Shown in pieces: positions 1 through 47,138 of a DNA stretch of 47,138 nt (its first letter is position 1; each line of letters starts with the position of its first letter). Under the pieces are notes generated by a model. That model had not been told where the DNA came from. It was given only the letters and a program-made list of their open reading frames with translations, and ran no database searches. Origin of the DNA: a virus; IMG/VR virus record IMGVR_UViG_3300022929_000052, positions 1 through 47,138 of that record; one strand, written 5' to 3'. Both the position numbers and the translations under genes were made by a program.

Positions 1-19
1 CAAAAGGAGGGTAAATCCT

Positions 20-148
20 ATGTCCCCAGATTTTAAACCTGTCGAAGGCTGCGAAGAGTGCGAAGCCCTGACCGAAATGTTCGATGAACCGACCGCTTGT
101 TACGAGTGCATTGAGTACGGGGAGGCGAAACAAGATGTCTCTGGATAA
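20..148 (+). CDS. 42-aa double-CxxC mini-protein
   Basis: A strong Shine-Dalgarno (AAAGGAGG at 4-11) lies 8 bases before this ATG. The product is only 42 residues, acidic, with cysteines at 11, 14, 27 and 30, that is CxxC-x12-CxxC. This is the layout of a tiny zinc ribbon that could bind one zinc ion. It overlaps the next gene by 14 bases, so the two are probably translationally coupled. Function is unknown; small zinc-binding peptides are common among early phage genes that act on host proteins, but that role is inference. Confidence 0.65.
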   Translation: MSPDFKPVEGCEECEALTEMFDEPTACYECIEYGEAKQDVSG

Positions 149-326
149 TGTAGAAGCCGTGATCGAACAAGGCACGTCAATCAAACTAGCCCAGCTAGAG
201 TCCGCCGTCCGTTCGATACACAAGGCCGCACAAAAGCTGCCTAACGAATGTTTCGTCAAGCAGACTGCGGAATGGGCAATGGAGATCGTCGAGCCGAAAA
301 CAAAAGGCTTTAGCGATGTCCTCTGA
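135..326 (+). CDS. 63-aa hypothetical protein
   Basis: I chose the ATG at 135 (MSLDNVEAV) over an in-frame ATG at 84, because GGGGAGG sits about 10 bases upstream and the 84 start has no ribosome binding site and would lie deep inside the previous gene. The 63 residues look helical, with alternating hydrophobic and charged positions (AQLESAVRSIHKAAQKL). No recognised family. It overlaps the preceding zinc-ribbon-like gene and the following membrane peptide, as in a compact early phage operon. Confidence 0.6.
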   Translation: MSLDNVEAVIEQGTSIKLAQLESAVRSIHKAAQKLPNECFVKQTAEWAMEIVEPKTKGFSDVL

Positions 327-408
327 AGACATCTTCATAACCACCTATCTGGTCAGCGGGTTCGCCCTGCTGGCCTTTTTAATTTGGGAAGCTTGGAAAG
401 AGCGGTAG
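316..408 (+). CDS. 30-aa single-span membrane peptide
   Basis: This short ORF starts inside the end of the previous gene. It encodes one hydrophobic segment at about residues 9-25 (TTYLVSGFALLAFLIWE) followed by a basic tail ending KER. The composition fits a one-span inner-membrane peptide. It has no strong ribosome binding site of its own, so translation would depend on coupling. Function unknown. The ORF could be chance, but the clean membrane-span pattern and the overlap argue for a real gene. Confidence 0.45.
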   Translation: MSSEDIFITTYLVSGFALLAFLIWEAWKER

Positions 409-427
409 AAATTTTTAAAATTTCCGC

Positions 428-456
428 TTGACAAGTATGGGATTGTATGCTATAGT
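428..456 (+). promoter_or_regulatory. Strong sigma70-type promoter
   Basis: A perfect -35 box TTGACA at 428-433 is followed after 17 bases by TATAGT at 451-456. Transcription would start near 463 and read into the 100-aa gene at 539. The 19 bases TTTTTAAAATTTCCGCTTG at 412-430 recur at 3459-3477, upstream of the DUF932-like gene. The TATGGGATTGTATGCTATAG part (436-455) resembles the promoter regions of the later cassettes. Confidence 0.8.
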
Positions 457-482
457 ATAAGAACAATCAGGAATGATTGTCT

Positions 483-509
483 CACCCCGATGGGCGGGGT
501 GCGCTTTTT
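483..509 (+). terminator. Leader hairpin with T run (attenuator-like)
   Basis: CACCCCG (483-489) pairs with CGGGGTG (495-501) around the loop ATGGG, followed by CGCTTTTTG. It looks like an intrinsic terminator but sits about 20 bases after the predicted transcription start and before the ATG at 539. It may reduce or condition read-through into the gene (attenuation). It could instead stabilise the 5' end of the mRNA. Confidence 0.6.
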
Positions 510-538
510 GAAACTGTTAATCACTATGGGAGGTATCT

Positions 539-841
539 ATGCCAGATACAACTAACCACGCGTCCGTTTGGGCGGTTCAAAGCCGGTTACACAAAACCAA
601 AGACTGGGGCGATTGCGTCAGCTTTGCCTCGATCCTGATCGAGGAATGTAACGGCAGCCGACTAGATGTCGGAACCGACAACACGTTCGATCTGGGTTAC
701 GTCCGCGCTCAAGCAGCCTTGAACTACCACCGAAAAATGTTCGGTAGTAGCCAAGAATTTCAAGTCGTCCTGAAAAAAGGGTGGTTTGAAAATGTTGGAA
801 AAGAGTTTACCTTCAAAGGGTTAGCTCAAAAGGTTGAGTGA
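539..841 (+). CDS. 100-aa hypothetical protein
   Basis: The start is supported by GGGAGG six bases before the ATG. The gene stands alone between its own promoter with leader hairpin and a strong terminator, so it is a monocistronic unit. The 100-residue soluble protein has no motif I recognise; it includes WGDCVSFASILIEEC near residues 22-36 and a basic C-terminal third (VVLKKGWFENVGKEFTFKG). Isolated early cassettes like this often carry host-takeover or defence-related genes in phages, but nothing in the sequence assigns such a role. Confidence 0.75.
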   Translation: MPDTTNHASVWAVQSRLHKTKDWGDCVSFASILIEECNGSRLDVGTDNTFDLGYVRAQAALNYHRKMFGSSQEFQVVLKKGWFENVGKEFTFKGLAQKVE

Positions 842-852
842 CCGCGGCTCAC

Positions 853-880
853 GGGGCAGCTTTCGGGCTGCCCCTTTTTT
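853..880 (+). terminator. Intrinsic terminator
   Basis: GGGGCAGC (853-860) pairs perfectly with GCTGCCCC (867-874) around a six-base loop and is followed by TTTTTT (875-880). It closes the 539-841 transcription unit. Confidence 0.9.
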
Positions 881-927
881 GTGCCGAAACCACAGAACGG
901 TTACTCTTCTTCAGAAGCGTTATTTCG

Positions 928-1083
928 GGTATCACCTTATATAGGGAGAAATTAAAAAAAAATATTTTTGTTTAAAATAGGTGTTACCGGTGTTACCGCG
1001 TTACCTTTGGTGTTAAACATATATAATACAAAGAAAAAAAGGTAACACTATAGGGGTAACACTATGAAATCAGAGGTGTTACC
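928..1083. repeat. GGTGTTACC box array around a TATAAT
   Basis: A roughly 300-base gene-free interval (881-1177) holds repeated boxes. Copies of GGTGTTACC lie at 980-988, 989-997 and 1075-1083; inverted copies GGTAACACT lie at 1041-1049 and 1055-1063; partial copies are GCGTTACC (998-1005), GGTGTTA (1009-1015) and GGTATCACC (928-936). A perfect -10 hexamer TATAAT (1022-1027) sits between the two groups, in AT-rich DNA. This arrangement fits a multi-operator promoter controlled by a box-binding repressor. An origin (iterons) or a TerS-binding packaging site next to terS are the alternatives. The binding protein cannot be identified here. Confidence 0.8.
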
Positions 1084-1145
1084 TTTTAGTTAAATGCCAA
1101 ATCGGCCTTAGTGTGATTTGAGCGCGTTTTTTATAAAAAATATTT

Positions 1146-1175
1146 TTGACCCTATATAGGTATATCCTGTATAAA
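1146..1175 (+). promoter_or_regulatory. Promoter directly upstream of terS
   Basis: TTGACC (1146-1151) and TATAAA (1170-1175) are separated by 18 bases, giving a predicted start near 1182. This lies downstream of an upstream in-frame ATG at 1178, which is one reason to place the terS start at 1211. Confidence 0.55.
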
Positions 1176-1210
1176 CTATGGGAGTTGACCTTTTTAACGG
1201 TGAAATCCTT

Positions 1211-1843
1211 ATGGCAAGTAAAGCAGCAAGTAAAGTGACAGGAAAGCCCCGTGAAACGCGGGGCAGGCCACCAGCAACCGTTGAGCAGCCCCTGACGCGC
1301 AAACAAGAGCTTTTTGTGAAAGAGCTTGTAAGTAAAGACGGCCAGATAACCTTGCGGGAGGCCGCCATCAATGCTGGCTATTCGGCTTCGTCCGCACATA
1401 CACGAGCGTATGAGCTTACAAACCAGCATATATCCCCGCACGTCGTGGCGGCGATCCAATCCTATCGGCGCGAGTTAGACGAAAAGTATGGGGTAACATA
1501 TCAAAGGCATTTAAGAGATTTGCAAACTATTCGCGATGTGGCTTTGCAGAACGGCGCATATAGCGCAGCCGTGCAGGCGGAATATAGACGGGGGCAGGCG
1601 CAGGGCGACATTTACGTTAACAAATCGGAAATCCGTCATGGCTCGATTGACAGCATGAGCAAAGAAGACGTGATGAAAGCTTTAGAGGAAATCAAACAAA
1701 GTTATGCCCCAGTCACAATCAACATCACCCCTGAAGAAACAACGAATGCCAGCAATCGCGGTAAAGCGAGAGGCAGGCTTTTACAAGCAAATGAAAGAGG
1801 CGACGCAACGATCGACGCGGAAATTTCTTCTAACGAGGATTGA
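1211..1843 (+). CDS. terS: Terminase small subunit
   Basis: The small subunit recognises phage DNA for packaging and hands it to the large subunit. After a basic N-terminal tail (GKPRETRGRPP), the protein has LTRKQELFVKELV followed by LREAAINAGY, the helix-turn-helix opening typical of Terminase_2-type small subunits, then a long central helical region and an acidic end (AEISSNED). I prefer the ATG at 1211 (MASKAA, 210 residues) because the ATG at 1178 lies before the predicted transcription start. It is far from terL (6543), an unusual separation. Its last 98 bases overlap the following nuclease gene in another frame. The box array just upstream could be its binding site. Confidence 0.8.
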   Translation: MASKAASKVTGKPRETRGRPPATVEQPLTRKQELFVKELVSKDGQITLREAAINAGYSASSAHTRAYELTNQHISPHVVAAIQSYRRELDEKYGVTYQRHLRDLQTIRDVALQNGAYSAAVQAEYRRGQAQGDIYVNKSEIRHGSIDSMSKEDVMKALEEIKQSYAPVTINITPEETTNASNRGKARGRLLQANERGDATIDAEISSNED

Positions 1844-2168
1844 AAATTCTATCGGCGCGGGTATTCCTGATGTTCTTTTGTGCGATGAACAAGGCACGTT
1901 TCATTTTGTAGAACTAAAGTTTTTGACCAGCAACGCCGTCACCCTGCAACCGTCTCAAGTGGCGTGGCTTTCCCGTCACCAGCATAGTCCGTCATGGATA
2001 TTGATCAAAAAACAGAATAAGCCGACTGATGAACCCGAATTGTTTTTGTATCCGGCTGGTGCAGCCGTCGATCTAAAGATGGACGGGCTGCAATCCGTTG
2101 AGCCGATACACCATCAAAAAGGGAAATTTAACTGGGATGTCGTTTTTGACTTGATATGTCCTAGATAA
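1746..2168 (+). CDS. VRR-NUC-type endonuclease
   Basis: This is a 141-residue PD-(D/E)xK nuclease of the VRR-NUC/Holliday-resolvase-like group that phages use on branched or flapped DNA. Visible motifs: RIEN around Glu33, GIPD with Asp42, then FVELK with Glu56 and Lys58, and a conserved-type Gln71 in QPSQVAWL, so the catalytic set appears intact. I chose the ATG at 1746, since residues just after it (FYKQMKEA) form the usual N-terminal helix; ATGs at 1704 and 1791 are alternatives. The first 98 bases overlap the end of terS out of frame. Junction cleavage before packaging is a plausible role beside a terminase gene. Confidence 0.75.
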   Translation: MPAIAVKREAGFYKQMKEATQRSTRKFLLTRIENSIGAGIPDVLLCDEQGTFHFVELKFLTSNAVTLQPSQVAWLSRHQHSPSWILIKKQNKPTDEPELFLYPAGAAVDLKMDGLQSVEPIHHQKGKFNWDVVFDLICPR

Positions 2169-2212
2169 TCCCATACGGTAGCGCATCGTTAACTAATACG
2201 GGAGTTAAAACG

Positions 2213-2434
2213 ATGGAAACCAAAACCTATGATGTGCAGATTGAGGCCATTGTCACCAAGACAATTCGCGTCAATGCGATTGATAAGGATGCTGCCCGTG
2301 AACTGGCGCATGAGATTTTCACTGTCGCCAATGATGATCATGAAGAGCGTTACGAAGAAAACACGCTAAACATCTTTGAAGTTGGCGATGAAGATCGCAA
2401 TGAAAAGCCAGCTTGGGAAAGGGGCGACAGATGA
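2213..2434 (+). CDS. 73-aa hypothetical, paralogue of next gene
   Basis: The start follows GGGAGTT. This 73-residue acidic protein begins KTYDVQIEAIVTKTIRVNA and has ELAHEIF near residues 30-36. The next gene has the same plan (KTYLVEVSAVVWKQIEVRA, then KLAHELF), so the two are tandem paralogues. The beta-strand, Ala-rich helix, hydrophobic strand layout resembles small DpnD/PcfM-like phage and plasmid proteins, from memory only. Function unknown. It overlaps the next gene by four bases (ATGA). Confidence 0.7.
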   Translation: METKTYDVQIEAIVTKTIRVNAIDKDAARELAHEIFTVANDDHEERYEENTLNIFEVGDEDRNEKPAWERGDR

Positions 2435-2646
2435 AAACCTATCTTGTGGAAGTAAGTGCGGTGGTCTGGAAACAGATCGAGGTTCGCGCTGAGTCGGTCG
2501 AGGCCGCAGACAAACTGGCTCATGAGTTGTTTGATCTAGCTACGGACGGTTGTCCAGAATGGATAAGTTTGCGGCATGACCAAGAAACCCGAATGATTTG
2601 GGTGGACGACTCTCCCAGCATTCGTAATTGGAAGGCGGTAATGTGA
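2431..2646 (+). CDS. 71-aa hypothetical, paralogue of previous gene
   Basis: The start at 2431 (MKTYLVEV) is supported by GGAAAGGGG upstream and by alignment with the paralogue; an in-frame ATG at 2413 is less likely. It shares with the previous protein the pattern KTY-V-V-A-V-K-I-V-A, then LAHELFDLATD. The C-terminal part has diverged (MIWVDDSPSIRNWKAVM). The pair probably arose by tandem duplication. Function unknown. Confidence 0.7.
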   Translation: MKTYLVEVSAVVWKQIEVRAESVEAADKLAHELFDLATDGCPEWISLRHDQETRMIWVDDSPSIRNWKAVM

Positions 2647-2648
2647 TA

Positions 2649-2951
2649 ATGAAATATTATATTGGAAACATAGACGAGCAGTATGGTGAGTTCGAGTTCG
2701 AGGAAAGTTTTTTGTTTGCCACCGATGGCGACGCAGATCAGTTGATGGAAAAACTTGCCAAAGACTGGTATGGGCTGGATGAGCATGACTCTGACGGTCT
2801 GCCCGAAGGTATGTACTGGAATTGTGGTGAAGTGGCCTATGGGGCTGGTCGTCATTTCGAGGTGACCAAGGCCACCTATGATGAGCTAAAAGCCAAGCGT
2901 GTCTTCACTGAAATTTATCCTAAAACTTTTGAGGAGGACAGTGATGACTAA
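2649..2951 (+). CDS. 100-aa hypothetical protein
   Basis: The ATG at 2649 (MKYYIGNID) is preferred over 2628 because GGAAGGCGG lies upstream at the right distance. The 100-residue acidic protein is rich in aromatic residues (FEFEESFLFATDGDADQ, then WYGLDEHDSDG). No recognised family. It overlaps the next gene by eight bases, so it belongs to the same operon of small accessory genes that follows terS and the nuclease. Confidence 0.7.
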   Translation: MKYYIGNIDEQYGEFEFEESFLFATDGDADQLMEKLAKDWYGLDEHDSDGLPEGMYWNCGEVAYGAGRHFEVTKATYDELKAKRVFTEIYPKTFEEDSDD

Positions 2952-3072
2952 AACCTTGATGGAATGCTTGAACTGCAAGCACACCGAAGAGCATATTGCG
3001 CCATTGCCGGAGCAATGCCCGAAATGTCAATTCTATTGTTATTACAAGCCAGAGGAAATGGACGATGATTGA
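2944..3072 (+). CDS. 42-aa zinc-ribbon-like mini-protein
   Basis: The ATG at 2944 follows a very good GAGGAGG site. The 42-residue product has CLNC at residues 8-11 and CPKC at 25-28, with another Cys at 32: CxxC-x13-CxxC, the pattern of a small zinc ribbon. It is the same length as the CxxC protein at the left end of the window and has nearly the same cysteine spacing, though the other residues differ. It overlaps both neighbours. Function unknown; zinc binding is inferred from the cysteines. Confidence 0.7.
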   Translation: MTKTLMECLNCKHTEEHIAPLPEQCPKCQFYCYYKPEEMDDD

Positions 3073-3310
3073 CGTTAAAAGAAAAATTCATATTGATCTG
3101 GTGGCATTGTATGATCTGGCTTACCAGAACGATCTCCCCGAAATATGCGGGGCATTGTCTAATGTTGAGCGTATGGTCTGGGAATTGCGCCGACGTGAAG
3201 ATGACAAAAAGAATTGGGGGCAGGGGTTAACGCAACAAGAGGCAGACGATCAGTCTTATTTTGAAAATTTACAAGACTGTTTAAACCATGAAAGAGGGGC
3301 GGCGGCATAA
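3065..3310 (+). CDS. 81-aa hypothetical protein
   Basis: I place the start at 3065 (MIDVKRKIH), where AGAGGAAA lies upstream; the in-frame ATG at 2996 would sit deep inside the zinc-ribbon gene and has no ribosome binding site. The protein is helical and charged (SNVERMVWELRRREDDKKN, then QQEADDQSYFENLQDCL) and could form a small helical bundle. No recognised family. It overlaps the next small ORF at TAATG. Confidence 0.65.
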   Translation: MIDVKRKIHIDLVALYDLAYQNDLPEICGALSNVERMVWELRRREDDKKNWGQGLTQQEADDQSYFENLQDCLNHERGAAA

Positions 3311-3405
3311 TGTTCTTATTGCATTGGATAGCCCGCCTGATACATGGCGACGACTGGGAAAGACACGCCCGCAAGCCCCGAACCCGACGACGGCGTCGTC
3401 GATAA
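3310..3405 (+). CDS. 31-aa Arg-rich peptide
   Basis: This short ORF begins at the TAATG junction with the preceding gene and ends with an Arg-rich tail (RKPRTRRRRRR). The N-terminal part (MFLLHWIARLI) is hydrophobic. The 3' end contains the hairpin-forming stretch CGACGACGGCGTCGTCG. It could be a real membrane-anchored basic peptide, or a chance ORF running into the terminator region. Confidence 0.35.
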   Translation: MFLLHWIARLIHGDDWERHARKPRTRRRRRR

Positions 3406-3414
3406 CTAAACAAG

Positions 3415-3444
3415 CCCCGCCCTGACACGGCGGGGTTTATTTTT
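3415..3444 (+). terminator. Intrinsic terminator
   Basis: CCCCGCC (3415-3421) pairs with GGCGGGG (3429-3435), followed by TTTATTTTT. It closes the operon that runs from terS. The stem shares its sequence with the terminators at 4728, 5573 and 5924. Confidence 0.85.
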
Positions 3445-3458
3445 GCCCCCGACAGTAT

Positions 3459-3503
3459 TTTTTAAAATTTCCGCTTGCATGGGGTGCGATAATATGAGAC
3501 AAC
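3459..3503 (+). promoter_or_regulatory. Repeated promoter region, cassette 1
   Basis: TTTTTAAAATTTCCGCTTG (3459-3477) exactly repeats the sequence before the 428 promoter. It is followed by GGTGCGATAATATGAGACAA (3483-3502), aligned with TATGGGATAATATGAGATAA of the next cassette. The -35 would be TTGCAT (3475-3480), weaker than at 428. The shared core suggests a common factor or operator. Confidence 0.6.
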
Positions 3504-3565
3504 ACGCATAGGCCTTTTTAACGGGGCGTCGGCCTAGCCCCATCACAACTACGGGAAATAGTAAA

Positions 3566-4705
3566 ATGAACCTATTAATCGAAAACAGCCAAAACACCCT
3601 GACACGTTTGATGGAAAAAGTTCGCGACGACGACGCAAGGCAGGCGGATTATATCGCCCCAACGCACGATTTGCAGAAAACAACCGACGCCAACGGCGTT
3701 CCACAAGTCGTTATTGAACAGCGGGGCGGCGTTCCGACAACTATTCTGGACGTTAACGACGTTTCATTCGGGCAGATAGCAGGTCATGCGGGGATTGATG
3801 TTAGAACCGCCCGCCGCTTGCAAGCGGGCTATTCTGAGCAATTCGACGGCCTGATTAACGCTATCTGGCAAAAAGAACCGTCGGTGCGTATGTTACGGTC
3901 ATATGAGGGGCTTGCCCTGACCGACGGCGGGCGCGGTAAATTGCGGGCTTTTGTTTCCGACAAGTTTAAAACTTTCGATAATGTAAACTTGCTTAATTCG
4001 GCGTTGCCGCAATTAATGGAAAGCCCCGCGCAATTTCAGGTTGTTAACGCAACCGTCACCGACAAGCGGTTATATTTGCGCCTTAAATCCCTAGTCCATA
4101 CGGGCGACGGCGCGGGCGTCGGGGATGTAATGGCGAACGGTATCGGCTTGCAAAATTCTGAAGTCGGCGCGGGTTCTGTTTCGGTCTATCAAATCGCATG
4201 GACGCTGGCTTGCTTAAACGGTATGCAAACCCAAAACAAAACGCGGTCAAGTCATATCACAAGCGGGCGCGACGCCGACGACTGGGGCTTGCTTTCCGAT
4301 CAAGCAAAAGACGCCGACAACCGCGCCCTTGAATTGAAAATCCGTGACCTTGTCGGGGTTTATTCAAGCCGTGATAGTTTTGACGCCGTTTTGGAAAGCA
4401 TGAAAGCCGCCGCCGCCGACGTTATTGACGCCGACGCCGACAAGGCCGCCGTCGTCGAAAATTTAGGCGCGGTTATGAAGTTAACCAAAAAAGAGACCGG
4501 CGACGTTTTAAACGGGTTGCTTGATACGATAGGCCAAGCGGGTTATGAACGCGAAAAACCGCTTTCCCGTGCAACCCTAATAAACGCCGTGACGGCGGTA
4601 TCACATAAGGCCGACGCCGACGACGTCGATTTATGGCAACAACGCGGCGGCGCGTTGCTATCCATGCGCCCCGCCGACTGGCAACGGGTTGCCGTTGCCG
4701 CGTAA
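3566..4705 (+). CDS. DUF932-like phage/plasmid protein
   Basis: The protein is 379 residues. The stretch LRAFVSDKFKTFDNVNLLNS around residues 127-146, followed by ALPQLMES, is the hallmark of DUF932 (phage/plasmid TIGR03299-like) proteins, whose biochemical role is not established. GGGAAA precedes the ATG. The gene is a stand-alone cassette with its own promoter-like repeat and terminator. Its codon use is very GC-rich at third positions (GCC, GAC, GGC), unlike the structural genes, which suggests separate acquisition. In other elements such proteins lie near replication or recombination genes. Confidence 0.65.
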   Translation: MNLLIENSQNTLTRLMEKVRDDDARQADYIAPTHDLQKTTDANGVPQVVIEQRGGVPTTILDVNDVSFGQIAGHAGIDVRTARRLQAGYSEQFDGLINAIWQKEPSVRMLRSYEGLALTDGGRGKLRAFVSDKFKTFDNVNLLNSALPQLMESPAQFQVVNATVTDKRLYLRLKSLVHTGDGAGVGDVMANGIGLQNSEVGAGSVSVYQIAWTLACLNGMQTQNKTRSSHITSGRDADDWGLLSDQAKDADNRALELKIRDLVGVYSSRDSFDAVLESMKAAAADVIDADADKAAVVENLGAVMKLTKKETGDVLNGLLDTIGQAGYEREKPLSRATLINAVTAVSHKADADDVDLWQQRGGALLSMRPADWQRVAVAA

Positions 4706-4727
4706 ATCGCCCCATATAACGACGACA

Positions 4728-4756
4728 AGCCCCGCCCTAAAAAGCGGGGCTTTTTT
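4728..4756 (+). terminator. Intrinsic terminator
   Basis: AGCCCCGC (4728-4735) pairs with GCGGGGCT (4744-4751), followed by a T run to 4756. It closes the DUF932-like cassette and is almost identical in stem sequence to the next two terminators. Confidence 0.9.
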
Positions 4757-4763
4757 ATGCAAT

Positions 4764-4792
4764 TTGACAAATATGGGATAATATGAGATAAA
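4764..4792 (+). promoter_or_regulatory. Repeated promoter region, cassette 2
   Basis: TTGACA (4764-4769), 17 bases, then GATAAA (4787-4792). The spacer and -10 contain two near copies of a 10-base unit, ATATGGGATA and ATATGAGATA (4771-4790), one helical turn apart, which looks like an operator. The same 20-base core recurs at 436, 3483 and 5602. Confidence 0.65.
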
Positions 4793-4826
4793 CCGAAAAG
4801 TTTTAAATTTTCTAAAGGGGTTTACC

Positions 4827-5549
4827 ATGCTTAAAACAGTCAAAATTTCACAAGCGAATAAAACGGCGGGTTGCGCCGTTACCTATCGGGCGGGCAAGGC
4901 GAATAAATACGATACTTGCCCCGCGTCGTGCGAATTGAACGCAAGCGGGCGCGGTTGCGCCCCGTCGGAGATAGACGCCGAATATCTCGACGCGGTTTTA
5001 GATAGCAAGCCGCGCGGCGGGCATGGGTTTACCTATTCGCATTTTGATCCGCTTTTTTGGGCGCATAAATTAAGCCCCGTTAAAACTGTTATTAATTACA
5101 GCGCGGCGACAATTAAAGCCGCCGCCGTTTATGCGCGGGCGGGCGTTCCCGCCGTCGCCGTCGTTCCCGCTGATTTTTGGAAAAAGAACGGCAACGCGAA
5201 AAACACAACGGCTATTGGCGTGCGGGGCGTGCGTTGCCCCGCTGAATATTTGGACGGCATCGGTTGCGCTAATTGCGGCGGGGAAAAAGCCCCGTTATGC
5301 GCCCGCTTAAATCGTGATTTTTTTGTCATGTTTACCGCGCACGGGGCGGGCAAAAAGAAAGCGGGCAACCCCGACGCGGCGGGCGGTTGCTATGCCGACG
5401 GCGGGCGGGTTGCTATTCATTGGAACGCGACAAGCGCGGGCGACGATGACGGGTTAACCGACGCGCAACGGTTGCGGGCTTTTGTAAAAACATTGCCCCC
5501 GCGTTCTGTTTTACGGCATCACGTTGCGGGCGATATCGGAAAAGAATAA
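4827..5549 (+). CDS. Cys-rich phage protein of unknown function
   Basis: A 240-residue protein with nine cysteines: Cys16, then CPASC (31-35) and Cys44, Cys137 in VRGVRCPAEY, CANC (147-150), Cys158 and Cys188. The grouping suggests one or two metal or Fe-S sites. Segments such as FTYSH (68-72), NYSA (90-93) and FTAHG (169-173) look like conserved family positions. From memory it resembles an uncharacterised phage family (DUF7227-type); I cannot verify this. GC-rich codons match the neighbouring cassettes. It has its own promoter-like repeat and terminator. Function unknown. Confidence 0.7.
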   Translation: MLKTVKISQANKTAGCAVTYRAGKANKYDTCPASCELNASGRGCAPSEIDAEYLDAVLDSKPRGGHGFTYSHFDPLFWAHKLSPVKTVINYSAATIKAAAVYARAGVPAVAVVPADFWKKNGNAKNTTAIGVRGVRCPAEYLDGIGCANCGGEKAPLCARLNRDFFVMFTAHGAGKKKAGNPDAAGGCYADGGRVAIHWNATSAGDDDGLTDAQRLRAFVKTLPPRSVLRHHVAGDIGKE

Positions 5550-5572
5550 ACCCGCCCCGCTTGCCCCGAATA

Positions 5573-5602
5573 AGCCCCGCATTGCGTCGGGGCTTTTCTT
5601 TT
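5573..5602 (+). terminator. Intrinsic terminator
   Basis: AGCCCCG (5573-5579) pairs with CGGGGCT (5588-5594), followed by TTTCTTTT. It closes the Cys-rich cassette. Confidence 0.85.
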
Positions 5603-5621
5603 ATGAGATTATATGCGATAA
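5602..5621 (+). promoter_or_regulatory. Repeated promoter core, cassette 3
   Basis: TATGAGATTATATGCGATAA aligns base for base with TATGGGATAATATGAGATAA of cassette 2. The corresponding -35 is poor (T-rich terminator tail), so the conserved part may be an operator or activator site rather than a full sigma70 promoter. Confidence 0.5.
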
Positions 5622-5655
5622 CGGTGCCCCGTTAATCATATGAAAGGTTTTAATC

Positions 5656-5895
5656 ATGGTTGAATATATCCAAACAAAAGACGGCGATACCGTGCAAAAA
5701 ATCGCGCTTGGTAATATGGGCGCGGGCGATTTGATAAAGCGCAAGCCCGACGCTAAGGCGGTTTATGTTATCAATTTTCGGGAAAAGGCAAGGCGCGGCA
5801 AGCCCGCTTATTATTCGCTTTCAAAATACGATGATATGAACAGTGAGATTTTCTTATCGGCGGAAACGCCCGTTTTTGTCGGGTTTACTTTCTAA
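5656..5895 (+). CDS. 79-aa hypothetical protein
   Basis: A short basic protein (INFREKARRGKPAYYSLSKYDD in the middle) with alternating strand-like segments. AAAGG lies upstream of the ATG. It is a monocistronic cassette with its own repeat core and terminator, and shares the GC-rich codon use of the two previous cassettes. No family recognised. Confidence 0.65.
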   Translation: MVEYIQTKDGDTVQKIALGNMGAGDLIKRKPDAKAVYVINFREKARRGKPAYYSLSKYDDMNSEIFLSAETPVFVGFTF

Positions 5896-5923
5896 GGCGA
5901 TTTAAGCCCCATACAACGCCTGT

Positions 5924-5962
5924 AAGCCCCGCTTGGCTGTATACCTAGCGGGGCTTTTCTTA
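5924..5962 (+). terminator. Intrinsic terminator
   Basis: AAGCCCCGCT (5924-5933) pairs perfectly with AGCGGGGCTT (5947-5956), followed by TTCTT. A small second hairpin GCCCG/CGGGC lies at 5964-5978. Confidence 0.9.
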
Positions 5963-6005
5963 TGCCCGCTTGTCGGGCTTCCTAGCGCGTTTTAAAGAGT
6001 TAATC

Positions 6006-6287
6006 ATGCCACGGGCGGCGGCGCGGGGATTGCTGAAAACATACGGCGGAAAAATCACGGCGGGGCGCGATACGAAAAACGCGGGGCGCGATACGAAAAA
6101 CGCGGGGCGCGGGCGTCGGTATTTTTAAAAATTTTCACGGCGCATGGATGCCGGGCGAATAAATGCCGGGCGAATTGCGCGGCGCATGATACGCGGGCGG
6201 CGGGGCGTGATGCGCGGGCGTCGGGGCATGATGCGTGATGCGCGGGGCGTCGTCGGGGCCCCGCCATATCGGGTCAAAAAACCGTGA
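6006..6287 (+). pseudogene. Interrupted Arg/Gly-rich repeat ORF
   Basis: From an ATG at 6006 (AAAGAG upstream) a 40-residue basic ORF with the repeat AGRDTKN ends at a TAA at 6126-6128. The same frame continues without further stops through an ATG at 6144 to a TGA at 6285-6287, again with AGR units (DAGRINAGRIARR, then RGRRGVMRGRRGMM). So a possible 93-residue basic protein is split by one stop codon. It may be a broken gene, two tiny genes, or chance ORFs in low-complexity GC-rich DNA. Codon composition cannot decide, since the DNA itself is repetitive. Confidence 0.3.
6060..6111. repeat. 21-bp direct repeat, 2.5 copies
   Basis: GCGGGGCGCGATACGAAAAAC occurs at 6060-6080 and 6081-6101 and begins again at 6102-6111. 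Degenerate GCGGGGCGTSATGCGC-like units continue to about 6250, making the tract 6050-6260 low-complexity and very GC-rich. Confidence 0.9.
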
Positions 6288-6390
6288 TAAATCAACAAGT
6301 TACAAAGATCACGCAGCGCGGCCGCAGGCTTTGCTGGCGCAGGCAAGGGCCATGTTTCTCTCAAATATTTATATAAAAAACGATATGGGT

Positions 6391-6406
6391 TGTTTCACGT
6401 GAAACA
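6391..6406. other. parS: Perfect parS (centromere) site
   Basis: TGTTTCACGTGAAACA is a perfect 16-base palindrome and identical to the consensus chromosomal parS that bacterial ParB proteins bind. It lies in the 255-base gene-free interval before terL. No parA or parB gene is present in the window. The expected partner is therefore host ParB, or a phage ParB outside the window. Identity is read directly from the sequence; function in the phage is inference. Confidence 0.85.
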
Positions 6407-6407
6407 T

Positions 6408-6469
6408 TGCCTATTTTTTAGGCACCTCCTGCCCAAATACGGGGCTTAAATTGCCTATTTTTTAGGCAA
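6408..6469. repeat. Twin inverted repeats TGCCTA-T5-TAGGCA
   Basis: TGCCTA TTTTT TAGGCA occurs at 6408-6424 and TTGCCTA TTTTT TAGGCAA at 6451-6469, 44 bases apart and immediately beside the parS palindrome. They may be operator sites for a dimeric regulator of the terL transcript or RNA hairpins. The remainder of 6288-6542 is AT-rich and shows no ORF. Confidence 0.8.
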
Positions 6470-6480
6470 AAACGGAAAAC

Positions 6481-6511
6481 TTGTTAACTGTGCAAAAAAC
6501 AGGCATATATA
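6481..6511 (+). promoter_or_regulatory. Possible promoter upstream of terL
   Basis: TTGTTA (6481-6486) is followed by an AT-rich -10 region (CATATATATTTTATAAA, 6504-6520). Spacing to a good hexamer is 19 bases (TATATA at 6506-6511), so the match is imperfect. A promoter is expected here because the packaging and head genes begin at 6543 after a terminator. Confidence 0.35.
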
Positions 6512-6542
6512 TTTTATAAATTTTTTTGTTCAGGGGCCCCCT

Positions 6543-7988
6543 ATGGATGTTTCCGATCAGGAGTTGAAGCTTCGCCTGCGACTCGCGCAAATCGAAAAGA
6601 ATGAAGCTTGTCAGGAAGACTTTTTAATTTTTGTAAAAACTATGTGGCCGGAGTTTATTGCTGGTCGGCACCACAAGATCATTGCGGAAAAGCTGGAAAG
6701 AGTTGCAAAAGGCGAACTAAAGCGCTTGATTATCAACATGGCCCCGCGTCATACGAAGTCAGAGTTCGCATCCTTCTTGTTTCCGGCGTGGATGATGGGC
6801 AAGAACCCGCGGATGAAAATTATTCAGGCAACGCACACCACGGAGCTTGCCGTTAACTTTGGTCGTAAAACCAAAAACCTTTTAGACGACGACCGCTATA
6901 AAGAGGTGTTCCCTGATGTTAAGTTGGCTGCGGACAGTAAGGCGTCTGGACGTTGGGATACCTCTAGCGGAGGCATGTACTATGCTGTTGGCGTTGGCAG
7001 TAATCTTGCTGGCCGTGGCGGCGATCTTGTAATTATTGACGATCCGCACTCGGAGCAGACAGCGATGTCCGCTAACGGGTTTGACGACGCTTGGGACTGG
7101 TACACAGGGGGCCCCCGGCAGAGGCTCCAGCCGGGTGGGTCGATTGTTTTGGTCCAGACCCGGTGGTCAGAGAAGGATATGACAGGTCAGCTTTTGAAGG
7201 CGATGGCTAAAGACCCTCTAGCGGACCAGTGGGAAGTTGTAGAGCTACCAGCTATTTTTGACGACGGGACCCCGTGTTGGCCGGAATTTTGGTCAATCGA
7301 AGACCTTACGGCGGTGAAGGCGTCCATTCCTCCGAGCAAGTGGAACGCGCAGTACCAGCAGAACCCTACCGGCGAAGAGAACGCAATTATTCCTAGAAAT
7401 TGGTGGAAGACTTGGGAGAAAAAGAACATCCCCAACCTTGAATATGTTATACAAAGCTATGATACAGCGTTTAGCAAACGGGAGACCTCTGACTTTTCAG
7501 CGATCACCACGTGGGGTGTTTTTCGGCCGGAGGACGTTGGGGGGCCCCCGGGGTTAATTCTTTTGGATAGTAAGAAGGGGCGGTGGGATTTCCCGGAGCT
7601 AAAGCAGATTGCTTTGGAGCAATATAACTACTGGGACCCCGACACCGTCATCGTGGAAGCTAAAGCGTCTGGTCTACCGCTCACGCATGAGTTAAGAAAC
7701 ATGGGGATACCCGTTGTTAACTTTACGCCGAGCAAGGGTAATGATAAGATAACGAGAGTTCATTCTGTGTCCCCCTTGTTTGAGGCGGGAATGGTTTGGG
7801 CCCCCGACGCTACCTTTGCGGACGAGTTGATAGAAGAGGTAGCGGCGTTCCCGAATGGCGAGTACGATGATTTGGTGGATAGCATGACGCAAGCTCTTAT
7901 GAGATATAGGCAGGGCAATTTTATCCAGCTACCGTCAGACGACTGGGGTGATGATGTGGAAAGTCTTAAAGTAAGGGCGTATTACTAA
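6543..7988 (+). CDS. terL: Terminase large subunit
   Basis: This is the ATP-driven DNA-packaging motor and headful nuclease. The ATPase half has a Walker A-type APRHTKSE at residues 67-74 and Walker B LVIIDD at 162-167, followed by PHSE. The C-terminal RNase-H-like nuclease has the acidic triad candidates Asp307 (SYDTAF), Glu372 (VEAKASG) and Asp443 (YDDLVDS). At 481 residues it is full length for this family. AGGGG precedes the ATG. It is separated from terS by nearly 5 kb of accessory genes. It runs directly into the next gene with a TAATG overlap. Confidence 0.95.
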   Translation: MDVSDQELKLRLRLAQIEKNEACQEDFLIFVKTMWPEFIAGRHHKIIAEKLERVAKGELKRLIINMAPRHTKSEFASFLFPAWMMGKNPRMKIIQATHTTELAVNFGRKTKNLLDDDRYKEVFPDVKLAADSKASGRWDTSSGGMYYAVGVGSNLAGRGGDLVIIDDPHSEQTAMSANGFDDAWDWYTGGPRQRLQPGGSIVLVQTRWSEKDMTGQLLKAMAKDPLADQWEVVELPAIFDDGTPCWPEFWSIEDLTAVKASIPPSKWNAQYQQNPTGEENAIIPRNWWKTWEKKNIPNLEYVIQSYDTAFSKRETSDFSAITTWGVFRPEDVGGPPGLILLDSKKGRWDFPELKQIALEQYNYWDPDTVIVEAKASGLPLTHELRNMGIPVVNFTPSKGNDKITRVHSVSPLFEAGMVWAPDATFADELIEEVAAFPNGEYDDLVDSMTQALMRYRQGNFIQLPSDDWGDDVESLKVRAYY

Positions 7989-8569
7989 TGGGAAACAGTG
8001 TAGTTAAGCTTGGGGCGGGTGACTACCCCGGGCCAGAATATGCAGAGGGTGACCAGATCACCGAACCGTACTACCTTGGCGAAGAGTATAACTTCGAGAC
8101 AGAGGACCCGCGTCGCTTTGACATGTATGAAGACAGCGGCCTGTTTGCAAAGCCTTTAATGGATGAAGCTCTTGAGTCGTTGGACGCGGAGGGTCGTGCG
8201 CGGCCCACGTATCCCAGCTTTGGGGAATACATGGAGGTAGACGAGTCAGGTGGGTTTCCGGCCTTTGGAATAATGACCGGCCTTGGTAAAGACGAGGACA
8301 CAACGGGTCCAGATACAATGCAGCCTATTCCGGAATATTCGGGCATAGAGGGGTTTGATATTTACCAAGATTTGGCTCCGCCACAGTTTCCCCGCCGACC
8401 TATGGGTAAGCAGCGGTTTGAGCAGAAGCGGGGATTTCAATTCGGGCAAATTGTTCGTAACGACACTGTTCGTAACACCCTGTTCCAGAAAGCCGGAGTT
8501 GGCGGCCAATCGTTTAGCCCCGCGGCTATGGAACAGTTAGATAGTATCTTGGGACGGGACGTTGGCTAA
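7988..8569 (+). CDS. Acidic 193-aa hypothetical virion-region protein
   Basis: Starts at the TAATG overlap with terL. The protein is acidic and rich in Tyr, Pro and Gly in its first two-thirds (for example YPGPEYAEGDQITEPYYLGE) with a short basic region (FPRRPMGKQRFEQKRG) near residue 135. No known domain. Its place between terL and the portal operon suggests a head-assembly or minor virion role; this rests on context only. Confidence 0.65.
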   Translation: MGNSVVKLGAGDYPGPEYAEGDQITEPYYLGEEYNFETEDPRRFDMYEDSGLFAKPLMDEALESLDAEGRARPTYPSFGEYMEVDESGGFPAFGIMTGLGKDEDTTGPDTMQPIPEYSGIEGFDIYQDLAPPQFPRRPMGKQRFEQKRGFQFGQIVRNDTVRNTLFQKAGVGGQSFSPAAMEQLDSILGRDVG

Positions 8570-10055
8570 CGAAAAAGTATACTCGGGGATTCCGCCGTCA
8601 GAACGTCAATATTCGGGGGTCCCCGTTCTTGGCGGGCTAGAGGCTGCGTATAGTTATCTTGCCCCAGTAGAATACCCTGTTATTGAAGAACCGCGGACCG
8701 TGTACACCGAAGATATGGGTCGGCGCTACACTTCGACAACACCGGGCGTGTATGGCGAACCGCGGCCCGCGGTCCCCGCAGCTATTCAAGGCGGAATAGA
8801 GTTTTTTAAGCAGCTTATAGATCAGCCGGGAGAAACTGCGTCAGCGGTAGCCGAGGGTATTGCGTCTATACCAAAGGAACAAATGCTTGGGGCGCAAGCC
8901 TTAATGGAGGGTGCGGACTACGCGTATGACCCAGAGACTAATGAAGAGTATCGGTTTGATCCGTTTCTAGCTGCTGCGCCAGTAGCTGGTGGGACGGCGA
9001 TAAGTATTGCGCGTACTGCGGGCGATACCGGAGAAGTGCTCGGTATTATGGCCGGTAGGAAATCTTTAAGTGGTGCGGACAAAGAGCAGGTTGCAAAATC
9101 TTTGCGAGCTATGGGCAAGTCCCCGGACGAGATTTTTAGAGCAACACAAGCTTTTTTTGACAGTGATGTTTTAGGTAGTGACACTGCCGCTTTTCGGTTT
9201 GAAATACCCACAGCTAACTCTAAGTTTAAAGAAGACGGTCCGGTTGAGATGTTAGATGTGGACTATGGTAGGGGCTATGCTTTTGGTCTTGGCGACGAAT
9301 ACAGAAAAGTAACCTTTGACGAGGAAGGTAATCTTTTAGAATTAAACAGGGGCAGAATACCTACGGTAGGCGAAATATTTGATTTCCCCGAGTTATATGA
9401 GCAGTACCCTGAAATTAAAGACGTTTTAGTCGTAAACCTTGCGGCACCAAAAGGAGAGCCGGTCTGGAATGCTCCGCGGGCTGTGTATGCGAGTGGCGTG
9501 GAAAGCCCGTACAGGAAGCCGACCATTGGCCTGAGAGACTCTCAGTCTCAGTCGGAGCTTCAGTCAAGCTTGTTACATGAGCTTCAGCATTGGGTTCAGA
9601 CAAAAGAAAGCTTCCCGGAAGGGGCTTCAGGGGCTCGTATTATGGCCTTAATAGAAGAAAAAATGGGTGCTAAGATGGACCCTGATTTTTTAAAAAGCGT
9701 GGCATATGCCGCCTATGAAAGTGTGTACGGGGAGGCTGAAGCCCGTAACGTGCAACGCCGTTTTTCGGATTTTAGGAAAGCCGAATTAAATCCTGTTGAA
9801 ACTAGACGGGCTGATGCCCCTGATGATGACATAACTATGTCGGAAGACGCTGCCGCGGAAAGAGCAGCGGAGATGATAAGGGAAAGCCTAGAATACGGTG
9901 ATTATTCGTATGAAGACGTTTTTCCAGATGCTTTTAAGGCAAAAGGCGGCGTAATAACTTTGGCCGACGTAGCGCGAAACGTGGGCCGCGGCCCACGGGG
10001 CGTAGCCGCTCTTGCACCAATAGCTAGGAATATGAACCGGCCTATGGTAAGTTAG
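8562..10055 (+). CDS. HExxH polyvalent-type protein
   Basis: A 497-residue protein with TTG as the apparent start codon (8562), preceded by GGGACGGGA and overlapping the previous gene by eight bases. LLHELQHWVQ places an HExxH zinc-peptidase motif at His339-Glu340-His343, followed by GEAEARNVQRRF near residues 389-400. This combination is seen in LPD-type domains of large phage polyvalent proteins. The C-terminus carries AKGGVI, a motif shared with other virion-type proteins here. A virion-packaged metallopeptidase or processing protease is plausible; enzyme activity is not proven by the motif alone. Confidence 0.65.
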   Translation: MANEKVYSGIPPSERQYSGVPVLGGLEAAYSYLAPVEYPVIEEPRTVYTEDMGRRYTSTTPGVYGEPRPAVPAAIQGGIEFFKQLIDQPGETASAVAEGIASIPKEQMLGAQALMEGADYAYDPETNEEYRFDPFLAAAPVAGGTAISIARTAGDTGEVLGIMAGRKSLSGADKEQVAKSLRAMGKSPDEIFRATQAFFDSDVLGSDTAAFRFEIPTANSKFKEDGPVEMLDVDYGRGYAFGLGDEYRKVTFDEEGNLLELNRGRIPTVGEIFDFPELYEQYPEIKDVLVVNLAAPKGEPVWNAPRAVYASGVESPYRKPTIGLRDSQSQSELQSSLLHELQHWVQTKESFPEGASGARIMALIEEKMGAKMDPDFLKSVAYAAYESVYGEAEARNVQRRFSDFRKAELNPVETRRADAPDDDITMSEDAAAERAAEMIRESLEYGDYSYEDVFPDAFKAKGGVITLADVARNVGRGPRGVAALAPIARNMNRPMVS

Positions 10056-10073
10056 GCACAAAGGAGATACAAC

Positions 10074-12509
10074 ATGGCTCGTGAACCGATTGCTGGGATG
10101 ATTGAAAAGAACGTCCCGTCACAGCTTGACATGGAAGATTTAAGTGCCGAGGTGGAGTTAGAGCTCCCCGGCAGCATGGACAATGTCGTGTCCTTTGAAG
10201 GTATGTCGGAAGACATGGACATTGAGATATCCCCGGAAGAGGACGGAGGGGTAACAGTTGATTTCGAGCCTGCCGATCAGCGGGGCGAAAGCGACGATTT
10301 TTACATGAATTTGGCAGAAGAGATGCCAGACCGTGAGTTAAGCCGCATTGCGGGAGAACTCATGTCTGAGTTTGATGCCAACAAGGCTAGTAGACAGGAT
10401 TGGGAAGATGCTTACGCTAACGGTTTGGAGTTGTTGGGATTCAATTACGAAGAAAGAAGTCAGCCGTTCAGAGGCGCTTCCGGGGTTACGCACCCGTTGC
10501 TTGCCGAGGCGGCTACGCAGTTTCAAGCGCAGGCGTTCAATGAGTTGCTGCCAGCCAGCGGGCCCGTGCGAACTACTATTATGGGAAGCGAAACTCGGGA
10601 TAAACAGCAACAGTCCCAGCGCGTAAGGCAGTTTATGAATTTTTACATCACTAATGTGATGGAAGAATACACGCCTGAACTAGATCAAATGCTGTTTTAT
10701 TTGCCGTTGGCGGGGTCTACGTTCAAAAAAGTATATTACGATGAGACGTTAGGTCGGGCAGTAAGTAAGTTCATTCCCGCAGAGCACCTCGTAGTGCCGT
10801 ATGAAACGTCTGATTTAGAGACTTGCCCCAATATAACGCAAGTTTTGCGTATGTCTTTGAACGATTTACGCAAGAAACAGGTGGCCGGGTTCTATTTGGA
10901 TATACCTGTATTGCCCGCGCAGGCTGAAGCAGACGCCGTAACCAGTGAAATCGACTACATTGACGGCATTTCATCGTCTCAAATCGACTATGATTGTACT
11001 ATTTTGGAGTGTCACGTCGATCTAGACCTTGAGGGATACGAGGATACTGACGAAGACGGTGAGCCGACAGGCATCAAAATACCATATGTAGTCACAATTA
11101 GTCAGGACAACGGGAAAATCCTGTCAATTCGCAGGAATTACCGCGAAGAGGACGAAAACAGGCGTAAAATTCAGTATTTTGTGCATTATAAGTTCCTTCC
11201 GGGGTTCGGTTTCTACGGTTTGGGCTTAATCCACACTATTGGCGGGTTGTCACGCACCGCCACGGCGGCTCTGCGGCAGTTGATCGACGCCGGTACGTTG
11301 TCCAATCTTCCAGCGGGTTTCAAGGCCCGTGGGCTACGTATCCGAGACGACGATGATCCGTTGCAGCCCGGGGAGTTCCGTGACGTGGACGCACCCGGTG
11401 GGGCTATACGTGACAGCCTTATGCCGTTGCCTTTTAAGGGGCCTGACCAGACGTTATTCCAGCTTTTGGGCTTCGTTGTAGACGCTGGTCAGCGTTTTGC
11501 CACCATTACTGACATGAAAATTGGTGACGGTAACCAACAGGCGGCGGTAGGCACAACTATTGCCCTGCTAGAACAGGGTTCCCGCGTGATGAGCGCGGTG
11601 CATAAGCGTTTACATTACGCTATGCGGCTTGAGTTTAAGCTTTTATCCAGAGTTATGTCCGAGTTTTTGCCTCAAGAATATCCTTATTCTGTTGAGGGTG
11701 AAGACTCTTCTGTCATGGCGTCAGATTTTGATGACCGTATTGACGTAGTTCCGGTGTCTGATCCGAACGTATTTAGTCAGGCTCAGAGAATTGCACTAGC
11801 TCAGACTAAATTGCAGTTGGCGGGTGCGGCTCCGGATATGCACAATATGTACGAGGTATATCGGGACATGTACGAGGCACTTGGAGTTAGGGACACAGAC
11901 CGTATTATGAAGCGGATTCCTGACGACGAGCCGACACCAAAAGACCCTGCTCAAGAAAATATAGATGTAATGGACATGATCCCGCTACATGCCTTTGAGG
12001 GACAAGAGCATCAGTCGCATATCATGGCTCATATGGTTTTTGGTACAAGCCCGACTGTTGCCGGGATGCCGGGAATGGCTATGGCCTTGCAAAAGCATAT
12101 TATGGACCATGTGCGTATAATGGCTCGGGAACAGGCGGCAGTACAGTTTATCCAGAGTAGGCAAGCGGTTGGCGGAGAAGCGGCCACCGAAGAAGAAATG
12201 CTGCAAATTGAAGGGCTTACAGCACAGTTCGTTGCTGAAGGTATGAAGATGGTTAAGCAGATGTCTGCTGAAGTTTCTGGTCAGGGCCCTGATCCGTTGG
12301 TTAAGCTTAAAGAGCAGGAGCTACAAATTAAGGCGCAGGCCGAGCAGGCAGATGCCCAGAATGACCAAGCACGGCTCAACCTTGATGCGGCTAACCAGCG
12401 GATGCGAGCGGATCAGTTCCAGCAGCGCCTTTCTAGCCAAGAGCGTCAGACCGCGGCGCGTATTCAGTCTGCTATGGAACGGGAGATGCTAAAACAACGG
12501 GGAGACTAG
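10074..12509 (+). CDS. Portal protein
   Basis: The portal forms the dodecameric DNA gate at one head vertex. The 811-residue protein has an acidic N-terminus, then a portal-like core with FYGLGLIHTIGGLSRTATAA and ATITDMKIGDGNQQAAVGTT in the middle. The C-terminal 130 residues are a Gln/Ala-rich coiled coil (KEQELQIKAQAEQADAQNDQ), as in portals with a long barrel. AAAGGAG precedes the ATG. Position directly before the lysis and scaffold/capsid genes fits. Portal identity is by overall pattern and context, not by a single motif. Confidence 0.85.
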   Translation: MAREPIAGMIEKNVPSQLDMEDLSAEVELELPGSMDNVVSFEGMSEDMDIEISPEEDGGVTVDFEPADQRGESDDFYMNLAEEMPDRELSRIAGELMSEFDANKASRQDWEDAYANGLELLGFNYEERSQPFRGASGVTHPLLAEAATQFQAQAFNELLPASGPVRTTIMGSETRDKQQQSQRVRQFMNFYITNVMEEYTPELDQMLFYLPLAGSTFKKVYYDETLGRAVSKFIPAEHLVVPYETSDLETCPNITQVLRMSLNDLRKKQVAGFYLDIPVLPAQAEADAVTSEIDYIDGISSSQIDYDCTILECHVDLDLEGYEDTDEDGEPTGIKIPYVVTISQDNGKILSIRRNYREEDENRRKIQYFVHYKFLPGFGFYGLGLIHTIGGLSRTATAALRQLIDAGTLSNLPAGFKARGLRIRDDDDPLQPGEFRDVDAPGGAIRDSLMPLPFKGPDQTLFQLLGFVVDAGQRFATITDMKIGDGNQQAAVGTTIALLEQGSRVMSAVHKRLHYAMRLEFKLLSRVMSEFLPQEYPYSVEGEDSSVMASDFDDRIDVVPVSDPNVFSQAQRIALAQTKLQLAGAAPDMHNMYEVYRDMYEALGVRDTDRIMKRIPDDEPTPKDPAQENIDVMDMIPLHAFEGQEHQSHIMAHMVFGTSPTVAGMPGMAMALQKHIMDHVRIMAREQAAVQFIQSRQAVGGEAATEEEMLQIEGLTAQFVAEGMKMVKQMSAEVSGQGPDPLVKLKEQELQIKAQAEQADAQNDQARLNLDAANQRMRADQFQQRLSSQERQTAARIQSAMEREMLKQRGD

Positions 12510-12537
12510 ATACTCATTAGTTTAGCTTGGGGGCGAA

Positions 12538-13014
12538 ATGATAGCAGAAACATTGGCTGGTATAGCACTGGTCAAATCCGCGGTTGATGGAATTAAATCA
12601 GCCATCAACACGGCCAAGGACGTTGGCGAAATAGCGGGTTACGTTGACCAGCTTTTTGAAGGTGAAAAGCAGGTCCAGCAGAAAAGAGCTAAGAGTGCGT
12701 ACCCCGGGATTGGAGACCAGTTCGGGGTATCTAATATTGCGTCTGAAGTCATAGATGCAAAACTGGCTCAAGAAAAGATGCAGGAAATGCGTAACCTGAT
12801 TGATTTACGTTTTGGCCCCGGAACGTGGCAAAGTATAGTAGATGAGCGGGCTCGTAGGATACAGGCGGCTAGAGAAGCCGCTGCGGCGGAACGCCGTAAA
12901 AAGCTGGCCGAAGCAAAAGAGTTTGAAGAAACTATGAAGCAGGTCGTGCTTGTAACTTCGGTAACGGTTGTTGCGATAGGGTTTTTTATATTTTTGTTTG
13001 CGGTGGTACTATGA
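12538..13014 (+). CDS. 158-aa coiled-coil protein with C-terminal membrane span
   Basis: The N-terminal 130 residues are helical and charged (AREAAAAERRKKLAEAKEFE near 118-137 of the helix) and a single hydrophobic span occupies about residues 139-158 (VVLVTSVTVVAIGFFIFLFA). Such tail-anchored proteins occur between portal and lysis genes in several aquatic phages, but their role is not known to me. Could be an internal virion protein or part of lysis. The gene overlaps the next one by four bases. Confidence 0.7.
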   Translation: MIAETLAGIALVKSAVDGIKSAINTAKDVGEIAGYVDQLFEGEKQVQQKRAKSAYPGIGDQFGVSNIASEVIDAKLAQEKMQEMRNLIDLRFGPGTWQSIVDERARRIQAAREAAAAERRKKLAEAKEFEETMKQVVLVTSVTVVAIGFFIFLFAVVL

Positions 13015-13220
13015 CGGTAGATAAATTTTTAGAATGGAAGATACTGCCTCGTTTTATGATGCTAGCAAGCACGGTAATGAGTTGGCGCTGTGCCGAGTGG
13101 TTTATGGCGTTAGACGCGCCGACGGGGGCGCAGAGTGCTTTTGTTTCAGTGGTTATGGGCGTTATGACGGGCGTTTTTGGTATATGGATGGGGCACGAGC
13201 ACAAGCCCGTGGCTAAATAA
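13011..13220 (+). CDS. Holin-like two-span membrane protein
   Basis: A 69-residue protein with two predicted spans (about residues 13-32 and 42-60) and a short charged tail (GHEHKPVAK). WKILPRFMMLAS then VVMGVMTGVFGIWMG resembles a small phage membrane family (DUF7940-like, from memory) often found in lysis clusters. It probably helps form the membrane lesion releasing endolysin. ATGA overlap upstream and direct adjacency downstream place it in the lysis operon. Confidence 0.65.
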   Translation: MTVDKFLEWKILPRFMMLASTVMSWRCAEWFMALDAPTGAQSAFVSVVMGVMTGVFGIWMGHEHKPVAK

Positions 13221-13426
13221 TGTATCAGGCGGTTGTTCTTGCGTGTCTTGTTTTTAATATGGAACAATGTTACCAGTTAGAAGACCAGTGGGGGCCCTAT
13301 AGCACATATGAGCGGTGCGAGAAACGAGCGTATGAAATGTCTCGCGCAGTTCATAAACACATGCAAGGATACAAGCCTGTATCTTGGCAATGTCGGGCGT
13401 TACCAAAAGGAAAGTTGACAACATGA
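13220..13426 (+). CDS. Small Cys-containing exported-type protein
   Basis: The first 13 residues are hydrophobic (YQAVVLACLVFNM), like a short signal or anchor. The rest has Cys17, Cys33 and Cys58, which could form disulfides outside the cytoplasm. At 68 residues and located between two holin-like genes it might be an accessory lysis protein (spanin-like or periplasmic inhibitor), but it lacks an obvious lipobox or full second spanin partner. Function unknown. It overlaps the next gene by four bases (ATGA). Confidence 0.6.
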   Translation: MYQAVVLACLVFNMEQCYQLEDQWGPYSTYERCEKRAYEMSRAVHKHMQGYKPVSWQCRALPKGKLTT

Positions 13427-13818
13427 TTCAGGCACTTATTGGACCAGCTACCGAGCTAATCGGTAAATTTGTTGAAGATAAAGACCAGAAGAACAAGTTG
13501 GCGCATGAGATTGCCACTATGGCAGAGCGCCACGCGCAGGACTTAGCTAAAGGCCAGCTTGAAATCAATAAGATGGAAGCGCAGCACCGCTCTATATTTG
13601 TGGCGGGATGGCGGCCCTTTCTTGGCTGGGGCTTGAGCTTTGCGATGATATGGCACTTCGTTTTAGTGCCTATGGTTACATTTGGTTTTGCGTATGCGGG
13701 AATAGAAGCGCCAGATTTACCCGCGTTTGATATGGACTCTTTGATGACCGTGCTAATGGGTATGCTTGGCCTTGGTGGGTTACGTACCTTTGAAAAAGCC
13801 AAAGGACTGACAAAATGA
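13423..13818 (+). CDS. Holin, GTA_holin_3TM type
   Basis: The start at 13423 (MIQALIGPATEL) is chosen over 13384 because AAAGGAAAG precedes it and it gives the usual ATGA overlap. A charged N-terminal helix is followed by GWRPFLGWGLSFAMIWHFVL (about residues 65-84), a second span, and the ending LMGMLGLGGLRTFEKAKG. That arrangement is characteristic of the three-span gene-transfer-agent holin family (PF11351). It would permeabilise the inner membrane so the GH108 endolysin downstream reaches the wall. Confidence 0.85.
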   Translation: MIQALIGPATELIGKFVEDKDQKNKLAHEIATMAERHAQDLAKGQLEINKMEAQHRSIFVAGWRPFLGWGLSFAMIWHFVLVPMVTFGFAYAGIEAPDLPAFDMDSLMTVLMGMLGLGGLRTFEKAKGLTK

Positions 13819-13922
13819 ATAGGTACATAGCACTGGGCTTACTCTATTGTGGTAAGCCCTTTATTGTAATAGGTAATTGGTTTTGGCGTCAGCATAGAAA
13901 ATTTCTAAGGCGGAACCGGTAG
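13815..13922 (+). CDS. 35-aa membrane-associated basic peptide
   Basis: A short ORF starting at an ATGA overlap with the holin and ending directly at the endolysin ATG. It has one weak hydrophobic stretch (YIALGLLYC, then PFIVIGNWF) and a strongly basic tail (RQHRKFLRRNR). The exact tiling between holin and endolysin supports a real gene in the lysis operon. Function unknown. Confidence 0.5.
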   Translation: MNRYIALGLLYCGKPFIVIGNWFWRQHRKFLRRNR

Positions 13923-14435
13923 ATGGAAGCTAATTTTTTTAAAAGTCTTGAGATGGTACTGCACCACGAAGGTGGGTTTGTGGATCACAAAGATGATCCC
14001 GGAGGCGCAACTAACAAGGGTATCACACATAAAACCTATGCTGATTTTTTGGGGCGTCCTCTTGAAGACGTAAGCGAGCTAAAGAACATCCCAAAAGATC
14101 ATGTTCAGTTAATCTACAAAAAAGGTTACTGGGACAAGGTAAGGGGTGACGAACTTCCGAACGGTGTAGATTTTTGCGTATTTGACTGGGCCGTGAACAG
14201 CGGGCCGGGACGTGCCGCAAAGGCATTACAAAAGACGGTTATGGTGTTGCAGGATGGGGCTATTGGTCCAAGGACCCTAGAAGCTGTCTCTGAATATAGC
14301 CCAACAGAAATAATAGAGAAAATAACTGAGACTCGTATTGAGTTTTATAAGGGTTTGTCTACGTACAGTACTTTTGGCAAAGGTTGGTTAAAAAGGGCAA
14401 AAGAAACTCGTGACTTTGCTTTGGATATGATATAA
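13923..14435 (+). CDS. Endolysin, glycoside hydrolase family 108
   Basis: This muramidase-type enzyme cleaves peptidoglycan at the end of infection. The N-terminal half has HEGGF with catalytic Glu16 and DPGGATNKGIT (25-35), the signature of GH108. The C-terminal part (QDGAIGPRTLEAV around residues 111-123) matches the associated PG_binding_3 region. At 170 residues it is full length. There is no signal peptide, so release depends on the holin encoded upstream. Confidence 0.92.
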   Translation: MEANFFKSLEMVLHHEGGFVDHKDDPGGATNKGITHKTYADFLGRPLEDVSELKNIPKDHVQLIYKKGYWDKVRGDELPNGVDFCVFDWAVNSGPGRAAKALQKTVMVLQDGAIGPRTLEAVSEYSPTEIIEKITETRIEFYKGLSTYSTFGKGWLKRAKETRDFALDMI

Positions 14436-14467
14436 AACCATATCAGACTTAATGCGGAGATATACGA

Positions 14468-14665
14468 GTGGATCAAATTTATTTCGCGGAGGCCGTCTTT
14501 CGGATTATTCGGGAGCGGCGGCAAGCAGTTCAAGACTTGTTGATTTATGACAATGTTAAGAACATCGAGCAGTATCGTGAGCTCATGGGAAACTTAAAGT
14601 CCCTAGATCACGTGGAACAGGAACTCAAGGGCCTGCTAGATAAACAGGAGCAAAGCAATGGCTAA
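14468..14665 (+). CDS. 65-aa helical hypothetical protein
   Basis: The apparent start is GTG at 14468, with GCGGAG about eight bases upstream. The product is a small charged helical hairpin (AVFRIIRERRQAVQDLLIYD, then HVEQELKGLLDKQEQ). It overlaps the GroES-like gene by eight bases. No family recognised. Its position suggests an assembly accessory protein. Confidence 0.65.
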   Translation: MDQIYFAEAVFRIIRERRQAVQDLLIYDNVKNIEQYRELMGNLKSLDHVEQELKGLLDKQEQSNG

Positions 14666-15110
14666 AGCGCAAAAAGTTAACCTTGAAGGCGCAGCGGAGG
14701 GTGTCGCAAACCTCGCTTCAGCTTACAAGGATGTTACTGATAAGGTACTGGACCCCGAGTCTATCGGTGGTTCTCTCCTAGAAAGGATGCCGGACCCAAC
14801 GGGCTGGCGTTTGCTTATTCTCCCCTATCGCGGAAAAGGTAAAACTGACGGCGGAATCTATTTGCCGGATAAGGTAGTGGAAGAGCAGACAATATCTACG
14901 CAAGTTGGTTATGTCCTAAAAGTGGGACCTCTGGCTTACAAGGACCCAGAGAAGTTTCCCTCTGGTCCGTGGTGCGAGCAGGGTAACTGGGTGATGTTTG
15001 CTCGTTATGCGGGGTCTCGTTTTAAAATTGATGGTGGCGAGGTTCGTATTCTAAATGATGACGAGATTTTATCGCGCATCAAAGAACCCGAAGATATTTT
15101 GCATTTCTAG
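14658..15110 (+). CDS. GroES-like co-chaperonin
   Basis: Residues 45-145 follow the Cpn10/GroES plan: PTGWRLLILPYRGKGKTDGG (47-66) then IYLPD, GYVLKVG (84-90), CEQGNWVMFARYAG (106-119) and a closing IDGGEVRILNDDEI. GroES caps the GroEL chamber; phage versions (T4 gp31) remodel host GroEL to fold the capsid protein. Location immediately before scaffold and major capsid supports that role. It carries an extra 40-residue N-terminal helical tail. The IVL-type mobile loop is not obvious; the segment 68-82 (LPDKVVEEQTIS) occupies its place. Confidence 0.85.
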   Translation: MAKAQKVNLEGAAEGVANLASAYKDVTDKVLDPESIGGSLLERMPDPTGWRLLILPYRGKGKTDGGIYLPDKVVEEQTISTQVGYVLKVGPLAYKDPEKFPSGPWCEQGNWVMFARYAGSRFKIDGGEVRILNDDEILSRIKEPEDILHF

Positions 15111-15119
15111 GAGAAAAAA

Positions 15120-16010
15120 ATGGCAGAAGAAAAAGAAGATCAAATCGAATTAGATTTAGACGACGCGCAAGAACAAGAAGTCGAATTGCCCGGTGGTGAT
15201 GACAATGCCTCGCTTGCGGCATCTTCCGACGATGCCTCGCTTGCGGCATCTTCCGATGACAACTTTGATAAGGCGGAGAACGCTACGCAGAAGCGCATAG
15301 ATCGTCTTACAAAAAAGATGCGGGAGGCTGAGCGCCAAAGGGAAGAGGCTATAAGGTACGCTCAAAACGTACAGGCTGAAGCTAGCTCTCTTAAACAGCG
15401 CATGGACCATTTGGACAACAGCTATGTGAAAGAGTATAGCAGCCGGGTTGAAACTCAGATCGCCGCCGCCGAAAGTGACCTAGCTGTTGCTATTGAGATT
15501 GGTGATACTGCGGGTGTCGTAGAAGCTCAGCGTAAGATCACGCGGTTAGCTATTGAGAACGACAGAGCTGAACAGGCAAGGGCACAGCAGGATCGGTACA
15601 GTAAAGCCGCTGCCGCGCAGCAACGCGCACAGGTTGAGCAGCCTATGCCGTCTCAACCTAAAATGCCGGACCCCAAAGCCCAGCGTTGGGCGTCTCGAAA
15701 TGAGTGGTTTGGGGAAGATGAAGCTATGACGTACGCAGCTTTTGGCATCCACAAAAAGCTTATTGAAAACGAAGGGTTTGACCCGCAGTCCGATGAGTAC
15801 TATAATGAATTAGATAAGCGTATGGTGGAAGAGTTTCCGCATAAGCTAAACGGTGGTAGCAGACGGCCCGCTCAGACGGTTGCTTCCGTATCCCGCAGTA
15901 GTTCTGGGCGCAGTAGTGGGAAAAAGGTTAGACTCACCCCTAGCCAAGTCGCAATAGCGAAAAAATTGGGTGTGCCGCTTGAAGAATACGCGAAATACGT
16001 GAAGGAGTAA
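15120..16010 (+). CDS. Scaffolding protein
   Basis: A 296-residue acidic protein with a low-complexity N-terminus, a long central coiled coil (about residues 55-165) and a basic C-terminal tail (SSGKKVRLTPSQVAIAKKLG). This layout, and the position between the chaperonin and capsid genes, is typical of capsid scaffolding proteins, which direct shell assembly through the basic C-terminal helix. A 27-base tandem duplication (15207-15233, 15234-15260) repeats ASLAASSDD. AGGAG precedes the ATG. Confidence 0.8.
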   Translation: MAEEKEDQIELDLDDAQEQEVELPGGDDNASLAASSDDASLAASSDDNFDKAENATQKRIDRLTKKMREAERQREEAIRYAQNVQAEASSLKQRMDHLDNSYVKEYSSRVETQIAAAESDLAVAIEIGDTAGVVEAQRKITRLAIENDRAEQARAQQDRYSKAAAAQQRAQVEQPMPSQPKMPDPKAQRWASRNEWFGEDEAMTYAAFGIHKKLIENEGFDPQSDEYYNELDKRMVEEFPHKLNGGSRRPAQTVASVSRSSSGRSSGKKVRLTPSQVAIAKKLGVPLEEYAKYVKE

Positions 16011-16015
16011 GGAAA

Positions 16016-16483
16016 ATGACAGAACAGAACATTGATCGGACTTCTCGCGCAAATCAAACTCGGGAGAAAACGGCAAAGCGTAAGCCGTGGGCTCCCCCAT
16101 CTATGTTGGATGCACCGCCTGCACCGGATGGTTTTAAGCATCGTTGGATCAGGGCTGAAACCCGTGGTTTTGACGATACTAAAAACGTAAGCGCTAAGAT
16201 GCGCGAAGGTTGGGAACTGGTTCGTAAGGACGAGTACCCTGACTTTGAGGCCCCGGTAGTTGACTCAGGTAAGTACGAAGGTGTGTTTGGAGTAGGTGGC
16301 CTTATTCTCGCACGGATTCCAGTGGAAACGGTGGCAGAAAGAACCGCATATTTTAACCAAAGAAGTGCGGATCAAATGCAAGCCGTGGACCAAGATATGA
16401 TGCGCGAGAATGCTCATTCATCCATGACGATCAATAAACCTGATCGTCAATCTCGTGTAACTTTTGGCGGCCCACAGAGATAG
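16016..16483 (+). CDS. Head-region hypothetical protein
   Basis: A 155-residue protein between scaffold and capsid. A basic disordered N-terminus precedes the core FKHRWIRAETRGFDDTKNVS (about 40-59) and KMREGWELVRKDEYPDF, with GLILARIPVETV later. Conserved proteins of this form accompany capsid genes in several aquatic podoviruses, to my recollection, without an assigned role. Virion or assembly function is inferred from context. Confidence 0.7.
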   Translation: MTEQNIDRTSRANQTREKTAKRKPWAPPSMLDAPPAPDGFKHRWIRAETRGFDDTKNVSAKMREGWELVRKDEYPDFEAPVVDSGKYEGVFGVGGLILARIPVETVAERTAYFNQRSADQMQAVDQDMMRENAHSSMTINKPDRQSRVTFGGPQR

Positions 16484-16510
16484 GGTCGCCCTGATTAGGA
16501 GAAAAATCAA

Positions 16511-17161
16511 ATGGCAAACCAAAACACTGCCTATGGTCTTCGTCCTATCGGGCTAGTTGGAAGTGGTGTTAATTCTACCGGTGTAACCGAATATGAAATC
16601 TCATCCGCCAACGGCAACCCAATCTATCAGTACGCTATTGTAGTCCCGACTGCTGCTGGCGTTATTGATTATGCTGGTGCTACCGACGGTGGCACAACTC
16701 CAGCATTGGGTGTCCTGATGGGCGTTCAATACCAAGACTCAGTCCAGAAGAAGCCTGTATGGCTCAACTACTGGCCGGGTTCTGGTTCAGTCAGCGTTGA
16801 CACAAACTACCCTGTAAAGGCGTTTGTGGCTGACAATCCAAACCAACTGTTCAAAGTTGCTTCTGACGCATCATTGACTGACCGTGCAACCGCACAGGCA
16901 GCCATTTTTGCTAACGCATCTTTGGGCACATCAGCCCGCACCGGCTCTACCAACACGGGTAGCGCAAACGGTGCACTTAGCGTGTCTTCAATTGCCGTAA
17001 CAGCGACTTTGCCGCTGCGGATTGTAGGAATCATGGATGACGAAGCCAACAGCGACTTTGCCGCTGCGGGTATTCCTTTGATTGTTCGGTTGAATGCACA
17101 TTTCAACGCAAACACAAGCCGTTTTGACTCGCAGACTACTGCGACTTCAACGGGCGTTTAA
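16511..17161 (+). CDS. Head decoration-like structural protein
   Basis: A 216-residue Ala/Gly/Thr/Ser-rich, beta-strand-like protein (NQNTAYGLRPIGLVGSGVNS at the start), with a low-complexity linker GTSARTGSTNTGSANGALSV. It directly precedes the major capsid gene and has a good AGGAG site. The composition and position fit a capsid decoration or minor head protein. No motif proves it. Confidence 0.65.
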   Translation: MANQNTAYGLRPIGLVGSGVNSTGVTEYEISSANGNPIYQYAIVVPTAAGVIDYAGATDGGTTPALGVLMGVQYQDSVQKKPVWLNYWPGSGSVSVDTNYPVKAFVADNPNQLFKVASDASLTDRATAQAAIFANASLGTSARTGSTNTGSANGALSVSSIAVTATLPLRIVGIMDDEANSDFAAAGIPLIVRLNAHFNANTSRFDSQTTATSTGV

Positions 17162-17175
17162 GGAGGGGATAGAAA

Positions 17176-18090
17176 ATGGCTATTTCTCGCGCACAACTAG
17201 CGAAAGAGCTTGAGCCCGGCCTGAATGCTTTGTTCGGCCTTGAGTACGACCGCTACGAAAATGAGCATGCTGAAATCTATGACGAAGAGTCATCAGATCG
17301 TGCATTTGAAGAAGAGGTGATGCTCGGTGGATTTTCAACGGCACCAACAAAATCTGAAGGCGGAGCCATCAGTTTTGACGATGCACAAGAGACCTACACA
17401 GCACGGTACACACACGAAACAATCGCTCTGGCGTTCTCAATCACTGAGGAAGCTATCGAAGACAACCTGTATGACCGTCTGGCATCACGCTACACCAAAG
17501 CTCTGGCCCGTTCAATGGCTCAGACAAAGCAGATCAAAGCTGCCGCTATTCTGAACAATGCGTTCAGCGCAACCGGCGGTAATGCGATTGGCGATGGTGC
17601 AGCACTTTGTTCAAACGCTCACCCATCATTGTCAGGTAACCAGACCAATATTCTGGCTACTGCGGCTGACCTCAACGAGACTTCTCTTGAGCAGATGCTG
17701 ATTGACATTGCTGGTTTGACTGACGAGCGTGGTCTGAAGATTGCAGTACGCGGTACGAAGTTGATTATCCCTAAAGAGCTGCAATTCATTGCAGAGCGGG
17801 TGATTAACTCAAACCTCCGTTCTTCAACAGCGGACAATGACTTGAACGCGGTGAAGAGCATGGGAATGCTTCCTGACGGGGCAGTGGTTAACCACTTCCT
17901 GACCGACACGGATGCTTTCTTCATCAAGACAGATGCTCCAAACGGCTTCAAGTACTTCAACCGCGCAGCGATTAAAACTGCAATGGAAGGTGATTTTGAC
18001 ACCGGAAACATGCGGTTTAAGGCTCGTGAGCGTTACAGCTTCGGCGTCTCAGATTGGCGTTGTGTTTTCGGTACTCCGGGCGCAGCGTAA
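17176..18090 (+). CDS. Major capsid protein
   Basis: The 304-residue protein matches HK97-fold capsids of the Mu gpT-like type: N-terminal helix with LEPGLNALFGLEYDRYENEH, a central TYTARYTHETIALAFSITEE, the helix RYTKALARSMAQTKQIKAAA near 113-132, and a C-terminal RYSFGVSDWRCVFGTPGA. It follows scaffold and decoration genes, has a strong AGGAGGGG site and is followed by the strongest terminator in the window, as expected for the most abundant virion protein. Confidence 0.88.
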   Translation: MAISRAQLAKELEPGLNALFGLEYDRYENEHAEIYDEESSDRAFEEEVMLGGFSTAPTKSEGGAISFDDAQETYTARYTHETIALAFSITEEAIEDNLYDRLASRYTKALARSMAQTKQIKAAAILNNAFSATGGNAIGDGAALCSNAHPSLSGNQTNILATAADLNETSLEQMLIDIAGLTDERGLKIAVRGTKLIIPKELQFIAERVINSNLRSSTADNDLNAVKSMGMLPDGAVVNHFLTDTDAFFIKTDAPNGFKYFNRAAIKTAMEGDFDTGNMRFKARERYSFGVSDWRCVFGTPGAA

Positions 18091-18107
18091 ACATCTTTTA
18101 CAAATGA

Positions 18108-18139
18108 GAAAGGGCGGCAGTTGCCGCCCTTTCTTTTTT
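18108..18139 (+). terminator. Strong intrinsic terminator after capsid gene
   Basis: GAAAGGGCGGCA (18108-18119) pairs with TGCCGCCCTTTC (18122-18133), followed by TTTTTT. The 100 bases after it (18140-18242) form the leader of the next gene and show no ORF; a TATACT at 18143 could be a -10 without a clear -35. Confidence 0.93.
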
Positions 18140-18242
18140 GCGGTATACTTATTTTGGGCGTAACTTTAGCTTTGTAGACAGGATCCTGCCCACCTGACAT
18201 TGCACGGACTACAGAGCGAACCCTTGTGCAAGAGGTGATAAA

Positions 18243-18722
18243 ATGGCTTCTACAACTTTTTCGGGTCCCGTGACCTCCACTGCCGGTTTTATTTCTGGCT
18301 CTGACTCTCTCGTTTCCGTAACAGCTAACGCTACCATGACATCTGCCGCAAATGCAGGCCGCACTATGGTTTTGGATATTGCAAGTGGCGCGACTGTCAC
18401 TCTCCCTGCTGCTAGCGGAACAGGCAACATCTACAAGTTCTTTGTAGCAACCACCGTTACTTCAAACGACTATATCATTCAGGTTGCTAATTCTAGCGAC
18501 ACAATGTCTGGTATGGCTATTGTAGCTAACGACGGCGGCGATACTGCGTCTATCTTTGAAACTGCTGCTGACAGCGACACCATCACTATGGACGGGTCAA
18601 CGACTGGCGGTATTCTTGGCGCACAGGTGGAACTTCAGGACGTTGCTAGCAACAAGTTTTCTGTTGTAGTCCGCACAGCGGCCACTGGCACAGAAGCTAC
18701 TCCTTTCTCCGCTGCTGTTTAA
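18243..18722 (+). CDS. Structural protein, 159 aa
   Basis: A Thr/Ser/Ala-rich beta-strand protein (FSGPVTSTAGFISGSDSLVS at the start; GATVTLPAASGTGNIYKFFV in the middle). It resembles small fibre or decoration modules of virions, where short strands alternate with glycine turns. It begins a new transcription segment after the capsid terminator. The exact role is unknown; AGAGGTG precedes the ATG. Confidence 0.65.
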   Translation: MASTTFSGPVTSTAGFISGSDSLVSVTANATMTSAANAGRTMVLDIASGATVTLPAASGTGNIYKFFVATTVTSNDYIIQVANSSDTMSGMAIVANDGGDTASIFETAADSDTITMDGSTTGGILGAQVELQDVASNKFSVVVRTAATGTEATPFSAAV

Positions 18723-18734
18723 TAGGGGCTTATC

Positions 18735-18818
18735 ATGGGTAAGCTTAACGGTAGCAAAAAGCCTCTTAAAAAGGCCGTAAAGGCCGTGAAAAAGGCTGTA
18801 ACAAAGAAAGAGGGGTAA
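18735..18818 (+). CDS. 27-aa Lys-rich histone-H1-like peptide
   Basis: MGKLNGSKKPLKKAVKAVKK then AVTKKEG: 11 of 27 residues are lysine, spaced as in histone H1-type tails (KKAVKAVKKAV). GGGG lies upstream of the ATG and the ORF tiles the gap between two structural genes. It probably binds DNA or an acidic virion partner. First member of the cluster of small basic proteins in this region. Confidence 0.6.
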   Translation: MGKLNGSKKPLKKAVKAVKKAVTKKEG

Positions 18819-18821
18819 GCT

Positions 18822-19112
18822 ATGGCTGGATCTCTGATATTTTCCAAATATCGGGACGTAGGCACAGACGGAGACGGCACGATCTATAGTGGACCGTGCC
18901 GTTTGCGCCAGCTTACGGTAAATACCGAAGCTGCTGGAGCCCCCGCTATTATTTTACGTGACGGCGGCGCATCTGGCGGGATCAAGCTACAGCTTGATCT
19001 TCAAACAAGTGACACTTTTTCAGTCAACATTCCAGATGACGGCATTCGTTTTGATACAGACCTGTATATAGACGAAACCGCTTTGGATAGCGTGACTGTC
19101 TTCTTGTCGTAA
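18822..19112 (+). CDS. Small beta-rich structural protein
   Basis: A 96-residue protein of predicted beta strands (GPCRLRQLTVNTEAAGAPAI, then IKLQLDLQTSDTFSVNIPDD), ending with VTVFLS. It looks like a single jelly-roll-type virion module. No family recognised. It lies between the Lys-rich peptide and a larger structural gene. Confidence 0.65.
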   Translation: MAGSLIFSKYRDVGTDGDGTIYSGPCRLRQLTVNTEAAGAPAIILRDGGASGGIKLQLDLQTSDTFSVNIPDDGIRFDTDLYIDETALDSVTVFLS

Positions 19113-19124
19113 CAGGAGGCTCGA

Positions 19125-19874
19125 ATGGCTCGTGAAGTCAGTTCCATATCAAGGGTAGGGACTTCGGAGCCGTTCGAGCTTCAGTCTTCTCGTGACCAAA
19201 TTGCGTATCACAACACGCTTTTTAAATATGGTTACAACCCTAATATCATTAACGTAAGTGAAACCGTCTGGGATGCAGGCGGTTTATACGCATATCCGGG
19301 TTCCGCGGTAGCTATGACAGTCACCTCCGCAGGAGGCGCTACAGATTCTGGCGTAAAAGTGCTTGTATCTGGTCTTGATACAAATTATGCGGAGCTAGAA
19401 GAAGAAGTGACTTTGAACGCTAGCGGAACAGCCACGACTACGGGTTTGTTTTTGCGTGTTTTCAGAGCTTATGTAAGCGGCGCTACTTCCCCTACAGGTA
19501 ATATCACCATAGCTAACGGCGGCACTACCTATGCTCAAATTACAAACGGTGAAAATCAAACGCTAATGGCGGTATATACCGTTCCTGCGGGTAAAACTCT
19601 CTACATTAACGAAGGCATTGCCACACACGGCACTGGGACATCTGGTGGCGTATATATGACTGTGCGCTTTTTAGTAAAGCCTTTTGGCGGCGTATTTAGG
19701 ACGCAGGTTAAGGTAGATGTTGTCGAAAGTCAGGTTTATTACCCATTTGCCTATCCTATTAAAGTGACAGAAAAGTCGGACGTTGAGGTGCGGGCTATTT
19801 GTAATAAAAACCAAGCTAACGCAATATCTGCCTCCTTTAATGGCGTGTTAATCGACAACGGGAATGCTTTGTAA
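19125..19874 (+). CDS. Virion structural protein, 249 aa
   Basis: GAGG upstream of the ATG. The N-terminus has SISRVGTSEPFELQSSRDQI and the body is beta-rich with Gly-Thr turns (GNITIANGGTTYAQITNGEN). The end (EVRAICNKNQANAISASFNG) is well ordered. Proteins with the EPFELQ opening are, to my recollection, frequent structural proteins in aquatic phages. Head fibre or connector-associated roles are possible. Confidence 0.68.
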   Translation: MAREVSSISRVGTSEPFELQSSRDQIAYHNTLFKYGYNPNIINVSETVWDAGGLYAYPGSAVAMTVTSAGGATDSGVKVLVSGLDTNYAELEEEVTLNASGTATTTGLFLRVFRAYVSGATSPTGNITIANGGTTYAQITNGENQTLMAVYTVPAGKTLYINEGIATHGTGTSGGVYMTVRFLVKPFGGVFRTQVKVDVVESQVYYPFAYPIKVTEKSDVEVRAICNKNQANAISASFNGVLIDNGNAL

Positions 19875-20161
19875 TGGCTGAACGTAAAAAAGCCAAAATG
19901 CCCCCCCGCAACAAGAAGAATTTCCGCCCTACTGAAAAAGGAGCGGGGATGACTAAAGCTGGAGTAGCCGCATATAGGAAGGCAAACCCCGGCTCAAAGT
20001 TGAAGACCGCCGTAACAGGCAAGGTCAAAAAAGATAGTAAGGATGCAAAGCGTCGTAAGTCTTTCTGTGCGCGTTCTGCGGGACAAATGAAAAAGTTTCC
20101 TAAAGCGGCGAAAGACCCAAACAGCCGTTTGAGACAGGCACGTAAAAGGTGGAAGTGTTAA
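19874..20161 (+). CDS. Small basic virion-type protein (DUF6321-like)
   Basis: A 95-residue Lys/Arg-rich protein. Segments KKNFRPTEKGAGMTKAGVAA, KDAKRRKSFCARSAGQMKKF and the ending SRLRQARKRWKC form the pattern of a small cyanophage/marine phage family that I associate with DUF6321. The cysteines are at 64 and 95. Its role is unknown; strong positive charge suggests contact with packaged DNA. It starts at a TAATG overlap. Confidence 0.75.
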   Translation: MAERKKAKMPPRNKKNFRPTEKGAGMTKAGVAAYRKANPGSKLKTAVTGKVKKDSKDAKRRKSFCARSAGQMKKFPKAAKDPNSRLRQARKRWKC

Positions 20162-20162
20162 A

Positions 20163-20360
20163 ATGAGCAAGCCAACAGTTGCAGAACTAGACAAGAAGGT
20201 CGAGGTTATTCAGGCCGTTTTACATCGGTTGGAAACCAACCATCTTGCTCATATGCAAAAGGACATAGACCGTCTGGATATAAAGGTCTGGGCTATCCTT
20301 GGCGGCATTGCTCTGCAACTTGCGGCGACGGTAATAGCATTAGTGGCGGTGTTGACATGA
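20163..20360 (+). CDS. Coiled-coil plus C-terminal membrane span
   Basis: A 65-residue protein with an N-terminal helix (VAELDKKVEVIQAVLHRLET) and one hydrophobic span near residues 44-64 (AILGGIALQLAATVIALVAV). The plan resembles XhlA-type hemolysin/holin accessory proteins of phages. It may act in lysis, in the virion, or in membrane contact. It overlaps the next gene by four bases. Confidence 0.65.
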   Translation: MSKPTVAELDKKVEVIQAVLHRLETNHLAHMQKDIDRLDIKVWAILGGIALQLAATVIALVAVLT

Positions 20361-20584
20361 CACGAGTTAATTTAGGCGCAGGCGCTTGTTCCGTTAGAAA
20401 AATGGCTAAAGGCGGCGTTGTTAAAATGAAGAAGGGCGGCACTATATGCCCTGAAGGTAAGGCGTGGGCAAAGCGCACGTTTGACACATATCCGAGTGCA
20501 TACGCAAATCTCGCCGCCTCAAAATATTGTAAAGACCCTAACTATGCCAAAAAGTCTAAAGGTGGCAAACGAAAGGGTAAATAA
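20357..20584 (+). CDS. Small basic protein with Lys-Gly-Gly motifs
   Basis: A 75-residue protein. The first part has RKMAKGGVVKMKKGGT; the core CPEGKAWAKRTFDTYPSAYA then NLAASKYCKDPN is a recognisable conserved unit found in aquatic phage virion-region proteins, and the C-terminus is Lys-rich (KKSKGGKRKGK). Function unknown. The K-GG motif also occurs in neighbouring and distant virion-type proteins of this phage. TGA/ATG overlaps link it on both sides. Confidence 0.72.
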   Translation: MTRVNLGAGACSVRKMAKGGVVKMKKGGTICPEGKAWAKRTFDTYPSAYANLAASKYCKDPNYAKKSKGGKRKGK

Positions 20585-20964
20585 TGGGTAAATTACAGGA
20601 GTGGTTAGATGAGGATTGGGTCAGAATTGATAGCTCGGGCAACATTTCGGGCGCATGTGGTACGTCAAAAGATAAGCGTAACCCTGACCGTTGCCTTCCT
20701 AGACGTAAAGCTCAAAGTTTATCAAAAGCTGAACGAGCTTCAACAGCGCGTAAAAAGAAGCGTGAAGGCTCAAAAGGAAAAACCGTTGTTTCTAATACAG
20801 CGGCTGCAAAAGTCTCCAAGATGGCTCTTGGCGGAGTTGCGGGGTATTCCACCACGGCTAAGAGACCGTTTACGGGCAAAAAAGTCCCCGGAACTGTAGT
20901 AGCCAGAGGCTGCGGGACAGTTATGTCTAACCGCAGGAAACGTACAAAAGGATCGGTATCTTAG
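20584..20964 (+). CDS. Basic protein with LDEDWVRID core
   Basis: A 126-residue protein starting WLDEDWVRIDSSGNISGACG (residues 7-26) and continuing with NPDRCLPRRKAQSLSKAERA and a Lys-rich tail. This arrangement is a conserved core in small proteins of marine phages, often beside the CPEGKA protein. The later segment MALGGVAGY carries the Gly-Gly motif. Positive charge and location suggest a virion-packaged role. Confidence 0.72.
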   Translation: MGKLQEWLDEDWVRIDSSGNISGACGTSKDKRNPDRCLPRRKAQSLSKAERASTARKKKREGSKGKTVVSNTAAAKVSKMALGGVAGYSTTAKRPFTGKKVPGTVVARGCGTVMSNRRKRTKGSVS

Positions 20965-20966
20965 AT

Positions 20967-21554
20967 ATGACTGCTACGGCTTTTTACATAGATAAAGAAA
21001 AAGAGATATGCGACGAGATAGCCGCGTGGTCAGCGCATACTTTACAGAAGCCAAATCCCTTTTATAACAACTTACCCCCGTGCCCCTACGCGCAAAAAGC
21101 GTGGACAGATAACAAGGTAGCTATATTGTTTAAATACGAAGACAGCTACCAGTCTTTATATAGTACAATATCCCAGTGGGAAGACACTTTTGACTTAGTT
21201 ATTATCGTGGACATGAATTTCCAAGCTGACCCAGACGAGTTTCACGAGTATCTGGAGGGGTTAAACGAAGTCATTTCTAGAGGTTTTTTTATTAACCGAG
21301 ATATATGGCTAATGGGCTTTCACCCACAGGATGAGCCGAACGACTTTATTGATGACAACTCTTTTATGCAGCTTGTCGAAGACGAATACGCTATGATTTT
21401 TGTTCAGCCCCTGTCTACTGTGCAGGAAGCAGCAGACAAACTTGTAGAAAAAGGGTATTATGACCGGTATTTAGAAGAGTACGATGCAGCGCATATCTTT
21501 CAAAAGCGTACTAATTTATATAGGAGATTGAAAAGTGGCAATGAAACCTCGTAA
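20967..21554 (+). CDS. Hypothetical protein, 195 aa
   Basis: An acidic, soluble-looking protein (DLVIIVDMNFQADPDEFHEY in the middle, later WLMGFHPQDEPNDFIDD). No known family. It sits between the small basic proteins and the connector genes, and its end overlaps the KKMRGGGMV repeat gene by 20 bases, so the two may be translationally coupled. Tail-completion or assembly roles are possible from context only. Confidence 0.65.
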   Translation: MTATAFYIDKEKEICDEIAAWSAHTLQKPNPFYNNLPPCPYAQKAWTDNKVAILFKYEDSYQSLYSTISQWEDTFDLVIIVDMNFQADPDEFHEYLEGLNEVISRGFFINRDIWLMGFHPQDEPNDFIDDNSFMQLVEDEYAMIFVQPLSTVQEAADKLVEKGYYDRYLEEYDAAHIFQKRTNLYRRLKSGNETS

Positions 21555-21678
21555 AAATAAGAAAATGCGGGGCGGCGGTATGGTTAAGAAAATGCGCGGC
21601 GGCGGTATGGTCAAGAAAATGCGCGGCGGCGGTATGGTTAAGAAAATGCGCGGCGGCGGTATGGTAAGAAAGAAGTAA
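21535..21678 (+). CDS. KKMRGGGMV four-repeat peptide
   Basis: GTG at 21535, with AGGAG eight bases upstream, is preferred; an ATG at 21541 would shorten it by two residues. The 47-residue product is almost entirely four near-identical KKMRGGGMV units, encoded by four 27-base tandem repeats (21559-21666). It is extremely basic and flexible, with Met and Gly in each unit. It shares the K-x-GG-x-V theme with the 75-aa protein upstream. Role unknown; nucleic-acid binding or membrane interaction is conceivable. Confidence 0.65.
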   Translation: MAMKPRKNKKMRGGGMVKKMRGGGMVKKMRGGGMVKKMRGGGMVRKK

Positions 21679-21681
21679 GTT

Positions 21682-22350
21682 ATGGCAACTTCAGGAAGTC
21701 TAGATTTTGAACTTGATGTAGCAGATTACATTGAAGAGGCTTTTGAGCGCTGCGGCTTAGAAGTTAGGACTTCTTACGACTATAAGACGGCAAGACGTTC
21801 TATAAACCTGATGCTAGCAGAATGGGCAAACCGTGGTTTAAACCAGTGGACAATAGCTCAACGATCTCAAGCTTTGACACAAAGCACGGGTGACTATGAC
21901 CTAACTTCCGACATAATAGACGTCTTATCTGTTGTTGTACGCCGTAGCGGGACTGATTATGCGCTAGAGCGCCTTAGTCGGGATGACTATTTATCTATTC
22001 CCACTAAAACAACGGAAGGCCGCCCAACTCAGTTCTTTTTGGATAGGCAGATCACGCCGCGCTTAAAACTATGGCCCGTGCCGGAGAATAGCACAGACGT
22101 GGTGTATTATGATGCTCTAACCCGGATGGAAGATGCGGATAAGCTGGTAAATACAATGGAAGTCCCGTTTCGTTTTTACCCTTGTTTAGCAGCGGGGCTG
22201 GCTTACTATTTATCTATAAAAAGAGCGCCAAACAGAGTTCAGCTATTAAAAGCGGTTTATGAAGAAGAGCTTGAAAGGGCTATGACGGAAGATCGGGATA
22301 GGGCTTCCTTTAATGTGGTTCCGCAGTTTCAATACTTTAGGACAGGCTAA
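21682..22350 (+). CDS. P22 gp4-like head-to-tail adaptor
   Basis: A 222-residue mainly helical protein: YIEEAFERCGLEVRTSYDYK near residues 13-32, then SINLMLAEWANRGLNQWTI. This start resembles the adaptor/head-completion proteins that dock under the portal of P22-like podoviruses. The C-terminal half has a long helix (LLKAVYEEELERAMTEDRDR). Its position immediately after head genes and before gp10-like and fibre genes fits. I am fairly but not fully sure of the family. Confidence 0.7.
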   Translation: MATSGSLDFELDVADYIEEAFERCGLEVRTSYDYKTARRSINLMLAEWANRGLNQWTIAQRSQALTQSTGDYDLTSDIIDVLSVVVRRSGTDYALERLSRDDYLSIPTKTTEGRPTQFFLDRQITPRLKLWPVPENSTDVVYYDALTRMEDADKLVNTMEVPFRFYPCLAAGLAYYLSIKRAPNRVQLLKAVYEEELERAMTEDRDRASFNVVPQFQYFRTG

Positions 22351-22853
22351 TGTCTAGATTTGCCGTCGGAAAAAACTCGTTTGCTATATCGGACCGCTCC
22401 GGACTGCGATACCGTTATAAGGATATGCGCCGAGAGTGGAACGGTCTTTTGGTTGGCCGGGATGAGTTTGAGCCAAAGCAGCCTCAATTAGGGCCTTTTA
22501 GGAAAGTTGTGGACGCTCAAGCTCTGAAAGATGCGCGACCGGATAGAGTTGAACCTCCGGTGGAGAGACTTCTTACTCCAAACGCTTTCACTTCTGGGAG
22601 CGCCGCTTCTGCGGTTATAACTGTTTTTGAGCCCTCTCATGGCCGGTCCACCAGTGATACAGTGAGGTTTAGAAATGTATTTGGATTTGATGGGTTTACT
22701 AAAGCAACTATTGAAAATGCTTCAGGGTATGTTATCACCGTCACTACGACGGATGAATACACCTTTACCGCCGCATCAGGAACCGCGACAACCGGTAATA
22801 CACGAGGTGGTGGTGAAAATGCGACCGTGGGGCCAGTGACATTGGTGAGTTAA
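22350..22853 (+). CDS. Conserved neck/structural protein
   Basis: The N-terminal 60 residues (FAVGKNSFAISDRSGLRYRY then KDMRREWNGLLVGRDEFEPK) form a conserved module I have seen in aquatic phage virion proteins beside the adaptor gene. The C-terminal part is a Thr/Gly-rich beta domain. 167 residues; starts at a TAATG overlap. Function is not established; neck component is inferred. Confidence 0.68.
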   Translation: MSRFAVGKNSFAISDRSGLRYRYKDMRREWNGLLVGRDEFEPKQPQLGPFRKVVDAQALKDARPDRVEPPVERLLTPNAFTSGSAASAVITVFEPSHGRSTSDTVRFRNVFGFDGFTKATIENASGYVITVTTTDEYTFTAASGTATTGNTRGGGENATVGPVTLVS

Positions 22854-23744
22854 ATGAGTTTTACATATCTAGAGTTGAAGACAGCTATTCAAGACTTTAC
22901 CGAAAACTCGGAAACGTCTTTTGTAACAAACATTCCTAACTTCATTACCGGAGTGGAAGATCGTATACATTCGTTAGCCGACTTGGAGTTCTTTCGTAAG
23001 AATGCTACCGCGGCACTAGATGCCGACGACCCTTACCTAAGTGTTCCCAGTGATTACTTGTCTTCGTTTTCTTTTCAGATAACTTCTGCCGGTTCGCAGG
23101 GATTTTTAGAAATAAAAGATGTAAACTTTGTGCAACAATACACCTTAGATGCTGGCGCAACAGGTCTACCTCGTTACTATGGTGTTTTTGATGTAGATAA
23201 TTTTATAGTATCTCCGACGCCGGATTCTAGTTATGACGTAGAGTTACACTATTATTATCGCCCGACCAGTTTAGTGGATTCAACAATCACGTTGAACCAT
23301 AGCGCTTCTGTTGGCACCTTTATAGCTGGAGAATATGTAACGGGGGCAACTAGTGGGACCGTGGCACAAGTTGTTACTGTTCCTAATAATACGAGTGTTA
23401 CTATTTCCCCGAAGACCATATCTGGGGCCGGGTTCTTAGCGTCAAACGTAGGCAGCGGCACAACGTATGGCGTCACCGAAAACATTGCTGGTCTGACCAA
23501 TGGAGCTACTGCTACTACGACAACCCTAGTTAGCCCTTTAACGTGGTTAAGTGAAAATGCTCCAAACGCTCTCCTTTACGGTGCTCTCGTGGAAGCCTAC
23601 ACGTACATGAAGGGAGAGGCCGACATGATGCAGTTGTACGAACAACGGTTTATGCAAGAAATGCAGCGCTTAAAAGATTTAGCGGAAGCTAGAGAAAACA
23701 CGGACGCTTACCGAAAAGGGTTGCCTGAAAGACCTAGAACATAA
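22854..23744 (+). CDS. Phage adaptor-type tail protein with inserted beta domain
   Basis: A 296-residue protein. The N-terminal half (FTYLELKTAIQDFTENSETS, then NIPNFITGVEDRI, then PRYYGVFDVDNFIVSPTPDS) matches the family annotated as phage adaptor protein. From about residue 150 to 225 there is an inserted Gly/Thr/Val-rich domain (GEYVTGATSGTVAQVVTVPN). The final helices return to the adaptor plan (EADMMQLYEQRFMQEMQRLK). It should bridge head connector and tail hub. Confidence 0.72.
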   Translation: MSFTYLELKTAIQDFTENSETSFVTNIPNFITGVEDRIHSLADLEFFRKNATAALDADDPYLSVPSDYLSSFSFQITSAGSQGFLEIKDVNFVQQYTLDAGATGLPRYYGVFDVDNFIVSPTPDSSYDVELHYYYRPTSLVDSTITLNHSASVGTFIAGEYVTGATSGTVAQVVTVPNNTSVTISPKTISGAGFLASNVGSGTTYGVTENIAGLTNGATATTTTLVSPLTWLSENAPNALLYGALVEAYTYMKGEADMMQLYEQRFMQEMQRLKDLAEARENTDAYRKGLPERPRT

Positions 23745-23754
23745 AGGTATTTAG

Positions 23755-26700
23755 ATGGCTTTACTTATTAAAGACAGAGTAAAAGAAACCACTGCCACGA
23801 CTGGTACAGGGACATATACTCTTGCTGGTGCGGAAGATGGTTTTGAGTCTTTTGCTGAAATAGGTGACGGCAATACCACTTATTATGCGTGTACTGATGG
23901 CACGGATTTTGAGATCGGTATTGGCACATACACAGCCTCTGGTACAACTCTCGCTAGAACCACTATTTTGCAGTCAACAAACTCTGATGCAGCGGTTAAC
24001 TGGACGGCTGGCGACAAAACTATTTTCTGTACCGTTCCTGCTGAAAAGTACATCTTTCAAGACGCAAGCGGGAATACTGCTTTAGCTGGCGACCTGACCT
24101 TTGATGACAACGACAAGGCCGTGTTTGGTGCTGGGTCTGACTTGCAGTTGTACCACGATGGGACAAATTCATTTGTGTTAAATACTGTTGGCGAATTAGT
24201 TATTCGTAATCTTTCTGATGACAAAGATATTTTCTTACAGACCGATGATGGCTCTGGTAGTTCAGTTGCTTATGTTCAGTGTGATGGCAGTACCGGCGAA
24301 GTTAAGTTAAACCATTATGGTTCAACCAAACTGACCACTACCGCCACAGGCGTGGATGTCACTGGCACAGTCAACATAACAGGTGACGGTGATGACCTAA
24401 TTGTCAATTCAGCCGACTATGAACTTGCCCTTTTGGGGAACAGGGGTGGCACAGGCGTAGACTTAGACAAGGCCTATTTTAGAATGAAGGCTGAAGGCAC
24501 AAATACTATAGTGCTAGATACTGCTGGAGATAGTTATTTTAACGGCGGCAACGTGGGCATTGGGACGAGTTCGCCTACTGAAGCCCTTGATGTAAGAGGT
24601 CAATCTGTTTTCGGAAGTGGCACAGATGGTGTCAAGCTAACCTACAGCGCAGGCAATAGCACAGGGATTATTGATACTGGCTTTACATCGACTGGGCTAG
24701 AATTTCGCATAGGAAACAGTTTTGCCGCAAAAATCGACAGCAGCAACAGGGTTGGCATTGGGACGACTACACATTATGACAGTTCAACAAAACTAACTGT
24801 GGAAGGGCGGATTAATACGTCCAACGGAACTGCAATAGGTTCGATGAACTACGGTGGTGGGACAGTAATTAATGTAGGTTCTATATCAAACCATCCATTG
24901 CAGCTTATGACAAATAACACCACGCGAGCTACCATCGACAGCACAGGCGTGGATGTCACTGGCAATGTGACGGTTACAGGTACTGTAGATGGACGCGATG
25001 TAGCGACAGACGGAACAAAGCTAGACGGTATCGAAGCACTAGCAGACGTAACTGACGCAACCAATGTAGCAGCCGCTGGTGCGCTAATGACCACTGGCGG
25101 TTCGGTCACTGGTGATGTTTCATTCGGCGACTTTGACGAAGCCGTCTTCGGTGTTCACGATGACCTTCGGATTTATCACAATGGAACTTCTAATTTTATT
25201 CGCTCAGATAATGTTACAGGTGGCGCACTAGGTGCTGGTGCTTTAATTATTCAAGCCGAAAGTATTACAAATAAAATTGTCACTAGCGGCGGCTCTATAT
25301 ATACCCGAATATACGCAGATAGTGATGGTGTAGATTTGAGTGGCTCTGTAGATGTTACTGGCACTTTATCGGTGTCTGCAACCAATCCAACCATACGTCT
25401 TTTTGAAACTGACACAAGTAACCTAAATACCCAACTTCAGAACAATGGTGGTAGTTTTACAATTCTAACCACCAATGATTCTGCTACTTCTGGCTCAAAC
25501 CGTTTTGCAATAGACCATTCTACAGGCGACATTTCTTTCTACAGCAGTTCTGGTAACGCCGATCTTACTTGGGATGCGTCAAGCAGCAGCTTACTTATGT
25601 CTTACCCCGGGAATATCACCAAAGATGATCTTGCTGTAGATCAAAGTTCTGTTGTTATTGGAGAAGACGCTTGTTTAAATCTAGCTACTCCGACTGATCT
25701 CGATAGAAATGTAGTTATAGGCTATCGAGCATCTTATACAGACACTGGCTGGGACAGGGTTACGATAGTCGGTTCAGAGGCTGCTTACACATTCACCAGC
25801 CCGTACATTACCGCAGTCGGTCATCAAGCAGGATACGGCGGCACAGGCTCATTCAGTTCATATTTTGGTTACAAATCAGGACCACAGACAGCCGGAGTTG
25901 GGTCAGGTTCGTATTACTCTGTTGCTTTAGGTGGTCAAGCTGGAAACAACTTTAACACGGGTGACTACGCCACTGTGGTGGGCTACAACGCCGATGTTAT
26001 TGCAACGGCAAGTAATTATATGACAGCTATAGGCTATAATGCCCACGCCCAAGGCACTGGGTCTACATTTGTTGGCGCTTCTGCGGGCTTATCTGGAAAC
26101 TCCGGCAGCACCTACGTTACAGCTATGGGTTATCAGGCTGGATACGATATGGACGGTGGTGACTACAGTGTCTGTATAGGCTATCGCGCAGGATATGGTG
26201 GAGGAACTGGTGGTTACAACACATCTCTCGGTTCTCTAGCGGGGTATGCACTATCTTCAGGTTATGAAAATACTTTTGTAGGTGGTTACGCAGGACGCTA
26301 TGTAACCAGTGGGTTTCAAAACACCTTGATAGGTTATGGTGCTGGACTTAACAGTTCGATGAACGGCGAAGACCAAATGACCTTTGTGGGTTGTGACGCA
26401 GGGGACGCATTGCACGGAGTTTTGAACTGCACGGCACTTGGTTTTGACGCACAGCAGGTGAATGACAGCGTATCGCACAATATTACTCTTGGTGACACTC
26501 GAATTACTACATTGAGGTGTAATCAAACTTCAATCTCCAGCTTGTCTGACGAGCGTGATAAAACGGCCATTGAGGACATTCCCTACGGTTTAGACTTCAT
26601 CAACGCAATGCGTCCTGTTCAGTTTACTTGGAATAGGCGCGATGGAAGCATGGGTGCAACCAAAGACATTGGTTTCATTGCACAAGATTTGGCAGAAGTC

Positions 26701-26874
26701 GAAGCCGACTTCAGTTCAGTTAGTCGAACTCGAATTGTTACTTTTGACAACCCAGAAAAATGGGAAGCGGCTCCGAATAGAACTTACCCAATACTTATTA
26801 AAGCGGTACAAGAGTTAGCTGCTAAATGCGAAGCCTTAGAGGCTAGAATACAACAACTGGAACAAGGAAGTTAA
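23755..26874 (+). CDS. Tail fibre with S74 chaperone domain
   Basis: A 1039-residue fibre. The N-terminus (residues 1-110) is a baseplate-attachment-like beta domain. The shaft contains VDVTG/VTGTV-type repeats and then many copies of a YxAGYG-type unit (for example YITAVGHQAGYGGTGSFSSY). The C-terminal ~115 residues are an intramolecular chaperone auto-protease (peptidase S74): SDERDKTAIEDIPYGLDFIN then FTWNRR and DIGFIAQDLAEV. The SDERDK motif holds the Ser-Lys pair for self-cleavage after trimerisation. It is the main receptor-binding candidate. Confidence 0.9.
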   Translation: MALLIKDRVKETTATTGTGTYTLAGAEDGFESFAEIGDGNTTYYACTDGTDFEIGIGTYTASGTTLARTTILQSTNSDAAVNWTAGDKTIFCTVPAEKYIFQDASGNTALAGDLTFDDNDKAVFGAGSDLQLYHDGTNSFVLNTVGELVIRNLSDDKDIFLQTDDGSGSSVAYVQCDGSTGEVKLNHYGSTKLTTTATGVDVTGTVNITGDGDDLIVNSADYELALLGNRGGTGVDLDKAYFRMKAEGTNTIVLDTAGDSYFNGGNVGIGTSSPTEALDVRGQSVFGSGTDGVKLTYSAGNSTGIIDTGFTSTGLEFRIGNSFAAKIDSSNRVGIGTTTHYDSSTKLTVEGRINTSNGTAIGSMNYGGGTVINVGSISNHPLQLMTNNTTRATIDSTGVDVTGNVTVTGTVDGRDVATDGTKLDGIEALADVTDATNVAAAGALMTTGGSVTGDVSFGDFDEAVFGVHDDLRIYHNGTSNFIRSDNVTGGALGAGALIIQAESITNKIVTSGGSIYTRIYADSDGVDLSGSVDVTGTLSVSATNPTIRLFETDTSNLNTQLQNNGGSFTILTTNDSATSGSNRFAIDHSTGDISFYSSSGNADLTWDASSSSLLMSYPGNITKDDLAVDQSSVVIGEDACLNLATPTDLDRNVVIGYRASYTDTGWDRVTIVGSEAAYTFTSPYITAVGHQAGYGGTGSFSSYFGYKSGPQTAGVGSGSYYSVALGGQAGNNFNTGDYATVVGYNADVIATASNYMTAIGYNAHAQGTGSTFVGASAGLSGNSGSTYVTAMGYQAGYDMDGGDYSVCIGYRAGYGGGTGGYNTSLGSLAGYALSSGYENTFVGGYAGRYVTSGFQNTLIGYGAGLNSSMNGEDQMTFVGCDAGDALHGVLNCTALGFDAQQVNDSVSHNITLGDTRITTLRCNQTSISSLSDERDKTAIEDIPYGLDFINAMRPVQFTWNRRDGSMGATKDIGFIAQDLAEVEADFSSVSRTRIVTFDNPEKWEAAPNRTYPILIKAVQELAAKCEALEARIQQLEQGS

Positions 26875-26876
26875 AA

Positions 26877-27119
26877 ATGGCTGTAAATGAAATTGATCGT
26901 GATTTTCTGCGTCTTTTGCATGAATGTGATATGATTGAAAGCATAATCGCTGGGCTAAAGATGGACGAGGCCCCAGATGCTGAAAAGAAGCAACTTGTTG
27001 GTAACATCGTTATGAAGCTCGAAATGGAAATGCTTGATGACAAGTGGGTGACGGCAGGTAAAGACTGCACTCGCATTAACGAAGTCATTGCTACTGGGCG
27101 CACTTACTGGAGGGCTTAA
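26877..27119 (+). CDS. 80-aa hypothetical protein
   Basis: A small acidic helical protein (LLHECDMIESIIAGLKMDEA) between two fibre genes. It might be a fibre-assembly chaperone, as small proteins following fibre genes often are; no motif supports it. GGAAG precedes the ATG. The next gene starts three bases later. Confidence 0.65.
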   Translation: MAVNEIDRDFLRLLHECDMIESIIAGLKMDEAPDAEKKQLVGNIVMKLEMEMLDDKWVTAGKDCTRINEVIATGRTYWRA

Positions 27120-27121
27120 AA

Positions 27122-27334
27122 ATGTCAGAGAATATTGTTAATATAAACGGAAAAGAGTACAAACCAGAAGATTTTGACGAAAATCAATCATACATGATCG
27201 AACAGATTCGTTTTTGTCAAAATAAAGCAAATGGGCTACGCTTTGAGCTCGATCAAGTTCAAGCGGCTCAGAACGCATTCACAAACTCTCTGATTGCTTC
27301 TTTGAAGGAAGAGAGCAAAGCAGAAGCAAGTTAA
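27122..27334 (+). CDS. 70-aa helical protein (DUF6447-like)
   Basis: VNINGKEYKPEDFDENQSYM near the N-terminus followed by a long helix (FRFELDQVQAAQNAFTNSLI-like region at 41-60). The ING-KEY start plus helical tail is typical of a small phage family I associate with DUF6447. Function unknown; found near fibre genes in cyanophage-type genomes. Confidence 0.7.
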   Translation: MSENIVNINGKEYKPEDFDENQSYMIEQIRFCQNKANGLRFELDQVQAAQNAFTNSLIASLKEESKAEAS

Positions 27335-27347
27335 GGAGTAAAAGGCG

Positions 27348-27791
27348 ATGGCAACATCAAACGCAGCAACCACGTATCTAGAACATGCAATTCTAGATTT
27401 TTTGTTTAAAAACAACTCTGAGTCGTTTGCGTCTCCGGGGGACAGTATTTATATCGGCCTAGCCACTGCTGCGTCTGATCCAGAGGCCGGAACAGTGACA
27501 GAAGTGGATACTACGACTGAAGATGCAAACTATGCTCGTCAACAAGTAACGGCAGCAAATTGGACATTGGCTTCGCTTGCTACAGACGCTCAGACAGTTA
27601 CGAATACAAACAACATAGAATATAGCGCGTCTAGTGGAATTGCTTCATATACTGTTACGCACGTGTTTGTCGCGGATGCGTCCACTAGCGGGAATATTCT
27701 TTTTGTCGGCGCTTTAGACGCAAGCAAAACAATAGCTTCTGGTGACGTTTTCCGTATTAACGCGACAAATTTAACTATTGAATTGAAGTAA
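27348..27791 (+). CDS. Tail/fibre-associated structural protein
   Basis: A 147-residue protein with an N-terminal helix (YLEHAILDFLFKNNSESFAS) then GDSIYIGLATAASDPEAGTV and several beta strands. The pattern matches a family of small phage structural proteins placed among tail-fibre genes. AAGGAG precedes the ATG by a suitable distance. The precise role is unknown. Confidence 0.7.
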   Translation: MATSNAATTYLEHAILDFLFKNNSESFASPGDSIYIGLATAASDPEAGTVTEVDTTTEDANYARQQVTAANWTLASLATDAQTVTNTNNIEYSASSGIASYTVTHVFVADASTSGNILFVGALDASKTIASGDVFRINATNLTIELK

Positions 27792-27796
27792 AGTAG

Positions 27797-29032
27797 ATGA
27801 CGTTAGGGTTCAGTTCTCTATCTGAGCTCCCCATCTCTACCGTTGGTCTGGGAGCGGTTCTTGAGGGAACGGCCACAATGGACGCGAATTTTACTCAGAC
27901 CTCAAGTGGCTTGAGACTGGCGTTGGGCGTGTCCGCGCAGGACTTTAATTTTACTCAGACCTCAAGTGGCTTGAGGCTGGCGTTGGGCGTGTCCTCGCAG
28001 GACTTTAACTTCATTCAGTCCAGTGATGGGGAAAGACTGGCGTTGGGCGTATCCACGCAGGACTTTAACTTCACTCAAACCAGCCTTGCAAGTTTAACTG
28101 CTAGAGGTTCCGCAGACATAAGCGGTAACTTTATTCAGTCTGTGTTAGGAAATGCGACCTTTTTTGGGGATTCCTACATGATTGGGACCTCTAGCAAAAT
28201 ATCTGTTGGTAGCGGAGTACTGGTAGGAGTTATCTCTCTATCGGCGGAGTTTATTGAAACCTCCGCGGGTGTTCGCGTAGCCAACGGAGTTTCGGACCAG
28301 ACCTCTGCATTTATTCAAACCACGGATGGGGTGTATGTTGCTCGTGGTGTGTCGGCGCAAGAATTTTCATTTATTCAAAGTTCGGCGGCGTCTTCGATCT
28401 TAGTGGGGTCTTCTACGCAAGACGCTAATTTCACGCAAGACACGTCGGCTAAACTAATCGCCGCCGGAAGTGCAGAAGTCCTGTCGTCCTTTATTCAATC
28501 CGCTAACGCCTCTATATCTGCAAGGGCTAGTGCGTCGATTGTTTCTGTGTTTGTTCAGACCACAATACCAAATCTGGTAAGTTCTGGAGAAATAAGTTAT
28601 AACGCCATATTCGTTCAGACAACAAGCGGAAGTTTCCTTTGGAATAGAATAGACCCAGAGGTTCCACCGGATGTTTGGGCAGAGGTAATACCGGTTGGAG
28701 GAGAATGGTCTCAGATAGAGCCCGGGGCTGTTGCGGAAAGTTGGTCTCAGACAACCCCTTCTGGAGGCAGTACGTGGGCTGAAATTGAAGGCTCTACGGC
28801 TACAGCAAGCTGGACCGGAAGCTCCCCCTCTAGTGGAGCAAGCTGGACCGGAAGCTCCCCCTCTAGTGGAGCAAGCTGGACCGGAAGCTCCCCCTCTAGT
28901 GGAGCAAGCTGGGCAGAGGTCACTAATGATAATGCCGGGTCTTGGGCAGGAACGCAGCCTTCGTCCGGTCAAACATGGACAGACTTAGATGCGGATGATA
29001 CAATAAAGACTTGGACAAAAAAGGTGGTTTAG
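27797..29032 (+). CDS. 20-residue-repeat fibre-like protein
   Basis: A 411-residue protein in two parts. The first ~275 residues are about twelve copies of a 20-residue unit, F-[TI]-Q-[TS] plus a glycine turn (for example FTQTSSGLRLALGVSAQDFN). The first three copies are 60-base near-identical DNA repeats at 27890-28069. The second part is Trp-rich with three 11-residue copies WTGSSPSSGAS. It resembles a regular beta-solenoid or fibre. No enzymatic motif seen. It is likely a receptor-binding or shaft protein; the repeats may let it change length by recombination. Confidence 0.7.
   Translation: MTLGFSSLSELPISTVGLGAVLEGTATMDANFTQTSSGLRLALGVSAQDFNFTQTSSGLRLALGVSSQDFNFIQSSDGERLALGVSTQDFNFTQTSLASLTARGSADISGNFIQSVLGNATFFGDSYMIGTSSKISVGSGVLVGVISLSAEFIETSAGVRVANGVSDQTSAFIQTTDGVYVARGVSAQEFSFIQSSAASSILVGSSTQDANFTQDTSAKLIAAGSAEVLSSFIQSANASISARASASIVSVFVQTTIPNLVSSGEISYNAIFVQTTSGSFLWNRIDPEVPPDVWAEVIPVGGEWSQIEPGAVAESWSQTTPSGGSTWAEIEGSTATASWTGSSPSSGASWTGSSPSSGASWTGSSPSSGASWAEVTNDNAGSWAGTQPSSGQTWTDLDADDTIKTWTKKVV
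27890..28069 (+). repeat. 60-bp tandem repeat, three copies
   Basis: Units 27890-27949, 27950-28009 and 28010-28069 each encode FxQxSxGxRLALGVSxQDFN with few changes. Further diverged copies continue downstream in the same protein. Confidence 0.9.
28811..28909 (+). repeat. 33-bp perfect tandem repeat, three copies
   Basis: Three identical 33-base units start at 28811, 28844 and 28877 with TGGACCGGAAGCTCCCCCTC. Each encodes WTGSSPSSGAS. The DNA identity shows recent expansion. Confidence 0.95.
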
Positions 29033-30136
29033 ATGGCTACGTTATACACCAGTAATTCAGGAATAATTAAACCGGGTTCCGGGGAGCAGTCCGGAACGTG
29101 GGGCACTTCTGTAAATACGAATTTTGATATTATAGACAGAGCAATAAGCGGATACGGGGACGTAGACTTATCTAGCTCGGGTGCAGCTAAAACAGTTCTG
29201 ACTACAAACGGCGCACTTTCCGAAGGCGGTTATGCGGTGCTCAATTTTTCGGGTGCTACGGAGGCTTGCACCGTTACTCTTTCCCCTAACACTAAGGGAT
29301 GCGTGTATATTGCGAGAAACGCAGGAAGCTTTAACGTCGTTATACAACAGGGCTCGGGTAATACCGTAACGCTTTTAGCAGGCGGCGCGGCACTTGTTTG
29401 GGCGGATGGCGGCGGGGCAACCGCAAACGTAAGAGCCTTAGATTTAGCTAAATTAACAGCTAATCTAGATGTGAACGGAAACTCTATTGTAAGTACATCA
29501 AATGGAAACATTGTTTTAGCTCCAAACGGAACAGGCGATGTTCATTTAGATGCAGACACTGTTCGAGTAGGCGACTCTAACGCTAATGCTACAATTACAA
29601 CAAACGGCACCGGAGACCTTATTTTAAACACTAACAGCGGGACTAACAGCGGAACCGTTACTATTGCTGATGGTGTAAACGGGAATATTTCTTTTGCACC
29701 AAATGGGACGGGTGAGGTTCAGGTAACTGGCGGTTTGACCGTAACGGGTGATTTGGACGTTGATAACTTAAACGTCAATGGAAACACAATCTCTTCAACG
29801 GACACAAACGGAAACATTGTTTTTGTTCCAGATGGGACGGGTGAAGTTCAAGTAACTGGGGGCGTGACTGTAACGGGTGATTTGGACGTTGACAACTTAA
29901 ACGTCAATGGAAACACAATTTCTTCCACAGATACTAATGGCGACATTGTATTAAGCCCAGATGGCACGGGCTCTGTTAATATTGGCACTGACTTAGAGTT
30001 AGGTGCGTCTCTTTGGAAACTAGTTATAGATGGCACTAAGGTCGGATTTTCTTACAACGGCACGTTAATGTTTTCCATATCTACGAGCGGTGCAGTGATA
30101 GCTAAAGACGACATAACCGCGTTCGGTACACCGTAA
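29033..30136 (+). CDS. Fibre-like protein with VTGDLDVDNLNVNGN repeats
   Basis: The N-terminus (GIIKPGSGEQSGTWGTSVNT then NFDIIDRAISGYG) is a common virion-attachment module. The rest contains beta-helix-like repeats NGTGEVQVTG, TVTGDLDVDNLNVNGNTISS. Two 129-base direct repeats (29705-29833 and 29834-29962) encode almost identical 43-residue units. The end (WKLVIDGTKVGFSYNGTLMF) looks like a folded tip. Probably a second tail fibre or shaft protein. Confidence 0.78.
   Translation: MATLYTSNSGIIKPGSGEQSGTWGTSVNTNFDIIDRAISGYGDVDLSSSGAAKTVLTTNGALSEGGYAVLNFSGATEACTVTLSPNTKGCVYIARNAGSFNVVIQQGSGNTVTLLAGGAALVWADGGGATANVRALDLAKLTANLDVNGNSIVSTSNGNIVLAPNGTGDVHLDADTVRVGDSNANATITTNGTGDLILNTNSGTNSGTVTIADGVNGNISFAPNGTGEVQVTGGLTVTGDLDVDNLNVNGNTISSTDTNGNIVFVPDGTGEVQVTGGVTVTGDLDVDNLNVNGNTISSTDTNGDIVLSPDGTGSVNIGTDLELGASLWKLVIDGTKVGFSYNGTLMFSISTSGAVIAKDDITAFGTP
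29705..29962 (+). repeat. 129-bp tandem repeat, two copies
   Basis: Copies begin GGGACGGGTGA at 29705 and 29834 and encode GTGEVQVTGG through a closing NGxIV-x-PD. A third unit starts at 29963 and diverges. Confidence 0.9.
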
Positions 30137-30157
30137 CCTTCGGAAGGAAATGCATAA

Positions 30158-30952
30158 ATGGCTCTTCCCACTACAGGAGCGATTAGTTTCGCTAACATAC
30201 AAACCGAGTTTGGCGGCACTAACCCTATTAGTATGACTGAGTACTATGGTGATGATAGTGTAACGGGCGACATTCCACCCGCGGGTCACCTCGGATCGGT
30301 CAGCATGAGTGAGTTCCGGGGTTCCGAAAAAGCTTTCGCTACAGCAACGCGCGTAGTTAGTGTGGTCACTAGTAGCGGTGCTCCCTCGTTTAGTGGAACA
30401 ATAGACGCTTCTGGGGGTCCTGCGGGCCAAACTTGGGCCGTCGTTATATGGCGCGGCGCGTCTAGTAGCACCGGAACATACCCTAGTAACGCTCCGCAAG
30501 TTGGAGTAACTAATCTTTTTCCAAGAGCGACGAGGTCATGGGGTAGTGCGAGCGGCTATGCTTTTGCCGCCTGTTGGGCTAGTTCTATTTCACCCAACGC
30601 CTCTCAAAGTTTTAGCTGGACCCCCAACCAATCCTTTACTGGCACGGACATAAATGGCTGGGATTTATGGATTGTTAAAGGTGTTAGTACGCTTTCTAGC
30701 ACTATCAGCAGGATAGATTCGTTCGGGGGCGGCTCACAAAACACAAACTTCAATACGCCCGCCTGCGTGATAGCGGGAGGAGCATCGTTTAACGGTACTG
30801 GGGGTCTAGGGACAAATTTTGACACCACAAGCTTTGGGTGTGGCGCGGATAGATATTTACCACCGGGCTCACAGACAATATCTTATGATCAAAACAATGT
30901 CACTGCTGGCGTCATACTAAACTTCGGGGATAACAATGCCATCATTGTTTAG
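30158..30952 (+). CDS. Fibre/receptor-binding-like protein
   Basis: A 264-residue protein whose N-terminus ISFANIQTEFGGTNPISMTE then YYG is a known leader of many phage tail fibre or host-contact proteins. The remainder is Ser/Gly/Thr-rich beta structure with Trp and Cys (WGSASGYAFAACWASSISPN), like a receptor-binding tip. GGAAGG precedes the ATG. It is the third of three consecutive fibre-like genes before the hub gene. Confidence 0.75.
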   Translation: MALPTTGAISFANIQTEFGGTNPISMTEYYGDDSVTGDIPPAGHLGSVSMSEFRGSEKAFATATRVVSVVTSSGAPSFSGTIDASGGPAGQTWAVVIWRGASSSTGTYPSNAPQVGVTNLFPRATRSWGSASGYAFAACWASSISPNASQSFSWTPNQSFTGTDINGWDLWIVKGVSTLSSTISRIDSFGGGSQNTNFNTPACVIAGGASFNGTGGLGTNFDTTSFGCGADRYLPPGSQTISYDQNNVTAGVILNFGDNNAIIV

Positions 30953-30973
30953 TAACGTAACGGGAATTATGTT

Positions 30974-33133
30974 ATGCCTTTAACTAAATTAAATTTTAAA
31001 CCGGGTTTGGTGCAAGACGTAACGTCTTATGCTAATGAAGGCGGCTGGCGAGATGGAGACAAAGTGCGTTTTAGGCTTGGTTTTCCGGAAAAAATGGGCG
31101 GCTGGGAAAAATACACCGAGAATACGTTTTTGGGATCGTGTAGAGCGTTACATAATTGGATAGCACTTGACGGCTCAAACTATTTAGGTCTAGGAACGCA
31201 CTTAAAATATTACCTTGAAGAGGGCGGGACGTTTAATGACCTAACCCCTATCCGCCGGACAACGGTTGCGGGGGGTGTAACTTTTGCCGCAATTGACGGC
31301 TCTTCTACCCTTACTGTTACGGACGTCAACCACGGAGCAACAGAAAACGATTTTGTTACTTTTTCTGGGGCGGCAGCGCTCGGCGGGGCTGTATTAGCTA
31401 ATGACTTAAACCAAGAGTATCAGATTTCCTCTGTTATAGATGGGAATACATATGAAATTGAAGCCAAAGATGTTAACGGGAATCCCCGCACAGCAAATTC
31501 CTCGGATACTGGAAATGGTGGTTCGTCGGTCGTAGGGTCTTACCAGATAAATGTAGGACTTGACGATCAGGTTGGGGGAACAGGTTGGGGGGCAGGCTTG
31601 TATGGGGGCCGAACCTCCGGAGCTCTACAGACGACGTTAAATGAGGGTAGTACGTTACTGGCTGCGGACACAACCATTACGGTCACAAGCACCTCCGGGA
31701 TTATTGCGGGGGATGTTGTAAACATCGAAAGCGAACTTATTCTGGTTGGGGGGATATCATCAAATGACCTAACCGGTTGTACCCGGGGATATTCTGGAAC
31801 CACCGCCGCAGACCATGACGACGGCTTAACGGTCTATTTAGCCATAGGAAACGCTAACTCTAGTAATGACTTTACCGGATGGGGAGACGCTTCGGCTGGG
31901 GGTCTATCTGAGACGACCGAAATACGTTTATGGTCTCACGACAATTTTGGGCAGGACCTGTTACTAAACCCGCGTGACTCAAAAGTTTATTATTGGGCTC
32001 GGTCTGGGGGCACTACTGCAAGGGCCGTAGAGTTGTCCACCCTTGCAGGAAGCCCGCTCAGTGTGCCACAAAAATGCAAGCAAATTCTTGTATCAGACAG
32101 GGACCGGCACGTTATAGCCTTCGGCGCAGATGGACTTGGGGGTCCTACGGCTACTCAGGGGGATGGCGTTCAGGACCCCCTCCTAATCCGTTTTTCTAGT
32201 CAAGAAGACCCTCTAGATTGGTATCCGACTGCAACTAATACAGCGGGTGACCTAAGATTAGGCGCAGGCTCCGAGTTTATTACCGCCCTAGAAACAAAAC
32301 GGGAAATCCTTATCTGGACGGACACTTCAATAACTTCAATGAGTTATATTGGTGTGCCGTATACATTTGGTCTCACTCAGCTTGCTACGAACATATCTAT
32401 TGCGGGTCCCAATGCTGCCGCGGCTACTGAAGATTATGTGTTCTGGATGGGGCTAGACAATTTTTACGTCTATGCGGGGCAAACAGGACAGTTGCCGTGT
32501 ACGGTCAAAGACAAGGTCTTTACGGATATAAATCTTGAGCAGCTAACTAAAGTAGTTGCGGGGGTTAATGCAGAATTTAGCGAAGTATTTTGGTTTTACC
32601 CCTCTACAGGTTCTACTTTTAACAACAGGTATGTTGTTTATAACTATCTAGAGAAGATATGGTACTTTGGGCAGTTGAACAGAACAGCGTGGATAGACAA
32701 GGGGACCCGAGCATATCCGTTAGCTACCGATAATACCGGGTATCTATATAATCACGAGTTTGGGTATGATGCCGACGGTAGTGCTATGAACTCCTTTATT
32801 GAGTCCTCTGTCATTGACATTGGGGACGGGGACCATTTTGCTTACATCCGAAGAGTAATTCCGGACTTGACCTTTGTGGGGTCTACCGGGGCGTCCTCTC
32901 CGCAGGCAACTTTTACGGTAAAATCTAGGGATTTTCCGGGGGAAGATTTTGGAAATACGGGTTCGGCGGTTACCACAAGAACTCAAGTAAGCCCTGTGGA
33001 AGAGTATACAAAACAACTGTATATTCGTACTAGGGGTAGGTCTTTTGCTTTGCGAGTAGAGTCTGATGCGCTTGGCTCCAGATGGCGGTTAGGTGCTCCA
33101 AGAGTTGATATCCGTCAGGACGGGAGGCGATAG
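30974..33133 (+). CDS. P22 gp10-like tail hub / DNA-stabilisation protein
   Basis: A 719-residue protein matching the packaged-DNA stabilisation (gp10-like) pattern: N-terminal FKPGLVQDVTSYANEGGWRD then GDKVRFRLGFPEKMGGWEK, then beta-propeller-like segments with repeated WxD turns (IRFSSQEDPLDWYPTATNTA, EVFWFYPSTGS, GYLYNHEFGYDADG) and a C-terminal DIRQDGRR. It would close the portal channel below the adaptor and carry the tail fibres. The next gene starts inside its stop codon (GTG at 33133). Confidence 0.85.
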   Translation: MPLTKLNFKPGLVQDVTSYANEGGWRDGDKVRFRLGFPEKMGGWEKYTENTFLGSCRALHNWIALDGSNYLGLGTHLKYYLEEGGTFNDLTPIRRTTVAGGVTFAAIDGSSTLTVTDVNHGATENDFVTFSGAAALGGAVLANDLNQEYQISSVIDGNTYEIEAKDVNGNPRTANSSDTGNGGSSVVGSYQINVGLDDQVGGTGWGAGLYGGRTSGALQTTLNEGSTLLAADTTITVTSTSGIIAGDVVNIESELILVGGISSNDLTGCTRGYSGTTAADHDDGLTVYLAIGNANSSNDFTGWGDASAGGLSETTEIRLWSHDNFGQDLLLNPRDSKVYYWARSGGTTARAVELSTLAGSPLSVPQKCKQILVSDRDRHVIAFGADGLGGPTATQGDGVQDPLLIRFSSQEDPLDWYPTATNTAGDLRLGAGSEFITALETKREILIWTDTSITSMSYIGVPYTFGLTQLATNISIAGPNAAAATEDYVFWMGLDNFYVYAGQTGQLPCTVKDKVFTDINLEQLTKVVAGVNAEFSEVFWFYPSTGSTFNNRYVVYNYLEKIWYFGQLNRTAWIDKGTRAYPLATDNTGYLYNHEFGYDADGSAMNSFIESSVIDIGDGDHFAYIRRVIPDLTFVGSTGASSPQATFTVKSRDFPGEDFGNTGSAVTTRTQVSPVEEYTKQLYIRTRGRSFALRVESDALGSRWRLGAPRVDIRQDGRR

Positions 33134-33372
33134 TGTCGAATGCTCGTGGGACAGGTGTACCGGCACCTAGAATACCGGACCCGCCGATGGAGTACGATTT
33201 TGCCTATATGCAAGACGTAATTAGAGCACTTGAAGTGTTTATTTCGCAGGAAAGAAATCCCGGGGCACTGGTAGCCGCTACCCTGCAACTTACTGATTTA
33301 CCTACCAGCGCAACGGGGTTGGCAACGGGAGAACTATGGAACGATGCGGGAACTATAAAAATAGCCCCGTGA
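33133..33372 (+). CDS. 79-aa hypothetical tail-region protein
   Basis: Starts with GTG at 33133, overlapping the stop codon of the hub gene, with GGGAGG upstream. The product is Pro-rich at first (APRIPDPPMEYD) and ends LATGELWNDAGTIKIAP. The closing GELWND-G-IKI segment is a recurrent ending of small proteins after gp10-like genes. Function unknown. Confidence 0.65.
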   Translation: MSNARGTGVPAPRIPDPPMEYDFAYMQDVIRALEVFISQERNPGALVAATLQLTDLPTSATGLATGELWNDAGTIKIAP

Positions 33373-33401
33373 TAGACGAATAAGGAAAAAACCTGTATAT
33401 T
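33373..33401 (+). promoter_or_regulatory. Possible promoter for the ejection-protein operon
   Basis: TAGACG (33373-33378), 17 bases, TATATT (33396-33401). CTGTA-TAT-TACAG (33393-33405) forms a small inverted repeat around the -10. This is the only gap (62 bases) between the tail and ejection genes. Confidence 0.4.
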
Positions 33402-33434
33402 ACAGAAACTATGTGAGTATGAGAGTTAGATATC

Positions 33435-35195
33435 ATGGCGCAAGCAGCAGTACAAGACGATAAATTGATGGTCCCCGACGGCGGTATTGCCGACTTCTAC
33501 ATGGAAGACGAGGAACTCGAGGCACTGGAGCGGCAAGAAGCTGACGAGGCTTTCGGTAAAACAGGCATAGCCGAGTTTGGGGATGTAGCTGCTCGCATGG
33601 CTTCGTATGGCCGTGGCGGGGACGACACTATTGCTCACGTTGCTAGCGGGGAAATTGTTATCCCGTTGCCGCTGATTGAAAACAACCCTAAAATGAAAGA
33701 GTCCATCTTCAATCATTTGCGTGAGCTAGGTGTTGAGAACCCAGAACAGTATGTAGTGGGCTCTTCTTCTAACTCAATCAACCCTGAAACAGGCTTACCC
33801 GAATTTGGGTGGCTTAAAAAAACAATTAAAAAAATATCCAGAGGGGCCAAAAAAATTGGCAAATCTGTTGTAAAGGTTGTTAAGAAAGTAGCTCCTGTTG
33901 TTCTGCCAATGGTTCTAGCTCCGTTTATGGGTCCGATATGGGCGGGTGCGGTAGGTTCCGGAATTGGCACCTTGATTCAAACGGGTGACGTCAAAGATGC
34001 ATTTAAGGCAGCCCTTATTGGAGCCGGTACGGGCGCGTTAACGGCAGGTATAGGTAGTAAATTAAGCGGCGGCGAGTTTTTTAAAGGGATTTCTAGCGCG
34101 GCTAACCCTGCAAACTTTACCGAAGGTTTAAAAGGTGTGGGTAGAGCCTTTACCGGTGATTTCTCGGGGGCCTCTATGAATAACTTACGTGCAGGTCCTA
34201 CTGCGGAGGGCGGCACTTCATACAAGGCACTGACAGAAGGCGCTCAGCTTTCTGGCCCAGAGGTACAGACTTTTGATACCTCTAACTACACAGTTACGCC
34301 GGATCAAGCTAAAACCGCCGTGACAGACGTAACTTCGCAGGCAACAAGCCTTAGTGGTACACCAAAAACACCATATACTTTTGATGGTGCTAGGCCTTTC
34401 CGCACAGGAGCTAATTTGCCCTCAGATACAGTTACTTTTAACGGTCAAGCTTATGCCCCGGTTGAAAGTGCTTCCACCTTTGACATGAGCACCTTAAAAC
34501 AACCGTCCGGATACATGGAAACTCCGAGCGTTGGGGATGCCCTAAAAGATGCCTTTAACTTTGGAGAGGGCCGTTCATTTACCGAATCAATGGGCGACAT
34601 CTTCATGCCTAATACGCAAACTCCGACGGCCACGGATTTTATTCAAGCAAACCCGACAATGGATTTAGCGATGGCGAAACAACTTGCCGCGGATGCCGCG
34701 ACAAAGGCTCCGGGATTGCTTCGCACTTTCGGGCCCGGGGCGGCCCTTGCATTAGGCGCAGGCGCTGCCGGGGGCATGTTTACGGCTCCCGAACAGGAAG
34801 ACCTTTCTGAAATGCTTGGCCCAACTGGCGAAGAAACCTTGGCGGCGGACCGTGATTATTATGGGCTTGATCCAAACCGTTCTTACGGCTCAAGAGGCCC
34901 CGTTCTGGTTCGGCCTAGAGACCCGAGATTAATGGAATACCTTTACGGATATCAGGATACTGAGCCCGTAACCGCGGCGCAAGGAGGCCCTATTTTTCCT
35001 CGAAGAAATGGTGGTATAATGCCTGACGAGGGCGTAGCTGGTCGGGATAGTGTTAAAGCAATGCTTATGCCGGGGGAATTTGTTATGACCACCAATGCTG
35101 TAAAAGGCTTGGGAAATGGGGATAACAGGCAGGGTATTAACAGAATGTATGATTTAATGCGAAATCTTGAAGCGCGTGGGAAGGCGTTTGCATAA
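33435..35195 (+). CDS. Internal virion/ejection protein A
   Basis: A 586-residue protein. Residues ~30-80 contain DDTIAHVASGEIVIPLPLI and the end contains GRDSVKAMLMPGEFVMTTNA followed by VKGLGNG: two copies of a (D/S)-x-(A/V)-x-L-x-PGE-(F/I)-V-type motif seen in phage internal and tail proteins. The centre has a basic helix (KKTIKKISRGAKKIGKSVVK) followed by a hydrophobic segment (VAPVVLPMVLAPFMGPIWAG), suitable for membrane insertion. AQGGPIF and NGGIMP near the C-terminus carry the Gly-Gly motif. Likely ejected with the DNA. Confidence 0.7.
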   Translation: MAQAAVQDDKLMVPDGGIADFYMEDEELEALERQEADEAFGKTGIAEFGDVAARMASYGRGGDDTIAHVASGEIVIPLPLIENNPKMKESIFNHLRELGVENPEQYVVGSSSNSINPETGLPEFGWLKKTIKKISRGAKKIGKSVVKVVKKVAPVVLPMVLAPFMGPIWAGAVGSGIGTLIQTGDVKDAFKAALIGAGTGALTAGIGSKLSGGEFFKGISSAANPANFTEGLKGVGRAFTGDFSGASMNNLRAGPTAEGGTSYKALTEGAQLSGPEVQTFDTSNYTVTPDQAKTAVTDVTSQATSLSGTPKTPYTFDGARPFRTGANLPSDTVTFNGQAYAPVESASTFDMSTLKQPSGYMETPSVGDALKDAFNFGEGRSFTESMGDIFMPNTQTPTATDFIQANPTMDLAMAKQLAADAATKAPGLLRTFGPGAALALGAGAAGGMFTAPEQEDLSEMLGPTGEETLAADRDYYGLDPNRSYGSRGPVLVRPRDPRLMEYLYGYQDTEPVTAAQGGPIFPRRNGGIMPDEGVAGRDSVKAMLMPGEFVMTTNAVKGLGNGDNRQGINRMYDLMRNLEARGKAFA

Positions 35196-36121
35196 TGGCT
35201 GAAACAGTACAGATAGTTCGGGAAGCCCCCGATATTGAAGCTTACAAACTTGGCCTTTTACAAGAAGCTAAAAGGTTGAGTGAGACACCGGTTGGTCTAT
35301 TACAGTATGACGAATCGGGTAACCCCCTTATGGAGTCGTATGAGTACTACGACGAAGACAATAAATTAAAAACTGGACAGCGGCAACAGAGAGACCTGCC
35401 GACTCAAAAAATCGCGGACACAACCGCGCTTCAAGACTACGCTTTAGCTTCTGTCGGTGCCGCGCAAGATGGCGGAATAGGAGGGTATCAGCCTTACCTT
35501 CAGGAGGCGGCATATACTTTAGGCGACGCAGCTACAGCTATCGACCCAGGCGGTATTGGCGCTTTTATGAACCCCTTCCAAGAGGCAATACAGCAAGAAA
35601 TAATCAGGGGATATCAGCCGCAGTATAACAAGGCGGCCGCGCAGGCGATTGGCGCAGGTGCGTATGGGGGCAGCCGTGCACAGGTGCAACAGTCAGAAAT
35701 CCAGCGAAACATGGCGTCTGCTTTGGCGCAGTCTCAGGCTCAAAACTTCCTTCAAGCGCAACAGGCTCAAAGAGCTCAGGGCGAAGCTCTTGGCACACTA
35801 GGACTTCGTCAGGCAGCTTTAGGCGAACAGGCACAGTCTCAAGGTCTGAAAGATATCTTAACGCAGTATGACTTTGGAAAGCAGGAGCAAGCTTTGGATC
35901 AAGCCGTTCTTGATGCTCAGCGGCAAAATGATATGGCTCAACTGTATGAGCCCTATCAACGACTGGGATATCTTTCCGATGTATACAAAGGAGCACCAAC
36001 CAGTCAATCTACATTAACGGCGTCTACCGCGCCTAGTGTTTCTCCTTTCCAACAGTACTTAGGTCTTGGTATAAGTGGTCTGTCCGCTGCGGCAGGCGCA
36101 TCAAAAGCGGGGTTATTTTAA
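35195..36121 (+). CDS. DNA-ejection-type internal protein B
   Basis: A 308-residue Gln/Ala-rich helical protein. GGIGAFMNPFQEAIQQEIIR around residues 117-136 followed by AIGAGAYGGSRAQVQQSEIQ is the signature shared by P22-like ejection proteins and many aquatic podovirus internal proteins. The rest is coiled coil (LAQSQAQNFLQAQQAQRAQG), with a hydrophobic glycine-rich end. It overlaps both neighbours (TAATG), consistent with one ejection operon. Confidence 0.75.
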   Translation: MAETVQIVREAPDIEAYKLGLLQEAKRLSETPVGLLQYDESGNPLMESYEYYDEDNKLKTGQRQQRDLPTQKIADTTALQDYALASVGAAQDGGIGGYQPYLQEAAYTLGDAATAIDPGGIGAFMNPFQEAIQQEIIRGYQPQYNKAAAQAIGAGAYGGSRAQVQQSEIQRNMASALAQSQAQNFLQAQQAQRAQGEALGTLGLRQAALGEQAQSQGLKDILTQYDFGKQEQALDQAVLDAQRQNDMAQLYEPYQRLGYLSDVYKGAPTSQSTLTASTAPSVSPFQQYLGLGISGLSAAAGASKAGLF

Positions 36122-38538
36122 TGAATAGAGGTGTGTTACAGCGGCAAATGTTTGCTAACGGTGGTCCGGTTATCGACGAGGGGCAAGCGGAAACAATGGG
36201 GGCTTCTGTCATTGATCCTGCTCAGCTTGAACAGTTTATAACTAACGCGTCAGATCAATTAGGAAACTTGGACGACGCGGAAAATTACGAAACTGTAATT
36301 AATGCTCTCCGCGGAGACGACGCCCCCATAGAACAGCGCTATGAAGAACTAGCTCAGCTTGTTGGCGAAGAAGACGCAATGCAGACCCCTGAGTCTGTTC
36401 TAACGCTAGTGCAGCCCGCAATACTGATGTCTTCGATAGATCAGGGCATTGGTGAATTAGCCGCGGAGGAGATGACGCAGCCTGTAGAAGGCGCGATGGC
36501 GGAAGGCATTATGTCTACTGTGGCTCCTCCACCAGAGCCCGCGGCCCCCGGCCCTATGATGGACCCCGCAATGATGGGGGCTGGTCAGACACCACCCGCA
36601 AATTTTAACCAAGGCGGGCTGGTCCGCCGCGGCGACAACCAGCCGGTCGTAATGATGCAGGAGGGCGGGGACCCGATTGCAGCCGCTGGCCGTCTTGGTG
36701 AGTTGTACGCGGAAAAGGTTCCCTTGTACCAGTCGATTATGGGGGATCAAAGTGCTGCGCTTGAAGATCAGCGCAAAATGACGCAAGCTCAAATACTGTT
36801 TGATATTGCAAACACGGCCTTGGCTTTTTCTGGCCCAATGGAAGATGAGCCTCGTGGCCTAACTCCCGCGGAGAGATTGGCTAGAGCAGCGCAACAAACG
36901 AAGCTTTTACCGACCATTGGCGCTCGTGCAGGCGAACAGCTTAAAGCTAAACAGGCCGCAGAAGGTAGAGACACCCAGATGAAGCTGGCAGCGTTGGGTG
37001 CCGCTGAAACTGGTTTGGCCGCAGAAGCTAAAGCCGCGGCTGACTTAGCTAAAACAAGACTTGAGGGAGATCAAAAACTTGCCGCAATGGACCTTCAAAG
37101 CCGTCTGGATACTGCGCGACAAGAAAGAGTTGAAGTATTAAAACAACAAGGTGCATCGAAGCTTGAGGCTGAAAAACAAGCAAATCGCGAGGCTCAAGAA
37201 AGCCTTGTACAAGAAAATCGTATAATTATTGAAAACTTGCGGCAAGCGGGAGACGAGGCAAGCCGAGTTTTGGCTAATGAGTTGGAACAGAAAAACATTT
37301 TGTTACGAGGCGACGTGGAGCTTACAAAACTTGGTGTAATGCAAGAGTTTGAAATAAAGAAAATTGACACTCTTTATGGACAACAGACCGCGTTGCAAAA
37401 CTCACGGCTCACGGTTCAAAAAGAGCTTGCAGCTAACTCTGATGCGATTAAGCAAAAACAGCTTGAACTGGACACTCTTAATTCAGCCCTCGATCAAGCT
37501 CGCGCAGACAAAAATCTACAACTCGCGCAACAAATTGAGGCGCGTAAAGAAAGAATTGCAGAAGACAAACTTGGTCTAGATGAACGCGAATTAGACCTAA
37601 AAGCCGCGGCACAGAACCTTAATATGTTTGGTACTGGACTAGAAGGTAAAATAACTACAATTCTAGCAGGACCCAATGCTACCGAGTTGGCTGATAAATA
37701 TGCGTCAGGAAACATTAGCGAAGAGCAAGAAAACATGCTGAATATGATTATCCCTAAATACACGAGCGAGCAAAGTGTTTGGGACCCAGAAGCAGTTGAT
37801 CCAAATGGTGGTAAAGGCGCTTACGTAAAAATTCAAGGCGGTCAATTATCCGACCGTTGGTTGAAAGCAATTGAGGCGCGTAAAGAAAGAGGGGCTTCTT
37901 ATCCTACAATAAGCCAACAACTTCCTTCGGCTAAAGACTCAGGAGAGAAAAAAGAGGACGTTTTTGACATCCCGTTAGATTTACCTAAATTGGATGCTAC
38001 CGGGCAGCCGGTTGATATTAGAGACACTACCTACGAGTCTCTAATAGCGGCCATTGATCCGGATCAAGCGACAGGAGCTCCAACTGCATTTAAGAACGCG
38101 ATGAACCGCACGGCTGAAACTATTTTACCTATATTCGGACAGCCTTTTCCAGCATCTTCAAAAGCCGCCTTGTTGCTAGCAAATTTAAACACAACAACAG
38201 TGGCTGCTATCCTAGCCGCTCAACCCGGCAAAGAAAACGCACAGTTTCAAGCTAAAATTGAAGCTATGTTCCCTACTCCGGGAGCTTGGACAGAGGGAGA
38301 TCAAACAGCGCTTAACAAGGTAGAGGGCGTTATTGCATACTTAAATCGAGACATAGGTTCGTTGTCTAGAGAGCTAACTAGCGGTTCGGTATCACCCCCT
38401 AGAGCGGCAAAAATTAAACGGGATATTTTCACGTTGTCTGCTACAGCGGACGCTTACTCGTTGTTGGCGAAAGGGTATCAGACAGAAGGCGGTAGCGCCG
38501 ATCCCGACGTGGATATGCAGGGTTTATTTGATTTTTAA
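36121..38538 (+). CDS. Internal virion protein C
   Basis: An 805-residue protein starting MNRGVLQRQMFANGGPVIDE, an opening I recognise in internal proteins of marine phages. It then has a Pro-rich hinge (TVAPPPEPAAPGPMMDPAMM), the motifs NQGGLVRRGD and MQEGGDPI, a very long coiled coil (about residues 230-500) and an acidic folded C-terminus. No enzymatic motif was seen. Ejection or core-forming role is likely from length, coiled coil and neighbours. Confidence 0.72.
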   Translation: MNRGVLQRQMFANGGPVIDEGQAETMGASVIDPAQLEQFITNASDQLGNLDDAENYETVINALRGDDAPIEQRYEELAQLVGEEDAMQTPESVLTLVQPAILMSSIDQGIGELAAEEMTQPVEGAMAEGIMSTVAPPPEPAAPGPMMDPAMMGAGQTPPANFNQGGLVRRGDNQPVVMMQEGGDPIAAAGRLGELYAEKVPLYQSIMGDQSAALEDQRKMTQAQILFDIANTALAFSGPMEDEPRGLTPAERLARAAQQTKLLPTIGARAGEQLKAKQAAEGRDTQMKLAALGAAETGLAAEAKAAADLAKTRLEGDQKLAAMDLQSRLDTARQERVEVLKQQGASKLEAEKQANREAQESLVQENRIIIENLRQAGDEASRVLANELEQKNILLRGDVELTKLGVMQEFEIKKIDTLYGQQTALQNSRLTVQKELAANSDAIKQKQLELDTLNSALDQARADKNLQLAQQIEARKERIAEDKLGLDERELDLKAAAQNLNMFGTGLEGKITTILAGPNATELADKYASGNISEEQENMLNMIIPKYTSEQSVWDPEAVDPNGGKGAYVKIQGGQLSDRWLKAIEARKERGASYPTISQQLPSAKDSGEKKEDVFDIPLDLPKLDATGQPVDIRDTTYESLIAAIDPDQATGAPTAFKNAMNRTAETILPIFGQPFPASSKAALLLANLNTTTVAAILAAQPGKENAQFQAKIEAMFPTPGAWTEGDQTALNKVEGVIAYLNRDIGSLSRELTSGSVSPPRAAKIKRDIFTLSATADAYSLLAKGYQTEGGSADPDVDMQGLFDF

Positions 38539-38553
38539 TGGGTGGGGCGAATA

Positions 38554-41500
38554 ATGGCTAGTATTGATGAGCAAAAAGCTTTAATCGCGGAAGAAAATAC
38601 TCCTTCGGAAACCGCATTACCGAGTGTGTTTTCACCCATTGAGGCTGAAATTATTCCGGCATCAAACGTGGTGCAGCCGGGAGACCCCGGGTATGGGCCT
38701 TCTAGGCAGCGGCTTCAAGACATAAAAAAAGAACAGGAACTTTTCCGCGAAAGTTTTAATGTGGGCAAAGCTGCCCTACAGGGCAAGACTGACCAGCAAG
38801 TTTTAAACTACGTTTTAAAAAACTTCCCGTCTACCGGCGGGGTTGAACAAAACATGAAAGATTACCAGACTGCAAAAAGTCGAGGTCTTTCTGACGCTCA
38901 AATTTTGGCAAAACTTACTCGTGCTCAAGAGGTAGGGCCTCTAGGGGCAATAGCACAAGAAGCGGCTAGAGGCCTCGTTGAGATGGGCCCAGCGGCTGGT
39001 GGCGGTTATATGGGTTTTCAAATTGGACTGCTCGGCGGTCCCGTAGCGTGGCTCACGGCTCCTGCCGGGGGAGCACTTGGGACTTTAGCTGGTTACATAG
39101 GCGGAGATACAATTTCGGGTGCTTTGTTTTCTGAAGACCCTTACGTTCCAAGTGTTAGACCTTACGGGGAAATGGGGTATACCGGAGGAGCAAGTGTACC
39201 TTTTGTGTTAATGCCCGGATTAACGGCTGGTCGTTTCGTACCGGGGACTTGGAGCTTTTCCCGTAATATTGCAAACTTAAACGGGCGAAATCAGTTTGCG
39301 CTGCAACAGTTTAAGCAAACGCCCATTGAGCGTATGCAGCGCCTTTCGGTAGAAAAACCGGCAACTTTTTACAGGACGGAGGCCGCTAGTGTAGGAGGCG
39401 CATCTTACGGAGCTTTTCTTTCTGAACAAAAATATCCGGGAAATGAAATGGTTCGATTCGCCGCGGAAACTGCTGGCGGAGTTGCTAGTCCTGTGGCTGT
39501 AGCAGACTATACGATTAACACCCTTGGAAAGGGAATTAAGGCAATCGGACAAACCGTGTTTTCTCAAAAAGGAAGGGAAAGCCGTCAAGGTCAAGCTTTG
39601 GGGAAATGGCTTGCTGAAAACGGTGAAGACCCAAAACAACTTTTAAAATCTTTAGAAAACCAAGAGGCAGTAGCTAAATTAGCCACCGATCTTGGTGTAG
39701 ACATGCCTAGCAGAACCACTGCCGGAGTTACTGGTTCTCCTGCTCTATATAAACTTTTATCTACGTTAGCTAAAGACCCTGCGTATGGGCCAACCATTAG
39801 AAACGCTTTGGCTAGGGATTATGCCAATCTAGCTAACTTAGTCGATATCTTAAACGCTACGGGCGATCCATCTTTGGTTTCGCAAGCAGCGGTTCTGCGT
39901 AAAAAACTTATGGACGGAATTATTATCCAGCGGCTGGATGATGTAAATGCCTCGGTTATGCGTCTAAACCAAAAGGTGGCCCCCGATGACAAAGAAGCAA
40001 GTATGAAGGCCAGCGCTAGGATAGAGGCCCTCACGGCAAAAGCTATCGAGGAAATGCGCGGCGTGGAAAAACAATATTATGACGCCATTGACGGGTCTGA
40101 GGTGGTTAGCGCGCCTAATTTAACGGAAGCTTTCACTAACATGGAAGACGATTTAGTAGAGCTTGGGATTACTGTTCCGTATGTGGTTCGTAGTATTGTG
40201 TATAAAACCCGCGGAGAGTCTGTTGATGCGGCAGAGGCAAACGCGGAAAAAATAACCCGGATTAATTCTAGAATTAACAAAGCTGACGATTCGATAGCTG
40301 CGATTAACGCCGCCAATCCGGATAGTGTGGCTGCGGTAAATGCTAGGATTTCTGCTGATGCGGTTCCAGAACAGCAGCTATTTGAAGTTCAAGACGCCAT
40401 TCGGGCCCTTGAAGCTGATGACGCTTTAACAAAATTTAGTATAAAAGCTCCGGAGCGTAACAGGCAGCTTACCGTTTTAAGAAATAAAGCTCAAATTTTA
40501 AATGGCCGCCTAGAAATAAGCGACTTAAAAAGTCAAAAGGCAATTCCGCCCGAAGGCTTCGATAGCACTATTACTTTAAAAGAGTTGATGAATGGTCGCT
40601 CTAAATTACTGGGGCTAGCTCGGGACGCTACGGCAGCGAATAACTTTTCAAAAGCTCATTTTTATTCTGATCTTGCCGATGCTATTGTAGACGATTTTGG
40701 GATTAAAGTTCCAGAGGGCGTACAACTTACTGAAAATCAAACGGCGCTTCAGCAAGCTTTTGATTTTTCACGGTCGTTAAACGACGTTTTTTCTCGAGCT
40801 TTTCCAAACGTCGTGTTGTCTAGAAATAAGACCGGTGCTCGTCGTATCATGCCAGAGCTTTTGTCTAAGGCAACTTTTAGCGGTGGGGGTGATGCTACTT
40901 CTTTAAAATATTCACAACTAGAAGATGCTATGGTATTTGCTGCGAATAATGCGAACGCAGACATGGCCGAAACATTGACCGGGCAAATAGGCTCAATGCG
41001 GGCGGCGCAAGAAGATTTAATGCGTGTTGCGTATGAAAAGATCATTGATGCTACCACCGGTCGTGTGTCAATTGAAAAATTGAACAATTTTAAAAAAGAA
41101 TACAAAAACGTATTGCCTTTAATGCCGGAACTTCAGGCAGACCTTGAGGACGTTCGGGCGGCCCAAAATTTAATGGACGAGCGTATTGCTTTAACAGGTG
41201 ATCCTCGGTCTGGGACGGTGAAAGGTAGTCCTCTTGGTAACAACATTCCAAAAGAGGGCGCTTTTCAAGAACGGTTGGCGGAAGAAATTAGTTTTTATAA
41301 CGCCATTGGGTCGGACACTAATCCTAATAAACTTATTGGTATAACCATAGGTTCCCCCGGAAACAGACCAGACAATCCGGCGAAGGGACTTCGCACACTT
41401 ATCCGAAACGTCACAAGGGCTGAAAGTAAGTTCCCCGGGGCTAAAAATGGCTTACGAAACATGATTATTGACCGAGCATATACTTTTGCTTCCGGTATGA

Positions 41501-42360
41501 ACGACGCGGGTAAACAAACTTTTGATTTCGCTAAGTTTAACCAGTTTCTTAATATGCCTTTATCTAGAGGTCAGCCTTCTACACTAGAAATTTTACGTCA
41601 AGAAGGAATTGTGGACGAAGGGTTTGCGATACGTTTAAATATTTTGTCTGAAGAAGGCATTAAAACTAAACGGGCTCAACTAAGCACTCGGGACCCAGAT
41701 GCCGAAACAACAAAACTACCGTTGCCTCTTCTTAACCGAGGTTTTGACGCTTTCGTAAAAGTTACTGGGTTACGTATCGGTCGTGAAGCAACGCAGGCTG
41801 CTCCGGGAACGGGGCAAGGTCTCGCGGAACCCATGATAATTGGCAGAGAAGTTATGGACATTTTTGTGGACGTGCCTGCTTCAAAACAGAAAGACTTGTT
41901 AATAGAAGCTGCTTTAAACCCGGAGATTTTTAAAGCACTTATGAAGTCATATACTCCAAATACGCCGAAGTATTTGCCGACAGTAGACAGGCTTCGTTCT
42001 GCTTTAAATCGTGCCGGGTTTATCGGAGCAACAGCACAAGAACGCTATAACGAGCAAAAAGCTAAACGCTCTGCTCCGCCAACACCGATGATGCCGGGTC
42101 TTAGTCAAGACGGGACAGTACCCGTTACCCCAGATGTTTCTCCGGGCCTAATTAGGCCCGACCAACGAGCTAGTCTTTCAGTTCCGACGCAACGAGTGGA
42201 ACCTCCCACCGCCACTCTTGCGTCGGCTACGCCGCCACCTCCGCCGCCCGCGGCCCCCGCACCTAGTGGCCCTGTAAACCGGCAGCAATATGCGGCGCTG
42301 TTCCCTAATGATCTTGCATCAGGGATGATCCGTCAGCAGGGTATTGGCGGGCTACTGTAA
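38554..42360 (+). CDS. Giant internal/ejection protein D
   Basis: Start chosen at ATG 38554 (MASIDEQKAL) with GGTGGGGCG upstream; a GTG at 38542 would add four residues. The ~1269-residue protein has two hydrophobic glycine-rich helices (GYMGFQIGLLGGPVAWLTAP, GGALGTLAGYIGGDTISGAL near residues 155-195) of the type that insert into membranes, long helical stretches, and a Pro-rich tail (ATPPPPPPAAPAPSG). It fits the role of T7 gp16-like or P22 gp16-like large ejection proteins. No lysozyme or transglycosylase motif was found by eye. Confidence 0.7.
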   Translation: MASIDEQKALIAEENTPSETALPSVFSPIEAEIIPASNVVQPGDPGYGPSRQRLQDIKKEQELFRESFNVGKAALQGKTDQQVLNYVLKNFPSTGGVEQNMKDYQTAKSRGLSDAQILAKLTRAQEVGPLGAIAQEAARGLVEMGPAAGGGYMGFQIGLLGGPVAWLTAPAGGALGTLAGYIGGDTISGALFSEDPYVPSVRPYGEMGYTGGASVPFVLMPGLTAGRFVPGTWSFSRNIANLNGRNQFALQQFKQTPIERMQRLSVEKPATFYRTEAASVGGASYGAFLSEQKYPGNEMVRFAAETAGGVASPVAVADYTINTLGKGIKAIGQTVFSQKGRESRQGQALGKWLAENGEDPKQLLKSLENQEAVAKLATDLGVDMPSRTTAGVTGSPALYKLLSTLAKDPAYGPTIRNALARDYANLANLVDILNATGDPSLVSQAAVLRKKLMDGIIIQRLDDVNASVMRLNQKVAPDDKEASMKASARIEALTAKAIEEMRGVEKQYYDAIDGSEVVSAPNLTEAFTNMEDDLVELGITVPYVVRSIVYKTRGESVDAAEANAEKITRINSRINKADDSIAAINAANPDSVAAVNARISADAVPEQQLFEVQDAIRALEADDALTKFSIKAPERNRQLTVLRNKAQILNGRLEISDLKSQKAIPPEGFDSTITLKELMNGRSKLLGLARDATAANNFSKAHFYSDLADAIVDDFGIKVPEGVQLTENQTALQQAFDFSRSLNDVFSRAFPNVVLSRNKTGARRIMPELLSKATFSGGGDATSLKYSQLEDAMVFAANNANADMAETLTGQIGSMRAAQEDLMRVAYEKIIDATTGRVSIEKLNNFKKEYKNVLPLMPELQADLEDVRAAQNLMDERIALTGDPRSGTVKGSPLGNNIPKEGAFQERLAEEISFYNAIGSDTNPNKLIGITIGSPGNRPDNPAKGLRTLIRNVTRAESKFPGAKNGLRNMIIDRAYTFASGMNDAGKQTFDFAKFNQFLNMPLSRGQPSTLEILRQEGIVDEGFAIRLNILSEEGIKTKRAQLSTRDPDAETTKLPLPLLNRGFDAFVKVTGLRIGREATQAAPGTGQGLAEPMIIGREVMDIFVDVPASKQKDLLIEAALNPEIFKALMKSYTPNTPKYLPTVDRLRSALNRAGFIGATAQERYNEQKAKRSAPPTPMMPGLSQDGTVPVTPDVSPGLIRPDQRASLSVPTQRVEPPTATLASATPPPPPPAAPAPSGPVNRQQYAALFPNDLASGMIRQQGIGGLL

Positions 42361-42812
42361 TGTTGAGAGATGTCTTAGATTTAATGTTAGTGTCGGACTA
42401 TCACTGCGGCTACTCATTACAGGAAATTGACGGCGTTATCTTACCTGCTATAGATGCAGACCGGTTATTTGTAATGTATAAACAGGAAAAACCAGTGGGG
42501 ATGTTTTCGTATACCTTTTTGACGCCAGAGGAAGAAGAAGAGTTCGTATACGAGTGGGACCTGTCTTCTCCTAAAGACATATGGAAAAATAAACCAGAAG
42601 ATGGTACTTTATACGTGATGGACCTGATAGCGCCGTATAATAACGCAATGGAAGTAGCTAGGTTTACGCAAAGAAAACTGATGCAGCGTTGCAAGAGTGC
42701 CGGGCATACCGGCCCTTGGCGTTTTATGCGCGGCATGGAAAACAGGCGTCCGGGGTTTGTTGCTGGGCTAAAAACAGGGTCTTTTTCGATGGAGGCAGCA
42801 AATGGGCAGTAG
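42360..42812 (+). CDS. HlyC/TAAT-type lysine acyltransferase
   Basis: A 150-residue protein fitting the toxin-activating lysine-acyltransferase family (HlyC, PF02794), which moves a fatty acyl group from acyl-ACP to internal lysines of RTX toxins. From memory, E. coli HlyC can be lined up: SDYHCGY with SSPLHRNW, ILPAIDADRLFVM with VLPAIRANQYALL, KPVGMFSYTFL with YPVAYCSWANL, and YVMDLIAPY with WFIDWIAPF. Catalytic His15 and Asp88 correspond to HlyC His23 and Asp92, with similar spacing. Length is near the HlyC size of about 170. It overlaps the next gene by 11 bases. Substrate unknown. Confidence 0.8.
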   Translation: MLRDVLDLMLVSDYHCGYSLQEIDGVILPAIDADRLFVMYKQEKPVGMFSYTFLTPEEEEEFVYEWDLSSPKDIWKNKPEDGTLYVMDLIAPYNNAMEVARFTQRKLMQRCKSAGHTGPWRFMRGMENRRPGFVAGLKTGSFSMEAANGQ

Positions 42813-44238
42813 CTTAAAAAAAATCGGAGTGAGTGCTAAGAAAGCCGCGACAAAGGCCAAGGACGCCGTTGAAACTGTATCTGGCGACGCCGCTAAAGCC
42901 AAAAGAGTCGGCATGACACTTGCTAACTGGTCGAAGCTAAGTGCAACTGAAAAAAATAATAAGCTAAACCAAGCGAGTAAGAACGCCGCCCTCAAAAAGA
43001 TAAAAGCCGACAAAGCCGCTAAAGAAAAGGCCGCTGAAAAGGCCGCTAAAGAAAAGGCCGCTGAAAAGCGCGCCCAAGAAAAGGCCGCCGCTGAATGGAA
43101 AGCCGCCGAAGATAAGATCGGGTCTATCACTGATGGAAAATTAAGTGACTGGATAACAGGCCAACCGTATCAAGAGCGCCGAGCTTGGTTTGATAGTCTT
43201 TCCGAGCAAGAGCAGATGGCTACTCGTAAAGCATTAAAAAAAGACCTAAACTTCAAGCCCGGTCAGCTAGACCCCTCAATTAAGTTAGGCCTCGACAAAG
43301 ATTCCAAAGGTGTTTACAGAGACGACGTTTACACCCCGCCAAAAAACACTCTTTCTCCTCTTTCCGGAGCAAGCGTTCTATCGGACGAACAGAAAGACGC
43401 TGTATTAAAACTTCGGTTAGAGCAAGAGGGTATAAACGCTACAAAGTACGAACGGGACAAACTACTAGAAAATATAGACAAAATTTCTGGCGACGAAACC
43501 GTTTTCTTAGGTAGGGACCCAGAGCTGGGGGACCTTTACGACATAGGCGGCGAACCGACCGCTTTGCCAACTAACCCCGGCGAACTAAGGTCTTTTATCC
43601 AAAAACTGCCACAATACAGGTCATATGGGGCTAATAACGCAGGCGTGCTTCAAAAAAAAGAAACTTTTGGAACCCCTGTTTCTACGCAACCAGACTTGGT
43701 CAACCCCTTTCAGAGACCGGAGCAACAGTCGATTACGGGGTATGATGACCGCCCGATTGACAACCCCTACGCAGCAAAAATAATGCATGCTAACGAAAAA
43801 CTGGTAGGTAATTATTTAGGCGGCATTGGCCGTTTGGAGAGGCCTGCCTATGAGACAAGCGGGCTAGGGTCTTTAATTGATAGAACCCAGCGGGAGGACC
43901 AGTTGATGGGGTATACCGCACAAACGGACCCCCGGAACGAAGTTTTTGTTGGGGACCTTGCTAGGAACCAGCTACAGGACATACTATCGTATAAAAATAG
44001 AAGAAGCGCATATCCGTCGGAATCACTCGCAGGTTTGAATAACATGCATCCGGGCGCGATAATTTCCACTCCGGGCGTTTTTGATAGGTCTCAACCCGCG
44101 CAACTTATATCTGAACGAAGAAACGTGGTAAAGGATGCTAGCGGCTCAACCCCAGTCTTTTCGGACACTATAAACATTAATAAGAATGTAGGGGATCAGT
44201 TTAAGGGCGCTATAGATAAACTTAAAGATTTATTCTAG
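42802..44238 (+). CDS. Lys/Ala-rich virion-type protein
   Basis: A 478-residue protein. Residues 1-110 are extremely Lys/Ala-rich (KKIGVSAKKAATKAKDAVET and the AAKEKAAEK repeats near 70-95), like histone-H1 or AAKEK-type coiled helices. The rest is acidic and without a recognised domain. GGAGG lies seven bases before the ATG, inside the acyltransferase gene, so the two are translationally coupled. It may be an ejected DNA-binding or membrane-active protein and is the nearest candidate substrate for the acyltransferase. Confidence 0.65.
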   Translation: MGSSLKKIGVSAKKAATKAKDAVETVSGDAAKAKRVGMTLANWSKLSATEKNNKLNQASKNAALKKIKADKAAKEKAAEKAAKEKAAEKRAQEKAAAEWKAAEDKIGSITDGKLSDWITGQPYQERRAWFDSLSEQEQMATRKALKKDLNFKPGQLDPSIKLGLDKDSKGVYRDDVYTPPKNTLSPLSGASVLSDEQKDAVLKLRLEQEGINATKYERDKLLENIDKISGDETVFLGRDPELGDLYDIGGEPTALPTNPGELRSFIQKLPQYRSYGANNAGVLQKKETFGTPVSTQPDLVNPFQRPEQQSITGYDDRPIDNPYAAKIMHANEKLVGNYLGGIGRLERPAYETSGLGSLIDRTQREDQLMGYTAQTDPRNEVFVGDLARNQLQDILSYKNRRSAYPSESLAGLNNMHPGAIISTPGVFDRSQPAQLISERRNVVKDASGSTPVFSDTININKNVGDQFKGAIDKLKDLF

Positions 44239-44255
44239 TTTAAGAGGACAAAAAA

Positions 44256-44921
44256 ATGGGCAGTAGAGTAATGAATGTTGGATTAATGTCTAGAGCGCTA
44301 AGGCGAGCCTCGAAAAGGGGCGGCCCGGATGAAATGCCGCCATCCAGCTTACCCCAGAGCCTGCCCTCAAACCCAGAGCCTATGCCTCCAATTCCCGACC
44401 AGTACAACCGTAACCGTAGGTCGGAAGAAGCAAGAAGTGTGCTTGATCGCATGCCTGCTCCTATGAGAGACCGCATACTTGGGCGCATGCCTGCTCCTAT
44501 GAGAGACCGCATACTTGGGAGCATGCCTGCTCCTATGAGAGACCGCATGGCACCACCTAATATTCCCCCCGCGGTGCTTGAGCGCATGCCTGCTCCTATG
44601 CGTGAGCGCATGCTTGGGAGCATGCCAGAGCCTACGCCACCTCCCGGCATGATGCAACAAAACCTCTTCAGAAATACTTATGGCCCGATGTCGGGGGATA
44701 TGCCTACTGAAGAGCCGGTGGCACCTCCCGGAGTGCCCCAAGGGCTCTCTATTGCACCTCCCGGAGTGCCCCAAGGGCTCTCTATTGCACCCCAGCCTAA
44801 CGCGGAAAGTTTTATGGAGATGCTTTTCCGGCAAAGGCAACAACGCCGCCCCCGGCAAGACCCGCGGCTTATGCGGTTTATGCGGTCTGGAATAGGGTCA
44901 ATGCTTCCGTTTCGGCGCTAA
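44256..44921 (+). CDS. Pro/Met/Arg repeat protein
   Basis: A 221-residue protein made largely of repeats. Units MPAPMRDRILG(R/S) occur from about residue 66, encoded by 36-base DNA repeats at 44451-44486 and 44487-44522 with further diverged copies. The 11-residue APPGVPQGLSI is encoded twice by identical 33-base units (44721-44753, 44754-44786). The ends are basic (SRVMNVGLMSRALRRASKRG; RQRQQRRPRQDPRLMRFMRS). No family recognised. It ends by overlapping the convergent helicase gene by four bases. Confidence 0.6.
   Translation: MGSRVMNVGLMSRALRRASKRGGPDEMPPSSLPQSLPSNPEPMPPIPDQYNRNRRSEEARSVLDRMPAPMRDRILGRMPAPMRDRILGSMPAPMRDRMAPPNIPPAVLERMPAPMRERMLGSMPEPTPPPGMMQQNLFRNTYGPMSGDMPTEEPVAPPGVPQGLSIAPPGVPQGLSIAPQPNAESFMEMLFRQRQQRRPRQDPRLMRFMRSGIGSMLPFRR
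44451..44522 (+). repeat. 36-bp tandem repeat
   Basis: Two 36-base units beginning ATGCCTGCTCCTATGAGAGA at 44451 and 44487, with a third truncated copy at 44523 and a diverged copy near 44586. They encode MPAPMRDRILG-type units. Confidence 0.9.
44721..44786 (+). repeat. 33-bp perfect tandem repeat, two copies
   Basis: Identical units GCACCTCCCGGAGTGCCCCA and following bases at 44721-44753 and 44754-44786 encode APPGVPQGLSI twice. Confidence 0.95.
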
Positions 44922-46366
44922 ACAAGCCAATCGCGTACTTCTTCGCCTAAAACCTTGCCCGCTAGGTCTATCTTTCCGCGCAGTGCTTTTAGTATTTTTT
45001 CGTCTATCGTGTTCGGCGAAACAAGGTCAATATATGTGACTTTGTTTGCCTGACCGATGCGATGAGCTCTATCTTCTGACTGCAACCGTATTTCCAAATC
45101 GTAGCTGTTACTGTAATATATCATTGTGTTAGCCGCGGTCAGGGTGATCCCGTAGCCCCCTGTCCGCGGTTGACCCACAAAGAAACGGAGCGGACTGTCT
45201 TTGTCTTGGAATTTATTTACAATTTCCTGACGTTCATCTTGTGGTGTAGCTCCGTAATAGGTTGCGACCGCTTCGGGCCCAAAGCGGTCGCGCAGGGCAG
45301 AAGATATCTGTTGAATGTCGTGTGTATACGACGCCCAAATGATAGCTTTTCCCTGTAACTCGTCTGTTATTTCCAGCAATTCTTTTAGCCGGTTGTTTTC
45401 TAACAATTCAATTTCGCCCTCGTCTGGCTGCAAAAACCCACAGCATATTTGCTGAAGGCGCATAATTTGCGTCAAGACACTAGACGTTGTGGCTAGCTCT
45501 CCGTTTTCCAACTTAGCCAGCGCCAGTTTTTTCATCTGCGTATACACGCGTTTCTGTTCATCGGTTAGCGCAACGTCCCGCCTGATGTACATCTTGTCCG
45601 GAAGATCAAGGCAGTGTTCTTTGAGTATACGGTTACTGAACAGGTCTAGTTTTAAATTGAGTTCGTCCAAACGGCGATACCCTACAATTTCCTGAAAGGC
45701 GCGAGTGCCCATCGTGCGCTTTTGCACAAGCGCGTACCGGTTCTGAAACGAATAGTAGCTACTAAAGCCAAGCGCATTGGGGGACAAGAACGCACATTGA
45801 CTGTACAAATCCATTGGGGATTTAGTAATAGGTGACCCTGTCAAGATACGTTTATACTTAGCGTCTTTAGCCAGCATCATAATGTTCTTGGTGCGCGTAG
45901 CTTTACGGTTTTTAATTGTCGTGCTTTCGTCAACCACCATTATGTTAGAAGGGTTTTTACAAAGAAAAGCATACGCCGCTTTTGTACCACGCGGCGTGGA
46001 CAACGCTTCTACGTTCATAACAAATATCTTCATGCCCTCGAATGGATCGTACACGAGTGCTTTCATCTCTTCTTGAAATGTTTTAGACGTGGACGGCGTC
46101 CAGCGCACTACCAGCCGTGATATGTCGTCGGGAAGGTGCGTTGGTATTTCTCCCTGTACCCAGTTGTCATAGACGCCTTTAGGCGCTAGGATCAACGCCG
46201 CACTAATTTTTTTGGCCTTATATAAAGCGCCAATAGTATCAATGGCTACTTTTGACTTGCCTGTTCCCATCTCCATGAACAGCGCGTAATAGTCCGCGGC
46301 CCACGAATCTTTCAAAGCCTTCATCTGGTGGTCAAAAGGTTTGGTTTTAAATTTATATTCCCGCAT
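44918..46366 (-). CDS. SNF2-type superfamily 2 helicase
   Basis: A 482-residue ATP-dependent helicase/translocase. Motifs in order: FDHQ (Q motif) at 11-14, Walker A GTGKS at 34-38, motif II DES at 146-148 (DESx rather than DEAH), TGSP at 176-179 (motif III), and SEDRAHRIGQ at 430-439 (motif VI). The SEDRAHRIGQ ending is typical of SNF2-like proteins. It would act on replication, recombination or packaging intermediates. AAGGAG (46375-46380 on the complement) precedes the ATG. It is the only minus-strand gene in the window and converges with the structural operon. Confidence 0.9.
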   Translation of the reverse strand: MREYKFKTKPFDHQMKALKDSWAADYYALFMEMGTGKSKVAIDTIGALYKAKKISAALILAPKGVYDNWVQGEIPTHLPDDISRLVVRWTPSTSKTFQEEMKALVYDPFEGMKIFVMNVEALSTPRGTKAAYAFLCKNPSNIMVVDESTTIKNRKATRTKNIMMLAKDAKYKRILTGSPITKSPMDLYSQCAFLSPNALGFSSYYSFQNRYALVQKRTMGTRAFQEIVGYRRLDELNLKLDLFSNRILKEHCLDLPDKMYIRRDVALTDEQKRVYTQMKKLALAKLENGELATTSSVLTQIMRLQQICCGFLQPDEGEIELLENNRLKELLEITDELQGKAIIWASYTHDIQQISSALRDRFGPEAVATYYGATPQDERQEIVNKFQDKDSPLRFFVGQPRTGGYGITLTAANTMIYYSNSYDLEIRLQSEDRAHRIGQANKVTYIDLVSPNTIDEKILKALRGKIDLAGKVLGEEVRDWLV

Positions 46367-46378
46367 GTGCTTTTCTCC

Positions 46379-46407
46379 TTGACTATGCGTTTATATACGA
46401 TTATATA
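46379..46407 (+). promoter_or_regulatory. Promoter for the 46455 gene
   Basis: TTGACT (46379-46384), 17 bases, TATATA (46402-46407), predicted start near 46414. It overlaps the opposing helicase promoter (46392-46419), and the outer arms CTTGAC and GTCAAG (46378-46383 and 46415-46420) form an inverted repeat. Confidence 0.6.
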
Positions 46408-46419
46408 AGTCGATGTCAA
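46392..46419 (-). promoter_or_regulatory. Promoter for the helicase gene
   Basis: On the complement: perfect TTGACA (46419-46414), 16 bases, TATATA (46397-46392), predicted start near 46385, just upstream of the helicase ribosome binding site. It faces and overlaps the + strand promoter, so only one RNA polymerase could occupy the site at a time. Confidence 0.6.
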
Positions 46420-46454
46420 GACCGGAAACGTGTCTTTTAAAAAAGGAGATTGCG

Positions 46455-47033
46455 ATGAGCAATATAGTAGACCAAATGGAAGCAGACTTTGAAGAAAAGT
46501 TAGCTTCATCAGTTGAAAAACTGGACCAAGGCGACCTCACTACCGTCGCCGGAATGGCAAGAGCAATCCGAGATCAAGAAGAAACCGTTGCCGAACTTGA
46601 GCAAAAGCTCAAGGCGGAAAAACGCGCTCTGATGAAAATGACGGACGAAGACTTGCCAACAATGCTGGCCGAAATCGGTTTGACCAGCATGAAGCTTGAT
46701 GATGGTTCTGAAATCTCAGTCAAGCCAACCTACGGGGCATCTATCCTCGTAGATAATAGACCGGCCGCTTATGAGTGGCTTCGGGAGAATGGATATGACG
46801 ATATCGTTAAAAATACCGTTGCGTGTACGTTTGGCAGAGGCGAAGACGACAAGGCGTCAGCTTTCAAAGCCTTTGCAGAAAAAGAAGGTTTCTTTGCGGA
46901 ACAAGACACGAGTATCCACCCATCGACGCTTCGTGCCTTTGTCAAGGAACGTGTGGAGAATGGTGACGACTTCCCAATGGAGTTATTCGGAGCCTACGTC
47001 GGCCAACGTGCCATCATCAAAAGGAGTAAATAA
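46455..47033 (+). CDS. Conserved phage protein of unknown function
   Basis: The start at 46455 (MSNIVDQMEAD) is chosen over 46413 because AAAGGAG precedes it. 192 residues: a helical N-terminal half with ETVAELEQKLKAEKRALMKM near 44-63 followed by TSMKLDDGSEISVKPTYGAS, and a folded C-terminus with IHPSTLRAFVKERVENGDDF. This plan is conserved in phage replication regions as far as I recall, without an assigned function. It is the first gene of a block leading out of the window. Confidence 0.72.
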   Translation: MSNIVDQMEADFEEKLASSVEKLDQGDLTTVAGMARAIRDQEETVAELEQKLKAEKRALMKMTDEDLPTMLAEIGLTSMKLDDGSEISVKPTYGASILVDNRPAAYEWLRENGYDDIVKNTVACTFGRGEDDKASAFKAFAEKEGFFAEQDTSIHPSTLRAFVKERVENGDDFPMELFGAYVGQRAIIKRSK

Positions 47034-47034
47034 A

Positions 47035-47138
47035 ATGGCTGAAAAGACAGAAGTAGCAGTGAAAAAATCTGCGGACATAATCCAGTTTGATCCAACAATG
47101 TTTGAGGCGGACGCAGGCGTCGGTCTTGAAAATATGGG
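47035..47138 (+). CDS. Partial gene, conserved phage protein start
   Basis: An ATG one base after the previous stop, preceded by AAAGGAG, opens a frame that runs out of the window. The visible 34 residues (VKKSADIIQFDPTMFEADAG then VGLENM) resemble the start of a conserved phage protein often found beside the previous gene. Truncated by the window, so function cannot be judged. Confidence 0.6.
   Translation, partial: MAEKTEVAVKKSADIIQFDPTMFEADAGVGLENM

Follow-up and report, generated by a model that had tools for sequence, protein, structure and literature searches.

What does a phage gain from a bacterial centromere? This question is raised by a tailed podovirus in which a 16-bp word, TGTTTCACGTGAAACA, lies at positions 6391–6406, shortly ahead of the gene for the terminase large subunit. 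The window, i.e., the whole stretch of DNA analyzed here, is a linear IMG/VR record of 47,138 bp and probably a fragment of a genome of ~55–58 kb, for the rest of which relatives stand in. The word matches the universal chromosomal parS in 16 of 16 positions, is a perfect palindrome with no strand assigned and is kept in relatives. It agrees exactly with the 16-bp palindromic chromosomal consensus TGTTNCACGTGAAACA, in which one position is left open (PMC7022226). One exact copy occurs in the window and no other match at up to three mismatches, a threshold at which shuffled window sequence gave 0.23 matches on average; composition arithmetic predicts ~1e-5 exact copies by chance in 47 kb at 48% GC. 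No ORF of 60 aa or longer overlaps the site, and a gap of 136 bp separates it from the downstream terL. A perfect and non-coding parS palindrome just before terL, very unlikely to be a chance copy, was also what a preliminary description of this DNA had reported, and these points are confirmed. Chromosomal parS sites lie near parAB and oriC, whereas this one is on a phage genome, in a window where parA and parB were not found. It may work like parS, yet it is not part of a chromosomal locus.

Genes for the small terminase subunit (terS, 1178–1843; PHROG 51, E 1.8e-12), the large subunit (terL, 6543–7988; PHROG 38, E 6.5e-108) and the portal protein (10074–12509; PHROG 1216, E 1.1e-54) are, like all structural genes of the window, on the plus strand. 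The TerL protein is 62% identical to those of Pelagibacter phage HTVC027P and phage 023Pt_psg01, and 54–58% identical to those of HTVC023P and DSL-LC04. Abutting parS is an imperfect inverted repeat, TTGCCTATTTTTTAGGCA (6407–6424), with a second copy at 6451–6468 that is also present in relatives with the site at −151 from terL (e.g., L125, L126 and L131); neither copy has an assigned strand. Most relatives have one related copy of the repeat after parS (e.g., TTGCCTAATTATTAGGCA), more variable than parS itself. These repeats are a possible operator or hairpin of a late control region. Further toward terL, alignment of upstream regions points to a candidate terL or late-gene promoter on the plus strand (6481–6509; TTGTTA, a 17-bp spacer and CATATA), the layout of which recurs in relatives as TTGTTAACTG...GCATATT. 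A scan with the promoter consensus scored no better than shuffles, and we propose this promoter only weakly, from the alignment. Upstream of parS, at ~6000–6300, the spacer is GC-rich, repetitive and hypervariable, with the words CGGGGCGCG and GATGCGCGGGCG. The cumulative GC skew showed no switch at parS.

Conservation was assessed in 80 IMG/VR loci retrieved by TerL alone, the site not being used in selection. The exact word is present in 64 of them, mostly at −107 to −110 or −151 from terL, and the runner-up 16-bp palindrome in five. Clustering at 95% terL identity yielded 47 lineages, 44 of them with informative upstream DNA. A site lies within 400 bp upstream of terL in 33 of these 44 and is exact in 32 of the 33, which share a mean terL identity of 80%. 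Fourteen of the 16 parS columns are 100% invariant across the 33 lineages and the other two 97%, in flanks that are mostly 0.4–0.9 conserved and contain insertions and deletions. As judged from this alignment, the 16-bp non-coding word is evidently under strong purifying selection. In the L150/L154 subclade, parS and the neighboring repeat are cleanly missing from an otherwise intact upstream block, and in L164, L166 and L178 parS was not found in the available fragments; in the remaining loci without an exact site, the contig is cut off near terL or the word differs at one position (L151, L167 and L172). About 27 of the 80 contigs stop within 525 bp upstream of terL. A fixed physical genome end at parS was rejected because these ends are scattered, and an assembly break in the GC-rich spacer is more likely.

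These data bear on whether the word arose by chance or drifted into being in its spacer. Isolated single matches do exist, as HTVC027P illustrates below, but ~1e-5 copies expected per genome compare with 64 of 80 loci, and the columns stay invariant within a varying spacer; we regard such an origin as practically negligible, and relatives together with the control palindromes described below rule it out. Absence from all related phages, or drift in a fast-changing spacer, had been named beforehand as outcomes that would speak against a parS function, and the alignment of the interval across relatives returned the opposite on both counts.

In HTVC027P, a one-mismatch word, CGTTTCACGTGAAACA, lies 4 kb upstream of terL. 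Its relatives show an open frame there reading AFHVKHPN, a conserved protein stretch in which changes fall at silent positions. We hence rejected HTVC027P as cultured proof of parS, the word being located in an unannotated frame with silent changes in relatives; the near match is best read as a coding coincidence. The surrounding positions 16207–16499 of HTVC027P (L202), between gp31 and gp32, likely form an unannotated, nuclease-like coding stretch with the motif FSPHQ.AFHVKHPN. A true parS site was found in none of HTVC027P, HTVC023P, 023Pt_psg01 and DSL-LC04. The nearest cultured relatives thus do without it, and not every member of the superfamily needs the trait.

Searches for further sites, as proposed earlier, returned exactly one per genome (up to two mismatches searched) in each of the ten relatives that reach 30 kb or more, as in the window. 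The position of this one site changes. It lies ~1,058 bp upstream of terL in eight loci (L183, L184, L186, L191, L192, L197, L199 and L201) and, as a one-mismatch copy, ~1,055 bp upstream in L172. In the loci at about −1,058, the same site-plus-promoter block precedes a terS–terL pair: terS adjoins terL in this subgroup of relatives, with parS upstream of both, and a rearranged order is seen in L045. L161 has lost the terL-proximal site from an intact promoter block, and its exact site is instead found 6,656 bp upstream of terL; at the corresponding spot, the sequence of the closely related L164 is unrelated. Among distant relatives, parS occurs between terL and portal, after portal, after the capsid gene or within coding linkers, and in L055 and L084 the word is kept in a diverged linker; as these sets were found via the word itself, they show possible positions, not frequencies.

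Such mobility matters for a local regulatory role, in which ParB bound at parS would spread and repress, delay or insulate the adjacent late promoter and thereby tie the timing of the late genes (terL and those for packaging and structure) to ParB occupancy. In the window's group the site is indeed located ~30–75 bp upstream of the conserved promoter-like block, both move as a unit when terS precedes terL, and conservation beside terL could also stem from regulation; moreover, P. aeruginosa ParB at an inserted parS reduced expression of adjacent genes (PMC7022226). The L161 promoter block, however, is intact with its site 6.7 kb away, the varied positions in distant relatives do not suit control of one promoter, and loss of Spo0J in B. 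subtilis left parS-adjacent genes unchanged (PMC7022226). We therefore hold local regulation to be unlikely. Gating of terL, one of the roles considered in the preliminary description, is weakened by the several other places at which relatives carry the site, and of the "phage control region" described there the conserved promoter-like block near the site stands, but the site does not belong to any one promoter. Its free position speaks more for a centromere that serves the whole genome than for control of a local promoter.

Alternatively, ParB clamps or ParB-loaded SMC might organize phage DNA near the start of terminase action or tag it for packaging, and in the loci examined the sites do group near the genes for terS, terL, portal and capsid. 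This clustering is partly a sampling effect, however, since relatives were recognized by those very genes. A pac or cos element would be fixed, whereas this site shifts by kilobases, and other TerL relatives do without it, which makes a role in packaging or DNA folding improbable.

The word recurs in a second lineage. Contig L044, the TerL of which is only ~28% identical to that of the window, has five parS sites, and 38 of 80 loci fetched by the L044 TerL have one to five exact copies, a frequency that does not come from a random sample because this lineage was picked for carrying the word; the runner-up palindrome occurs in three loci. Most copies are located in the 2 kb upstream of terL, with positions varying from one relative to the next, and their repeated exact occurrence is far beyond chance. 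About half of the second-lineage loci are without the word, among them truncated loci and GC-richer relatives. Upstream of terL in L315 and L374, small genes alternate with parS copies across a variable 2-kb region in which GGTACC words recur.

Multiple sites would be expected if replicated phage genomes served to soak up host ParB and so disturbed host segregation or division to the advantage of the phage. Many phage copies do amount to many sites, and the second lineage offers up to five per genome. For a sponge, however, the single site in each genome of the window's group is odd, as several copies would be cheap, and we give titration little credence.

Across IMG/VR, TGTTTCACGTGAAACA, TGTTCCACGTGGAACA and TGTTCCACGTGAAACA were each found in at least 120 stretches, compared with 0 and 5 stretches for two composition-matched control palindromes, the latter of which retains the CACGTG core. 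Among the matches listed, the share of contigs that encode relatives of window proteins is about a quarter to two fifths. In four relatives of the window phage (L463, L500, L501 and L491), TGTTTCACGTGAAACA and TGTTCCACGTGGAACA lie ~24 bp apart. With TGTTCCACGTGGAACA and TGTTCCACGTGAAACA occurring in phages, the phage variants include changes at the position left open in TGTTNCACGTGAAACA (PMC7022226); the variants scanned were chosen by us, and rarity of other changes does not follow. One IMG/VR contig of 116,662 bases (L087) contains eleven TGTTCCACGTGAAACA copies within 14 kb, those listed all being on the same strand, and also one parS. It is either an element that bears a large parS array or a host origin region misplaced among the viruses.

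These phages encode many proteins of unknown function, and one of these, rather than ParB, could read the word, or the word could be a conserved element of some other purpose. The 16/16 match, the finding that this phage group also has the two other standard chromosomal variants of parS and the sharing of the word by very different phage lineages speak against this, and we consider it very improbable.

If ParB is the reader, it does not seem to be made by the phage. The ParB_N domain (PF02195) gave no match in 16 records, i.e., the window and 15 close or reference records. It was likewise without match in 18 of 18 second-lineage records, 46 of 49 other parS-bearing records and 39 of 39 records with TGTTCCACGTGGAACA; the positive controls matched. 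ParA-type AAA_31 (PF13614) and tyrosine integrase (PF00589), the latter looked for as a mark of integrating temperate phages, were each found in 0 of 21 records, the window being included in the ParA search. Absence of parA and parB from the window had been noted from the sequence before, and the recommended parB search thus extends this observation to relatives. Because PF02195 and PF13614 gave no match, a phage-borne ParABS system was rejected. With ParB and ParA not found in the phages, host ParB is the likely reader, and we think it very probable that it binds phage parS.

Plausible hosts do carry the word. The 14-bp parS core is present in 233 of 289 sampled alphaproteobacterial genomes, typically in ~2 copies, against one genome for a reversed control, and its flanks mostly complete the full 16-bp word; this sample stands for plausible hosts. 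Metagenome-assembled genome (MAG) bins with relatives of the phage were assigned to Rhodobacteraceae, Verrucomicrobia (two) and Maricaulis. These three groups are unrelated and belong to Alphaproteobacteria or Verrucomicrobia; chromosomal core copies were found only in the alphaproteobacterial MAGs and in neither of the two Verrucomicrobia MAGs. Within the alphaproteobacterial sample, one 1.8-Mb genome (G311) has 79 copies of GTTTCACGTGAAAC versus ~2 in typical relatives, and four others (G292, G153, G084 and G283) have 13–18.

Conservation, copy number, mobility, the arrays of the second lineage and the lack of a phage ParB together strongly support a functional parS for host ParB. The core of the earlier proposal, that the phage recruits host ParB, hence gains strong support. 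We favor, with a probability of roughly 55%, the reading that this phage, which has no partition genes itself, carries a functioning centromere of the host type, through which host ParB would couple the phage genome to origin positioning. ParB made by the host would bind phage parS after infection, load as CTP clamps and spread over adjacent phage DNA. The phage genome would then join host ParABS, either carried by ParA or clustering with ParB complexes assembled at the origin of the host. As a benefit, the infecting genome would be positioned and retained, and inherited if the host divides before lysis. A single site could suffice: P. aeruginosa can segregate its chromosome with one parS (PMC4368675), and one parS together with chromosomal par genes stabilizes and positions plasmids (PMC7022226). 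Segregation or positioning is the best fit of the four roles proposed beforehand; that it is the effect for which phage parS was selected has, in our estimate, an even chance.

The direct precedent is phi29. A passage in PMC9437464, citing Meijer et al. 2005 (EMBO J 24:3647), reports that host Spo0J (ParB) takes the phage genome into the spore. We found four copies of TGTTCCACGTGAAACA in the phi29 genome, all in the same orientation. Like the window phage, phi29 is a tailed podovirus with exact host-type parS words, and the combination of host-type parS without parB is also found in the window phage. It differs as a 19-kb phage with four sites and a spore-forming host, whereas the window's group is aquatic, is not known to infect spore formers, has genomes of ~55 kb, a terminase and one perfect site, and its use of ParB is inferred from sequence. 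Phage-plasmids such as P1, N15 and the parABS mycobacteriophages encode their own ParA and ParB and use different sites of their own. P1- and N15-type phage-plasmids thus share with the window's group a centromere on a phage genome, but the latter is without their partition genes; as ParA and ParB were not found, the window phage does not fall into the phage-plasmid ParABS class. The chromosomal ParABS systems of B. subtilis, P. aeruginosa and Caulobacter use the same 16-bp palindrome, of which one copy can suffice (PMC4368675, PMC7022226), in contrast to the window parS located on a phage genome without parA and parB and away from a chromosomal origin. Another parallel is described in a passage of PMC9437464 on CtrA sites in alphaproteobacterial phages, which are intergenic and have been suggested to link infection with the cell cycle of the host (lytic deferment). 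Both kinds of site lie in phage intergenic regions and belong to host cell-cycle proteins; CtrA, however, is a transcription factor, whereas parS is a centromere read by ParB. In the open literature searched we found no work on parS in this aquatic phage group, and the papers checked on HTVC027P/HTVC023P-type phages mention neither parS nor ParB. What is new is the occurrence of such a parS in an apparently widespread aquatic phage group.

As far as we found, phi29, with its sporulating host, is the only lytic phage documented to use a host centromere. Here, the phage parS word is under strong selection, as its conservation suggests, in an abundant aquatic group and recurs in other lineages. 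This suggests that ParB, usually deemed a housekeeping protein, is a common phage contact point. As the word can be searched for directly, the trait is mappable across viromes. We may tentatively speculate that a large, common group of apparently non-integrating aquatic podoviruses ride the host origin via a borrowed centromere and are inherited by slow-growing, dividing cells while lysis can be deferred. If true, such a carrier state would require no phage-encoded partition, integration or repressor genes. The phage parS thus offers a simple, testable entry point for asking how the genomes of lytic phages find their place and are passed on in slow-growing environmental bacteria.
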